From Branchiostoma floridae (taxonomy: Eukaryota > Chordata > Leptocardii > Amphioxiformes > Branchiostomatidae), in contig NC_049986.1 in the NCBI RefSeq assembly GCF_000003815.2, forward strand, positions 16,043,485-16,107,484: a stretch of DNA of 64,000 nt, written 5' to 3'. Below are positions 1 to 64,000 of the stretch, piece after piece. Below the pieces are notes generated by a model. That model searched no databases, was not told the origin of the DNA, and was given only the letters and a program-made list of their open reading frames with translations. Each line of letters begins with the position of its first letter. Within the stretch, counting starts at the first letter, position 1. The position numbers were made by a program, and so were the translations under genes.

Positions 1-2905
1 GTTAACCTATGATAACAGGTGTCACCATTGTTTACGTGTTTACCTGTTTGTCTTTCAGTAGAGGCAGGGGAAATGGACGATACACATGTAAAATCTCCTT
101 TATCTGTGAAGACAATACACGGTAAACAAGACAAGATAAAGAAACCGGACAGATGGGTTATACTGTAAATGGGATCTTTTGTGCACACTTTGTAGTCATG
201 CCCAAATCATGTTCTAGATGTAGAACTAGTACAGGATAAACTACTTGTAATTGTGGACATGTCAAATGGTTTGGCAGTCAATAGTACTAGTAACTGTTTG
301 ATGTGTTTTCTGTGGGAGGGGGCTCAATGGGGCTGTCATTTACTCCACCAGAAGAGGTTTTTGGCGTCTTTTTGGAGATTCCCTGATTTCCTGTTATGTT
401 TAATCATTTTTTGTCAGGTTTTGCTGGCGGACAAAAAGACAACCTGACAGAACAGAAATCCGAATAAAAACGTCTAAAAAGACGTAAAATACCAAGACGA
501 GCCTAGCCTCAGCTTGGCAAGTACTGTACAAAGGATCCGGAAAGGTTTCCTTGGATTTGATTTCACGATATGAAGAGAATAGAGTGTTTCTTGCTCTAAA
601 CTTGCAATTGCTACTTTTAAGTTCGCATTGGAGAGCTCACTGCAAAAAGCGTAATAGAAACCGCGAATATTTCCCCTTTTATAGCAACTATGATTGGAGA
701 CGTTACAAGACAATATTTGACGTCACATTGTAATCATTTGTCTTCCATCTAAATCTATCGCGCGGTAGTATGCATCTATCACTCGTATTTACCCGGGAGG
801 ACAGTAGTTAATGAATAGGTATTTCATAGGACATCCATCGATCGATTTGTTACAATGGATGGGACAACCGTGGCCCGAGGCGGCACAGGTCGTTTCAGGG
901 ATGATGAATTTCGGTCTATCAATCGTTTTAACTGGTGGCCTAGAAATCCCTGCTGATCATCTACTACCAGTATAAAGGTGGCAGGGTGGTTGAAATGTCG
1001 TTGCAATTTTCTTGCGTCTTTTTTTCTTTTTCTACTATTAGGGGTTCGCGATTTTCAACGTTGGCTAGATTCTTCGAGGACAGGAGTATGCCGTAGATGT
1101 CGAAGTCGGCAACGAAGTCTAGTGGTCTTGTACCTTTTTTGAGGAGCGCGCCTCAAAGGCTTTAAAGCTCAGCTTCCTCTTTCCATCTGTTGGACCAGTC
1201 GGGGTATCAAAGAAAAAAGCGCGCACGTCCAGAAAAAAAATTACTAAAGGTCACAAAACACGCTCAACGCTCAGATACGCTCAACACAATACTCTACAAG
1301 CAGAGGTTAGGCTCCGACTTTTTGGGGGGCGTTTTTTCGGGATTTTTATGCTGTGTACCGTTTTATTGATGTATCGCGGAGCCTCTAACCTCTGATTGGA
1401 GAGTACAACATAAGCCCTACAGCTACATCTCCTTGGCTATCCCAGCGCCCATGGTTTGGCGCGGTACGTTATGATACGGGGTCGCCCGTGTTTACATTGC
1501 AGGTATCAGTAATGTCAAGGCAGTCAGGCGACACCTGAGGCTCCTGTGTTGACTCGGGACGGGGCAGGGAGGAGGAGTAGCGCCATTGTTTGGTCTGAAA
1601 GCTAGGCGGAGCAGAGTGCGAGTGTTCGCGCCACCTGTTGGATTGTATGGCCGGGGGATGGCCTACTTCAGACCACTGACATCTGAGGAACAGAACCACC
1701 GACATCTGTTGTCTAGTAAAGCATGTAAATGACGGGGACAAACTGGCCCTGCTTCCGACAAAGCGTCCTGGCGATTCTGCCCCTCTGTGACACTGGTGGC
1801 TGGAAACCAACACCATCCAAATGGCGCCTCCTCAAAATGGCGATAATTTCATCTAGCAAAAGTAGCTTGGTAACCATTCTAAACGCTCCGGCTAGGGCTG
1901 TTTTGGTGGGTCCAAGTCTTACTAAAAGCAAATAAAAGCAATGCCCTTTACAGTCGGTCTTTCTGAAATATTACTGCCGGTCCGTAGAGCGATGTAATTG
2001 ACACCAACCCCGTAAAATCTCCCCGGCTTGCGCTAATGAACCGGGCGGGTGGTCAACACTCCCAGCGCCGTAGAACTACCGAGGAGCTCACGATGGTATG
2101 GTTACCAAGCTAAGCAAAGGCTGTAACAAGTTAAAAACGTATCTCTCTGTACAATCATAAGTTTTCCCGATCCACGCTGTTTACCCTGACGCGGGGCAAC
2201 CTGACCTTTAGCCCTGGATCGATCGCTCTCTATCAGCGGGTGTTGATCTGACCCGGCCACTTGTAAAGTCAACCCTGGACCCGTGGGAAAATCTCGGCCC
2301 AACAGGTGGGGAGGGGGGCGCGCATGTCCGCCGTTCGACCTTGGCGCGGAGGAAGTAACGTTTCTTGTTTGTTGGCAAGACTCGAAGCTGTCTATTTGGG
2401 TTGTATTATTTTTATCATGTTGAGATAGAATTCTACTAATATTATATTCTTTTCTTACTGGCCTGGGTGACGTTAAATACACACTATGGACTTTAAAAAT
2501 GGCAAGTACCCGCGAAGCGATAAACATATCGACAAAAATCATCTATATCTAACGTTATCTTATATGATAAGTTTATTCACACAAATATGAGAGTCAGGCA
2601 CTCATCTTTTAGTTGGATTATGATTACAGAGTAAACAGCAGTAGCAGCCTTTCTGGAAAAATATTGAAGCTGGCAAAATGTAACGTTATGTGCACAACTG
2701 AATTACAGCGTTACGAAGTTCTCCCTTATTTCCGTTTTCTATATGTTGTCGACTGCTAGCTACGAAAGTCAAAGTGTAACGTTATATAGATGTCAGCAAC
2801 AGAACTTCTTGACTATTCAGAAAGAATGGTTATTTTCGTAAGTGTACGAGTCCTAAGTTGGCCTCTTTATAGTTTAAGTATCTTTGGTTGGTTGATGGCA
2901 ATTGA
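1..2905. other. Intergenic stretch without a recognisable gene
   Basis: All open frames are short, lack recognisable domains and have no consistent exon context. The stretch holds a foldback MITE at 1290-1405 and a single CSL-like site, CGTGGGAAA, at 2282-2290. I see nothing else I can name. Confidence 0.6.
1290..1405. mobile_element. Foldback MITE, family A (copy 1)
   Basis: The left end TACTCTACAAGCAGAGGTTA is answered by an inverted right end (AACCTCTGATTGGAGAGTA). The terminal inverted repeats are about 25 bp and the interior has no coding capacity. Flanks CAACACAA and CAACATAA may be a mutated target duplication. It belongs to the same family as the copies at 6635, 6994, 7631, 20653 and 27276. 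Confidence 0.7.
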
Positions 2906-3093
2906 TAGTCTCCAAGCAGATACTACTGTAGCATAAGATACATGTACTAGTAGTATCAAAAGCTGGCAGAGGAGTGAAGCCGGCAGAGGAGTGTGTCCGT
3001 TTGACTCCCTTTGGTCGGCTAAACTCCTTGGCCAGCTTTGATACTAAAGTATCTTATGGCACCGTAGGATCTACTTGGAGATTAGGCAATCGA
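2897..3093. mobile_element. MITE, family B (copy 1) with 9-bp target duplication
   Basis: The element (2906-3084) starts TAGTCTCCAAGCAGAT and ends in the inverted ATCTACTTGGAGATTA. Inside the ends, the GTAGCATAAGATA and AGTATCAAAAGCTGGC blocks are also mirrored. The flanks GGCAATTGA (2897-2905) and GGCAATCGA (3085-3093) form a 9-bp target duplication with one mismatch. No coding capacity; non-autonomous DNA transposon. Confidence 0.8.
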
Positions 3094-6000
3094 TATTCTT
3101 CAGGCAGCCCGTCAGGGAAGTTTGATAAATGCCCCTGAACAAACAGGGCACTATCTCACCGCCTGGGTCAATATTGACACAAAACTACACACATTTTATC
3201 TGCAGATTTCATCGCAGTTATGAACACTGTGAAAATACCCAGGGGCTAAACAAGCTCATTTATCCTGGACATCGCGTCATTTTCGAATCATGCGTCCATT
3301 AAGTCCGTAAACATTCGGGTCGGAAAATAATCCAGAACAAATAAATTAATGTTCGAAGCAAATTATCAGGGGAAATATTCAATCATCGTAGCGACATGGA
3401 AAGAAAACAAAGTGATTTTTATCTGCAAAAGAATTACACTGGAATATACATGTGTTGTTGATTTAGTTTCTGTCTTGTATTCTTAGTAATAATGATAGAA
3501 CTAATGATAGATAATCGCGTGATAACATGTACTAACAATTCAACAATAACAAGTCTTCTGAAGCCAAACTAGGTCATAAACCGATGGAATTTGAAAAGTT
3601 ATGACAAGGAGATTATGACAGCTGTAACATTCCCCCCTACATGATTTAGTCCACCTGCTATTCAGTTGACCTATATCACTGAACATGACAGAACTAATAT
3701 ATAATCAATGTATCACACAATCCTTATGGCTTTGCGAAATTATTAGGCCAACACAGATTCTCTTATCGGTTCTTGCTTCAACTAACTTTGAGGGGCCGCT
3801 AATGGTACACTCATTACAGATCCAACAGAGATATTTGGTCCTCATGATTTGCAAGGAATCAGTAAAAGATGATGATGAATCGAGACCAAGGAGGCTATAT
3901 TTGAAGATGATAACCTCCTTGTTGAGACAAATAAACGTGTTTGTTACTTTGTACACCGTCCCTTCTACAACTTCCATCCCCTAGGGATAGACTTATCCGA
4001 AACGGTGCATCTTCAACTAACCTGAATTAATCAAAGACAAAGGCATTAAGAAATTGTCCATCAAGAAAACACATTGCGAAGCTACAGATGGACAGTTTGG
4101 TGGTTAATGTGTCTACCTCTCCCCTCCGGTGCTGTTACTAATTGCGAGGACGTTATATAATTGGCACGGTGTGATTTGGGTCACAAAAGGTGCGACAGAT
4201 AGCGCCGGGGTACTGTGTTTGACAGGTCCGATTGTCCAGACTTAATAGGCTCTGAGGTGGCGAAGCTGTCTGTAGACTAGTGTAGTCGTTCCAAGATTTT
4301 CCCACGACCAAATCTCGGAGAAAACTAGGCTACGGAAGAAGTTACAAGGACATGCCGAATTACACATGCTGCAAATCTGAATTGGCAAGTCTGTCACATG
4401 CTCGAGATGTTGTAAACAGGTTTCATGAAGATGAATGTTGCTGAAACATACGGCATGTTTCAGACTGACCTCAATCTCAGCGTGATTTGTAAGTCATTAG
4501 TGAGTAAAAGGTGAGAATGTCTCAACCAACACTGCCCTCCCACCAACCTGTCACTCGTCTGCTTGATTGTAAAAAGACGAAAAGATTCGGCCACTAAAGG
4601 GTGGAACTTGGAAGTTCTTGTAGGTACGAGTATGAAACGCGATAAAGGTGAGCGATATTGAACGAAGCCAAATAGAGGTACAACACCGAGCACATTTGGC
4701 ACACTTTAATAGCGATAAAACAATTTCAGTGACACCTTTTCTAACTGAAAAAGAAACAACCCTTTGAAGTATTAGTGTCATAGTGAGAAAACATTCCCTT
4801 TTTCGTGAATTGTCCTCCGTTTCACAAATTGGCAATTCCGCAAGAAACATTTGCGCTTCTTAATTGCCCCATTTTGTTTTAACTGCGCCGTTTATAGGAT
4901 TATGCTGACGAGCCAAATGTTTTCCGTGTAGTTAATTCACACTAAAGGATCGCTAAGTACGACAATCCCAATATTTACCGAACTGTAAACAAATGATTGT
5001 TCAGGTAGAGTACACCACTGTGACTACCAGTATTCTAACGAACCAACACATGCCTGAAGAACCTGGTTTTCTAACCTTACTTTCAAACCAAACTGCATGG
5101 GTTCCGAACTTCCGACGAAGTTACGAACTTCTGTAACTTTCAAACATGAAAAGAACATGCATGGAAAAAGACGTCTACTTGTTGAAGAGTATTTGTCCAT
5201 GCTGTTATTATATCTATCTAATGCAGTGTGAAGAGAGACAGGTGTGCTATTGACATCTTGACTTTACCGAAGCGGCGCGGCTGAATACGACTTTCACAGG
5301 AGAACATCTCCGTTTCGACACTACCCGACGACGGCACTTGAAAGAAAAATCCGAAGACGGTGTAAACCGGGTGAAGACGTCTTCACGTCCTGGTGCGACA
5401 CCTCGTCTTCTTCAAACACCAATTGACGCCTTGTCACCAGGTGATAGCTAATGATGCGTCTTTGCTAATCCTTCAAAGACGGGCGAGGGATAATCCGGCC
5501 CAAAGCCAACACTTGGCACGGCGAGGTGAAGTGGTCAGGGGGTGTTTATGGCGGGGGTCGGGGGTGATGAATATGCATGTTGGCGGCGATGTGTGGACAA
5601 CCACCCGCACGGGCTAGTCTTACCTGCGCCGACACTGAGGAGTTTGGGAACACGTGCTGCCGTCCCTCCGCATTCCTGGTCGCCGCGGAGCGTTTCACGC
5701 GACTTCCGACAAGTCTTATCGGCCGGGATTCTTATCTTTCCGGGCTGTACGAAACACAAACTGGCTAATATTGAGGCTATCAGTGCGCAACAGTCCGTGT
5801 GACGGCTGTATCAGGGTTCCAGGTCAATACCCCTGGGTTCACATAGTTCATGGACAAAATCACGAAACAACAATGACAAACATTATCATTTCTAAAGATA
5901 AATATAGTGCCGTTCTTCGATCATACCGTCGACATAATCTTAAAATGATTATATTGTCCGATTTTGATCAAATGCCAAACAGTATCCCACCTTCGGGCTA

Positions 6001-6634
6001 CGCTTGAGAATGATAAGAGTAACGTTAAGCGTAAGGACTACAACGTTTAATAATTTATTTAATTTACTACAACGTTATGTTCTCTTCTCTCTTTTAATAC
6101 AGCGATTTTTACAAAAGGTAATGTTCTCATTTGCGCACGTGTACTCTATAATTTGTCGTCTTGAAATCAATGAGGTTTTATCACTGAGCTTCTTGCTGAA
6201 ATGTTGACTTTTCCAATTTTCCTTGGCAAAGCAAGGAGGGAAAAGTAACATGATTCTACCAAGGTGTTGCTCTGCCGTAAATCAAGGACTTCAATACAAC
6301 GCCTCGGTGTAAATGGATCGCACTTTCTTTTGACTGATTTTCGCCGACACTTCCGAAGTGTCCGTGACCCAGTTTTCGTTCCTCCCAAGTCGGCATTTGG
6401 ACATTTTCCCACGGCGCCAAGACTTGGCGGGTGTACCCCGGGTCTCCTGAGGGGCTGTCACCGCGTACTTGGCAAGGTCAACATCTCACAGTGCCGCGAC
6501 CTGTCAGGCGCAGCGACGACCCTTACTGTCGAACCTTGACCACTAGATGGAACGAGCGTCACACTTTTGTACTTCTTCACAAGTCTTGACCTCCTTGTCA
6601 ACTTGTACATGATGCCCAAAAAAACCTAATAAGG
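3094..6634. other. Intergenic stretch without a recognisable gene
   Basis: I find no exon with a recognisable domain. Isolated CSL-like heptamers occur at 4298-4306 (TTTCCCACG) and, just inside the stretch's right end, at 6405-6413. Nothing else can be supported. Confidence 0.55.
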
Positions 6635-6804
6635 TACTCTCCAATGAGAGGTTCGGCTCCGGATGTTTTTGTCGGTTTTTTTTCTCGGGCTTTCTATTTT
6701 ATGCCGTCTTCTTCATGTCTCGCGGCGGTACGAAATAAAAAGCCCGATGAAAACGAGAGAAAAACACGTCAAAAACAGTCGGAGCCGAACCTCTGCTTTG
6801 AGAG
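6635..6804. mobile_element. Foldback MITE, family A (copy 2)
   Basis: The left end TACTCTCCAATGAGAGGTTC is mirrored by GAACCTCTGCTTTGAGAGA at the right, and the next GGCTCCG/CGGAGCC block extends the inverted repeat. The interior is also self-complementary (poly-T arm, AAAAACACGTC arm). No target duplication is discernible. Confidence 0.65.
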
Positions 6805-6993
6805 ACAATGAGGAGACTCTTCTATACCAACACGACACTACCGTCTAGCATGTGTACGGTGTAGTAAATATTTTCTTCGGTCGGTCGGTTGTAGGAAATT
6901 TGTCTTTTCAGGCACAAAGATAGATCTACAGATCTACAAACTTTTTCCACTCATAGCCTTCATGTCCCGGCACAAAGAGAAGACATGCATAGC

Positions 6994-7111
6994 TACTCTT
7001 CAAGCAGAGGTTCGGGCTCCAGCTTTCAGGCGTTTTATTGGCCTTTCTACTAGCAAGGGGCTTTTATAAAGATGTCCAACGGACCACAGCTTAACCTCTG
7101 CTTTGAGAGTA
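6994..7111. mobile_element. Foldback MITE, family A (copy 3)
   Basis: TACTCTTCAAGCAGAGGTTC at the left is answered by TTAACCTCTGCTTTGAGAGTA at the right. The element is short and non-coding. It lies only about 190 bp from copy 2, so this area attracted or kept several insertions. Confidence 0.65.
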
Positions 7112-7621
7112 ATCTGTGACTTTGAACTCCCCGTGAAGTCTGTTTGAGGTTATGTGTTGGTATTTCCCCCTGCGGAGCCTGTGTCTGAGGCTATCACCTC
7201 TCTGGCGCGGGGACAACTGACGAAGGACATCGTCTGACGCCAGGTCAGCTTTGAACGCGCAAAAGGGCTCGTCTGCGGGCACCACATATCTGTGGGCGCC
7301 GGGTAAGGAAAAGGTGCTTATGTAGAAAGCGCTGTGCTGTTCGATAAGTCTCTGTGACGTCAATGCAAAACGCTTATGTGGAGTCGAACCTCCTTCTGTA
7401 GAATATTAGTATATGGACCTGTCTGTAAATGGAGAAAACAAGGACATGATATATGTGAGATATCTTCGAAAGTCACCGAGTATCTCATCTGTACCAAACT
7501 GCACATGTCGCTGGAAAAAAGTAGAACTTGGCCAGATAGACACTAGATAGATAACATACAAGCTGTATTTCTAAGCAGGTTAGCTCCTCTGGCTCTGGCA
7601 TGTTATCTGCCTTATTCCGTG

Positions 7622-7721
7622 GCCAATTTCTATTCTCCAAGCAGAGGTTGGGTCCCCGGTAAAAAATGCCGACGACTACTATCTCTTTGACCCAACCTCT
7701 GCTTGGAGAATAGCCAATTTC
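7622..7721. mobile_element. Short foldback MITE, family A (copy 4) with exact 9-bp target duplication
   Basis: The 82-bp element (7631-7712) has perfect 23-bp terminal inverted repeats starting TATTCTCCAAGCAGAGG. It is flanked by exact 9-bp repeats GCCAATTTC at 7622-7630 and 7713-7721. The interior is about 36 bp and non-coding. This copy fixes the family boundaries and target-duplication length. Confidence 0.85.
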
Positions 7722-8592
7722 TACTATTTGTCCAACAACATATGTTCTCATTCTGCTGATCTGGGACAGTATAACAGATACATACATTTACAATAGCAGA
7801 CGCCATATATTAAAACTAGCCGGACAACACCACTCCGGTAGTGTCCCCATCATGTGTCACTGATCTCTCCGACCAAGGACACTCTTGTCATCACCATAAT
7901 TTATTTGCGCGGGAAAAATATTATGACTGACTTCGGACGATTCGTTTTGCCCATGGCACATTCCAGAGTGCAGTGGGGTTATTCCTTACAACGCAACACT
8001 AGAGTCAGGGTCGGTTATGTTTGTAATTCTATCGTAACAATTCCTGGCGTTACGACGCTAGTACAGGTTTTGGAGATCATAAGAAGATATGTCAAAGAAC
8101 GTTAGACAGAAAGGTAGACTATTACTTATAATAAACAAAATGATGATACAAAATATATATCACATAGAATATACCAAATAAATGAAGCAACTGAAATATA
8201 TGAATTTTCTAAGGAGTCCAACGTTCCAGACAGCATCCTCTATCTTTTATCAGTGACTGAAAAACAGCGAAGAAAATGCTTTTCTCCGACGTTAGAATTC
8301 CGCTATGTGGCGCTCGTAAATGAATTGCAAGGGGAAATCTCAAGTTCATGTACCCCGAAATGCTTCGAAACGTGTCAGCTATCTCAGCGTTAGATTTGAT
8401 GTCAGTGATAAACAAGATATGCATACATATGATGTATATTTTGTACCGTTAAAGTTGTTGTTCAGAATGAAAGTAACAGTAGACTTCTAGTTATAGTAAA
8501 CTTTGTGTACACACAATAAGCAATGTTTACATTAAAACTTATGATTTGACACGACATGACTTGTAACAACACGTTTTAATGGTGTCTCCCCC
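7722..8592. other. Intergenic stretch without a recognisable gene
   Basis: AT-rich sequence with no supportable exon, RNA gene or repeat. It ends at the first of the closely spaced CSL-type sites upstream of NRARP. Confidence 0.5.
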
Positions 8593-10655
8593 TTCCCACG
8601 GCGAGTTTAGACTCGTATAACACTTCTGCGGGGCGCACTCTACCTGTAACAATGGCCCACCTCTCACCTGTTCGACCTCAGGTGTGCCCGTTCACTTCAG
8701 GTCGCCAAGAAACTGACACTTGAGAAGATTTTTCCCACGCTAAGCGAACAGAAGCGCCTATATTACTGTTGGTGCGTCTTGTTTTTGCTTATATGTATAT
8801 AGAACTGCTGTGTATATCATTATCACTTCTTTGCAGGTGTCTATACTTTCTTTCCATCTTGAAGTTCATTCTTCCGCTATAGTGAACTTGTCGGTCAGTA
8901 GAAAAAGGTTGTAGCAAAGATACGACACAAAATGACAATGTTACCGTACGTATACTGACGAGCAATTATTTACCACTCACACAAAAGGCGACTTTTAGCA
9001 ATCAGTGGTTGGCAGAAAACATATGTTCTAGTCTGTCACGTGCGCATGTGATGAGAATTAAACTAGTTGGGAAAAACTAGACCCATCTTTCCCACGAAAC
9101 ACCTTATGTTGACTGGGACACACTGTACTGGCAGTCACACACACACATATACAACTCTGAGGTCTGTTTGTGACATTCTTCACTTTGACCCTCTCGACTG
9201 TTTCTAGGTTAAGTCGGCTAATGAGTTGGGGAGTATGATGTTGTGCCGTGATAACAGTAGTATATAACCTGTGCGTTTCCCGGCAGAGCTCGGACGTTCA
9301 CTCTACCTGTTGAGGTAATGGGCCCCTGACTGATTTACCTGTGTACTTTCCCACGAGAAATGTTTACCTTCAAGAAACCATACGTGTCTAGCAGACGTTT
9401 CCTTCTTTTCTAATTTGCTCGTGCCGTCTCTAAAGAAAGGTGGTATAACGGATGACTTCTATCCATCCACAAAGATGACATGTAAAATGACACAGCTCAG
9501 TTGTCAAGAAGTGCTTCTCAAATTAATCCTTCAAGTCTACAAGATAGACAACACAAAGGAGCTGTCTGTTGTTTTGCTAGGTTTTGTGATCAGAGAGTAC
9601 GATGAACTGGAAATGTTGTCCTTTCTAGTAGTCTCTACCAGACTCTGGCCAGGACGAATAGTAATAGGGGACTTCTCAAGGTACTAGGAATAAAAGCCCC
9701 GAGGAATTAATTGGCCTAGGAGTAGTAGCAATGAACTGACCGGCTGGATAGATTGCACAAGACTGACTGAGATCCCATGGAAACTTATTTTGGCCAAATT
9801 CCTCTCTTTTTTCCTCCAGCTGATACGTCTGCTTGGAGTCTAGTCCTTCCCCCACAGGTGAAAAACTGTACGGAGAACACCTCCCGTCTTTTTCCCACGG
9901 GGCCGTACCCTACAAACAGGCACACCGACGTGTAAGGTTTGTTTTCAGATATGTTGACACTGGGGTGGGATTTGTTTATTGAAAGCGCCAATGTAAGCTT
10001 TCAAAGCAAAGCACGGTAAATTGTTAGTAGGGTGTAACTCTCGCACCTCGGTGCGACAACTCGCCACTAATGAGGAGGTGGTCTCGAAAAATGGCCCTAA
10101 CCCCGTGGGGTGAATTTTCTCACGCGCTGGTCCCTGCGAGCTGCTCAAGTGCTGGATCAAAACCCTCGAGTCCCTCTCTGATCCCGGCTTTACTGGTTAG
10201 GAAAACACGATTGTAAACATGGTCGCAGGCTTCGCGCTAATGCGGCTCCTTGGCTTGGATAGGATTTCAGACTCCGTAGCAAGGAAAGTGACCTCGGGTA
10301 TTTTCCCACTGACTTCACCTCTGTAGCCGGTGGCATCTCAGCCCTAAAACGTGTTGCTAAGTATAGCCGCGAGGGAAATACGCGTAGTTGAGTCGACACG
10401 GTTGGCGGGACGAAAGTCCTGGCTTCCCACAGGAGGGAGATCTCCGCGCACGGGACGACTTTTCTAAAACTCGAGCTGTTTTCCCTCCAAATCTTGCCAC
10501 AATTTTGGCGACTCACGTGCAGGACGGGGTAAGATAGCCTGTGGTCGGTGCAGGGTTTCCCGTTTTCCCACAGGGGCGGGGATTGACACGCTGCCGGCCC
10601 ACACAGCTGCCAATCAAACGGGGTCAGGAGAAGTCGTTGTGAGAAAGTTCCCACG
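8593..10655. promoter_or_regulatory. Cluster of CSL/Su(H)-type Notch-response sites upstream of NRARP
   Basis: Ten matches to the strict CSL consensus YGTGRGAA lie in this stretch, at 8593-8600, 8732-8739, 9089-9096, 9348-9355, 9892-9899, 10117-10124, 10424-10431, 10565-10572, 10638-10645 and 10648-10655. All but the one at 10638 read TTCYCACR on the + strand. A weaker site (TTTCCCACT) is at 10302-10310. At equal base frequencies about 0.25 strict matches would be expected in 2.06 kb on both strands. NRARP is a known direct Notch/CSL target in vertebrates, so the cluster is read as its Notch-responsive promoter and enhancer. That role is inference from motif density and position. Confidence 0.75.
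10638..10655. promoter_or_regulatory. Abutting head-to-head pair of CSL sites
   Basis: TGTGAGAAA on the + strand (10638-10646) directly abuts GTTCCCACG (10647-10655), the reverse complement of CGTGGGAAC. The two sites face each other with almost no spacer. The classical Su(H) paired site has the same head-to-head orientation but about 15-17 bp between the sites, so this is a compressed variant or only two overlapping single sites. It lies about 400 bp before the NRARP start codon. Confidence 0.55.
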
Positions 10656-10721
10656 GTTCGGCTCATGAATATCGAATTTTGCAGCAGTCCTTGTTATCGG
10701 AGCGGGTCGGGTTTCCCCTCG

Positions 10722-10778
10722 TCCAATGAGAGGCTGGAACCTTGTCGTCGCGCCCGATAACCCCGTGCCTTGATTGGA
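10722..10778. promoter_or_regulatory. Two CCAAT boxes in the NRARP proximal promoter
   Basis: A direct CCAAT (10723-10727, in GTCCAATGAG) and an inverted one (ATTGG at 10773-10777, in TGATTGGAGG) are 50 bp apart, which is typical of NF-Y promoters. No convincing TATA box is seen. The surrounding sequence is CpG-rich. The transcription start is therefore expected at roughly 10800-10870; this is inference. Confidence 0.45.
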
Positions 10779-11051
10779 GGAGGCGTATTTGGCGGGGATA
10801 AGGTTTTCCCATGGTTTTGTTATGATAATGTTTGAACTTTTCCTGTGCTGCGGTTGAGGCGGAGTGCTGCAGTAGCCAGTGACGGACAGAACCCACCCAG
10901 ACCAGGCAGCACAGGAGCCGCTCTATCGCCTGCGGACGGACATTTTCTGCAGCGCAGCGCTGACACAACCAGCGCGGAACTATCCTCGTTGTACACCCGC
11001 AGGAAGGAACAGGGTTCTTCGCGGCTTCCAAGGGAACCTTCGGCGGGCGAG

Positions 11052-11390
11052 ATGAGTCAAACCGAAGTGGCCATGAGGACCGAGACGGCCCACCATCAGC
11101 AAGTTTTTCAGGAGGCCGTGAAGAATGGGGACACCGGCTCCCTGCGCCGCCTGCTCGCGGAGAAGGCGGTCAACGTGAACGTGTTCGACCCCGAGGGGCA
11201 GACAGCGCTGCACCAGTCCGTTCTGGACGGCAACCTGGAGCTAGTCAAGCTGCTTGTAAAGTTTGGAGCGGACGTTAGACTCGCGAACCGGGACGGTTGG
11301 AGTGCGCTGCACATAGCGGCGTACGGTGGCCATAAAGACATTGTTCTGTACCTGATAATGAGCGCTAGGGAAAGCAGTGGCAAGCGGTAG
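11052..11390 (+). CDS. NRARP: Notch-regulated ankyrin repeat protein (NRARP)
   Basis: The gene encodes a 112-residue, single-exon protein that matches vertebrate NRARP (114 residues) almost throughout the ankyrin core. Two ankyrin repeats are visible at about residues 49-78 (EGQTALHQ...) and 82-111 (DGWSALHIAA...). The N-terminal 48 residues form a helical cap with FQEAV. In vertebrates NRARP binds the Notch intracellular domain-CSL complex in the nucleus, lowers ICD stability and so gives negative feedback. It is also linked to Wnt/LEF1. The start chosen is the ATG of MSQTEV because family members begin MSQ. The same frame is open for 69 codons upstream, but that part is low-complexity and unlike the family. 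The dense CSL sites upstream fit direct Notch control. The vertebrate gene is also intronless. Confidence 0.95.
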   Translation: MSQTEVAMRTETAHHQQVFQEAVKNGDTGSLRRLLAEKAVNVNVFDPEGQTALHQSVLDGNLELVKLLVKFGADVRLANRDGWSALHIAAYGGHKDIVLYLIMSARESSGKR

Positions 11391-11396
11391 CAGGGA

Positions 11397-11412
11397 CGGG
11401 GTTCGAACCCCG
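11397..11412. repeat. Perfect 16-bp palindrome just after the NRARP stop
   Basis: CGGGGTTCGAACCCCG is fully self-complementary and starts 6 bp after the TAG stop. Its centre, GGTTCGAACC, also matches the RNA polymerase III B-box core on both strands. I find no tRNA cloverleaf around it. It lies in the NRARP 3' UTR. Confidence 0.6.
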
Positions 11413-13733
11413 GATCTTTTACCCGTGGACGTTATGCTGCTGCAATTTAGATAGGAGTTCTAAGACTACAGAAAATGAAACGTATACTTTATGTGCAGTG
11501 GAAATACGGAGAAAAGACAAGGAGACGAAGGCATGTGACGGTGGAAGTCGAAGAGTTCGCAGTAGGCACAAGAAAATACAACAGGAAACTTTCGACTTCA
11601 GTTCTGCTCCCCACCACACCGGTTCACGATGACTAACAAGCGTTCATCGGCAGTCAAAAGTCGCAATAATGTCGGGAATCGAACCTAGGACCTTCGTGCT
11701 ACATTTTTCTTCAGACCTCTGGACTCGGGTGGGTAGGAGGAGTGTTTGTTATTTGGACGCAATGCTGCATTTTGATTTGTTAGTAGTCGGACAGACGTGT
11801 TTTTCAGTTGGACCGAATGAGTTGCTAGTCGATGGCTACAGAAGTGTGATTGCGACCGTCTTTCTACCTCCAAGCTGCAATGTCCATGTTTTAATGAGAA
11901 AGTGGAACCATGACTCGCGCCAACAGGGGCTGTGCCGCTCCAATCTGTCGCCTTTTTTTGTAACCCTCAAACAAACCCTCGCCCCCCTCCCCATACCTTT
12001 TGTAGGAGTCGAAATTTGGATTTTTTTAGTGAGAAGTAAAGAGCTCATGAAAAAGGCGTAACGCCGGGGCATACCGGAAGACGATATGGTAGAGTTGTCG
12101 GCAGTGCTGAACGCTACATGGTACGAGAGTTTGTCTTTGCCCGTGTTGTGTATCGGTGCCAGTAAACACTGTGGAATGCAACACTCCGGTTTCTCACGCC
12201 AGCGCCGCTGGCTCTCATCTCAGGAGGCCGGCGGGAATCTCAAGAAAACAGAACATCTCGCCAAACACGCTCTCCCCGGGACAACACAAGGACACTCCCC
12301 ACAAGAACCACACGAACTACAGCAACACAGGAACTCCGGTAAGACTTGTTTCAAACGTTCAGATATCGCTGTGAAGTCGTCGGGATTTTTTCTCTCGGCT
12401 TGTGCGGAAGATGGCCACTGTTGGGAACAAAGCCACTCTCACAACGGTTTGCCCCCTATTCAGGCAAGGGGCTTTCTGCACAGATGGAATAAGAATGCCG
12501 TTGATTTGAATATAGAACGCCTTTCAAAACCCAACATCCCGTCGTTTCCGTGCACACATGCTGGAAACGTGGAGGACTACAACAGTGGAAAGTGGATTCC
12601 AGTCTGAAAATATCGCAGTCGGGGCAACAGGGGGAAGATATCACCTTAGTAGGAATTCGTAGGATTTTTGTCAGGTATTTTAGTGCAACAACCAATGCAT
12701 AAGAACAGAACACTTGTTGGATACACGAAGTGGCCAGGATGCGAAGTTTCACACAAAAATGGACGACCCACAACCCCCGTTGGCGCGCGTTTAAACCCAG
12801 AACTGTAAGTGATTTAGCAGATATACCTACAACTTTGTCTATATGTTCTCATACCTTTATACGTGCCACGCACGGCCATTTTCCCCGGCCAAAGTCACCA
12901 ATTTTGTGTCAACATTCCTTACGTTTGACAAAAAAATGGTCTGAAAACAGCGGTTCGTGTAGATGGATAGATATGTTGACGCTAAATTGTGGCCTTGTTT
13001 CCGTGGGAAATGTTGAGCATGTGAAAATTATTGTGGTCGGTTTACTCAGAGGAAGACTGGTGTTGATTATGAAGTTACTGCCATGCCATACGTGTGTGTT
13101 ACCCCAGCCTGTTCCACAGGGGCTATATTGTTTCCCATCTTGATATGTAAATAGACTTGCCTTTCTAGATGTTCTGTACTATTAATATGATCACCTTGGC
13201 TTTTGTTCAAGTACCGGACTGGTTTCCCTTTACCTTTTGTAGCCGCATTCCGAAGGTTTGGTTTCAAAATCTGACCATAACTCATAATGACGTTTTGAAA
13301 GAAAAATCGTGTACGGACTAGCACGGAACAAAGGGGACGAACTCCTGAAGTATATTTGTGTAGGGTAGTTTTTAAAGCCAGGTAAGGCGAAACCACTCCA
13401 GTTTTTGACAAAGCTGACACTCGGGAAACAACCCCCTCCCTGGAGGATATAGGCGGGCCACACATGGCTGTTATAACATTACACAGAGATGACTGAAAAA
13501 ATGTCAATAATTATGGGGAATAGGGTATTTAAGAAATATTATAACGCCTATATAAATACATATCACCTATAATTTTGAACAAAGTAATTTTATATGAATA
13601 GAGAGATCCACAGATGATGACGTCGAACCGACGAACGAGTATGGCCAAAAGAAATTAAAACCCGTTCCTCGTTAAGCTGAAGTTGTAGCTTCCAATCTCT
13701 TGTCTCAGGTTTTATTGCTTGTCTGTGCTCATT
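11413..13733. other. NRARP 3' flank without a recognisable gene
   Basis: The first part is presumably 3' UTR, but no convincing polyadenylation signal is close to the stop. A B-box-like GAATCGAACC occurs near 11677 without a tRNA fold, and a CSL-like CGTGGGAAA lies at 13002-13010. Open frames here have no recognisable domains. Confidence 0.45.
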
Positions 13734-13859
13734 GACAATATCCAAGCAGATGTTGGGAGGCTTAATTTCCATGTTTTCCTTGCTGCCATGTTTGTGATGT
13801 AAACAGGCAGCAAGGATTAGTAAAACGATTTGACATCCCAAACATCTACTTGAAGATTG
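13734..13859. mobile_element. Diverged foldback MITE related to family A
   Basis: Left arm AATATCCAAGCAGATGTTGG is mirrored by a right arm reading ACATCTACTTGAAGATTGT. The arms are about 24 bp with several mismatches. The interior is AT-rich and non-coding, and no target duplication survives. Confidence 0.5.
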
Positions 13860-16800
13860 TTATATTTCGCTATTGAATTGTATACAGGATATTTTCTCTA
13901 GACCCTTCGATTTGTTTGAGAATACAGTAATCTGCATGTTGCGCCACACCTCTCCTAACCATTTCAAGCAATCACTGAATCAGCAAACAAGCTCCCCCTT
14001 ATGTTGTACTGACTCCCCTAGCCCTAGTTGTTTTGCCCGTGTTGTAACGAAGTTTGAGGAGACCATTGTGTTGTTGTATTTTGTGACGGTTTCCCCTTGC
14101 TGACCTCCCTCACCCCAGCCCCCCAAGGGAGCACCTTGTCAATCTCAGGCATGCTGACCTTCTTACTCCCAGTTGACAGAAGGTAGACCCACATATCTCC
14201 GGTTTACACTAGAGTGGGGAGACGTGCAACCGCTAATAAGCGTCTCATGGTTTCACGTTGAAGTAAACTCGCGTTGGGTGCACACATTTCAGTCGTTAGT
14301 ACAGGAAAGACATCGTTTAAAGTCCTGGTAGGTCCCGGGAGTCTACCTAGCGAGGCCTCCCTACATTAAATGCATGACTACGCCAACAGAATAGAGCTCT
14401 GCCCGGCGAAGGCCCCGGTATGCCAGGTGGTTCGTCGTCCACAATAGAACTTGCCCCCTTTTACCACAGGTATATCCCAGTTTTAAGTCACCTTATTTGC
14501 CCTCTACAATTCGTGAAAACGTCAGCAGTGTCTATTCGTCAAACGACAGTTGCACTAGTAATCGCACGTTTTAAACACAACTTTGTATATACAAAAGCAC
14601 TTCTCTGTATGTCCGGGAAGTTTTAGATATTTCTCTTTCTCCGTCTTCAAACCGCTGCACGCTAAACATGTTAGTCCAAACACTCCTAGGGCCAGTACAT
14701 ATCCCTCAGGCCCCCTAAATAAACTTACATGGCAACTTTCTAAACCCTCGCAAATCCGCCCCAAATACTTGCTCAGAATCACCCGGAGTGCCTCGCTACG
14801 GGTCACATTAGACCATGAGATAGGTCGCGCTGTCCCTGCATATCCTATACTAGTCCTCGGCATCTGGTAGTTTTAAGGCTAATGGAATAGCGCGGATTTA
14901 TAGGATGCATGGGAAAAGAACGCCGAGTACGGACTGCTTAGAATACCAGCAGTCCCCTGCGCTATCTGCACACATTATTAACCCTTCCACGCTAAACTTA
15001 AAATGTCAACCAAGCGAGCTGCCTGTCAATACCCAGCTGTCAATCGCAGGAGATACCGTTGTTTATTGTAGATATGCTGTCCACTGTACACACTCTACAC
15101 AATCCGGCTTCAGATCATTGTTCTCGCCGCTGAAAGCGCTCTTTGTTCGGCGCAGGAGTCCCCGCAGAAAGTAGACTGAAAGGTTGGGGCTGGGGTTCAC
15201 TCAGACTAGAGCCGCTTCAGGTACTCTTCACGTATTCTTCAACCTATTCAGTATCTCAGACAACAACCGACACTTTAAAACATCCCTATAAAGCGATAAA
15301 GACACCCCCGTACCACTCGGTCAATGGACTTTGAGTTTGATAAACTTGTGAAGTCTATAACCTCCAGAGCTGGAGACTTAGGTGGGGGTAATTATACTTG
15401 GTTAGTCAATTGGCACTCCAAAACAGTGTTTTTCCTTGTAGTAAAAAATTATAACAAAAAACAGACGACTTTTTATTTATTTATATATTTGTGACGCTAC
15501 AAGAAATACAGATGAGAGATGCAAGACTGGATTCTGTTTACGTGTTTCGCCCCTGACTGAATATTCATGTTGAGTGACTGGATGTCAAGGTCGCCAGGCG
15601 CAGGGTCTCAGGGCTTCTGTGTTGAATGGTTGCAAAGGTCTCCCGTTTCTGCAACGCGACACCAAACACTCAAGGCATCAAGGCGCTCATCATATATATA
15701 CCAAGCCAAGGGTTCAGAATTCCTGCCGCTAACGTCGTAAATATAGTAGGAGAAAACGCGGCATTCGTGTGTGTAACGTTATACATTTATGTATATCATC
15801 CGCAGATTAACACGATCGAGAAATTCCGAGCTGACCGCACGTTCCCGCGTTTGGTGTAAATCCGATAAATCTCATAAATCAGTGAATATGACGTTTGGGG
15901 TCAAAGAGACAGGAAAGAATCATACCGAGAAGAAAGTCCGGGAAATAAGGAGAGAATTAGCGGTCAAGTTCACAGCTTTGATCTTTTGCTTCGATCTTAA
16001 GTAGATTCTAGTCATGGACGTGTTGAATTTCGTAGTTGTTCGAACTTACTTGTCTTCTAAGATCTTAAAGGCCCGTCGGCTACTGTCCAAAATGTTGCGT
16101 TTTACTGTCTGATTCTAGTCCATCATCTAATAAATGAATAAAAGACAGATTTCTATGAAAAAGAAGTAAACGTCTCAGAATTACTCCTGGAATTGGCTTC
16201 TTCCAGTCCCTTTTGAAAGAAAGACGAAAACTTACAAGTGTCGAAATTGGGAGCAGGAGGTTGATACACCCCTTCGTGCGAGAAACCGATTTAAAAGTAC
16301 TTAGTATCTCTAAGATTGAGTAGTACAGGACATAACACTCTTACGTGTGTGAATCAGTTATGACATGTGTTCATTTGTTCGCAGCAACACCACTATGATA
16401 GGTCTCTGCTCTTTACGTGTCATTTCTTACCGTGCCCCTGTCATCTCTAGTTAGGTGGTAGCCTGAGTGCCCACCTAGAAAATCGGAGAGATTTCGGGGT
16501 ACTTGAGACCAGGGTGTGTACTCTAACGTCCCCAGGATGATGCCCTGGCTTTTCCCAAGAGCACGTTTCATTACCATAGGCCTAGTTTTCTCAACGTTCA
16601 TTCCCACGGGAAAATACACAGAGGATAGTGCTCTTGTACGTATGCTGCAACTGCACTGAAATGAGTTGTACTGGTTGTCTATAGTTCATCAATAAAGTAC
16701 GCGCGACCAGTGCCTATTGTAGATCGCACCCCCTGTGGTAGAATCTATATTTGATGATCTTTGCATCAATTTATGGAGTAAAGGTAAGTTGTGTCCAATA

Positions 16801-18608
16801 GTGGCAGCCAATAGTCTGAATGTGTGATAGAACCTCACACTTTGTAAGGTGTTGTATAAAACCATATGGTAAATAAAAGAAATCATAGTAGTTATTACTA
16901 TACTCTATAGCATATATACAGTATAACGTTTCATCTGTATGTTACACGTATTACGTTATCTACAACAGCTATTCTTCGAATTTTCTGGAAGCATGTCATC
17001 GTAAGGAGGGTTTCAAGATGTCTTGGAGGGATTCTAGTCATTCTAGGTCAGACAGCGTTTTCTTACGCTCCGTTGCCGACGGATTCTCCTTTCATTTCCA
17101 AGTAAACCTCCTCTTCCAACCGGGATGGCAGCCAGCCAGCTTTACTCCCACAGCGCCCCCTAGAGACGGAAGAAGTCCACTGCAGGGCCGTCTTTCGTCC
17201 CGACGGACCGTGTTTACCATAGCAACGGTCGAACGGCAAGCCCCAAGTTCGAACTGTCGTCCGCTGACGAGAGCTTTCACCGGCTCGTAAATCAAGCTTG
17301 GTTTCGTTTTGGCGCCATGGTGATGTTTTTTTTTTTAATGGCGCAGTGCCAAGGTGCGGTTATAAAGGGTTAAGGGCGAGACGCAAAGTAACAAGAACAG
17401 GGGGAGGGTTTAATGAAGGTCATGGCTGAAGGTCACGTGCTGACAATTAGACTTGAACGTCATGGAAGTTAGTGAAATCAGTAGGTGGGTTTGGGAGGTG
17501 AGAGGGTAACGATATCAGTATGGATAAAGAAAAAAAAAAACGTTACATTACACCAGTTTGTTTAAAAAGACATACTATTGTTTCAACCAGAAACACGTTT
17601 GTGATAGTTCAACGCCTATGTTTTTGGGGTGGGTCAAAAAGAAACAAATTTATATCGATTTAGATGCCAGGCTGCTACATGCATTCATGTTCTTTGAACT
17701 TAATTTTCTTTCTTCACGCCGATTAAGTCTTCAGGGCGTAATAAAACAACAAAGAAGAAGAAGAAAAGACGCCGACAAACTCCACCGAGGTTTCCCCAGA
17801 AGCCTGGGGTTCAAGGTTAAGTAGAGGCGGTGAGAGGACCCGCCGTGGTTGGAAAACAAGTCCCGCTCGTTGTGACGTTTCGCCTCTTCGATTTAGTCTA
17901 CATGGACGGCCGGAGACAAAATAGACTCGGGACAAACCTCCATATATACGCACACGCTGCAAACCGCCACCTTCTCGTCACTTTAATAAGACACTTCTGT
18001 TTAAACTAAAGATCAGGATCTAACCCACGGACTTATCCCAAAGCAGGCCGCTTTCTTAGAACTACAATCTAAATACCCGGAATCAAAGTACACTCTTAGG
18101 GGAATACTCCGCCAAGCAGAGGATACTACTATGCGCCGGCTTGTTTTAAAACTTCCTTTATGCGTTTTATCGGGCTTTCTACCAGTAATTCGTACGACAA
18201 AAAGAAAACCTGAAAACTTAGAAATCCCATAAATACATCCAAGTAAGCCAGAGTCTATTCACTCAGGCGTCGACAGTATACGTACGGGGGAGCGTATTGC
18301 TGACAAAACTTTTTAACTACTCAGAAATGTTTTCTGTCCGACGATTTCACGTGTGCAGACACACCTATTTGTGACCTGCGGTGGTGCTAGAATGATTCCT
18401 TTAGCTCCTTTTCTAAGTAACGTGAAAGGGTAAACAGCTTTGACGCAACTGCAAGCCATGGTCACCTCGTGTCAGTGAACCTGTCTAGTCTGCTGTAGCT
18501 CACACGTTATATCAAGAAGCGGGAAGGCACAAATAACAGCGTCACTCTACAGTGTAGACTTCTGCAGGACATATGTACAACTATCGCAAGAATACCCTCG
18601 GTTAGGGC
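13860..18608. other. Intergenic stretch without a recognisable gene
   Basis: No exon or RNA gene can be supported. A half-element of MITE family A (CAAGCAGAGGATAC) is near 18113. The motif block at 15578-15620 resembles 1510-1550 (ATGTCAAGG..CAGGCG..CTGTGTTGA), which suggests an old dispersed repeat. A CSL-like TTCCCACG is at 16601-16608. Confidence 0.45.
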
Positions 18609-18821
18609 GCGGTCACATCTCACATAGGGCGTGCGATCTTTGTACGATCGCTAATTTCGGGAATTTTCTGGCACAGCCATGCATGTGTCCTACAAAGTCT
18701 AGTTGTCTTGCTACACAAAAAGCTGTTTTTAATCCCATGTCGGTGGTTGGTTTTGCCACGGCCTGCTGGACAACTCTATGGCATCAAAATCCTACTACGA
18801 TCGCACGACCTGTGTGACCGC
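18609..18821. mobile_element. Foldback MITE, family E (GCGGTCACA termini)
   Basis: The left end GCGGTCACATCTCACATAGG with GCGTGCGATC is mirrored on the right by GATCGCACGACC and TGTGTGACCGC. Terminal inverted repeats are about 30 bp and the interior is non-coding. No clear target duplication is seen. Confidence 0.6.
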
Positions 18822-20460
18822 TCCCCAAGTGATCGCACGACAAGCGCACGACGTATGTGACTGATCCGCGAACCCTTGTGCCATTCCAAGAACGTTGTCC
18901 CAGCCCGCCGCCCCACTACAGACGTGGACGCCACACAGAGAAGAATCCCCCTCCGGGGATCCCCGGCATGGAATGTTCTGTCGGACACGCTAAACGTGAA
19001 CTGTGGTACCCGGGTCAAGGTCTCGCTTTCTCACGTTCAAGACCAGCAGTCTCGGCTTTCAACGGCGCTACAGAACAAGGTACTGAAGCCGTGTCGAGCA
19101 CTGTTCAACCAGAGGTTGAAAATAAAAGGGGAAATTAATACCTATTTATCATCACAGGTAAATTTAAAAGCTTTACATGGTAACTGTTACATGTGCTTTT
19201 TAGAAATAATAAATTTCACACGACTGTGTTTTCTGACCAAAAGTTAGTATGGTGTAGATTGCTCTGTTTTTGCTCTTTATTCGGCTACCTACTAGAAGAT
19301 TACACGTTCATGCAGCAATGACGTCTACAATGACGTCCGTGTTGCCATACAATGAGGTGGTGTTCTACCTTACTACGTATGCAAAGAAATAGCTACAGAA
19401 AATCGTCCTTGGCCACACAATGTTTTATAGATCCAGTGCAGTGGACCTTACTCACGGCCTTGCGCACGTTTACCGTATCGCTTTGACTGTGAACAGACAG
19501 GAAACGTAGTTCTTTTCGGCGTTAAGGAAGTAGAGAATAAGGATTGTTTCCTCACATCCTACCAACTCTTCTTCCCGACATGCTATGACAAGTATGTCAC
19601 CTGGCGTGACCTCAGAGCACTTTGCTAGTATTTGGTGTGGGGAGGGGGGCGTGTCTGTGACGGAGTACCGTCACGGGTCCGCGCCTCCGGGCCACACCTG
19701 GCCACCACGGAATCAATCGTCCTAACGGACTGTCAATCATTTTCTGGTCAATGGTTGTACGGACGTTGCGCTTTAGAAGACAATTTCTATTGAAAATCAG
19801 TTTTGATTTGTTGTAGGATGAATCATTGTGGTGTAAGAATAAGAATGAAGAAGAACCTATGAAGTGCATACTTCGTTAGACACCCAGGTAATAAGATATG
19901 CCCAATAGTAGTTACACATGCAGCTTGGACATGGTCAGACGTTTTAGATGGCATCCACTATCCTTTGACAGTGACACTGGGAGATAACTATATAGCGCTT
20001 AAGTACATGGTGACCTTTATTGACACAAGAAAAGTTCAGTGACTTTCGTAAGGTCTACTACAACTATATAAATGTACATACATGAAAACATGTGGATACG
20101 AAATGAGTAACACACATGTATATTAAAAGATCAACATGTTGAGTATATATGTACTCAACCCACTATGTATCAGTATGTAGTGTTTCAGGTTTTGGTGTTT
20201 TACATCCATCAGGCATTTGTGTATACAATAAAGATATTTACATATATTGTCATCACGGTCAAGTTGTTGTTCAGCATCCCATGACCATGTCCCGGGACGG
20301 ACGCTTGTGACGGTCCGCCAGTCGTGACGTCCTTTCAAGTACCAACTGTATGCACTAAGTGGACGATGGATGGAGTAGATACACAAAAGTGGCCTCCATC
20401 AGGTCTTCCCAGCCAGGGAACTGTACAATTCGGTAAAGGGGGAGAATATTGGTCAGAAGC
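18822..20460. other. Intergenic stretch without a recognisable gene
   Basis: Short overlapping frames only. The CCCCTCCGGGGATCCCCGG motif near 18950 is locally palindromic. Nothing here supports a coding or RNA gene. Confidence 0.45.
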
Positions 20461-20628
20461 TAATCTCCAAGCAGATCCTACAATGGCATAAGATAGTACC
20501 AAACTGGCCAAAGAGTGTAGTCAGCCTATAGGTGCCCATTTGCCTCATAGCGAAACGCACTCCTAAGCCGGCTTCACTCCTCTGCCAGCTTTTGATACTA
20601 TTTTATGCTACCGTAGGATCTGCTTGCT
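20461..20628. mobile_element. MITE, family B (copy 2)
   Basis: It starts TAATCTCCAAGCAGATCCTA, followed by the family's CATAAGATAGTACCAAA block. The right part mirrors this (CCAGCTTTTGATACTA, ATGCTACCGTAGGATC, TGCTTG). The extreme right terminus is mutated, so no target duplication can be assigned. A family A element starts 25 bp further on. Confidence 0.7.
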
Positions 20629-20643
20629 TGCCCGCGGGCAGGT

Positions 20644-20865
20644 TGATATTTCTACTCTCCAGATAGAGGGTCGAATCCTACTGTTGACGTGTTTTATGCG
20701 TTTTTGTCGAGCTTTCTATTTTGTGTTGTTTTCTTTATGTCTTCCTTTGGCAGGTAATCAGGTAGACAGAAAGAAACAGCACAAAATAGACAGCCAGATC
20801 ATAAAAAAGCCTAAAATACGTCAAAGTAGTCGGAACCGAACCTCTGCTTGGAGAGTTGACATTTT
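20644..20865. mobile_element. Foldback MITE, family A (copy 5)
   Basis: The element (20653-20856) starts TACTCTCCAGATAGAGG and ends CCTCTGCTTGGAGAGT. Long internal arms are also complementary (GACGTGTTTTATGCG against the mirrored ATACGTC region; TTTTGTGTTGTTTTCTT against AAGAAACAGCACAAAA). The flanks TGATATTTC and TGACATTTT are a likely decayed 9-bp target duplication. Confidence 0.7.
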
Positions 20866-20942
20866 CTCCTCCGGCCAGTGAAACCCTGTGGTGGCCAAAC
20901 TCCGCTGGTGAATATTCTATCCAATCCATATATCAGTGAAAC

Positions 20943-21172
20943 CCCATGCATTCCGCTAGGTTGGCGACCTCGCCGCGACCGCATTGCGACCTAGAATTTG
21001 ACAGAGCGCTCAACGCCCCAAAGGCCTTGTGTGTTTTGTTGTCTTTTCTTTCATACTTTTACACTATGCATGCTATTCCAACTATGAAATCAATGAGGTT
21101 GATGAAATCAAGGATTTTGCAAATCCATTAGGTCGTAGTGAGGTCGCAGCGCCATCGGCGTCCAGTGAAATA
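20943..21172. mobile_element. Foldback element, family D (copy 1, diverged)
   Basis: The left end CATTCCGCTAGGTTGGCGAC, with downstream TTTGACAGAGCGCTCAACG, matches the family seen at 29562 and 30398. The right part GTGAGGTCGCAGCG mirrors CGCCGCGACC weakly. The middle is AT-rich and non-coding. Confidence 0.45.
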
Positions 21173-23525
21173 GTCTACTGTTGGATATCTGACCTGCAGC
21201 TCGTTATTGGGTGGTTTTGTCCCGGCAGCTCCCCCGGGTACAGAGGGCATGCCCGCCACACGCACACGGACCCACCCCCAGGACCCTGGTCACGGGAGCA
21301 CAGGCTCTTTCACCTTTCTCTGTCCGTTAGAAATTACCTATTGTCCCCTTTACCACTCACACATTCCTGGTGTAGCTACCAGAACAATACGCATCACCAG
21401 ACAATGGGGAGAGCTCCAAATTTCGGTTTGTAAGTTGAATTCGATTGGGTCAATTTTCCGCATGTTTTTGTCCGGATGGAGTGTTTGCTGCGCGGTGAGT
21501 GGCCACCCTTGGTCCATTCAGTTCCACTTGGCGTTTTGGAAATTGCCATTGTCCTGGGCGCAAGGTCCGCACATTCCAGCCACAATACGCTACACAACAA
21601 TGGCAACAATGCCTTTCGTTCCGCATTGTGCAAAAATCCCAGCTATTTCCGCTTTTCACCACAGGACAATATTTTTTTGGAATCATAAACCGCATTGTAT
21701 GATATCTACCTGCTGACGAGAAATTAAAGCAGTTCTAATTCATTGGAAAATCGGGTCACACAGAAATACTCTTTATCTTTTCTAAGTAGTTAGCGTTTGA
21801 CATAAGTCTAAGACTGGGAAACCAAAGGTTCATATTTCAACTTGTCCTGTTGCTATACGACCTAGAATCTAGATGCTATCATTGTCCATCATCAAGGGCA
21901 TGGCATGCACTCAAGTTTTACAACTTATATTTACAGCACCACTTAACATAACTCTGTCACAGGCGTTCGTCCAATGCCATACCTAGAAACATTAGTAACA
22001 GAATGGATATAGAAAAATGATTCAATTAAGTCGGTTTAGTATCATATGTCTTCTAACCTAATATGTCAAATCTTTCAGTTACTTTTGAACATGGAAAGTT
22101 TGTTTGGAAGTTTCATCTTTGGTTCTGTCTGCCGCTCTTTTCCCTTTCTCCTCTTAAGAACCAAGCAGGGACTAACTGTGAATTCCTCAGCGTAAATCTT
22201 TTTATAGAACCCGTCCGAGAGGTCAGCGGTGACCGTGCCCCTGTGTCGGGCCAGTGTTCCCGCCATTGTGCCTTTACATGGCATGTCATTCACGGACATT
22301 AACCTCCAATTGTGGCCCGACACTGCGGGTCCCGGCCGGCCCTTCAGGAGCCGCGTCATGTCCGCTCCGCCATTGTCCGTCCACTCGACGCGTTTCCACT
22401 CTCATTGAAAACGATAGAAAAACTTTTCCCGCCAAAAACCAACACACGACACTTCTTCCTTCAGAACGTGTTAAAGGGTACTTGTTACATTTTTGACACG
22501 TCGAGAAGATGTGGAGATGACGACTACGTAAACTCGCAACATTATCTGCTCTTGGCGTCGTCCGTGCCCTGCCCATCAATTCTTATTCCCGCCCGAACCC
22601 CGCAGACGACACTCTGAGGAAAATTTGTGTGATTCGATCTTTTTTTCATCCTCCCGTCAAATCAGTAACGCCACCAAGGCGGTAACAAAGGGGGTTCTTA
22701 AGACATTGTGAAGACTGTCTGAAGAATGTCACATTAAGGGCCAGTGGTCGCAGGTTTGATTGATCTTAACTGTCCTTGCGACCTGGTTCTACTCGCCCCC
22801 TATTGTTCCATCCTTTACACACGTTCGTCTCGGTGAGGACCTGTCACGCCATTCCTGGGAGGTTCAGAAGAAAGACTGATGAATGGAGGCAGAATAAACA
22901 GCCTCACTCTGTTCCGAGGACAGTTAGAAGACCTTTTGGGCTCCGAGGAGAACAAGAAAAGAAAGGGACAAAGACGTGGTGCTCATGGAAAACTGATCTG
23001 AGGCGCGTTGTTCATGGGAAAATGGCGAGGATGGAGTTTCAAAGGGAGGAGACAAAAATACATCAGCTTAGTTTGATAAAAAAGAAAAAACTTAAGTTGG
23101 TTCTATTCTCTACAATTAATTATCAGCAATACTCTAACCACTGTTACTTCAGGGAGAAGCGAAAATTAAGTTTGTACCGTAAGACAAACTTAGAAGGAAG
23201 ACGTGTTCTTAAATGGAAGGGACAGTTTTAAGACCTTTTGTCCAAGTTTCGATAAAATGCACCATTGTCCCAGATGTGGCTGATCTAGGTCTGATCGTTC
23301 TTTCTCTTTAGAATTTGATTTACCCACCAAAAACGGTTTCATCTATTGCTTTTTTTTAATAAGGTGGAAATGGGAAATGGGATATGAGGCATTCGGGAAA
23401 AGGGAAGCTGAACCATTACTTTCCAAGTGAACTGTTCTGAAATCTGCGGACTTTTTTTGACAACAACAATTTTGCGGAGTGACAGTCTAAAAATAACGTT
23501 TTTATGTCAATGTTTATTTGACCCC
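21173..23525. other. Intergenic stretch without a recognisable gene
   Basis: Several short frames of up to about 170 codons overlap on both strands but show no domain, no biased codon use I can see and no splice context. I do not assign a gene. Confidence 0.45.
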
Positions 23526-23917
23526 CCTCCACCATAGCCTCTACCAGGCTCCCCAGGTCACTGAAAGAATAGTAGAAATTGGCCAAATAGACAGAAAACA
23601 CACCAGAGGAGTTAGTTGGCCGTGGAGTACAGTCTGCGACCTCAGGTGTGTTTTTTGTCTATTTGGCCAATTTCTATTATTTTTCTAGCGGCCTGGGGAG
23701 CCTGGTAGAGGCTAATATCCAAGCAGATCCTACGGTAGTGTAAGATAGTATCAAAAGCTGGCAGAGGAGTGAAGCCGGCTTAGGAGTGTGTTTTTAATAG
23801 TTGTTCTAGCCGATTGGGGGCAGATTCTACAAGGCAAATGGACATCTTTTGGCTGACCACACTACCTTGTGCCATTGTAGGATCTGCTTGGAGATTAGGT
23901 AGAGGCTACCTCCAGCA
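23526..23917. mobile_element. Nested transposons: family C foldback interrupted by a family B MITE
   Basis: A family C element starts TAGCCTCTACCAGGCTCCCC at 23535 and ends with the mirrored GGTAGAGGCTA at 23908. It is flanked by CCTCCACCA (23526-23534) and CCTCCAGCA (23909-23917), a 9-bp target duplication with one mismatch. A family B element (23713-23897, TAATATCCAAGC...GCTTGGAGATTA) sits in its right terminus between exact 9-bp repeats GGTAGAGGC (23704-23712 and 23898-23906). The C interior has long arms around AATTGGCCAAATAGACA. Confidence 0.85.
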
Positions 23918-24189
23918 TCCTTCCTAGCCAGCCCTCAGTGCCATCAGTCATGGCGTCCTGAGATGAAGAATATGTTTGCTGTCCGCTGGCTGGGTCTGAA
24001 TGGATGGAGTGGATCTCCCCAGAGACTCCTCACAGTGATGGAACGACATGTCACGCATTCCGACACACAGCCCTCTCTTCAGGAGGTCGTGATTTTGACC
24101 GTGCCACGTTGAAACGCCCCCCAAACAGAAATGCACTGAATAATTCATCATTGTATTTTTGAAATGGGCTAATCCTTCAGGCATATCTT

Positions 24190-24310
24190 GCCGTTATATG
24201 CCGTCTTTTTCTATTTAATTGCTGGGGAGGCCGATAGAAAAATTAAGGCATATAAGGAAAAGGTCATGATTTTCCTCACCAAGCTCTGCTTGGAAAGTGC
24301 TTGGTAGGAG
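24190..24310. mobile_element. Fragment of a family A-like foldback element
   Basis: GCCGTTATATGCCGTC and AAGGCATATAAGG arms bracket a short middle. The right end AGCTCTGCTTGGAAAGT resembles the family A terminus. The left terminus is not recognisable, so this is a decayed copy. Confidence 0.4.
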
Positions 24311-24589
24311 CACATACCGATTGTCTTCCTCTCGTAATTGTCAAGAACGTTTCACAGTCTGAATCTCAGATACTTTAACCCCTTTGTGAAAAATCTATGA
24401 CTATGGAATGTACACTGTAAATTAACGATACTTCAGGCCATTTATGTCCGCCTAATGCTAATAACGTTCTTTGATTTGGAAAGAAATGATAATTGCCTGA
24501 CGTTTTGCTGTGGTCCCAACTCTAGATTATATAAATGCCTCCAACTTCAACACATATATTTCCAACAGGTACATAAGCCTGTGAAAAAT

Positions 24590-25460
24590 GGTACAGAGCT
24601 AAAGCCCATTGTTCACCGTGCCACTTAATTAAGAACAATTATCGCATCATACATCATTACCTCATTAAAGTAAGATAAAGTCATGAAAAGAAACCAATTT
24701 AAAGAAGCATATGTTTGCTATCTAATACTCAATCCACTTTAAAAATGTGCGACACAACTGGGAACAATCATCCAATCACTCATCATTACCCCATTAAACT
24801 AAGATAAAATCATTAAAGAATGGAAATCAAAGAACTATAAAGAACTGCCATCTGATTCAACCTTTAAAAACTGTGCATGACTATAGCCTGTGCTTCACTG
24901 CGTAACTGAACAATTACCATACTATCTCATTAAACTAAGATTAAAATTTGAATTTAAAAAAACGTGCTCGCTATCTAATACTTCAACCTCTTAGACCTAT
25001 GCATAACTAAAACCCGTGTTTCATTGTACAACTCAATTGAGAACAGTTATAGCATTATTTATCATGATTCCCTCATCAAATGAAGACAAGCCCATGAGAA
25101 GAATGCGTCATCAAGACCTATCCACATACTAATAACTAAATATCAATACAACCCTTCAATACAATAATGCCTTCTCGAGTTATGCTGTCCATCCACAAAC
25201 GTACACACAAACATGCACACGCACACACAAACACTACCGACAACATAACCTTCTAGCGAAGGTAAGGAATACTAAGAAAAAATAACATTAGCTTGCTATC
25301 AAAACTTCAACCTTTTAAACCTGTACGAAACCAAAGCCCATGGCTCATTGCACAACTCGATTGAGAACAATTATCACATGATCCATCATTGCCTCATTAA
25401 ACTCAAATGAAGTCATGAGAAGAGACAAAGACCCATATGTGCGCTGTCTGATACATCAGA
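24590..25460. repeat. Degenerate tandem satellite, monomer about 130-150 bp
   Basis: A diverged unit recurs in tandem. Its best-kept part reads GAACAATTATCNCATCATNC followed by ATCATTNCCTCATTAAA and AGATAAAATCATNAAAG. Copies begin near 24633, 24762, 24906, 25032 and 25362. The unit is AT-rich and non-coding. Identity between copies is clearly below that of the neighbouring satellite, so this array is older. Confidence 0.65.
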
Positions 25461-25539
25461 TAACGCTCATCTCCTGGGGACCGTAAGACAGGTCCAAGAC
25501 GTATCCTTCTTCTGGGCCTTCTCTGAAGACTCCCCGAAG

Positions 25540-26460
25540 ACGTTGCGATGTCTCAGGAGACGTCTTGACAGAGACTGATGAAGGATTGGATTGCCCATTG
25601 TCTTATTATGAGTCAAGAATGTTCCGGACATTTTTTCATGATTGCTGACTGTGAGTCACGATTTGGTTTTGATAATGTTGAACTGAATGGCGTTTTTATG
25701 TTTAGTCTACTTTAGAGAACTCTTGACAGAGACAGATAGAGGATGAGATTACCCATTGTCTTAAATGAGTTAAGAACGTTTCTGACATTTTTTCATGATT
25801 GCTGAGTTGCACGATTTGGTTTGGATAACGTTGACTGTGTTGAAAGGTATTTTATTAGAGATGTCTTGACATCGATGGATGTCTCAGGAGACGTCTTGGC
25901 AGAGATAGATGGTGGATGGGATTACCCATTGTCTCATTATGAGTCAAGAACGTTCCGGGCATTTTTTCATGATTGCTGAGTTGCACGATTTGGTTTTGAT
26001 AATGTTGAACTGAATGGCGTTTTTATGTTAAGTCTACTTTAGAGATCTCTTGACGGAGACAGATAGAGGATGATATTAACCATTGTCTTATTATGAGTCA
26101 AGAACGTTCCTGATTTTTTTAATGATTGCCGAGTTGTACGGTTTGGTTTCGATAACGTTGACTGTGTTGAAAGGTGTTTTTAAAAGATGTCTTGACATCG
26201 ATGGATGTCTCAGGAGACGTCTTGACATAGATGGAGGATGGGATTACCTATTGTCTTATTCATTATGAGTCAAGAACGTTCCTGACATTTTCCATGATTG
26301 CTGAGTTGCACGAATTGGTTTTGATATTGCTCAACTGAAACGCGTTTTTACGTTCAGACATGTCTTGACATCGATGGATGGAGGGTGGGGTGGAGTTACC
26401 TATTGTCTCATTCATTAAGAGTCAAAAACATTCCTCACATTTTTTAGATGATTGCAGCTA
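25540..26460. repeat. Tandem satellite with alternating (dimeric) monomers of about 152-173 bp
   Basis: Six monomers each carry CCATTGTCTTATTATGAGTC with AAGAACGTTCC and a GATTGCTGAGTTGCACGA block. The conserved part recurs near 25596, 25755, 25928, 26083, 26249 and 26401. Two monomer types alternate: one has GATAATGTTGAACTGAATGG, the other GATAACGTTGACTGTGTTG. The true repeat is therefore a dimer of about 330 bp. It directly follows the older satellite. Confidence 0.75.
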
Positions 26461-27275
26461 CTCATCAGGAATATTTTTTTCTCTTTTTGCGTTCGATGTT
26501 TTTACGTTTGGCGAATGACGTGCGTGTAGTTTGTATTTCCGAGTTTGTTATTTTTTCCAGAAGAAAACTTTGTACATCGCGTATTTCTGTTCCCAGTCCT
26601 TGAAACATTCACAGTGTTTGAAAGGGAACGAAAAGCAGTCAGAAGTTGTGAACCACACATGGTAAGGCACAGTAGATCACTTTTTGATGAGGAATATTAA
26701 AAGTTAATGTCAGTAAGAACACGATAAACTTTATTGGCGAATTCATGCCCAAATTGCAAAGGCTAGTTTCCATGAAACGTAACGTAAAAAGGTAAAGATC
26801 TGTTTGGTGTTTTTTTATAAACATTACAGGGGGTGGGTACCGGTCGGATGACATCATCTGTCTTCCTCTCCAACCCAACGACTGCTCCTCATTGTCCCTC
26901 CTCTCCCTCCCCTGAAGTTCCATCCCACTGGTTTATAGTCGCTACCTCACGCTGTACGTTATCAAAACCGCTTCATCTCTCGCCAAGGCGATCATTATCG
27001 CCCCCTGGTGACATCACCTTGAATGGATGTTGATGGATGGACGTGTCTTTAATTAAAGGGCCGTATAAGGACATGTACCATCGGTCACCCTGCCCGCACC
27101 ACCTGTGTCCAACGCCCCCCAGCTTAGGTTACACACTTTTGTTACTTCAGCTCAAAGCCAACAATACACCGTGTCCGCTGTTCTGTTGTGTGGTACTTCT
27201 TCGGACAAATTAATTTTCTTCCCTCTTGCCATCTTTTGATATCATACAGGCTTTGGAAGTGGTAGAGAGTATGTA
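26461..27275. other. Intergenic stretch without a recognisable gene
   Basis: No exon, RNA gene or repeat can be supported between the satellite and the hairpin element at 27276. Confidence 0.4.
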
Positions 27276-27390
27276 TACTCTCCAAGCAGAGGTTGGTGGG
27301 AAAAATTGTGACCTTTTCCTTTCATAATCGAAAAAAAAATTATGAAAGGAAAAGGTAACGATTTTCCCACCAACCTCTGCTTGGAGAGTA
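27276..27390. mobile_element. Almost perfect hairpin MITE, family A (copy 6)
   Basis: The element starts TACTCTCCAAGCAGAGGTTG and ends in its mirror image. The complementary arms run about 50 bp each, nearly to the centre, around a short A-rich loop (AATCGAAAAAAAAATTATG). Flanks share AGTATGT, possibly a decayed target duplication. The high arm identity suggests recent insertion or pairing-mediated homogenisation. Confidence 0.8.
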
Positions 27391-28211
27391 AGTATGTCCA
27401 AAGTGGGGAAAAGACAACCCTCTCCGTCCCAAGGCTATATTTCGCACGTATTCTTTGGAGCATTCATTGGTGACATTGATCTAAACCAACAGTATTTTGC
27501 CAATTTTGCTTCGTCTTTTTGAAGGTATGGAGGGAACGGCATTGTTCTCAACCAAGTTACACGAGACAGTAAACGGTTTCTTTGGACGGATCATCAGTTA
27601 TAAAAGACAGTTTTCTTCATGAATTCTGTTCGATGCTAATCTTCAGTACCTCTTTAGAACAGACCGACATATTGAAAGTCGTCGATAGAGCTATAGAGAG
27701 GTCGACCCATTCACACAAGAAGTGTGGAAAGATAAACGAAAAAAAGAAACACCTCCAGGCAATGGAACGTCAAAAGACGCAACTCTTCTTCACCAAAGGT
27801 TTTTCATTGTCACTGGTTTCATTGCCACTGGTTTCTTTTCTTGCATTCTCTTTTCTTTTTCTTCTTGTCAAATAAAAGAAAGCCGTGCTCGCCACCTGTG
27901 ATGGCTACAGGACGGTCGTGTTACAAACAGTGTCATCGCGCAAGGGGGTCTACGGGTTTGAAATGAGAATGTCTTGGTCTTACTTTAGAAACTTTGTACT
28001 TGGCACACCAGAGCGTACTATTGACTATCTGTGTTTTACCATCTCAGGAATCATGTCAAGTTTTCTCTGTACGCATTCATTTTCCAGCAAATAAAATTAC
28101 GATGCAAGCTGAAAAGGAGTAGCCTGACTATGATACTCAGGCTAGAAAAGGAGAAGGAAATGGGCCGCATGTGTAGCAGATTCGACCCCTCGCAGGTAGC
28201 CTAAGAAAAGC
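27391..28211. other. Intergenic stretch without a recognisable gene
   Basis: Short frames without recognisable domains. I see no supportable gene or repeat. Confidence 0.4.
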
Positions 28212-28391
28212 TAGCCTCTACCAGGCTCCGCGGATCGGTGGTCACAGTATCTAGTTGTAGAAATTGGAATATAGTCTAAAGTACGCTAGGGGAGTTCTGG
28301 TGGCTAACTCCCCTAGCGTACTATAGACTATTTGTCCAATTTCTACAATTAGACCACCGATCCGGGGAGCCTGGTAGAGGCTAAAGTAAAG
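28203..28391. mobile_element. Long-stem foldback element, family C (copy 2)
   Basis: The element (28212-28382) begins TAGCCTCTACCAGGCTCCGC and ends GGGGAGCCTGGTAGAGGCTA. The inner arms GATCGGTGGTC, TTGTAGAAATTGG, ATAGTCTA and AGTACGCTAGGGGAGTT are all mirrored, so nearly the whole 171 bp folds into one stem. The 9-bp flanks AAGAAAAGC and AAGTAAAGC form a target duplication with one mismatch. Confidence 0.85.
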
Positions 28392-28474
28392 CTGACAGTT
28401 ATCTGTCTATTTGGCAATTTCTACTACATGTGCACACACTACGGTACTTGTATTTCCAGCGACCTATGCATGGT

Positions 28475-28847
28475 NNNNNNNNNNNNNNNNNNNNNNNNNN
28501 NNNNNNNNNNNNNNNNNNNNNNNNNNNNNNNNNNNNNNNNNNNNNNNNNNNNNNNNNNNNNNNNNNNNNNNNNNNNNNNNNNNNNNNNNNNNNNNNNNNN
28601 NNNNNNNNNNNNNNNNNNNNNNNNNNNNNNNNNNNNNNNNNNNNNNNNNNNNNNNNNNNNNNNNNNNNNNNNNNNNNNNNNNNNNNNNNNNNNNNNNNNN
28701 NNNNNNNNNNNNNNNNNNNNNNNNNNNNNNNNNNNNNNNNNNNNNNNNNNNNNNNNNNNNNNNNNNNNNNNNNNNNNNNNNNNNNNNNNNNNNNNNNNNN
28801 NNNNNNNNNNNNNNNNNNNNNNNNNNNNNNNNNNNNNNNNNNNNNNN
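28475..28847. other. Assembly gap (run of N)
   Basis: 373 undetermined bases. A family B MITE right end begins immediately after the gap, so its left end, and perhaps the cause of the gap, lies within. Confidence 1.
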
Positions 28848-28871
28848 ACCGTAGGGTCTGCTTGGAGACTA
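28848..28871. mobile_element. Right terminus of a family B MITE (copy 3) at the gap edge
   Basis: ACCGTAGGGTCTGCTTGG followed by AGACTA matches the right end of the other family B copies. The rest lies in the N run. Confidence 0.65.
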
Positions 28872-30397
28872 AGTGAGAGAGGATATGGTCGGCTTAGTAA
28901 CAGGGGCTGTCGAAGAAAGCGCCTTCTATCGGATAAGAAGTGCTGCACAGGCCAAGAACACGATTTCCTCTCTCTGTAGATGAACGAAATTACCAAGTTG
29001 ATAAAAACTAGGCTACGTACCATGTGAACGTTCGTGACATTGTCCAGTTCAGTTGAAATGTAGGCCAGTATATACAACTGAATAACATCAAAGCAACAGT
29101 GGTACAATCGCGTGTTACATTGATTTCCGTTTCTGTCACAAACCAAAGGAAAGAACTCTGAGCTGTCCGATTCTTGTGACTCATCTTGAAGAACAACAGC
29201 GATCATAAGTTTATCACGAGCAACTTCTTTATTCCCTGTTACCCACAGTTCGATATAATGAACTCAGTGACACACATATTTCGATGTGTGCAAAACCTAC
29301 GCAATGGGATTTGTTTTTAAGAGAAGAAGTGACAGTCTTGTGATCATTTTCGCGCTGTTAGACTCAAGGGAAACTAAATTGTTGATGGGTATCATATGAA
29401 ATTGTGTCATCTGCAATCTTATGCCAAGTCGATGCCCCTGAAAACAACAATTTCGCTCAATAACAAGTTGTTCCAAAGGCGTTCCGCGATCTTTTCAGTA
29501 GTTGAACAACAAGTCTTTCCGTTTAGTTGGGTTGTTTTAAGAGGGTATGTCAGTATTAAAGCCCCATTCCACTAGGGTGGGAACCTCGACTTAAGTTTGA
29601 CAGAGCGCTCAACTGAATTAAATGTATCTTACGTAACACTCACAGCTAGCCGCGGGCGCCAAGGCTACGTGGTTTCTCACAAGCAAGGTGGTAATTATTT
29701 ACTAGCAATTACTAAAGCGACACGTGTGTTTAAAATCTCATACGAGCGCCGCTGGCTAACTGTGATTTCGGACACGCGTAATTCGCCATCAAATTGATCA
29801 ATGGTCGGCGCACGGCCGCTCTTTCAAACCTACACGTGGCCGGTTTTGTGCGCATGTGTGCGCCCGCGGGAAAATGGCCGCCTGTCCACGTGTTGTTCCC
29901 TCATGACGTCACGCAGACGACGTTTTCTCGTGGGAAGCGCTGTCAAATGTTGGACGGCTGATGTTCGGTCGGAAGTCACACCAGTCGAGTCTGAAAAAAG
30001 ATGGTCTCTTTCGCGTGGGAAAATCCGACAAGTTTCCCGTCTGCTATAGTGCAGAATTAGAGATACCGCAATGGTTGTCTAGGTCACGACTTGATCTACT
30101 AGGTACAAGTGATGGTCATTTTGAACAAACGGTACAGATGGTTCTGGTTCCACCTGCTACTGCAGTGTGCGGAATACGGAACATCTGTCAATTTCTATAG
30201 CACAGAAGATCCGAAACGGTACTATACATCCATTGTTTCTCTTCCGGCGCAAAAAGGCTTGATCTGGTCAACAGCAAAAATACAAGGTTGGGTTATTGAC
30301 TTTTGTAGATCATTTGTTCACTGTCAGTACTGTTACAAACTACGAAATTTCATAAATATGTCAAACAGTGAATGACGAATGTGACTGCGCTTTTGTA
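28872..30397. other. Intergenic stretch with a family D half-element and two CSL-like sites
   Basis: At 29562-29630 the sequence CCCCATTCCACTAGGGTGGG with TTTGACAGAGCGCTCAAC matches the left end of family D, but no right end is seen. Strict CSL-like sites CGTGGGAAG (29929-29937) and CGTGGGAAA (30014-30022) lie 85 bp apart in a CpG-rich patch. No gene is recognised. Confidence 0.45.
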
Positions 30398-30592
30398 CCC
30401 CCGTTCCACTAGGGCGAAAACCTCACATGGACCGCGCAGCGACCTTAAATTTTACAGCGCGCACAACGAGTTTCATCGATGAAAACGAAGCTTCTTACGA
30501 GCTGCATGCTTTGCTGTGTTTTCCGTAATACTTTCACATCTTGCATAAATCCAATTGAGGTCACATCAAAGTCGCTGTCTAGTGGAATAGGG
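30398..30592. mobile_element. Foldback MITE, family D (copy 3)
   Basis: The left end CCCCCGTTCCACTAGGG is mirrored at the right by CTAGTGGAATAGGGAC, and the subterminal GCGACC block is answered by GTCGC. The interior includes TTACAGCGCGCACAACGAG as in the other copies. Non-coding. Confidence 0.6.
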
Positions 30593-30675
30593 ACGGAAAG
30601 ATGGGTAGAAGAGATGGAAAGATGGGTGGAAGAGACAGAAAGATGGGTGGAAGAGACGGAAAGATGGGTAGAAGT
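30593..30675. repeat. 21-bp minisatellite, four copies
   Basis: The unit YRGAAAGATGGGTRGAAGAGA is repeated about four times with one or two changes per copy. It abuts the right end of the family D element, and a CACT/ACTC tract (30717-30762) follows. Confidence 0.85.
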
Positions 30676-32873
30676 GAACCAACAAACCAATCTATCATCC
30701 ATCTATCATCTGTCAGGCCCACTCACTCACTCATTTACTCACTCACTCACCCACTCACTCACTTCGATCATGATGAGTCAATCCCCGTTGCCATAACGAA
30801 CAAAGCCTTCTGTGTCATATTCTGCACAGGAAACATTGCAGCCGATGCGGCCGAGTGCCAAGTTCGCACGAGAAGAAGTTTTAAAAGGCACTCATAACAC
30901 TGTTTACAGATTCTTTAAGACAAACGTAGTCAGAAACCTCCCGTCTGCACCAGGTGTACACCTGTTATCATCGCCGCCAGCTGAACCTTACCGAGGGGAG
31001 TGTGAGGTCGGGTGCGACTCGTGTAGAAGCTCGGTAGTGTTACAGCGGCGCGGAGTGACGGAGTGTAAAGGTGGACTCTCACTGCACTCGGGGCACCGGT
31101 GCGGCACTGCGGGGTTCGTTCACCGCGGAACTGTTTTGTTATTTTATATTGGATAGTACGCGACTTTTAATAGTTTAGATATTGCGTAATACGTAAAACT
31201 ATCACTTAGAAGACAACAAAAAACATAAAACGGAAGAAAATTCGTTCTTTATCTCTTAAATTCGTTGAGTCATCTTCGAACCCCACAGTGCCCCAAGTGC
31301 AGTGAGATACCACCTTAAGGGGGCGTGTAGTGTTACAGCGGTGCGGAGTGATGGAGAGTAAGGGGGCGTGTGAACCCGGGCTCCGGGGACCTGTACCGGG
31401 ACCCTCCGTCCGTCCGCTAACGTCCCCTTCCGCTCCGCTTGTATAAATATGTACTCTAGCTAAGTGCTGATGTTTTGCTTTTGTCGTGGCCGATGAAAGG
31501 TTTGTGTCGCCCCAGGTGGACGTGTGGGGGAAGTGGTTGGCACAAGTTTTTGTAGGTTATGTAATGAGTGTCGTGTAAGCCAATTTCTCATCGTCACAGG
31601 ATAGTCAGGTCCCGATAGTCATAGCAGCTGGGACAAAAAGCAGTGAAGATTCTGTGCTAGCCTTATTTTTCTCTCAATCACTTTCTCACGAAACACCTGT
31701 TCCGGCATTCGCTCATTCCAAGTTACACACTCGCTCAGACTCTCTCACTCACTCACTCACCGGCAATCACTCACACTAACATTCACCAATTAGCCCGTTC
31801 ACTCACTCACTTACTCACTTACTCATCCATACACCCGCTCACTCACTCACTCACTCATCCATACACTCACTCACTCACTCGCTCACTCACTCATCCATAC
31901 ACTTGGTCATTCACTCACTCAAAGGTTCGCACAATTACTTTCTCTGCTCAACGTATGTGAACCACACAAGCTATTAATTCCCATCGTACTTACAAACACC
32001 GTTCCACAACAGACCCCATGTAAGATACATAGCTCTCAACACGTCCTCCTCATACACGTCACCAAGTATACGGTTACATCTTTTAACTGTACACCCTAGA
32101 GTTAATGTCACTGCTGTCTTTAGCCAAATCTGATCCCTCTTACTATTACCACTAGTCTAGAGACAACATCACATCCGGTCCATGAGCCTGAACCAATGCC
32201 AAGTGTAACTCTCCACTATTCCTTACCACCCACAGTTCAGTAAGACCACCCTTCTCCAATCTATACAATGTGTACTACACTTGTATGTGATTTGTATATT
32301 CCACCATGGACCAAGGGCAGTGACATACTGGTCAACTTTAGGAGCTCAGTCTGTTATTCCCTTACTTTCCACGACCTTTGCTAAGTCTACCCATTGAAAA
32401 CAACATGTACAACGGACTGGCACGCTCGGACTAACATTTTCTCTGCCAACTCTCTCTCTGACGATGTCTCAATTCAATTCAAGTGGATTTGCACAACATT
32501 TCAAGACTTGTCGAGGTACAGACCAATTAGTTCAAATGGCCAAGTCATTTGAGGACACAAAAGTTATTTGAGGACACAACAGAAGTAATTGGTACAATAC
32601 CTCTACTGTATGTTGACTACATTCTCAGAGTTGTGTAAACGCATGACTTTTAACCTCAGATCTATTGGTTTATCTTAGTCTGTTGCAACCAGTACTTAGC
32701 TCAATCGGGCAACCATGGTTGTTAATTTCCTCATTCATTCATTCATTCATTCACTCATTCATTCATCATGGCTGTTGGTGTGTGAAACAGAACACTTGTT
32801 TTCATGTTTCTTTCTTTTTTTCTGTTTGCGTTTTCGTGTTTCGATACACGAAATCCGAATGCACGAAAACCCT
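30676..32873. other. Intergenic stretch with direct, inverted and tetranucleotide repeats
   Basis: GTGTTACAGCGGNGCGGAGTG occurs at about 31036 and 31331. Between them CACTGCACTCGGGGCAC (about 31080) is mirrored by GTGCCCCAAGTGCAGTG (about 31287). Long (CACT)n-like tracts cover about 31738-31925, with ATTC repeats at 32729-32768. No gene is recognised. Confidence 0.55.
31738..31925. repeat. CACT tetranucleotide tracts
   Basis: Interrupted runs of CACTCACT, with TCATCCATACACTC inserts recurring three times, show a short higher-order unit of about 45 bp in the array. Confidence 0.8.
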
Positions 32874-33039
32874 CATCTCCAAGAAGATCCTACGGTAACA
32901 TAAGATAGTATCAAAAGCTGCCAGAGGAGTGAAGCCGGCCTAGGAGTGTGTTTGGCTGCCCTTGGCCAGCTGTACTTCTTAGCCAGCTTTGATACCATCT
33001 TATGTCACTGGTAAATCTGCCTGGAGATTAGAAAACCCT
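32865..33039. mobile_element. MITE, family B (copy 4) with exact 9-bp target duplication
   Basis: The element (32874-33030) begins CATCTCCAAGAAGATCC and ends CTGCCTGGAGATTA. The internal CATAAGATAGTATCAAAAGC block is mirrored. Exact repeats GAAAACCCT at 32865-32873 and 33031-33039 are the target duplication. Confidence 0.85.
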
Positions 33040-33922
33040 GACATAGGCTCAGATTGAACAGATGGCAGGAGTGTGTGTGTGATGGGACCCGGTGGGGGTG
33101 GGGTATGACTGCCCTTGACCCAAGCTTGTTCTGATTCAAAGACGGTCCACCAGAAAAAATGGTTTGATAGAAACTAAGAAAGAAGTAAACGGATTAACGT
33201 CTTCGCCTGGCAGGTTGTTGGAATGTTTCCTTCCAGGGAGTCTCCAAGGTCACGACATGGCCACAGGAAGGCTTAACGGCTACCTGTCATGGTTCAATCA
33301 AGGTCAAACTACAACCGTCACCGATATCCCTGTGAACGGACTGGGATGGACATTTCTCACATAGAAAAGGACACTTTATAGTTCTCTTGTGTGTCAATGT
33401 TCAATGCTACGAGGGTTTCAGAGAAGCATTTTTTGTTTTAAGAGTAAACTGCAGAGATGACCGGAACATTGGTGTGGTTTCATCATTGCTTTTACAGTAC
33501 TAGGGGTTGGGTTGTTCGAGCTCAGTTTATTCACTGTGACGTCCATGAAAATACCAAAGAACACCGAAACAAATATAGCGAAGGAAAGTTATCAAGGGTG
33601 TCAGAGGCGCTGTAGCTAAGAAAACGCTGAGCGTTTTGATGACAAGTCATTTTCGCGCATCCTTCCACCGATGAACATGTAACAGGAAACTGAGACAGTA
33701 TTCTCTTGTACTTGGCTCCAAGCAAAGATGCATTGGGTCAAAGAATTACAGTTTTTCAGAGTACGCAAGATCTGGAAGACGTCCAAAAAAGATTAACTGG
33801 CATAATAGTTCTGTTTATGAGTGTGTTAAAAGCTTGTAAACATTTAAGTGGACAAAAGACCTTCGTTGCTGGTGCAGTTTGCATTCATCACCTGTGACAG
33901 TACCCAGTCAAAACTACCTGTA
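33040..33922. other. Intergenic stretch without a recognisable gene
   Basis: No exon or RNA gene can be supported. It ends at the target duplication of the foldback element at 33933. Confidence 0.4.
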
Positions 33923-33944
33923 CTACAGAGCGGTGTACCGAAAG

Positions 33945-34226
33945 TGCGAAAAGGAACGAAAAGGAGCGAAAAGGAACGAAAAGGAACGAAAAGGAGCGAA
34001 AAGGAACGAAAAGGAACGAAAAGGAACGAAAAGGAACGAAAAGGAACGAAAAGGAACGAAAAGGAACGAAAAGGAAATTACCGAAAGTGCGAAAAGGAAC
34101 GAAAAGGAACGAAAAGGAACGAAAAGGAAAGTACCGAAAGTGCGAAAAGGAACGAAAAGATTGTATAGGAACGAAAAGGAACGAAAAGGAAAGTACCAAA
34201 AGTGCGAAAAGGAACGAAAAGGAACG
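33945..34226. repeat. Left decamer array, GGAACGAAAA units
   Basis: More than 20 tandem units of GGAACGAAAA with occasional GGAGCGAAAA are interrupted by ACCGAAAGTGCGAAAA, which recurs as a punctuating block at the start and twice inside. Open frames here are repeat artefacts. Confidence 0.9.
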
Positions 34227-35376
34227 AAGTATGAAGCAAAGTGAAATAAAATCGAAGGGAATATAAGGTAACGGCACTGTGATCGGCAAATGCATTTGGA
34301 ACGGACTTTATTTTTGCATTTTGCGACTTGTTCCACGAAATTCCTAGAGCTCCAATGGTTAAACGGCGAACCGGCGGGAAAGTGCACGCGTGGAAATAGC
34401 TAAATACAAATCAAAGGCGATGGGCGGAGTCACGAATCAGTGCGTCTCGGGTTCCCACGCGGGCTGTCACAGACCAAATTCGGGGGGAGGGGGGTAAAAG
34501 CCGCTGAGTAGCGCGCCTGAAAAACGTTTGACGGGTTGACATTCTGGTGTAGATTATTTTTCTACGGTCTCAAAAATGTCACAAAGTCGTTTTCTAGTGG
34601 TCCCGGCCTAAATTATATGTGGCCCCGGGCAATCGGGACACCGCGTTGATTTCAATTCGAGGTCTGGTTCCAAAGACTTTTTCTGTCGAACCCGCACGGG
34701 AGACGTGAGTCAACGGCCAAATCTCTCCGTAGTTTCCCGATATCCTTTGCACAAATTCCTCACGTTGTCCTTTCTTCCCGCCAAAATTATGAATACTCAT
34801 GGTACAACGTGATGAAAGCTCCTTGGTACAATCACTATAATGTATACATGCCTATCCTTTCACACCTTTTCTTTTGTCGTGAACGAGCAAGAAGATATGT
34901 CTCCAGTCTCCAGAAAAACATGTTGTGGGCCCTGTTGAAGGGAGCTGTCATGCTAGCGGGGCAGCAGTTTATTAGCATATCATTCCAGGCCGGATTTCTA
35001 TTAGACGTAAACAATCGCAAGAATTGCATGCGGTGCTCCCATCTTGGGAGAACAGAAGTCATCCAAATACAACAGCAACGCTACAATCTTGCCTCATTCT
35101 GAAAATGTACGTTAATCGATATTTATCTATCACCCGCCAGTAACTGAATTTTAGTCCTTACTTTCTTATCTCAGTTCTGTTTCCTTGTATTTCGCTGATC
35201 TTCAGAGAATAATTTAGCCAACAAACACAACCGCCTAAAACAGCGCCGTAAAAGATTCATATTGCCAAATTCTAAAATAAAACACGTTTTAAAGCATGTT
35301 TCATAGGCTTCTAACGCCCGCAGTACCGGTTCCTTATATTCTTATTGCTTTTATTTTTGTTTGCTTCATACTTCCT

Positions 35377-35463
35377 TCCTTTTCGTTCCTTTTCGCACTT
35401 TCGTTCCTTTTCGTTCCTTTTCGTTCCTTTTCGTTCCTTTTCGTTCCTTTTCGCACTTTCGGT
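35377..35463. repeat. Right decamer array, inverted copy of the left array
   Basis: About seven TTTTCGTTCC units are bounded by TTTTCGCACTTTCG blocks, the exact reverse complement of the left array's units and punctuation. It is much shorter than the left array, so array length changes independently at each end. Confidence 0.9.
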
Positions 35464-35479
35464 AGACCCCTACAGAGCG

Positions 35480-37999
35480 TTGTTATGTCTCATGGTACGT
35501 CCCACAGACTTCCACAGGGACCCCAACTTCTCCTGCGGCCAGGTAGGACGCACCACCCCACACTTTCCCACGCCGACTGCGGGGCCGAGGGCCGGAAAGG
35601 CGCCGGACCGGTCCTCAAGAGGCCCCGCCAACCCTTTGAACCCCTCCCCGGTCAGCAATACAATCCACCCACAATTCAACAATTAGTAAAATCGGATTTC
35701 TTGAGTGGTACTTGCGAGCGACGTGGGAACCTTGCCGAGTGTAAACTATTGCCTGGAGTTCTCTTGGGGAAGGAGGGGTTGAGTGAGACCCGGAGTTGGG
35801 GCATGACCCCGCACAGACTTCCCACATAGATGTCCTTCTGTGTCACACTCACTTAAGTTCACAGAATTAAACTGTTTTTCTTCGCCTACTTGAGTAACGG
35901 CACATATCAACACGGTTAGTGGTGGAGAGGGACTGACATGGCCCTGCCACCGTTTATCAAATTCGCTGTGTCCAGATTTCAAAGTCAGCACCATTTTGGA
36001 ATATTTATGATTTTGAATACATAAGAACGAAGTATTAGTTTGCTGATTAGACAAACATGAAATTAGAATAGAACTCATACATGATAGACCTATGGGAATG
36101 ATAAAAAAAATAAATAAACTCAGTTTTCGATAATCTAGCGCATGTAACGACAAGAAAAATGCCAAGACATAGGGCGTGATACATCTTGCTTTGAACATTA
36201 CTACAGTAAGCTCAAATGATAACGTCAGAAATGATTGACAGTAACGCTAACATGTCTTGGATGATCACATGATCACCATTTCATGGTTTGTCCAGATTCA
36301 CTTCTGTTTATTTTACTAAACAGCTATTGTAGAAAATGAAAGTCCTTATACAAATAGAATTCAACATTCAAAAAAAGGGTCAGACGTTAAAACATGTGTG
36401 TGAACTCTTAACATTTTTCTTTACTTATAGCGGTATTGCAGTTTAGTTTAAAATCGTCGTATAAAGTTGAGAGGTGTCTGACCTCAAAGGAACCGACGAT
36501 GTCAAACCTCCATATGTTTTGTGGAGGCATTTGCCGTTCCAACTGTCGGAACAATAAGCAACCCTTCACAAGTTAAGTCCTGTACAAACAGTGTAGGTAC
36601 GCGGGGTCAAACCGTATATATAGACTGTACAAAAGTCAAGTGGAGAACACTCACTTTTCTTTCCATCTAGGATCGATGGGTAAAAAACGGGGGTGGCTTT
36701 GCGGAAAAGCCGCGATGACTTAGTCAACAAGGCACAGGGCCGATAAGAGACAGAGCGCGTAAGGGAATTAAGGTACTCCTGGCACACTCAGAGAGCCTGT
36801 ATTGCCGACACGTCAATAGGGAAAGCTACAAGTGCCGGTGGTGAAAACGGTGATATGTTTACGTACCAGACTGTGACGGCTAGGGCCCAAGAATACTCAC
36901 CATTTTTCTTCAATTTAGAGAGCAGTAAACTTAGAAATGAATGAATGAATGATTTTACCTTCTATCTGTACTTTGCATGTGGCACTGTTAAAATAAGTTA
37001 CTAACTTGAGTGCAGTGCCACGTTGCCTCTGTCTGTCCCAAACCAAATAATAAAATGAATGAATGAATGAATGATTATGATCATTATGATCAACTATGAA
37101 AAGTACATAGCAGCGCAGGCTGTGCTGTATACGAGGAGCACTTATAAAACTGAATATTGACTTCTTACAATCTAACCACCGTAACCACATTTGTATTCTA
37201 AAATCACAATCAAGACGAATTTTTTTATCTGCAGGGCAGATAAGCTTGGGTTTACACTACACTGTAACGAACGTAACGTATTGTAGAATTTGCGAAGACA
37301 TTGAAATATACGAAGAGATCTTTAACAGGTGGTTATGGTCTCATTGGACTGACCAAATCTTGAACCGCATGTAAACTATCTCATGGTAACGTTAGTATGA
37401 TAGGTCGGCTTTTATATCGAATGAATCTGATTGTGAACTTTGCACAGTCGGTACTTAACTGCGCGTAACCTTAAGTAGAGTTGACACCTGACGGTCTGGT
37501 TGAGTCGGTTGTAGTTCAGCATAACCCCTTTCAAAAGAGGGCGCCAAAGATAGAGCTAAAGCGACATCTAGCGAAAAGACTTCAAAATGACGGAGATACA
37601 AACCTCTGACGTTTTATGATGGTTCCAGCCGCTTCCGTTGTTTGAGTGACAAAGGGAAACTACCAAATTGTCTCCTCCGAAATGTACAATTTTCTGATAC
37701 AAGCCCTTCCTTTGCTGTTCCTGACCTGATATTTTTGTGTACAAGAAGCCCAAAAATTGAGACCTGACAGCAATCTACACATCTCCCGCCAAAATAAAGG
37801 TCAGATTAAACCATATAACAAGTAGGGGGTTCATCAGATATGTGGACTGATAAAAGTAATGATTTATAAAGTATTACTACATACTACAACATATAATGTA
37901 CTAAATAGACAATAACTAATGCATATGATATATATTTTAGTTACGACGTTACAAAACATATATCAATATTATTTTTTCATATACGCTGCTCCCCCAATA
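35480..37999. other. Intergenic stretch upstream of FIRRM
   Basis: No exon is recognised. CSL-like sites lie at 35574-35582, 35722-35730 and 35818-35826. Two short GAAT tracts are at about 36938 and 37055. The stretch ends in an AT-rich block (37800-37980). Confidence 0.45.
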
Positions 38000-38107
38000 T
38001 CTTAGTGGTATCTTCTACAAGTACCCGGATGCTGACCCAACATGGCGGTAATTCCAAACATCATATCGTCTGATTCCACTGTTTTTCCGTCACGATGAGA
38101 CGTGCAG
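38000..38107 (+). other. FIRRM: Probable FIRRM 5' UTR exon 1
   Basis: A strong donor (GTGCAG followed by GTGAGT at 38108) follows a GC-richer block that carries a YY1-type motif. A matching acceptor with a long pyrimidine tract ends at 40383 (TTTTTTCACCCAG), just before the exon with the first coding ATG. Two short upstream frames start here and stop before the main ATG. The transcription start is not defined by sequence, so the left edge is approximate. Confidence 0.45.
38039..38048 (+). promoter_or_regulatory. YY1-type motif at the FIRRM 5' end
   Basis: AACATGGCGG matches the YY1 core that commonly lies just downstream of the start site in housekeeping TATA-less promoters. Its position about 60 bp before the presumed exon 1 donor fits such a promoter. 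Confidence 0.45.
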
Positions 38108-38806
38108 GTGAGTTTTAGACAACCTAATCTGGATCTGGGACATAAAACACACTTACGGAGCAGCTGGAATAAATGTTTGCTCCTGACGTAAAGAAATAAG
38201 ACTGTTATTTATGTTATGGCGAAGTTCATCTCTCGATCCACAGCTGCCTGCTGCCTGTTGACTTCCTGTGTGCCCCGAAATCTCCAACACTCCAACAACA
38301 GATACATGACATCAGATAGTCATGACATGACTATCTGGGTAATTCAGAACATCACAACATTACATCTGGCTTTTAATCGTGAACATGAATGTCAGGGCTA
38401 TGTAAAACTGCTTACAAGTGTTTGAGGCTTCTGAATCTGAATTGCATAATTTGCAGGAAAACCACCACATTGTGTAACCAAGGAGGTTAAAGAATCACCT
38501 TGGTGTAACACTGCCGTATTTGGACGTTTGGTAGAACAAGAGTTAGCTTATTGACCCCTTATCCACTAAATTTCATGTTTTTAACAGCAAAACATGCATC
38601 ATTGAGTTTTGAAACTTTGAAATAGATTGCAGCAATAGTATTTATAAAGAGTTTTTAAAAAGAGAAAAACATAATTACAAATTAGGTTGACATTATTGGT
38701 GTTAACTACATAATGTTACATTATCGGCCATAAGAAGGGCACTTCACATCAGCTAAAGCCATGTGCCACCTTATAAAGTCACGTAACTCGTAAGGTGAGT
38801 CTAGCC

Positions 38807-39038
38807 CAGGGCTATCTCTAGAATGCATTCATCCCTACGGGACAGACATTTGCTTGTTGGGATGGACAAAAATTTCACCCAATCAAAAAAGAATCTGAAC
38901 TTTGTGACATGACATTGATAAAAATGTGTTTTCGTAAGCTACAATTTGTACAAAACTATACAAAGAAAAGTAATAACATGGGGTATATGTGAAACAATGA
39001 ATGCGACGGGAAAGCCTTTGAAGCTGGAGACAACCCTT
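38807..39038. mobile_element. hAT-like non-autonomous element (CAGGGCT termini), copy in FIRRM intron 1
   Basis: Left end CAGGGCTATCTCTAGAATGC and right end GAAGCTGGAGACAACCCTT are shared with the element at 54504. CAGGG/CCCTT termini and similar 8-bp flanks (GTCTAGCC, GTCTAGAG) fit hAT-type insertion. Non-coding. Confidence 0.5.
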
Positions 39039-39288
39039 GTCTAGAGCCTCAGGGTTTATGTTAGATGCCTGGTTTCGTCCCTTTGTATAAAGGCTTTTCA
39101 TTGACGTTGTAGCAATTGTAGTTTGAAGTTCCCATCAACCATGATGGCATGTAATCGAATTAGGCAGCAGCATGTTGGTATGTTTAACAGATGTACACTG
39201 CATTCCAACATGCCACAAATGATGTCAAATGAAAAGCCTGTATTTGTAATTACCTCTAATTTTGTGGAGCTTTTATTTCGTGGTAAGG

Positions 39289-39611
39289 AGAAAATGGAGT
39301 GTTCACAGTAGCTTAAAGTTTGCAGTGAGTGGTCTAGCGGTCACTGTTAAAACTGCGAACATAAAACCACTGCAAACATTTCTGGAATTAGAATATAGAA
39401 ACAACAAACAGAAATTGTATTGTTAACCTATTAATCATGAATTGGTTACTGTAAATGCAGAAACGTTCACAGTGGTTTTATGTTTGTGGTTTTTGCGGTG
39501 GCCACTTCACCGCAAACTTAAAACCACCGCGAACATTTGTCCATTATAGTATGTGACTACAGTCTATGATGCTACAGCAAACTTAAAACCTCCGCAAACA
39601 CTCCATTTTTC
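39289..39611. mobile_element. Foldback element in FIRRM intron 1
   Basis: AGAAAATGGAGTGTTCACAG with TTAAAGTTTGCAGTG (39289-39331) is mirrored by GCAAACTTAAAACCTCCGC and AAACACTCCATTTTTCT (39571-39611). An inner pair of arms, TGTTTGTGGTTTTTGCGGTGG against CACCGCAAACTTAAAACCACC, makes a second stem. No coding capacity. Confidence 0.6.
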
Positions 39612-40409
39612 TGCTACCGCGAAAGTAAATTGCTCGAACCTAAATGCAATTACAGTATGTCAGGTAAGGTCAGTATCGCCTCAAGGCTAATGATTATTTC
39701 AGGTCCGGTCGTTTTTTAGATGACAACAGCTGATCTGACAATAATGTTTTTGCGTGAAGGAAGGTTGACCTCTATGACCTTATTGAGCCAATATGAACAA
39801 TAGCATCTAAGTCTAAGCAGACAATTCTGTTCAAAGCAATCTGATTAACTGAATGTTTCTATGTCCTTGGTGAAAAAAGTACTCAATGTGCAGTTATTTC
39901 AACTCAAATGATCCGATAATTACAATGATTTGCTCTATACCTCTTTCCAATTAGCATTCCACGGTAATTATACATGGGTGTGTAGACAACTTGTTTATCA
40001 GTACTTGATAGTTGATGTATAGACCTTAACATGACCCTCTAAGGGTCATCTAAGTCCTATGACCTGCAGGTGACAAGATGTTTGCATCATATATCACGCA
40101 TGTAGAGGCAGTAGTGTTTGATGTAATTGTATTGACAACTAGACATTTCATTGGCTTTCATTTTAGTAAAGCAACACATTGAAAAATGAATTGTGTACAG
40201 CACTCAACTCATTTTTAAACTTCAATCTTGTTTATATCATTCAATGTATTACACTTTTTTTCTTGCTGAAAAATGCTTTGTTTCTACATTTATTGGCCTA
40301 AGCATTGATCAGTGTATTGGTCAACACAAAGAGTCTGATAGATATAACCTCCTTGGTCAATATTTGTTTGTTTTTTCACCCAGAGGTATGAAAAGATTGC
40401 GCCCCCAAG

Positions 40410-40499
40410 ATGAGTCAGAACGGACTATTACATGACCTGGAGGGGTGGGGGCCGGACACGTGTGCAGAGAAGCTACATACTGTACTGCCCAAACTCATC
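40410..40499 (+). CDS. FIRRM: FIRRM exon 2, first coding exon
   Basis: It encodes 30 residues beginning MSQNGLLHDLEGW and ending EKLHTVLPKLI, which resembles the human N-terminus around VLPK. The exon starts after an acceptor at 40383, so 26 nt of UTR precede the ATG. It ends in phase 0 directly before ATATCCTTA, the U12-type AT-AC donor consensus. No GT donor exists in this frame before the stop codon, except a poor one inside the conserved block. Confidence 0.6.
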
Positions 40500-43400
40500 A
40501 TATCCTTAAAAAAAAACTCTAGATGATGAAAATGATTTGTAACAATAGCAAAGTCTATATTGTTAGCCTGATTCTTAATGATACTATGACAAAATAATTG
40601 CTTCATAAGCAATGATATTGTAATAAATGTAATTGATTTGTATTGCTTTCATGTATGATAATAATGATAATCTGTATCTAAATGTACACATGACCACACA
40701 TGGTGCAATAGATGTTAACTTTAAAGCATGGAACACTGAAATACTACATTTTAGAATGCTAAAAAATGCATGTGTTAAATGAATGTACTTTATAAGAATG
40801 TTTATAGTTTTTGTTTGGTTAATTGGGTAATTTAGATTTGGAAAAATTATTATGTGGCATATCCAAGTGTTTGAATTGTATCGTTCATTTTAACTTTGTT
40901 TTGTAAAGAGAAGTTTCTTAACATGTCATCAAGCTGGTCTGAGTGGGGATAAGGACACAAGAAAGCAATCAGGTATGAACTTAATACATGTTCATAACAT
41001 GAAAAGTTGATAGAACTGAATCAAGCAAGCTGTCTTGTTTGAAACAAGCAAAGTGAGAACCTCATAAGATACTATCATAGCTTCTCAAAGTGACCTGCCC
41101 TTGACACGTAGTATTACTAGAAAGTTGGTAAGCATATTTCTGCATGGTCCTTATATCTTTCATACATATGGATATTCAATGGTTGTATGGTTTTTCTTTA
41201 TGCAAAGTGTCTTTAGGCAGCAATTTTAAGAGCCTATCTTAGTATCTAATGACGTACTTTCCACCTAAAGAATGAAAGGGCTTTACTTGAGTTCTGATGT
41301 GAATACCTGGCATTTTTATGTAGCTGCTGTATTTTAGTTATTGCAAAGTGGTTGAAAGTTCAAACTAAATTCCATTTTTCCAGCTTATTTCAGTGCAATC
41401 TGTAAGAAGTTCTTGGCGCATGTTGACATCAATGATGTAGAGATAAAGGTTTATGCAGATGCTATGCCAAAGGTGAGATCACTGCATAACTTCCACCTCT
41501 CATTATGTCTTGTTCCAAAGCACATATATATAATCCGAAAGTTTTTAGCACACTCATTTGTTATTTGTGTATTGCTGAAAAATTGTGATTATATTTTCTC
41601 TGGTTTTTGCTGGTGTGTTCTCTTTCTGTCTTTCTTTCTTCCGTCTGTAGCCAATCAGAGCTTAGGTAGGCATTAGCTGTTGTTAATATGAGCATTTTTA
41701 TTTTACTACTACACAAAAAGGCGAGCACACTATATGTTAAGCCTGATGGTATAGTATTGTGTGCTAGTAGCTGGACAAAAGGCTACGGGGAAAATATTCT
41801 GCATTTTCTTGAAAATGTTGCCTTTCCAGTTTTTACAGATTTGTAACAAATCAATATAATAACATGTTCATTTTCTTCTTTTCACCATCAGTAATATCAT
41901 TGATATTTTCTTTCCACGGTAGGTGTGTGAGGTGTTTGATGGATGTTTGACTGCCATCTCTGAACTGCTAACCCAGCAAAGTCCAACACCATCCTCCCAG
42001 TCTAGCCAGGGGACTAGGGTAAAGGAAGGACTTATAGATCATATTCAGGTACAAAAAAAACTTTAATGTACCAGTACTGAAGAAATTTATGTTGTCCTTG
42101 GATGTCCTGCACATGAAATATAATATACAATATTTTCAATTTTAGTGCAAATGTAAAACTTTGTTTCCAACACAATAAGTATGAATTCAATGCTTTTGAA
42201 AAACATTAAATCTGGACTGTGTTTACACTACCAACACAGATAAACTTTCCTTCTAAGAATTAAGCAAGTATGTCTCAAGTGGTATGCTTACTGTTAACAC
42301 TACCATTAATTTGTGTATCTTCTATTTATATTTTGATTTCTATCTACATGTATATTTTGCTGTTGTTTATCAGGTGATAGATGAGTTCCTAGGCAGTTTG
42401 GAGCAGTGTGTAGTACATGCTGTAAGGACTGACCATCCCAGGGTGCTGGATAGTCATTCTCTGGTCGCCACAGCCCTGCATGTCATCAAGGGAACATTCT
42501 CACATTGCAAGGTGAGGAGGTTTGGTGCGCTCAGTGGAGAAGAATCAAGTGCAATCCCAATTCGAGTAACAGAAGTTCTGTAATATGATTTTTTGTGTTT
42601 TTTATCTAGTACAGAAGCTTAGATTTGTATGAATGATATTGAACTTTGAAAAAGAATTTGTTATATTTGGCTAGCCTTTCTTAGTTCAATCATATTTTGT
42701 ATGGCAAATACAATAGTTTGCACTGTCATAAACTGGTGATAGGTACACCTGTGTGTTCTTTTTAAATATTAATTTTTGTTGTTGATATTTTTGCAGGACA
42801 GCCATGAGTCCTATGGCAAAGTGTTTCCTCTGGTTTCCGAGTCTCTCAGTTCTCTGTTTAAAAAGGCCTATAGTCTACAAAAGGTAATGCATTGTATTGA
42901 AGTTTTTCTATTCTTTTAGTTTTCACATACATGTACCAATACAAATCCCTAAGTCATACCTTAGTCTGCCATTTACTTACTCGTAGGAATTGTTGCACAT
43001 TTAAAGACATTATTTTTGTGTTTTTGCTGTTGCTTTGGTACATTTCTACTAAGTTTTTTGTTTTTTGGTCAACTTGTTAGCAGCCTAAATGATGTTGATG
43101 TTTACATTTAAAACAATAGAGAACTGATCATCATCATCAACTTATTATAAGAAATGATATATTACAGGTGTTGATGGGTTTGATTGACAAGCTCCAGCTG
43201 CCATCAGACAGTTCTGAGGAGGACGTTACTGACATGGTGGCGGTGTGTCAGGGCTTCCACGTCATCGGCTGTACTGTCTCTGGGGTGGACGCAAGTCTAC
43301 TGGTCACAACATGGAAGTTTCTCGCAAAGTGAGTGAGAATGTGTTACACTGGAACTGTGCTACCTTTGTGGCAAGATCTAGTCATAAATTGATAGTGGAT

Positions 43401-46400
43401 GTTTCATTTGTGTTGGTCTGTACTGTCTCTGGGGTGGACGCAAGTCTACTGGTCACAACATGGAAGTTCCTCGCAAAGTAAGTGATAATTTTGTTACACT
43501 GGAACTGTGCTACCTTTGTGGCAAGATCTAGTCATAAATTGATAGTGGATGTTTGGATTGTGTTGGTCTGTACTGTGTCTAGGGTGGCCGCAAGTCTTCT
43601 GGCACAACATGGAAGTTTCTTACAAAGTAAGTTTGATTCTGGAACTACAAATAGTACTATTATGCTACCATTATGATAAGATCTGCCAATGAGTTACTTA
43701 AGATGATTGGATTGTCTTAGTGTGTCCTTTTGCTGATGATAGCTACAATTAACTTCAGAAAATCATGAAATGTTGTTAAGGACAAAAATCTTTCTGCACA
43801 TCTTAAGCTTTTGTCTGTGTAACACTAATGTCCGGGGGTGTAACTGGCCCCTTTAGGCTGGCGGATGTTGGCCGGGCTGCTATAAGCGAAATTTAATCAA
43901 GCTTCTTGAGCTTGAATAAGGCACTTTGACACTGACGTTGTTGTGTCAAGATGGTATCTCACTCCTTGAATATTTGAAAAAGTGCTGGTATTTTCACTGG
44001 CTATGACATCAAGAAAACTTGCTATGATTTCACTTTTTCTTTAACAGGCAGCTCACAAAACACAAGGAAGTGCTGAAGAATCATGTAGACATGGCTCCTC
44101 TGGTGAGGACACTGTGCTCCGAGGTGGGGTCTAACTGCAAGTACTGTGTTGAACTGGCTTCTAAAGATGCTGCAGACAGACAGGTTTGTACTGTGCTCTT
44201 ACGATTTCCATGAATCTTTAAATCAGTCTTGTAAAGTCTTTAATGATTAAGCAGGACTTGGTATATGATGTAGAATCCTTAAATCTATTTTACGACATAA
44301 TAAAATGCGACTCCATAGAGTGCACAACTACATAGCTGCCAGGAATGACAGTAACCTGATATTGAAAATCGACCTGAATTGGAACTGGATGTTCCTACCT
44401 GCACCAGAAGAACTCTACTGTACTCTACTGTACTCTATAAACCATTAGAAAAGTTGTAGGACTTGGTATGTTGGAATCAGTACTTTCACAAAATAATATA
44501 ATTATTTTTCCTTTGAATCTAGAATGGCTGTGGAGACCAGAAGTTGTACACAAGAACTCTGAAAATCTGTCGTTTCTTCATGCAGTGCCTCATGTGTCTG
44601 GTTAAGGTGGGCTAGAGCACTTCTTTTTCACTGACATGATGTATAAGTGAGTTTATGTGTATTCAAAATGTAACATGAATATATGAAGGTTTGCAACGTG
44701 TATGTGGATAGATAATGAAAACTTATGATTATTGGAACAAGTCATTTTAAGATTTGACATGTAACTCTTTCGGTTTGGCACTGATATTGTAAATGATATG
44801 AGAATGATTCATAAATCTGTTTCACATGTTTCAGGACTATAATGGTTACCTGGGGTCATGTATAAAGGAAATTTTCCACATCATCTTGGAAATGCAAAGG
44901 TACAAAAATATACATGTATGATTTTGGATACATGTACTCCTATATCTGTTTGCTGTTGTTCATTTTACAAGTTAAGATAAGTTTGGCCCTTGGCCGTCTT
45001 TAAAAGTTTCTTTAAACTTTACAAACATGCCAGAAACATCTATAATGGCTATATTGCTTTTTTAATTGTAAGGTTATTTAAGTCCTTCCCGCACCAAAGG
45101 GTGTCAAAAAATAATAGGTGGCGCCCGTGTAGGGCAGCCGCAAGCTTTTCAGCTCTCCCCTACTCTGGCGTCTAAGGTGCCTCCATCCTTATTCTGATCA
45201 GTTTTAAGTGCAATATTTACGTAATGTATGTCTAAGCGTCCTGTGAACCGTTTGGCGTCTACTTGTTTCGTACTGTGCGGACTTTTGAGGAGTATCTGAC
45301 GTTTGTTCGTGTTGTGTGGCCGATCCCTGTCTCCTGAAATGGCGTCCATTGGAGTTATACGTTACTCCGCCGGCTTTTTGAGAAGCCTGCAGCGATGGCC
45401 AACGGGTTCCATTGATCTACAAGCTAAGGAAAAGCTGAAGACCTACGGACTATTCAGAAGAGGTAGACCGAGAGGAAGGAAAGCAGGTACAAACTTTGCT
45501 CGAAATATCTCTACAATCGTTGGTAATCGACCCTCCCCATCTCTCCAGCGTGATCATCCTTTGATATGTAAATCAGCGTCGGACTTTCTAAGTGGCCCTG
45601 ATCCATTTATCAAGCGTTACCTGCGTCCTTTCACCTGTGATCGTACCAAGACGCCCCGGCGGAATGTAAACAACAACAGACCCAGGTGTGGTCATCAGTT
45701 ACCTACATTCCAGATTTTAAACCCAAGATCGCTGTTAAACAAACTGGACGAGTTTCAGTCCGTACTTTCGAGTAACAACACTGACATAGCCGTAGTCTCC
45801 GAGACGTGGTTTACCCCTGCAACACCCGACCAGCTTATGTCAGTAGACGGTTTTTCGGTGTTCTCCAAATGTCGTCCCGATCGTCGAGGAGGCGGCGTCG
45901 CAGTCTATGTCAAAGACAGCCTCCCGTCAAGTCTTCTCGACATCTCCGTTCCTGACGAACTGGAGTGTTTGTGGGTTAGGATCCGGCCGTACCGCCTCCC
46001 TCGGAACGTTTCCAGCCTAGCCGTATGTGCCGTGTACTCCCCTCCTAACTCAGGTCACGATGAGCTACTGGTCGACCACTTAGTGGATACGATTGACTCC
46101 CTCCGTGTGAAGTATCCTGACATAGGGATAGCCGTTGCTGGTGACTTTAACCGGGTCGACGTAACAAGAGTGTGTACAAGCCACAACCTGTGCCAGGTGG
46201 TCAAGCAACCCACAAGAGGCCAAGTCACTTTGGATCTCCTGATCACCAACCTGGCTCCGCACTACTTACCTCCGACCATCTCACCCCCCTTAGGATCTAG
46301 TGATCACAACACGGTGGAATTTCAACCTAAAGCTAGAACCGTGACCAACAGGACAGTGAGACGTGTGTACAGACCTATCAAAGACTCAGCATTGCGACTA

Positions 46401-49400
46401 TTCGGGCAATGGATTACATCTCATGGCTGGTCTGAAGTCTACACCGCTACCTCCGTTTGTGACAAATCCCGAGCTATGTACACGACGCTCCAAGGTCAAA
46501 TCGACCACTTCTTCCCACCAAAGGTTTCCCGTTCTCACCACCAAGACAAACCGTGGCTGTCAGCTGAGGTCAAATCCCTCATACATCGCAGACAACAAGC
46601 CTTTGCCAGGAACGATGATTCCACCTGGAAACACCTTAGGAACAAAGTCCAAAGGAAAATCAGGGACTTAAAAAGGACCTACTACAACTCCAAAGTGAAG
46701 TCTATGAAGAAGGACAATATCTCACAGTGGCACAAGGAGATAAAAACCATGATGAACTCATCCTGTTCCGAACCGGTCATTCACATCAACGGGTTCGACC
46801 CCACAGACAAACCCGGTATTGCCATGGAGATAAACAAAACACTCGGATCAGTGATACAGTCCCTACCTGCGATCGACACAACAGTACTACCTGCGTACTT
46901 ACCTTCGCTCCCGGCACCAGTTGTTCAACCCTGGGATGTCTATAAAGAACTCCAGAAGGTCAAAACACGCAAAGCAGCTGGGCCAGATGGCATCCCAGGT
47001 AAAATAATCAAGGAGTTTGCGTGTGAACTGAGCGAGCCCTTTACCGACATTCTCAATAGCTCCCTCCAACAAGGCTTAGTGCCGGATGAATGGAAATGTG
47101 CGGTTATTGTTCCAATTCCTAAGACCAAACCCCCGTTGTTAACTGAACTCCGTCCAATCTCCCTTACATCCTTGTTAGCGAAAGTCGCCGAACGCTTTGT
47201 CTCGCGGTGGGTGCTGACCGACATCGTTCCTCAAATCGATGTTCAACAGTACGGCTGCCTCAAGGGCAAATCGACAACACATTGCCTCCTAGATCTGACC
47301 AACGAGGTTTTCAAAGCCACCGACAAACCCGGCGTCCTGTGCTCTCTTGTGTCAACCGATTATAGCAAGGCGTTCGACCGTGTGTGTCACAACCTCGCTA
47401 TCCAACGTCTGCTTGATCTTGGCCTACGCCCCTCTGTGACAAGATGGATCGTAGACTTCCTCTCAAACAGGAGCCAGGTTGTACGCTACCATGGAACACT
47501 TTCCGACAGCTTGAAGGTTACCTGCGGATTACCCCAGGGCACTCTACTCGGGCCGTTGATTTTCCTTGCGTATATCAACAGTGCTGCACATCAGGCTGCC
47601 TCCAAACGCTGGAAATTCGTTGACGACCTGAATCTCTTGGAAATAAGAACCCCCAACCTAAGTATGTCTCATATGCAACAGGACTTGAACGACCTGGACC
47701 ACTGGTCTCGCACCAGCCATATGAAGTTGCATCCCAAGAAATGTCAAGTTATGTACATCCATTTCAGGAAGGTCCCGTACCCAACACCATCTCTCATGAT
47801 CGACAACACTGAGCTACAACAGGTGCCAGTGATGAGGATCCTGGGCGTGTTTCTGCAGGCTGACCTACGTTGGAACTCTCACGTTGACAACATTTGTAAC
47901 AAATCTAGCCGACGCCTTTACCTCCTCCGTAATCTGAAACACTTTAACGTGTCCATCGGCGACCTAGTCACAGTGTATGTGACTTACATCCGACCAGTCC
48001 TGGAGTATTGTGCCCCAGTTTGGCACTCCGGGCTCACCACTGCACTTAGTGACAGGATCGAGAAGGTCCAACGGAGAGCTGTGCGCATAATACTGGGACA
48101 GAGATACACGTCTTACACTGATGCCTGTTCTGACTTGGGTCTACCTTCGCTACAAGCACGACGTCTTGAACTGATCACACACTTTGCTAACTCTCTCAGT
48201 CAGTCCGATCATTTCTTGCACTTACTGCCACCAGCCAGAGGTGAGATCAGTGGTAGGCAGACAAGGTCATCCCACAAACTGAACACTACTCGCTGTAGAA
48301 CTGAACGCTATCGCAACAGCGCTGTACCCTTCATGGTCCGTCTTTTGAACAAGTAATTGTAACCTGTATGTTTGTGCTTTGTATCAAATAGTAAGTCATT
48401 GTGTATTTTAAATATTTGTTTACCTTCCGATAAAGGGATATGCTGATATTACTGCAAATACTAATTTATATGCTTTATCCCGATACTGATTTAATTCGTC
48501 TGCAACGATTTTTAAGGGCTGTACTATTGTAATGATTCATGATATTCGATTTTAACTAATTTAATGATTGATGTAATGACATGTCGTAATTCAGCCTTGT
48601 GGCTGCTATGTTACTGTCAGTTTTGTTTTCGAAATAAACCAGTCATAATATAATAATAGGAGATGTTTTGTCTTGTTAAAGTCTTTTGCCCCCAGCTTGT
48701 CTGCGCCTCCGCTAGCTGTTGTCAGCTGCTACTGAGAAGATGAAGGATACATTACAAAGTTTGGCCATTGGCCCTCTTAAGATTCTTAATCTCTACAAAC
48801 ATGCTAAAAAAAAAAGTAAAAACAATGTTGTTTTGAAACTGTATGTTCAATTGTGAAATGTTTTGTTTTGTTTTAGTCTTCTGCCCCCCAGTTTGTCTGC
48901 CCCTCCACTGTCGTCAGCTGCTGCTGAGGAGATGAAGGCCACGCTGCTGGTGGGAATCGAACCCATGATCCAGCATCTCCTGGACAACAGGGACTTCATA
49001 CAGCTGGTTACAGCAAGGAACAAAGGTTAGTTTCTAGAGAATTTATTTGCCGAACAAGTTTTCTAAAGTACCTAAAAAATTTACTTGCCGGAAACAAATT
49101 TTCACTTGCCCAAAATTTAAATGACATTTTTCTTATACTATAAGTTATAGATGCTTTTTCACTTGCAGTGATGGATTTCTTTTATCACTGGCTCTATTTT
49201 TGTTGAACAATGCTTGATGACTGTGAGAAGTAACATCTGTGAAATCTCACTCATTGTAAAATCTTACTTGCCAGATCAAGCAAGTGGGGTAGGCTATTTC
49301 ACTTGCCAGGGATAATAGGGCTAGTGGACTTGTCTAACCCTGCTGAGAAGTCAAAACAGTAAAGTATCTTTAACTCATCTATTTATGTAGTTTCTTTTAG

Positions 49401-52400
49401 CTAGGAATGATGATGTACAGAATGACACCGATATTGAAAGTCTTTTTTTTTCGTTTCAGATCTTCCTTGTCAACATAACTTCCCCCTGTGCCTTGTTCAA
49501 CTTATGGTGATGGACCTTCTACCAAAATGCTCTGGTAAGTTAGCCTGGGTACCATTTGGGTAGTAGTTCATTCCTATGTTTGCTTCTGCTACCCATCTGG
49601 AGACCTGCACATTTAAACCATTTGGTGGTTACGTCAGTAAATGAGCAAATTAAGGAATGGGTTCTAGAGCGCTTGTTCAATTGTAATAGGCCCTCCCGCA
49701 AGCAGACGGAGGGCGTTTCTGGTGTTGGAACGCCTGTTTGAATGAGCGCTTGATCCCATTCCTTAATTCGCAGATGTGTAGGGACTAATCAGCTGCCTTG
49801 TCCAAAATTTTTACGATTCCTGGCATTAACGTGGTCAGGGATCCCAGACGGAACAGCAGAGAAGTAACTGTATATAGTGTATAATGAATGTCAGAGCTAG
49901 AAGCGACTGTATATAGTGTATGATAAACCCAGGGGGGAACTACTTTCCGGATGGTAAGTGCCATACTAGACAACAAACTACATTGTGATATGCTTTGTAA
50001 CTCAATTACTTTCCGAATCTTTTGAAATGTGACATTACTTTACAATTTGTTTTTTGATCCTGGTGTCCAGATGAACAGAAAGACCAGTGGATTTCCCCAA
50101 AGATCTATCCGGAGGATGAACCAAGAGACTCCATACTTGTGTCATTTTTCAACACTCTCAAGAAATGTAGGTCTCAATCTAATAGATAATGCGCTAATAA
50201 ATGCTTCAAGCCTTGTACTATAACAATCATGTAAAACACGTAATTTGGGTATGTTGTGTATGTAGGAGATAGCATAAAAGCAAAGTTTGTCATAGAAATG
50301 AGTGGAATGACATGGTACTATGACTTTTGTACGGAAAACATTTATTTTGTCGTTGTAATGCAGCGTAAAAAGTTTCTCAAGATTGTGATTGAGTAATGAT
50401 TCAATACATTGTTCTATTGAATGAAAGAGACAAACTACATGTTATATGTTAAGTATCTTCTGCAAAATTGTGGAAAAATGACTGGTAGAAAGTTGCTGGT
50501 TCCTTTCCTAATGTTCTCGTTTGTACCAGGTTACACAGAACTGACACTACCAGTTTATCTTCCTGGAGTCATGTGCAATGGGATGCCACAGAGGTAAGAA
50601 TGGCCCAAGTATATTTTCAGATTTCTGTGCTCTTTTGTTTCTTTTTTTCATACCAGGAGTGTGATTACTATTAAGATGTTTGATATTGTGGTCATTAAAG
50701 GTTTTTGCATGTCTGAAACTGGTTTGAATGCTAAAGACTTGACTGAAGTGATGTTCAACAGACTGAACACTGGAAGCTAAACTTTGCACGTTTCACTGTT
50801 TCAGTATGAGATCTGACACTGATGATAATTGAATCAGATGCGAAATGCAATGTTTTGATGAAACCAAATGTACTGTTCTATTTACCAGAGATGTGAGCCT
50901 GTATGAACATGTCTGCACACACCTGTGTGGGTTTGCCGCCTCCCTCCCTGCCCGACACTTCCCCGTCCTGGAGACATGTCTGCTGGGTAACGTGCTGGGG
51001 GCAGACCTGCACTGCGCACTGGCTGCTACCGACGTCTGGTGTTTTGTGGCAAGGTATGAACTAGATATTCCAGCTAATTTGCCATATATTTAGGAATTAG
51101 AGATGTCTTCCTAGACAACGCACTGGGTACAGATCTGCACTGTGACACTTGTGCAATTTGCCACTAACAGCAAGAACTTGTGTAATTCACTACAGTGTAT
51201 AAACATTTTGTTTAATGTCTTTTGGAAGAAAAAAGGGTTGGCTTGGTCACTGACCAAAACTTTCTTCCATTCTGTACGTTTTTTGGGAATGAAAAAAACT
51301 GACTCAGTGTCCTTTTTTTCTGACTAGATATGGAACAGCTGAGCTGTGTGAACAGCATGTGCACCTGCTGACCAAGCTGCTGTGCCAGCTGCCCAACAGC
51401 TGTCAGCACCTGCAGCTGCACCTGCTGCTCAGGAGACTGGTGCCTCTCATGGCAGAACCTCATCAGGTACAGTGTCCCTTAGTCTGCTTGTTGTTCAGGG
51501 CTCGAAATACCACCTGCATATGCAGGTTAATGCAGGTAAAATTGAAGCTGTGCAGGTATTTCTGTTGTCCACCTGCACCTAACCTGCACTTGTCCATGTA
51601 CTGGGTTTTGTACATTGATGTCATATGATGTAGGTGTATGTGAATGTTATCAGCTGCATTGACTAATATAAGTCAAACTATAAAGTATAGAAGTCCACCT
51701 ATAAAGCATAGAAGAAAAAACAGGTTCCTGAACAATTTTAGTATGATCCATACTTCATAAATTTAGAGTGGTGCAGGTAAAATTTGTCTGGTGCAGGTTC
51801 AGTGTTACCCGCACCAGTGCAGGTAGTCAGAAAAATGTATTTCAAGCCCTGTTGTTGCATACCTGGTAAGCCGCCTTAAGGTGTAACACACCATGATTGT
51901 ACTGAAGAGTACAAGCTGCATATCTGAACAGATTTATTTGATCCACCCACACCGGGAAGGACCCCTACTCTTTTCGATAAGTGTGGCAAGTTCTTTTCTG
52001 TGCTTGAGGTGTGGCTCTCTTCAACCACGGGACCTGCCTTGTACAAATTACAGTACTGTGACAAGCTTTTTTCTTTTTGGAAACAGACAAAAATTGATAC
52101 CTCTGTGGATGTCACCTGTAAAATAAAGTTAGTCTAGCTACCATAGCTTCAGTTGTTTTACTTCAGCTATTCTAATGTATAGTGTTTTGTTATACTTTTA
52201 TTTTGCAGGAGAAATTTGTGCAGACGTACCCCCCAGCCCAGCACCCCTCTCTCTGGGTCCATCTGCCCCCTGTGGCATTTGTTCCTAAGCTAAGAGGAAA
52301 GATCTGTGCGGAGGGTGTGAGATACGCCACCCCTGTGTGCCAGAAATGGCTCGGTCTCCGAGGGAGGACACTCGGGACGCTCCCCGAACTGGTTAGTATG

Positions 52401-55202
52401 GCAACGTGGTAGATTTCTCCAAAAATACCACAACATAGGAGCGCAAAGATCCTTCCAAAGAGGACAAATTGTAAATGATACTATGTGACTGTTATGATGA
52501 AATTCGATGTACATAATAAATATTTTGAAAGTAAAAGTGAGGGAGTGATGTTTGCTGGAATATATACATGTATGTAGTATGTACATTTGTATCCTCCTTT
52601 CTATAAGTGCATATATCAAAGAAATATTTGGTTTTATTCTTTGCATTTGGAAACCCAAGGTGAATTCTGTGGCATGATCTTAATTTCATGCATGAAACGA
52701 TAATGGAAAGATTGGATTGATAATGCTACCAGAATTTGACCTTAAGAATTGTGATTTTCAAATATCTGGCAAATTCTCTGTTCTTCGTGGTGTTTGAGGG
52801 TACAGGTACTTAGGGACTTCAATGTAATGGTGATTTTTTTGTTTACTCTTTATAGCATCTGGCCTTGTGTGTCCTGTGCAACATGTACTCAGCGTCTGTG
52901 CGGCAGACTTCGCCCCTCCAGTCCTCGGCACCAGTGTTACACACCGTGTCCAGACTGTGGGACATCGTCTCTGCCTCAGGTGCAGGGAAACACAGGGTTG
53001 TGGAGGTTGTAGCTGTCAAACTGGTGGAGCTGACAGGGTACCTACTGGGGCAACTGGTACCAGAAGATATTATCAAGGTGATACATTGGATTTACTTTCC
53101 TTAGTAATTTAACTTCGTAAGTCTGAGGATGGACATTATGAGAACACTTATAGGCACTTTCAGGAAATAAATCCCACAACTTTTTTTCCCTGTCTGCTAG
53201 GTTCTGTCCAGAGTGAGCCAGTGGTTGAAGACTTCTCCACCCCAGTCGGTGAAGTTGTCGATCACCCAGCTCCTGGGCAGAGCAGGACGGTTGAGCCTGC
53301 CCCCCTCCCCACAGCAGACCCAGCTGCAGGAACTTCTGGCCCATCTGTTCTCCACTCTGCTGCAGGACAGCGGCTGGGTTGTGCACCACCATGCACTGGA
53401 GGCCTTCTCCACATTTGCAGAGGTGATTTCTTTATTGAATTTTTCGACTGTCAGTCAACATAACAAATTGCTCACTTCGAATTTTCGGTCGCACATCCGT
53501 CGACCTTCGTCAGGAGATTCAATTACTACATGTATGAGCATGTGACCTAGGGACACGTGACTCGAGTACTGTAAAGGATCGTAGATGCCTGGCAAAAGGT
53601 TTTGGCCCCCGTCTCTGTTAAATGTTGGCTGATGTGCTCTTATGAAAATTTGAGGTGAGCAATTTGTTGTCTTGACTGACGGTTAAAAACTTTAATATGG
53701 ATTATACCAACACAGATGAGCTTTAATCCTAGAGGTGATTTCTGTTGGTTGCTTGCTTCATCTACATTTGTATTTACCTATTTATTTAGTTTAACCACAT
53801 ACATGGAAGGATCGACATAACTGGTGACTATCACCTTTTTGAAATGGAAAGGAAGATATTACTTCTTTTGACAATGACTTTGTATATAAAAACTTTTTGT
53901 AGGCAGTATGATATTTTTAAATCTGAAAAAGCTGGTGTTTCAAAAGCTCTCTCATAGTGCTTTTTTTAGATATAAATGTGGTTATACGTGTAGCTTGGAT
54001 ATTTAAACATGATTACAACATGTGCAATAAATACATGTGAATTGGCAATCTTTGTGGAAAATGGACAAAAAATATTACTTCTTTTAATTCTGATTAATGT
54101 GATTATGTTGTATTGATAACCTAGCCAGTTAAATCATGATTCTATGAGATACTTCCAGCTGACCTGGTCAATTTCGTCCCTTATTTCAGGAGACCCCATA
54201 TGAGTCCATCCTACCAAAGTGCCTTCAGAATGAAAGTGTCAAGAGCAGGGCGACGGACTTCATCAAAGGAGTGCCCTTCAGTAGCAGTGATGTCCCTCCC
54301 TGGAATGCTGAAACCATAACACAGCAGCAGAGAAGAATAGAAGCTTTCCAAGAGAAGAGACTTGCCGACATTTCTTCAAGACTGGAAAAGATGGAGTCAG
54401 CGCCATCTGTGGAGTCACCTGAACAGGTACTATGGATTGTTTGTGTGTGTGTGTGTGGGGGGGCAACTTCGTTCTCATTTTTTTTGGAAACAAGGGAAGT
54501 GAGCAGGGCTTTCTGTGGGACCCATCCATCCATCTCGGGATGGAAATTTGCTTCTTGGGGTGGAAAATACTCCAATTGTCCCAAAAATGACATAAAACTG
54601 CTGAAAATGTACTTTCATAAGCTTAAAATGACATATTTTACCAGGAAAATCAGAAACATGCTTACAAACAATGAGTGGGATGGAAAATATTTTAAGCTGG
54701 AGACAGCCCTTCAAGTGAACATTGAACAATGGACTGAAAAGTGAGTGAGTGAGTGAGTGGGTGAGTGAGTGAGTGGGTGTGAGTGAGTGAGGTAAGTGAG
54801 TGAGAGAGCGAGCAAGCAAGCAAGCGAGAGTGATATTTTTACAGCTTACACTTAGCTTTTTGACTGTCATGCACCATCAATTAACATCAAACCAACATTT
54901 TTGGGTCCAGTAATATTCACATTCCCCTTCAATGTGTAAAAACTCTCATGCCTTTGTGTGTCTTTTCTTTTTTCTACAAGCCGTCTGCAAAACGAGTAAA
55001 GAAGGACACTGGCTCACCAACCTTGACCAATGGCAACTCCGTCCATCCAAAGGAAGAGGACTTCAGGACGGTTACAGACAGTTTGAAAAAAGACATTGGG
55101 AAGCTAGAGGAGTTTTCTACATGTGAAAATCCACCTGAGTGGTACCAGGAGGAGTTAAAATCTCTGCACCAAAGACTTGGACTCTTACTGGAAGATTCCT
55201 AA
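40410..55202 (+). CDS. FIRRM: FIGNL1-interacting regulator of recombination and mitosis (C1orf112/FIRRM), spliced
   Basis: I trace 21 coding exons (2-22, listed separately) whose phases join without a break apart from the exon 2-3 junction; total about 929 residues against 853 in human. Blocks that match human C1orf112 (DUF4487 family) include VIKGTFSHCK, KAYSLQK, TWKFLAK, LKICRFF and DLPCQHNFPLCLV with VMDLLPK. FIRRM is known to bind the AAA ATPase FIGNL1 in the nucleus and to regulate RAD51 removal during recombination and replication repair. The body is mostly alpha-helical and Leu-rich. The C-terminal exons add a KR-rich stretch (AKRVKKD) that may be a nuclear localisation signal, then a helical tail. 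Oddities are a U12-type donor in intron 2, a LINE in intron 11 and repeated donors after exon 8. The orthology call is firm; the first two coding exons are less sure. Confidence 0.92.
40914..40922 (+). promoter_or_regulatory. Candidate U12 branch site in FIRRM intron 2
   Basis: TTTCTTAAC differs by one base from the U12 branch consensus TTCCTTAAC. It lies 11-12 nt before the start of exon 3, the spacing expected for U12-type introns, which lack a long pyrimidine tract. It pairs with the ATATCCTT donor at 40500. Confidence 0.6.
40933..40972 (+). CDS. FIRRM: FIRRM exon 3 (boundary uncertain)
   Basis: The frame needed by exon 4 (phase 1) reads AGLSGDKDTRKQS here and ends at a good donor, CAATCAG followed by GTATGA. 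To join exon 2 in phase 0 the exon must start at 40933, so the intron would end in AA. The ordinary AG end one base later would break the frame and meet a stop. Either the intron end is non-canonical or one base is wrong. Confidence 0.45.
41384..41472 (+). CDS. FIRRM: FIRRM exon 4
   Basis: Acceptor TTTTTCCAG, donor AAG followed by GTGAGA. It reads YFSAICKKFLAHVDINDVEI and ends DAMPK, phase 1 to 0. Confidence 0.85.
41923..42048 (+). CDS. FIRRM: FIRRM exon 5
   Basis: 42 codons, phase 0 at both ends, between TTCCACGGTAG and GTACAA. Begins VCEVFDGCLTAISELL, followed by a Ser/Gln-rich linker. Confidence 0.85.
42374..42511 (+). CDS. FIRRM: FIRRM exon 6
   Basis: 46 codons, phase 0 at both ends. 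It ends ALHVIKGTFSHCK, one of the clearest family blocks. Donor GTGAGG. Confidence 0.92.
42797..42883 (+). CDS. FIRRM: FIRRM exon 7
   Basis: 29 codons, phase 0 at both ends. Ends LSSLFKKAYSLQK, conserved with human. Acceptor TTTTTGCAG, donor GTAATG. Confidence 0.92.
43168..43328 (+). CDS. FIRRM: FIRRM exon 8
   Basis: Phase 0 to 2. Begins VLMGLIDKLQLP and ends LLVTTWKFLA(K); TWKF is a family block. Donor GTGAGT. The last about 58 bp and the donor are repeated twice more downstream (43420 and 43570). Confidence 0.9.
43271..43626 (+). repeat. Three tandem copies of the exon 8 end plus donor, unit about 150 bp
   Basis: GTACTGTCTCTGGGGTGGAC starts at 43271 (true exon) and 43420, and a diverged copy GTACTGTGTCTAGGGTGG starts at 43570. 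Each unit holds the exon 3' end, a donor (GTGAGT, then GTAAGT twice) and about 90 bp of intron (GGAACTGTGCTACCTTTGTG). Copies 2 and 3 have no acceptor of their own that I can identify. Confidence 0.85.
44048..44183 (+). CDS. FIRRM: FIRRM exon 9
   Basis: Phase 2 to 0. Reads QLTKHKEVLKNHVD, then LVRTLCSEV, and ends AADRQ. Acceptor TTAACAG, donor GTTTGT. Confidence 0.88.
44523..44606 (+). CDS. FIRRM: FIRRM exon 10
   Basis: 28 codons, phase 0 at both ends. Contains LYTRTLKICRFFMQCL, a strong family block. Donor GTGGGC. Confidence 0.92.
44835..44899 (+). CDS. FIRRM: FIRRM exon 11
   Basis: Phase 0 to 2. Reads DYNGYLGSCIKEIFHIILEM. The next intron (44900-48876) holds the LINE. Confidence 0.88.
45119..48651 (+). 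mobile_element. Full-length CR1/L2-like (jockey superfamily) LINE in FIRRM intron 11
   Basis: The element is about 3.5 kb, in the same orientation as FIRRM. It runs from TGGCGCCCGTGTAGGGCAGC to a 3' UTR that ends AATAAACCAGTCATAATATA. AATAATAGG flanks both sides (45110-45118 and 48652-48660) and is read as the target duplication. It has a 5' UTR of about 220 bp, one long ORF and a short AT-rich 3' tail instead of a long poly(A). The intact ends and ORF point to recent insertion. Family assignment to CR1/L2 rather than another jockey-like clade is inference. Confidence 0.85.
45339..48356 (+). CDS. LINE ORF2-like endonuclease-reverse transcriptase, intact
   Basis: 1005 codons from the first in-frame ATG. 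The N-terminal about 120 residues are basic and unassigned. An AP-like endonuclease follows (about 124-325) with its catalytic landmarks SETW (E155), GDFN (D269, N271) and SDHN (D322, H323). The reverse transcriptase has TDYSKAFD (D674) in motif A, GLPQGTLLGPL in motif B and FVDD (D762, D763) in motif C. A typical C-terminal region (YIRPVLEYCAPVWHSG) follows. The protein would nick target DNA and copy its own RNA there. There is no stop or frameshift and no separate ORF1 upstream. Confidence 0.93.
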   Translation: MASIGVIRYSAGFLRSLQRWPTGSIDLQAKEKLKTYGLFRRGRPRGRKAGTNFARNISTIVGNRPSPSLQRDHPLICKSASDFLSGPDPFIKRYLRPFTCDRTKTPRRNVNNNRPRCGHQLPTFQILNPRSLLNKLDEFQSVLSSNNTDIAVVSETWFTPATPDQLMSVDGFSVFSKCRPDRRGGGVAVYVKDSLPSSLLDISVPDELECLWVRIRPYRLPRNVSSLAVCAVYSPPNSGHDELLVDHLVDTIDSLRVKYPDIGIAVAGDFNRVDVTRVCTSHNLCQVVKQPTRGQVTLDLLITNLAPHYLPPTISPPLGSSDHNTVEFQPKARTVTNRTVRRVYRPIKDSALRLFGQWITSHGWSEVYTATSVCDKSRAMYTTLQGQIDHFFPPKVSRSHHQDKPWLSAEVKSLIHRRQQAFARNDDSTWKHLRNKVQRKIRDLKRTYYNSKVKSMKKDNISQWHKEIKTMMNSSCSEPVIHINGFDPTDKPGIAMEINKTLGSVIQSLPAIDTTVLPAYLPSLPAPVVQPWDVYKELQKVKTRKAAGPDGIPGKIIKEFACELSEPFTDILNSSLQQGLVPDEWKCAVIVPIPKTKPPLLTELRPISLTSLLAKVAERFVSRWVLTDIVPQIDVQQYGCLKGKSTTHCLLDLTNEVFKATDKPGVLCSLVSTDYSKAFDRVCHNLAIQRLLDLGLRPSVTRWIVDFLSNRSQVVRYHGTLSDSLKVTCGLPQGTLLGPLIFLAYINSAAHQAASKRWKFVDDLNLLEIRTPNLSMSHMQQDLNDLDHWSRTSHMKLHPKKCQVMYIHFRKVPYPTPSLMIDNTELQQVPVMRILGVFLQADLRWNSHVDNICNKSSRRLYLLRNLKHFNVSIGDLVTVYVTYIRPVLEYCAPVWHSGLTTALSDRIEKVQRRAVRIILGQRYTSYTDACSDLGLPSLQARRLELITHFANSLSQSDHFLHLLPPARGEISGRQTRSSHKLNTTRCRTERYRNSAVPFMVRLLNK
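48664..48748 (+). pseudogene. Decayed duplicate of the 5' part of FIRRM exon 12
   Basis: TCTTTTGCCCCCAGCTTGTC, then TCAGCTGCTACTGAGAAGATGAAGG, parallels true exon 12 about 200 bp downstream, including the preceding TTTTGTCTTGTT. Its frame hits a TAG within 12 codons. It lies just after the LINE insertion site. The following TTTGGCCATTGGCCCTCTTAA is also echoed upstream of the LINE near 44980. Confidence 0.65.
48877..49025 (+). CDS. FIRRM: FIRRM exon 12
   Basis: Phase 2 to 1. Reads LLPPSLSAPPLSSAAAEEMK, then IEPMIQHLLDNRDFIQLV. Acceptor TTTTGTTTTAG, donor GTTAGT. Confidence 0.9.
49460..49534 (+). CDS. FIRRM: FIRRM exon 13
   Basis: Phase 1 to 1. DLPCQHNFPLCLVQLMVMD is among the best matches to human. 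Donor GTAAGT. Confidence 0.92.
49648..49769. mobile_element. Foldback MITE in FIRRM intron 13
   Basis: AATTAAGGAATGGGTTCTAG with AGCGCTTGTTCAA is mirrored by TGAGCGCTTGATCCCATTCC with TTAATT. The arms are about 28 bp with a few mismatches around a non-coding middle. Confidence 0.65.
50071..50166 (+). CDS. FIRRM: FIRRM exon 14
   Basis: Phase 1 to 1. Reads DEQKDQWISPKIYPEDEPRD and ends FFNTLKK. Donor GTAGGT. Confidence 0.88.
50530..50593 (+). CDS. FIRRM: FIRRM exon 15
   Basis: Phase 1 to 2. Reads CYTELTLPVYLPGVMCNGMP. Acceptor TTTGTACCAG, donor GTAAGA. Confidence 0.87.
50889..51053 (+). CDS. FIRRM: FIRRM exon 16
   Basis: Phase 2 to 2. Reads DVSLYEHVCTHLCGFAASLP and ends TDVWCFVAR. Donor GTATGA. 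Confidence 0.9.
51328..51466 (+). CDS. FIRRM: FIRRM exon 17
   Basis: Phase 2 to 0. Reads YGTAELCEQHVHLLTKLLCQ and ends MAEPHQ. Acceptor CTGACTAG, donor GTACAG. Confidence 0.9.
51496..51851. mobile_element. hAT-like non-autonomous element in FIRRM intron 17
   Basis: The termini CAGGGCTCGAAATACC and its mirror GTATTTCAAGCCCTG form the inverted repeats. The interior is rich in ACCTGCA/TGCAGGT. Flanks share TTGTTG. A related, inverted piece lies at about 55604-55692. CAGGG...CCCTG termini suggest hAT ancestry. Confidence 0.6.
52209..52391 (+). CDS. FIRRM: FIRRM exon 18
   Basis: 61 codons, phase 0 at both ends. Reads EKFVQTYPPAQHPSLWVHLP and ends RTLGTLPEL. Acceptor TTTTGCAG, donor GTTAGT. Confidence 0.9.
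52856..53077 (+). CDS. FIRRM: FIRRM exon 19
   Basis: 74 codons, phase 0 at both ends. Leu/Val-rich helices beginning HLALCVLCNMYSASV and ending PEDIIK. Donor GTGATA. Confidence 0.9.
53201..53422 (+). CDS. FIRRM: FIRRM exon 20
   Basis: 74 codons, phase 0 at both ends. Begins VLSRVSQWLKTSPPQ and ends HHHALEAFSTFAE. Donor GTGATT. Confidence 0.9.
54190..54426 (+). CDS. FIRRM: FIRRM exon 21
   Basis: 79 codons, phase 0 at both ends. Begins ETPYESILPKCL. A helical charged segment (QQQRRIEAFQEKRLADI) may form a coiled coil. Donor GTACTA. Confidence 0.9.
54504..54711. mobile_element. hAT-like non-autonomous element (CAGGGCT termini), copy in FIRRM intron 21
   Basis: CAGGGCTTTCTGTGGGACCC at the left and GCTGGAGACAGCCCT at the right resemble the copy at 38807. 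Flanks GAAGTGAG and CAAGTGAA are a possible decayed 8-bp target duplication. A GTGA simple repeat (54741-54831) follows. Confidence 0.5.
54741..54831. repeat. GTGA tetranucleotide repeat
   Basis: Interrupted (GTGA)n grading into GAGC/AAGC units, in FIRRM intron 21. Confidence 0.9.
54981..55202 (+). CDS. FIRRM: FIRRM exon 22, last coding exon
   Basis: Phase 0 in, 73 codons plus TAA. Begins PSAKRVKKDTGSP with a basic cluster and ends LHQRLGLLLEDS. The acceptor has a long pyrimidine run (TTTTCTTTTTTCTACAAG). Confidence 0.9.
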   Translation, partial: PSAKRVKKDTGSPTLTNGNSVHPKEEDFRTVTDSLKKDIGKLEEFSTCENPPEWYQEELKSLHQRLGLLLEDS

Positions 55203-55603
55203 CATAGAAGGCAGACCTAGAGAATTAGTGAACAAGCTATATCATATTGTGTATATTGTACCCAGCCAAGTTGGTTCTTAGTCTTTTCCTTCATTTTAAT
55301 GTTAGGGGAAAAGTTGTCAAGTTATCAGACCAAAAACCAGTACAGAGATTGTAGACTATAGAACATACTTTTAAGTTAAAAGCTTAAAAGTTTTGGGACA
55401 GACTGGTAACATGTTCTCTAGGTACATGGCTTAAAATATGTTTGTTGGCGGCATACGTGCGCATTTGGAGGCAAGATGCAAATATACCTACACAAGACCA
55501 TTTATTACGCCCCTCTCATTGTTTAGCTTTTCATGAGTGATAACAAATATTACAGTTAGCAAAAATATCTGTGTGCACTTTGATTCATTTTTCCTGCACA
55601 TTG

Positions 55604-55692
55604 ACATATTGACTCGGTGCAGGTAGATGTCAGAAATACCTTCACAGCTCCAATTTTACCTGCACTAACCTACACATGGTATTTCAACCCCA
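55604..55692. mobile_element. Inverted fragment of the intron 17 hAT-like element
   Basis: In reverse complement it reads GGGTTGAAATACCATGTGTAGG, then GTGCAGGTAAAATTGGAGCTG. This matches the left half of 51496-51851. It lies in the FIRRM 3' UTR region. Confidence 0.55.
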
Positions 55693-55920
55693 TATATAGA
55701 TAAGCTGGACTATGAATCGGATTATGTGATTTTCACTCAAGCACATTATCTGTTTCTGTAAATACTTTTACTGTACAAAGTCATGTTTTCACGAGGCAAA
55801 GTAGCACCACTCTTATGGTGACAAAGCCATGATTTGTAAAATTCGATGATTTATTGAATGCCTGCAATTCTTGATGGGGAAAAAGGATTAGATGATGACA
55901 GTATTTTACAATATCACAGC

Positions 55921-55926
55921 AATAAA
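55921..55926 (+). terminator. Candidate FIRRM polyadenylation signal
   Basis: AATAAA about 720 nt after the FIRRM stop, in AT-rich sequence with GT-rich sequence after it. It is the clearest canonical signal I saw downstream of the stop. Confidence 0.4.
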
Positions 55927-56063
55927 GGAAAACATTCTTAACTTGTGGTCGATTGATCATTATATGGTCCTGTCAAGGTGGAAGAAAGTCTGAGTAGTGG
56001 CGCGATGAGTGTGCACAGCAGAACATTTGCCATGGAAATGTTGGTAGAGTAAACCCAGACTTC

Positions 56064-56249
56064 CTACATTGTGCCTTTAAGAGGAGGTTTGTATGTCGAA
56101 GAACAGGTCTGAGTCACTCTCAGGAAGACTCCGTAAGCTGTTTGGGAGCTATGGGCAGCTGCAGTCCAGATATAACAGCAATATTCCATTTTTGGCCTTG
56201 TCCAGCTCATATAGAGAAGCAGGATGGTTGAAAAATCCACCTTTTCCAT
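56064..56249 (-). pseudogene. Fragment of a LINE reverse transcriptase C-terminal region
   Basis: The minus strand reads LLYMSWTRPKMEYCCYIWTA. This resembles the YKSxVRPxMEYxxxIW motif that follows the RT domain in jockey/CR1-like LINEs (compare YIRPVLEYCAPVWHSG in the intact LINE above). Only about 60 codons remain, with no catalytic motifs. A 21-bp unit (TTCGCAGCTAACATTTACC core) is repeated about three times next to it, at 56261-56309. Confidence 0.5.
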
Positions 56250-56414
56250 GACCTCACCTTAGCAGCTAACATTTACCTTCGCAGCTAACATTTACCTTCG
56301 CAGCTACATTTTCCCTACATACACTTCCTGAGTAACAGATCAACAGAAATTTGAAGATTTTCCATCATCTTGAGCAAGAGTGGGGATCTTTAAGGGTAAG
56401 AAGGTGAGTTGGCT

Positions 56415-56583
56415 CCCAATACTAATCTCCAAGCAGATCCTACAGTAGCATAAGATAGTATCAAAAGCTGACAGGAGGAGTAAAGCCCGCCTAGGAGTGT
56501 GTATGCTACCGGAGCCCATCTGACTCCCTTTGGTCGGCTGTACTCTTTGGCACCATAGGATCTGCTTGGAGATTACCCAATAC
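56415..56583. mobile_element. MITE, family B (copy 5) with 8-bp direct flanks
   Basis: The element (56423-56575) begins TAATCTCCAAGCAGATCCTA and ends TCTGCTTGGAGATTA. Direct flanks CCCAATAC are exact over 8 bp; one base either way would give the family's usual 9 with a mismatch. It lies between FIRRM and the P450 gene. Confidence 0.85.
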
Positions 56584-57081
56584 GCGTACAGGATGGACAC
56601 TTGTCAGACCTGTTCACAGAGGCCAACATTGCCTTTCTCCTGAGGACTGTTGGCAGCCAATGCGTGGAATGGTGACTTGAGGCTATATGTCACTGATTCC
56701 ATTGTCTGTGTCATTGTTGCTTGGTAAGAATGCATTCAAAATGTGGACGTCTTCACACACAATCTAGCAACATAGATTAAAAGTTTTTTCCAACAATGTG
56801 AGCTAATGCAATGAAGAATTTTTAGGGGTGGGTTTCAATTACTTGGCTACGAATACATGGACGATAGCAATATTGTAGTATAAAAAAAAGAATAAGAAAA
56901 ACCTTTAATACCGACAGATATGCCTCAGGACTGGCCCGTACCCAAAAATTGCCCTCTTTTCAATTTGCCCTTGGGCGGGATAGTTGTTTTTATGTGATCA
57001 TATCACTGGTTTAATTGTCTATGTCCTAATATGACAACGTGCTTGGCATTAAGTCCATGGCATTAGTCCTAATGTTAGAAA
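56584..57081. other. P450 upstream region
   Basis: About 500 bp between the MITE and the P450 start codon. I see no convincing TATA box or receptor-response element, and no gene. Confidence 0.4.
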
Positions 57082-57451
57082 ATGGCGACGGGCACACTTT
57101 CTCTGGAGATCTTTGAGCCATTTCGTCTGAATATTCAGACGTTCCTTGTGTTCTGCCTTGTCTTTCTCCTGACCTACCTGTATCTTAGACGTCCCCGGAA
57201 CTTGCCTCCCTACCCGGCAGGATGGGTGCCTGTTCTCGGGCACCTCCCCGCCTTGGGCCGAGCGCCTCACCTGAAGCTGACGGCGTGGAGGCGGCAGTAC
57301 GGGGACGTCTTCACCGTCAGGATGGGGATGGAAGATGTGGTGGTTGTGAACGGCTACAAGGCTGTCAAGGACGTGATCGTGGACAGGTCCGAGCTGTTCG
57401 CTGACAGGGCACCGTCGTACATATTTGATGCTTGTACTGGTTTCGGAAAAG
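57082..57451 (+). CDS. P450 exon 1
   Basis: Starts at ATG in AAAATGGCG, ends in phase 1 at TTCGGAAAAG followed by GTAACT. Encodes the anchor, the proline hinge and the first beta sheet region up to ACTGFGK. Confidence 0.92.
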
Positions 57452-60400
57452 GTAACTTTACTGTAATAATCTGATTCAGTTCACCACAAAGGCTGTCAAC
57501 ATTTGAGACACTCAAGTGATAAGGATTCCACTAAATGAATTATGACAGAGCTGTCACACACCACTTTTTTTAACTGTAAGAACCCCTCATTTTTATCAAC
57601 CCCGCACCGCCGTTTTTAGGGTTTTATTAGCTTCCACACATTGCCGTTTTAGCTCCCGCGCACCGGGATTTTTAGCTTCTGCACACCGCTGTCTTAAATT
57701 GCCACACATCACCGCCGTTTTAGTTACCACGCAGCGGTAAATTTTCAATTAAGCTAAATAAATCGAACAAAGGATAATTCATGTAATCACAATCCACGTT
57801 TCAGCCCCGCAGGCAGGTACAGACTAACAGGGTAGGGTAGGTGGAAATTTGACCAGTACTCGTATACGTATATTGGTACGGTACAGTGTGTACGATGCCC
57901 ATGGGTACAATGCGGAATGTTGTAAATGCTTTATAACCGCTCTAGTTTTGAACACAGAGGTACCGTTGTCGTTATGTTTGTTTACATTTTGATGTGTGCT
58001 TTCAAGTTTGTTCCCGTTGGCCCGGGTCCAAGTTTGTTCCCGGGCTGAGCTGTATTTTGTCAAGAACTTTACAATTATTTCACAGTGGTATGGGGTCTTC
58101 GATATCTATATCTTACTTTTTAAAACTTGTTCTATTTCATACGTGATAAATCCTTAAGACATCGGCGGTGGACGATGGGGGAATGAAATGAAACAGAAAA
58201 GGAAATTCATCTCTGCGTCCCTGAAGGCACTTGGCATGAAAGTGGGGACAGGAAGCGTTGAAGAAAATATCCGAGAAGAAGCAGGCCTCCTCTGTGACAA
58301 GGTGAGGTCTTTTTGGTTGTTGAGATAAGAGTTTTATTTGGTCTGGGCAGTTAAAAACTGAACTACGAACCAAATTACAACACTGTTATACGCTTGTCAG
58401 AATCAATGCTACCTTATAGATGTCGACGTCTTAAAATAATGTTACATATTGTACAAGAACTAACAGACAAGTGAACTGTTCTCGAAACAATAATAGAAAG
58501 AACACTTTGTTTTCTAATATAGGTTATGATTATGAAAAATATCCTAATTATACATTGATGTGGCGCAATAGAGGAATGATTTTCTGAGTCGTTCAGACCG
58601 ACTGAAACACAGAAACTCGTCTTTCTTTTCAAGCCACTATTGTTTGTTTTACTCAGATCTCCATTAGTGTAACGATGTAACACTATTCTTCCTAGCTGGA
58701 GTCTACCAAAGTACAAACAATGACTTATACAAGTCACTGGCGAAGACAAAAGAAGAAGGAAATTTAAAGGCTCGCTTTACACACGGCGGCTCGCACGATG
58801 ATTCGTGGAAAAACTATCGTACGAACTTTCACACACAAAAATACCTGTTTAACTGTCGTCAGTCTAACGTGGACCTTATTCGTTCTTTACCAGGTGGCAA
58901 AATATAGAGGGAGGCCTTTTGACATCGAGAGAGATCTACACGTGGCAATAGGCAACGTCATCTGCTCTATGATCTTCGGGAATCGCTTCGACCACGCTGA
59001 TGAGACGTTTAAAGACCTCACGAGATCAGCCATGACTGTCAACTCAAAAATAGGACCTGCACAGCTCGTGAGCGTCTTTCCAGTACTGCGATTTGTTCCC
59101 GGCGGTTCGTATCACTTCCATGTTGCCTGTATGCCTGCATGTATACGTATGCCTGTATATATGTATGCCTGTATGTATACGTATGCCTGTATGTATACGT
59201 ATGCCTGTATATATGTATGCCTGTATGCCTGTATGTATGTATGTATGTATGTATGTATCTGTGTATGTATGTATGTATGTATGTATGTATGTATGTTTAT
59301 GTATGTATGTATGTATGTATGCATGTATGTAAACATTCATCACTCGAATATCAACTAAAACCAGCATCGGCTGGTGTGGAATGAGATCAAGAGGCCACGT
59401 GTTCGATTACTGGCATTCTTGGCTGGACGTTGTGTTTGGGGGGACGATTTTGCTCATTCCTGGTGTGAAATAGGTACATGACTTCGGTTGGGGAGGTAGA
59501 ATGCAGTGGAAGAATGGTCCCTTACACTACTGTGCCCAAGTCACAGTGGGCAGCCATTTACTGGCCCTTTGGCCCCAAAGGCTTTGTGGCTACCTTTATA
59601 ACTAACTTTTTGTACTGCTATCACATAGACCATCGACAATGCAGGGAACGGATAGAACATGCATTTCTTCCCTTTTGTCCAACGATATACTTTTACATTA
59701 CTCTGTTTTTTCAGCAAACAAGTCAATTAAGGATGCACTCCACCACGCCGCGAAGATGCAGAAGTTTATTCGGGATGAGATAGTTCGCCACCAGCAGGAC
59801 ACGGATCCAGACAATCCACGTGACTTCATCGATTTTGGCCTGAAGGAAGTCGAGAATCAAGGAAAGGTAAGTAGTGGACATGTAGAACAAGGGGCGCAGC
59901 ATTTCAAAGCATACTCGCTGGCTCGCTCACTCACTCCACCGCTGCCACCAGTGGATATAGGAAGAACGTCCACTCTGACTCGTGTCTTGGGTGAGACTTA
60001 GATGGGGACATCCGGGTCTCTCCTTTTTTTTTTGATATTGGGTCTAATTCACAGCAGATGTCACAATACTATCTGTCATGGTCTAACTGGCCACACACGT
60101 TACAATTGAAAAAGAAGTTTAGAAATAGTTATTTCTGGACTATTACTGTTAGTGGTATGTTTGAAAAGGTTTGTGAATATTCATAGGTGAAGAACTTCAC
60201 CAAGGAAAATGTGATGTACATCGCTCATGACTTCCTCCTTGCTGGGATCGACACCAGTGCCAGCACTCTGCGCTGGGCCTTGCTATACCTGGCCATGGAC
60301 ACAAACATCCAAGAGAGGGTAAGCAGGTTCCTTGTTCATTATTCGGACGCTTTTACAACTGTTCAAAATCTCAGTGGAAGTTAATACATACAATTTTATG

Positions 60401-62154
60401 TCATTGAGCTGAGTTAAAGAATGTAACAAGCGTTCGTAGAACTCAACCTTCGTGAAATGGGCGAGGGTGTGGTGGTTGGAGGGTGTTTTTTATAGACATC
60501 TCAGGAGCTAGCCTTACAGAAAATGATACGTTCGATTGGCAAAAATTCTCGGAATTCTACAACTTTTTTTCGCGCCTATGTAGCTGCATCATCCTTTTGA
60601 AGTGGAATAGTTTGCGTAACTCCTAAATATAAACCACTATTGCGCAATCGCCACACTTAGCACACTACACACTATTTTTCAAGTACAAACATCCCCTGCA
60701 AAACCGTCAGAAGCCACTAGGCAAAAAAAACGCCTCGTACGTTTCTTCTCCTTCTCAAGAGCTACCCACATACCAAATATCAGATCAATCTGTCTTGGCG
60801 TTTTGGAGATTTTCTGTTCACAGACACAGAGTGTAGAAGGTTTCTACACATACCTTTTGTTTTATGCAAATTACCACCTAATTTGCATAACAAGCATACA
60901 ATTATGTACATCATTACGTAAGCTATCTGCATACCTACAGTCATTAACATCCATCAACCCCTTCTTGCATTATTCCTTCTCAAAACCTAAAAGAAGAATT
61001 ACTTTCACCGCCCCTGCGAAACCCCTAGGTGGCCAAAACTTACACACCTTACTATGCTTTTACACAGCTACGTTACCTGCCGTAACGCAATTCCTGCCGT
61101 TCCTTTGTCATGTCTAATCCTACCCACATACCAAATATCAAAACCATCCATCCACGCGTTCCCTAGTTATCAGGCTGACAAACGACCCCCTGACAGCAAA
61201 ACAGCAGTGACTACAAACCCTTCGTTTCACGAAGGGAATAAACTGCTTCGAGTAAAAAAAATGACCTGGCGGGCGCAATTGGCGTGTTCTGCACATTAAT
61301 CGTAAATAACAAAATAAATTCTTGTGGTGGATAAAATCTGGATAAAAGTTTTGAAATCCTGTTCATTTTTTTTTTACGAAAAACACAGAACCTGACCAGT
61401 GTAGTGATTACTAGTGAAGATAGGCAGATAGTTTTTGACAACTCTGTCCTGAAATGACCTATTTCCAGACGAGCGCACAATGCAACTTGTCCGTGCTGGC
61501 CGTAAAAGTTGTTTGTCTGAAGACGCAGTGATAGGAAAGGCAATTACTTTCACTACGACGTCAAACAAGTTTTAATACGAGCCGTTTAAAAGCACCGACA
61601 AGCTGTCTTATGCCCTCGAGTGGAAGTAGGTCGTCCCAGGACAAGGGGGTGTAGCCCCGGCCGGGCCATGAATCCACAAATTTTCTCCGGTGGACTGTAA
61701 TGGATATCGCGGGGGTACCCCTCAGCGTGATCACGATTAGTGTAGAGCGTCTATTTGTTAACGGGTCCCGGGTTCATTTTAACTCCGAGTCAAAATCAAA
61801 GGTGAGCCCAGCCGTGCCCTAACATTACCCGGCAGCTTTCGATTTTTTATTCGATGGAACCCCATGTGATACGGCCTTTTATCACCCGGTGCGGAACATC
61901 CGTATCAAACATTATCGCGGCGCAGGTAGGACATCACCCAGATTTGTCCTGTTTCACCAATCCAGGTGCAAGCGGAGATTGATGCCGTTGTTGGCGGCGC
62001 CCTGCCCGCCCTGTCCCACCGCCCCCAGCTGCCCTACACCGACGTCTGCATCATGGAGGCGCAGCGGATCCGTACGGTGGTTCCTCTCGGTCTCCCGCAC
62101 GCCACCACTCGGCAGGTTACCATAAATGGATTTGACCTTCCTGCTGGAACGCAA
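57082..62154 (+). CDS. Microsomal cytochrome P450, clan 2 (CYP2-like), 5' six exons
   Basis: Six phase-consistent exons give 399 residues of a protein that is normally about 500. In order they show an N-terminal membrane anchor (about 18-36, FLVFCLVFLLTYLYL), a basic-proline hinge (RRPRNLPPYPAG), the C-helix region (KQKRKF), the I-helix oxygen-binding motif (LLAGIDTSAS) and the K-helix ExxR (EAQR). Family members sit in the ER membrane and monooxygenate lipophilic substrates with electrons from P450 reductase. The PERF and FxxGxRxCxG haem-ligand segments are not found before 64000, so the gene runs off the window or is truncated. The C-helix Trp appears to be Met here. Subfamily and substrate cannot be told from sequence alone. 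Confidence 0.88.
57600..57735. repeat. Degenerate about 30-bp tandem repeat in P450 intron 1
   Basis: A CGCACACCGCCGTTTTTAGC-like unit recurs four or five times with substitutions. GC-rich and non-coding. Confidence 0.6.
58159..58301 (+). CDS. P450 exon 2
   Basis: Phase 1 to 0. Acceptor CCTTAAG, donor GTGAGG. Reads DIGGGRWGNEMKQKRKF and ends EEAGLLCDK, the C-helix to D-helix region of CYP2-type proteins. Aligning KQKRKF with the family's W(K/R)xxRRF puts Met where the conserved Trp should be; a Trp occurs four residues earlier. Confidence 0.82.
58894..59104 (+). CDS. P450 exon 3
   Basis: Phase 0 to 1. Begins VAKYRGRPFDIERDLHVAIG, then NVICSMIFGNRFDHAD, the E-helix block of clan 2. Ends FPVLRFVPG. 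The donor GTTCGT is weak. Confidence 0.87.
59116..59330. repeat. TATG/GCCTG microsatellite in P450 intron 3
   Basis: TATGTATG runs mixed with a TGCCTGTATGTATACGTA higher unit begin about 12 bp after exon 3. Long frames across it on both strands are repeat artefacts. Confidence 0.95.
59715..59866 (+). CDS. P450 exon 4
   Basis: Phase 1 to 0. Reads ANKSIKDALHHAAKMQKFIR and ends DFGLKEVENQGK, the G-helix region. Acceptor TTTTTTCAG, donor GTAAGT. Confidence 0.87.
60187..60318 (+). CDS. P450 exon 5, I-helix
   Basis: 44 codons, phase 0 at both ends. Contains DFLLAGIDTSASTLRW, the I-helix (A/G)GxDT motif for dioxygen activation. Donor GTAAGC. Confidence 0.92.
60319..61965. other. P450 intron 5, repeat-derived
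   Basis: 1.65 kb. TACCCACATACCAAATATCA occurs twice (about 60764 and 61119), which points to a dispersed repeat. ATGCAAAT and its mirror ATTTGCAT form a head-to-head octamer pair at 60864-60888. No coding content is recognised. Confidence 0.55.
61966..62154 (+). CDS. P450 exon 6, K-helix
   Basis: 63 codons, phase 0 at both ends. Starts VQAEIDAVVGGALPALSHRP and contains EAQRIRTVVPLGLPHAT with the ExxR pair. Ends FDLPAGTQ. Donor GTACGT. Confidence 0.9.
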
Positions 62155-62331
62155 GTACGTCGCTGAGTTGTTTTACTGAAAATCCTAAAACCCGAGTTAT
62201 CACCTTCATCTGTTTGTCTATCTGTTTGTGGACAGAATAACGCGAGAAGTCGCTGATGATTTCGCTGGTCGATTGTGGCCCCCCTGGTGGATTTTTATGG
62301 TACTACGGCGCGGCGGAACGTTTGGTTTTGG

Positions 62332-62364
62332 TATACAGTAGAAGCCGCTTAATTGTACGGCCTA
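62332..62364 (+). mobile_element. Possible pogo/Tigger-type terminal repeat
   Basis: ACAGTAGAAGCCGCTTAATTG followed by TACGGCCTA resembles the CAGTANAANCCGCTTA type of terminus in pogo-like elements. Only one end is seen and it abuts the mariner-like end. Weak call. Confidence 0.3.
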
Positions 62365-62590
62365 CGAGGGGCGGTCAATAAGTATTGCCCCTGACCCATT
62401 TCTCATAGCAGGATATTAATGAAACTTGGCACAGTTATTAGTCTTTCTCTTCATAGGAACCACCCAGAGTTATGCATTTCTCCCATAGTTTGATGCAGCT
62501 CTGGAAACCGTTTTTGTAGGACAACCCAGGTTGGTCATCCAACAGATGCCTCATTACTGGGTAGCGGGAGCATGGTTTTGTCCCATATAT
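62365..62590 (-). mobile_element. 3' end of a mariner-like (IS630-Tc1-mariner) element
   Basis: CGAGGGGCGGTCAATAAGTA directly follows a TA dinucleotide and matches the terminus of mariner-type elements. In reverse orientation a transposase C-terminus ends about 75 bp inside this terminus. The other end is missing, so the copy is truncated. Confidence 0.7.
62438..62545 (-). pseudogene. C-terminal remnant of a mariner-like transposase
   Basis: The minus strand reads LDDQPGLSYKNGFQSCIKLW, then EKCITLGGSYEEKD and a stop. The RW/LWxKCIxLxGxYxE signature is the usual mariner transposase C-terminus. Catalytic residues are absent because the upstream part is missing. Confidence 0.7.
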
Positions 62591-62659
62591 GCAAATGAGC
62601 AGCATGCATACATTCACATGCTAATAAGTACGTGTAATTTAACATAAGCACTTTTTGTA

Positions 62660-64000
62660 CATTTTGGTTCACACTGTACACTCCAGTACAGTTCTGTACA
62701 CTCTTGTTCACTCTGTACTCTCCAGCTTCACTCTAGCGCACTCTTATACACTCTGGTACACTCTTATACACTCTAGTTCACTCTGTACACTTTGGTTCAC
62801 TCTGTACTCTCTAGCTTCACTCTAGCGCACTCGTATACACTCTGGTACACTCTGGTAAACTCTAGTTCACTCTGTACACTTTCGTTCACTCTGTACTCTC
62901 TAGCTTCACTCTAGCGCACTCTTATACACTCTGGTACACTCTTATACACTCTAGTTCACTCTGTACACTTTGGTTCACTCTGTACTCTCTAGCTTCACTC
63001 TAGCGCACTCTTATACACTCTGGTACACTCTTATACACTCTAGTTCACTCTGTACACTTTGGTTCACTCTGTACTCTCCAGCTTCACTCTAGCGCACTCT
63101 TATACACTCTGGTACACTGACTTATACACTCTAGTTCACTCTGTACACTTTGGTTCACTCTGTACTCTCTAGCTTCACTCTAGCGCACTCTTATACACTC
63201 TTATACACTCTAGTTCACTCTGTACACTTTGGTTCACTCTGTACTCTGCTTCCCTCTATTCACTCTAGCGCACTCTCATACACTCTTATACACTCTGGTA
63301 CACTCTAGTTCACTCTGTACACTTTGGTTCACTCTGTACTCTGCTTCCCTCTATTCACTCTAGCGCACTCTTATACACTCTTATACACTCTGGTACACTC
63401 TTATACACTCTAGTTCACTCTGTACACTTTGGTTCACTCTGTACTCTCTAGCTTCACTCTAGCGCACTCTTATACACTCTTATACACTCTAGTTCACTCT
63501 GTACACTTTGGTTCACTCTGTACTCTCTAGCTTCACTCTAGCGCACTCGTATACACTCTGGTACACTCTGATACACTCTAGTTCACTCTGTACACTTTGG
63601 TTCACTCTGTACTCTCTAGCTTCACTCTAGCGCACTCTTATACACTCAGGTACACTCTCATACACTCTAATTCACTCTGTACACATTGGATCACTCTGGA
63701 CTCTGCTTCCCTCTATTCGCTCTAGCGCACTCTTAGACACACTCATACACTCAGGTACACTCAAGCTCACTCTGTACCCTTTGGCTCACTCTGGACTCTC
63801 CTTACCCCGACTCGCTCAGGCGCACTCTTATACACTCTTACAGACTCTGGCACACTCTTACACGCACTATTAAACTCTGCCCACATAGCTTCACTCTCGA
63901 ATCTCTACGTTCACTCAAACACACTCGTATTACCTCTGGCACACTCTCATACACTCCTAGTTCATTCCTGACAACTTTGAGTCACTCTGTACTCCGGTGC
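62660..64000. repeat. Minisatellite of about 80-90 bp built from ACTCT decamers
   Basis: The large unit runs CACTCTAGTT, CACTCTGTAC, ACTTTGGTT, CACTCTGTACT, CTCTAGCTTC, ACTCTAGCG, CACTCTTATA, CACTCTGGTA and repeats more than ten times. Each sub-unit is a 9-11 bp variant of CACTCTNNNN, so there is a hidden 10-bp period. Copies become more diverged after about 63660 and the array reaches the window edge. It follows P450 exon 6 and probably lies in the next P450 intron. Confidence 0.92.

Follow-up and report, generated by a model that had tools for sequence, protein, structure and literature searches.

A dense array of predicted CSL sites upstream of NRARP in the lancelet Branchiostoma floridae suggests direct Notch input to a Notch inhibitor

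Is the run of consensus CSL (RBPJ/Su(H)) sites in front of a lancelet gene of the NRARP type more than an accident of composition or repeats, and, if so, how might it read Notch? In the window (the whole 64,000-nt stretch of DNA analysed here), positions 8593-10655 (2063 bases) hold 10 exact matches to YGTGRGAA, nine on the minus strand and one on the plus strand, a recount that agrees with the original prediction of ten sites, nine of them in one orientation. The sites are as follows:

8593..8600, minus strand: predicted CSL site CGTGGGAA, exact YGTGRGAA match
8732..8739, minus strand: predicted CSL site CGTGGGAA, exact YGTGRGAA match
9089..9096, minus strand: predicted CSL site CGTGGGAA, with a weak facing half-site (6/8 letters) at 9066, gap 15
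9348..9355, minus strand: predicted CSL site CGTGGGAA, exact YGTGRGAA match
9892..9899, minus strand: predicted CSL site CGTGGGAA, exact YGTGRGAA match
10117..10124, minus strand: predicted CSL site CGTGAGAA, exact YGTGRGAA match
10424..10431, minus strand: predicted CSL site TGTGGGAA, exact YGTGRGAA match
10565..10572, minus strand: predicted CSL site TGTGGGAA, exact YGTGRGAA match
10638..10645, plus strand: predicted CSL site TGTGAGAA, facing the 10648 site across a 2-bp gap
10648..10655, minus strand: predicted CSL site CGTGGGAA, with a weak facing half-site (6/8) at 10625, gap 15

The form CGTGGGAA makes up six of the ten. Spacings range from 10 to 544 bp (in order 139, 357, 259, 544, 225, 307, 141, 73 and 10), the widest gap running from 9348 to 9892, and the 3' end of the array lies 396 bases from the start codon of the gene downstream:

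11052..11390, plus strand: NRARP coding sequence, one exon, 112 amino acids plus stop (frame, ankyrin repeats, structure-chain match)

Residues 1-109 of the 112 align in one stretch to residues 1-111 of 114 of the solved NRARP chain 6py8_B (E 6e-41); the 16 long multi-repeat ankyrin chains that outrank 6py8_B by whole-sequence E-value do so through several stretches each or through partial matches. In the genome, the sequence has itself as the only full-length match (235 bits), the next reaching 47 bits over 49 residues, among the best 150 of 445 candidates. The colinear alignment over the length of the chain and the lone full-length match, within those best 150 of 445, uphold the assignment of the gene to NRARP. 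NRARP is older than the chordates, with an annelid member, Pdu-Nrarp (PMC5356439); it is a Notch target and feedback inhibitor (PMC7561103; PMC7529455) that inhibits the Notch complex (PMC7529455), and its loss in mouse raises NICD about 1.9-fold (PMC10859470). The array adjoins a gene that is Notch-regulated in other animals, a target status taken from these papers. Ten other open frames of the window were compared with Pfam, giving one retrotransposon, two cytochrome P450 pieces and seven frames that matched no family. The retrotransposon (45300-48353) is a 1018-aa open frame with endonuclease/exonuclease and reverse-transcriptase domains, of the non-LTR type by its domains; apart from the cytochrome P450 pieces (57079-57471 and 58768-59355), none of the ten frames was recognised as a cellular gene.

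YGTGRGAA occurs 60,881 times in 513.43 Mb of the genome, and the same pattern read backwards 45,795 times. The genome rate gives 0.245 sites per 2063 bases, so the estimate of about 0.25 made beforehand was accurate; ten sites represent a 41-fold excess (Poisson P about 2e-13), and windows this dense would be expected about 4e-8 times genome-wide, tandem arrays being ignored. Local composition predicts 0.35 sites against the 10 seen, and 3000 dinucleotide shuffles of the region gave a mean of 0.33 and at most 4. The whole window contains 28 YGTGRGAA, against a mean of 9.39 and a largest value of 19 in 100 shuffles. Systematic control loci (20 fixed-position 10-kb stretches, two from each of two contigs and one from each of 16 others; L024 was all N) yielded 25 sites in 187,378 called bases, with a maximum of 3 per 2063 bases. 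By shuffles, genome rate and control loci alike, we reject a chance origin of the array.

The choice of pattern was examined in the same way. Without masking, 149 of the 16,384 patterns of this shape attain 10 matches somewhere within 2063 bases, a result that, taken alone, would weaken the array finding; the top-ranked of these patterns sit at the tandem arrays of the window. Once those arrays are masked, the count falls to 4 of 16,384: YGTGRGAA, the same pattern shifted by one base, and two A/T-runs. A look-elsewhere artefact is therefore rejected. Within 8593-10655, after masking, YGTGRGAA has the lowest P among the 16,384 patterns. Its one-letter neighbours, summed over the pattern table, occur 8 times in the region against about 5.1 expected; since they are hardly enriched, the excess appears specific to the CSL consensus.

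Repeats were a natural concern, and the original prediction had itself named a common repeat, or equal density in random DNA, as what would speak against it. That caution was well placed, since satellites bearing YGTGRGAA form arrays just as dense elsewhere in this genome: a tandem satellite covered by L003 and L004 (C6:5859595) holds 12 sites in 3 kb, and one at C1:408227-408481 holds at least 11 sites with a 23-base period. Both arrays are rich in TGTGAGAA, and such satellites can mislead cluster scans. Within 8593-10655 we found no tandem array, and the spacings are irregular, so the region does not have the form of a CSL-bearing satellite. A genome search with 8500-11060 returned the window itself as the single full-length match, together with 41 other matches of 71-79% identity, all within 9622-9852 and mostly at 9629-9843; these 41 are a lower bound, the best 40 of 782 candidates having been scored by a DNA repeat search that skips very common words. 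They define one feature:

9629..9843, no strand assigned: interspersed repeat of about 215 bp, occupying part of the widest array gap, with 0 of the 10 sites inside

The flanks of the sites are unrelated to one another (no ungapped 80-base comparison exceeds 42% identity), and the flanks of all 28 sites of the window gave no match at E 1e-3 against the window and L001-L042 (L003, L004 and L009 left aside). A short fold-back at about 7632-7713, with two inverted arms seen by eye, also lies in the window; 20 bases of one arm recur in L039, so it is probably part of a mobile element. With no tandem array, unrelated flanks and a sole interspersed repeat that carries none of the sites, we reject a repeat origin, and neither outcome named in advance, a common repeat or equal density in random DNA, was found. 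It is accordingly extremely unlikely that the sites are a functionless by-product of composition or repeats: the CpG-rich flank described below and the motif-bearing satellites elsewhere favour that explanation, but 10 sites against 0.35 under local composition, the failure to find a repeat at the sites and the near-background frequency of one-letter neighbours all weigh against it.

The common orientation of nine sites is a weak signal (9/10, two-sided P 0.021), and helical phasing of the spacings, judged by eye, gave no pattern. E-boxes, as possible local-activator sites, were counted on both strands of 8500-11052: CANNTG occurs 26 times against 24.3 from the window average; CAGGTG occurs 4 times against 1.9 and CAGCTG 4 times against 2.1, likewise counted on both strands and compared with the window average.

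As a positive control, a genome search with Hairy_orange (PF07527) gave ten Hes-type loci (L037-L046), each read upstream of the Orange exon, through any introns, over 5 kb (six loci) or 4 kb (four). Together they contain 41 YGTGRGAA in 45,504 called bases where 5.4 are expected, a 7.6-fold excess, with counts per locus from 10 (L038) down to 1 (L045) and 0 (L046). The same motif is therefore in excess over the ten loci as it is at NRARP, but the arrangement differs: the densest Hes-type locus has 6 sites per 2063 bases, the sites lie in both orientations, and two of the loci carry a strict SPS with gap 16. Relative to the gene, 26 Hes-type sites run along and 15 against, and as these loci lean the opposite way from NRARP and the P of 0.021 is weak, we reject any meaning for the shared orientation of the array. 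Just over half of the Hes-type sites (21 of 41) lie in alignable blocks shared by paralogous loci, each copy of the block carrying a site. Three of these blocks (L038 1413-1541, L041 3296-3423 and L043 748-875, in gene orientation) are 97-98% identical and contain two CGTGGGAA 87 bp apart; the remaining L038/L041 blocks are 76-80% identical. The 97-98% block may be a conserved Notch module or a recently copied one; as blocks this similar could be recent copies, the alignments suggest constraint without proving it.

Taken together, the real density of the array, the want of a repeat explanation and the enrichment of the motif at Hes-type genes make direct Notch input the natural reading, and we regard such input to NRARP as a well-supported prediction. 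Our main proposal, to which we give a probability of roughly 0.8, is that a homotypic CSL array drives Notch-induced NRARP expression and thereby would close a negative-feedback loop. With ten sites far above chance, NRARP, a damper of Notch, is probably itself strongly switched on by Notch. In the absence of signal, CSL with co-repressors would hold NRARP low; upon Notch cleavage, NICD-CSL-Mastermind complexes would load on the many separately spaced sites and turn NRARP on; and NRARP would then bind the NICD-CSL complex and damp it, closing the loop. A match to the consensus does not amount to binding; we infer that CSL binds here, that NRARP responds to Notch, that the feedback step operates in this animal, and what form the dose response takes.

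How these sites might act depends on whether they are paired. An SPS was defined as a pair of CSL sites facing each other across 15-17 bp and was sought genome-wide in the YGTGDGAA form, which gave 32 SPS-like places, compared with 11 for the control pattern read backwards. Two of the ten Hes-type loci have a strict SPS (C14:4806890 and C14:15414623), no more than 2 kb from the Orange exon. Separately, five strict SPS places with gap 16, closely alike, cluster in the 430 kb of C17:18400497-18830897; they are either a repeat or a locally duplicated family that carries a dimer-type Notch site. The window contains no strict SPS at gaps 14-18, and 0 of the 32 genome places fall there; with both scans giving none, a strict SPS at NRARP is rejected. 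The only close facing pair at NRARP is 10638/10648, and with its 2-bp gap, filling of both sides at once is probably impossible.

Weaker pairing was considered as well. Taking NRARP and six Hes-type loci together (38 sites), we count 10 weak facing half-sites over the five gap lengths from 14 to 18, against 40 over 56 other gap lengths, and 2 of those at gaps 14-18 belong to NRARP, as partners of 9089 and 10648. The response could on this basis pass through one or two cryptic dimer sites (9066/9089 and 10625/10648, gap 15), the other solo sites being accessory. Both half-sites do lie at gap 15, weak partners are in excess at gaps 14-18, and PMC7561103 counts mammalian Nrarp among the SPS-dependent targets; nevertheless, the partners match at only 6/8 letters, the window is without a strict SPS, and ten strict sites would be left unexplained, so we consider this route distinctly improbable.

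If the sites work as solo sites and not as SPS dimers, output at NRARP would probably be set by their number and by the level of NICD, and would be exposed to competition from co-repressors. Published systems offer parallels. Fly assays show no cooperativity in binding to solo CSL sites and a greater openness of such sites to co-repressor (PMC8494340), and wing notching is caused by SPS reporters and not by solo-site reporters (PMC7213981). The synthetic Drosophila 12xCSL reporters of these studies (PMC8494340, PMC7213981) resemble the NRARP array in being arrays of independent CSL sites, but they are artificial, whereas the lancelet array is natural, with spacings of 10 to 544 bp. In C. elegans, sygl-1 has a homotypic three-site LAG-1/CSL cluster whose output is dose dependent and set by site number (PMC9058496). 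In each case several solo sites that match YGTGRGAA strictly precede a gene that is, or for lancelet NRARP would be, induced by Notch; the two differ in that the cluster has three sites in sygl-1 and ten over 2 kb at NRARP, and in that the NRARP target is a feedback inhibitor. On the strength of the fly, C. elegans and mouse papers, we infer a site-counting, dose-dependent feedback promoter at NRARP; by analogy with sygl-1 and the fly reporters, a sensitive, perhaps graded, Notch read-out is plausible.

The openness of solo sites to co-repressor also suggests a different use of the array, in which most sites would serve default repression by CSL and co-repressors outside Notch-active cells, while activation would run through a few of them. 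CSL partners include co-repressors as well as NICD, and the fly result just cited (PMC8494340) points the same way; against this, sequence alone does not separate repression from activation, and the papers know NRARP as an induced target (PMC7561103; PMC7529455). We judge a mainly repressive array unlikely and keep Notch-induced activation as the preferred reading.

The comparison with mammals is less straightforward. Mammalian Nrarp is the same gene, a Notch target and feedback inhibitor (PMC7561103, PMC7529455); it is described as SPS/dimer-dependent (PMC7561103), whereas the lancelet window is without a strict SPS. In dimer-defective mice, as PMC11670933 reports, NRARP expression is unchanged, which weakens this contrast between mammal and lancelet. 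The missing strict SPS argues mildly against simple conservation of the array as an ancestral chordate element.

Sites related to the array extend beyond it. CGTGGGAA occurs 9,463 times genome-wide and 16 times in the window, 6 in the array and 10 elsewhere. All ten of the latter lie in 1-36 kb, where 0.63 are expected from the genome rate and 0.97 from local composition; there are 0 in the last 28 kb of the window and 0 in 20-29 kb. YGTGRGAA occurs 16 times in the 1-36 kb flank outside the array, against 5.4 by local composition. CpG observed/expected is 0.87 in the flank, higher than past 36 kb (0.59) or in the random loci (0.67). Because the 36-kb border of the CGTGGGAA domain was drawn with the data already in view, 20-29 kb is empty and the flank is CpG-rich, the domain of about 34 kb is only a lead. 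Three isolated CGTGGGAA stand at 2282, 4299 and 6406, at intervals of 2.0-2.1 kb; AAT follows every one of them on its own strand, and the flanks are otherwise unrelated. Two further groups lie downstream of the gene:

29674..30021, no strand assigned: possible distal module with three strict CSL sites (29674, 29929, 30014), exact matches
34452..35826, no strand assigned: possible distal module with four strict CSL sites (34452, 35565, 35722, 35819), exact matches

Lying in CpG-rich DNA 18-24 kb downstream of NRARP, these seven sites are possible distal Notch modules; the only frame tested in the distal flank, an open frame at 34650-35099, matched no Pfam family. More broadly, the NRARP locus could be a Notch-reading domain of solo CSL sites about 34 kb long, made up of the ten-site promoter array and CpG-rich modules without a strict SPS, in which a site-counting code takes the place of the dimer code used by Hes genes and by mammalian Nrarp, so that the inhibitor would read Notch dose gradedly and some Hes genes would read it via dimers. 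We offer this larger proposal tentatively and hold it more doubtful than probable.

An earlier report of the NRARP CSL array in lancelet was not found in the open-licence papers searched. What is new at NRARP is that it has no strict SPS, unlike two Hes-type genes in this genome, and, as a lead, that CGTGGGAA sites continue over about 34 kb. One genome and one pathway here present a solo-site array, at NRARP, alongside SPS promoters, at the two Hes-type genes. If the sites are occupied and Notch-dependent, the locus would be a clean test-bed for separating site number from site pairing in the Notch read-out, and the evolution of the chordate Notch feedback loop would become testable, mammalian Nrarp being described as dimer-dependent and the lancelet gene looking otherwise.
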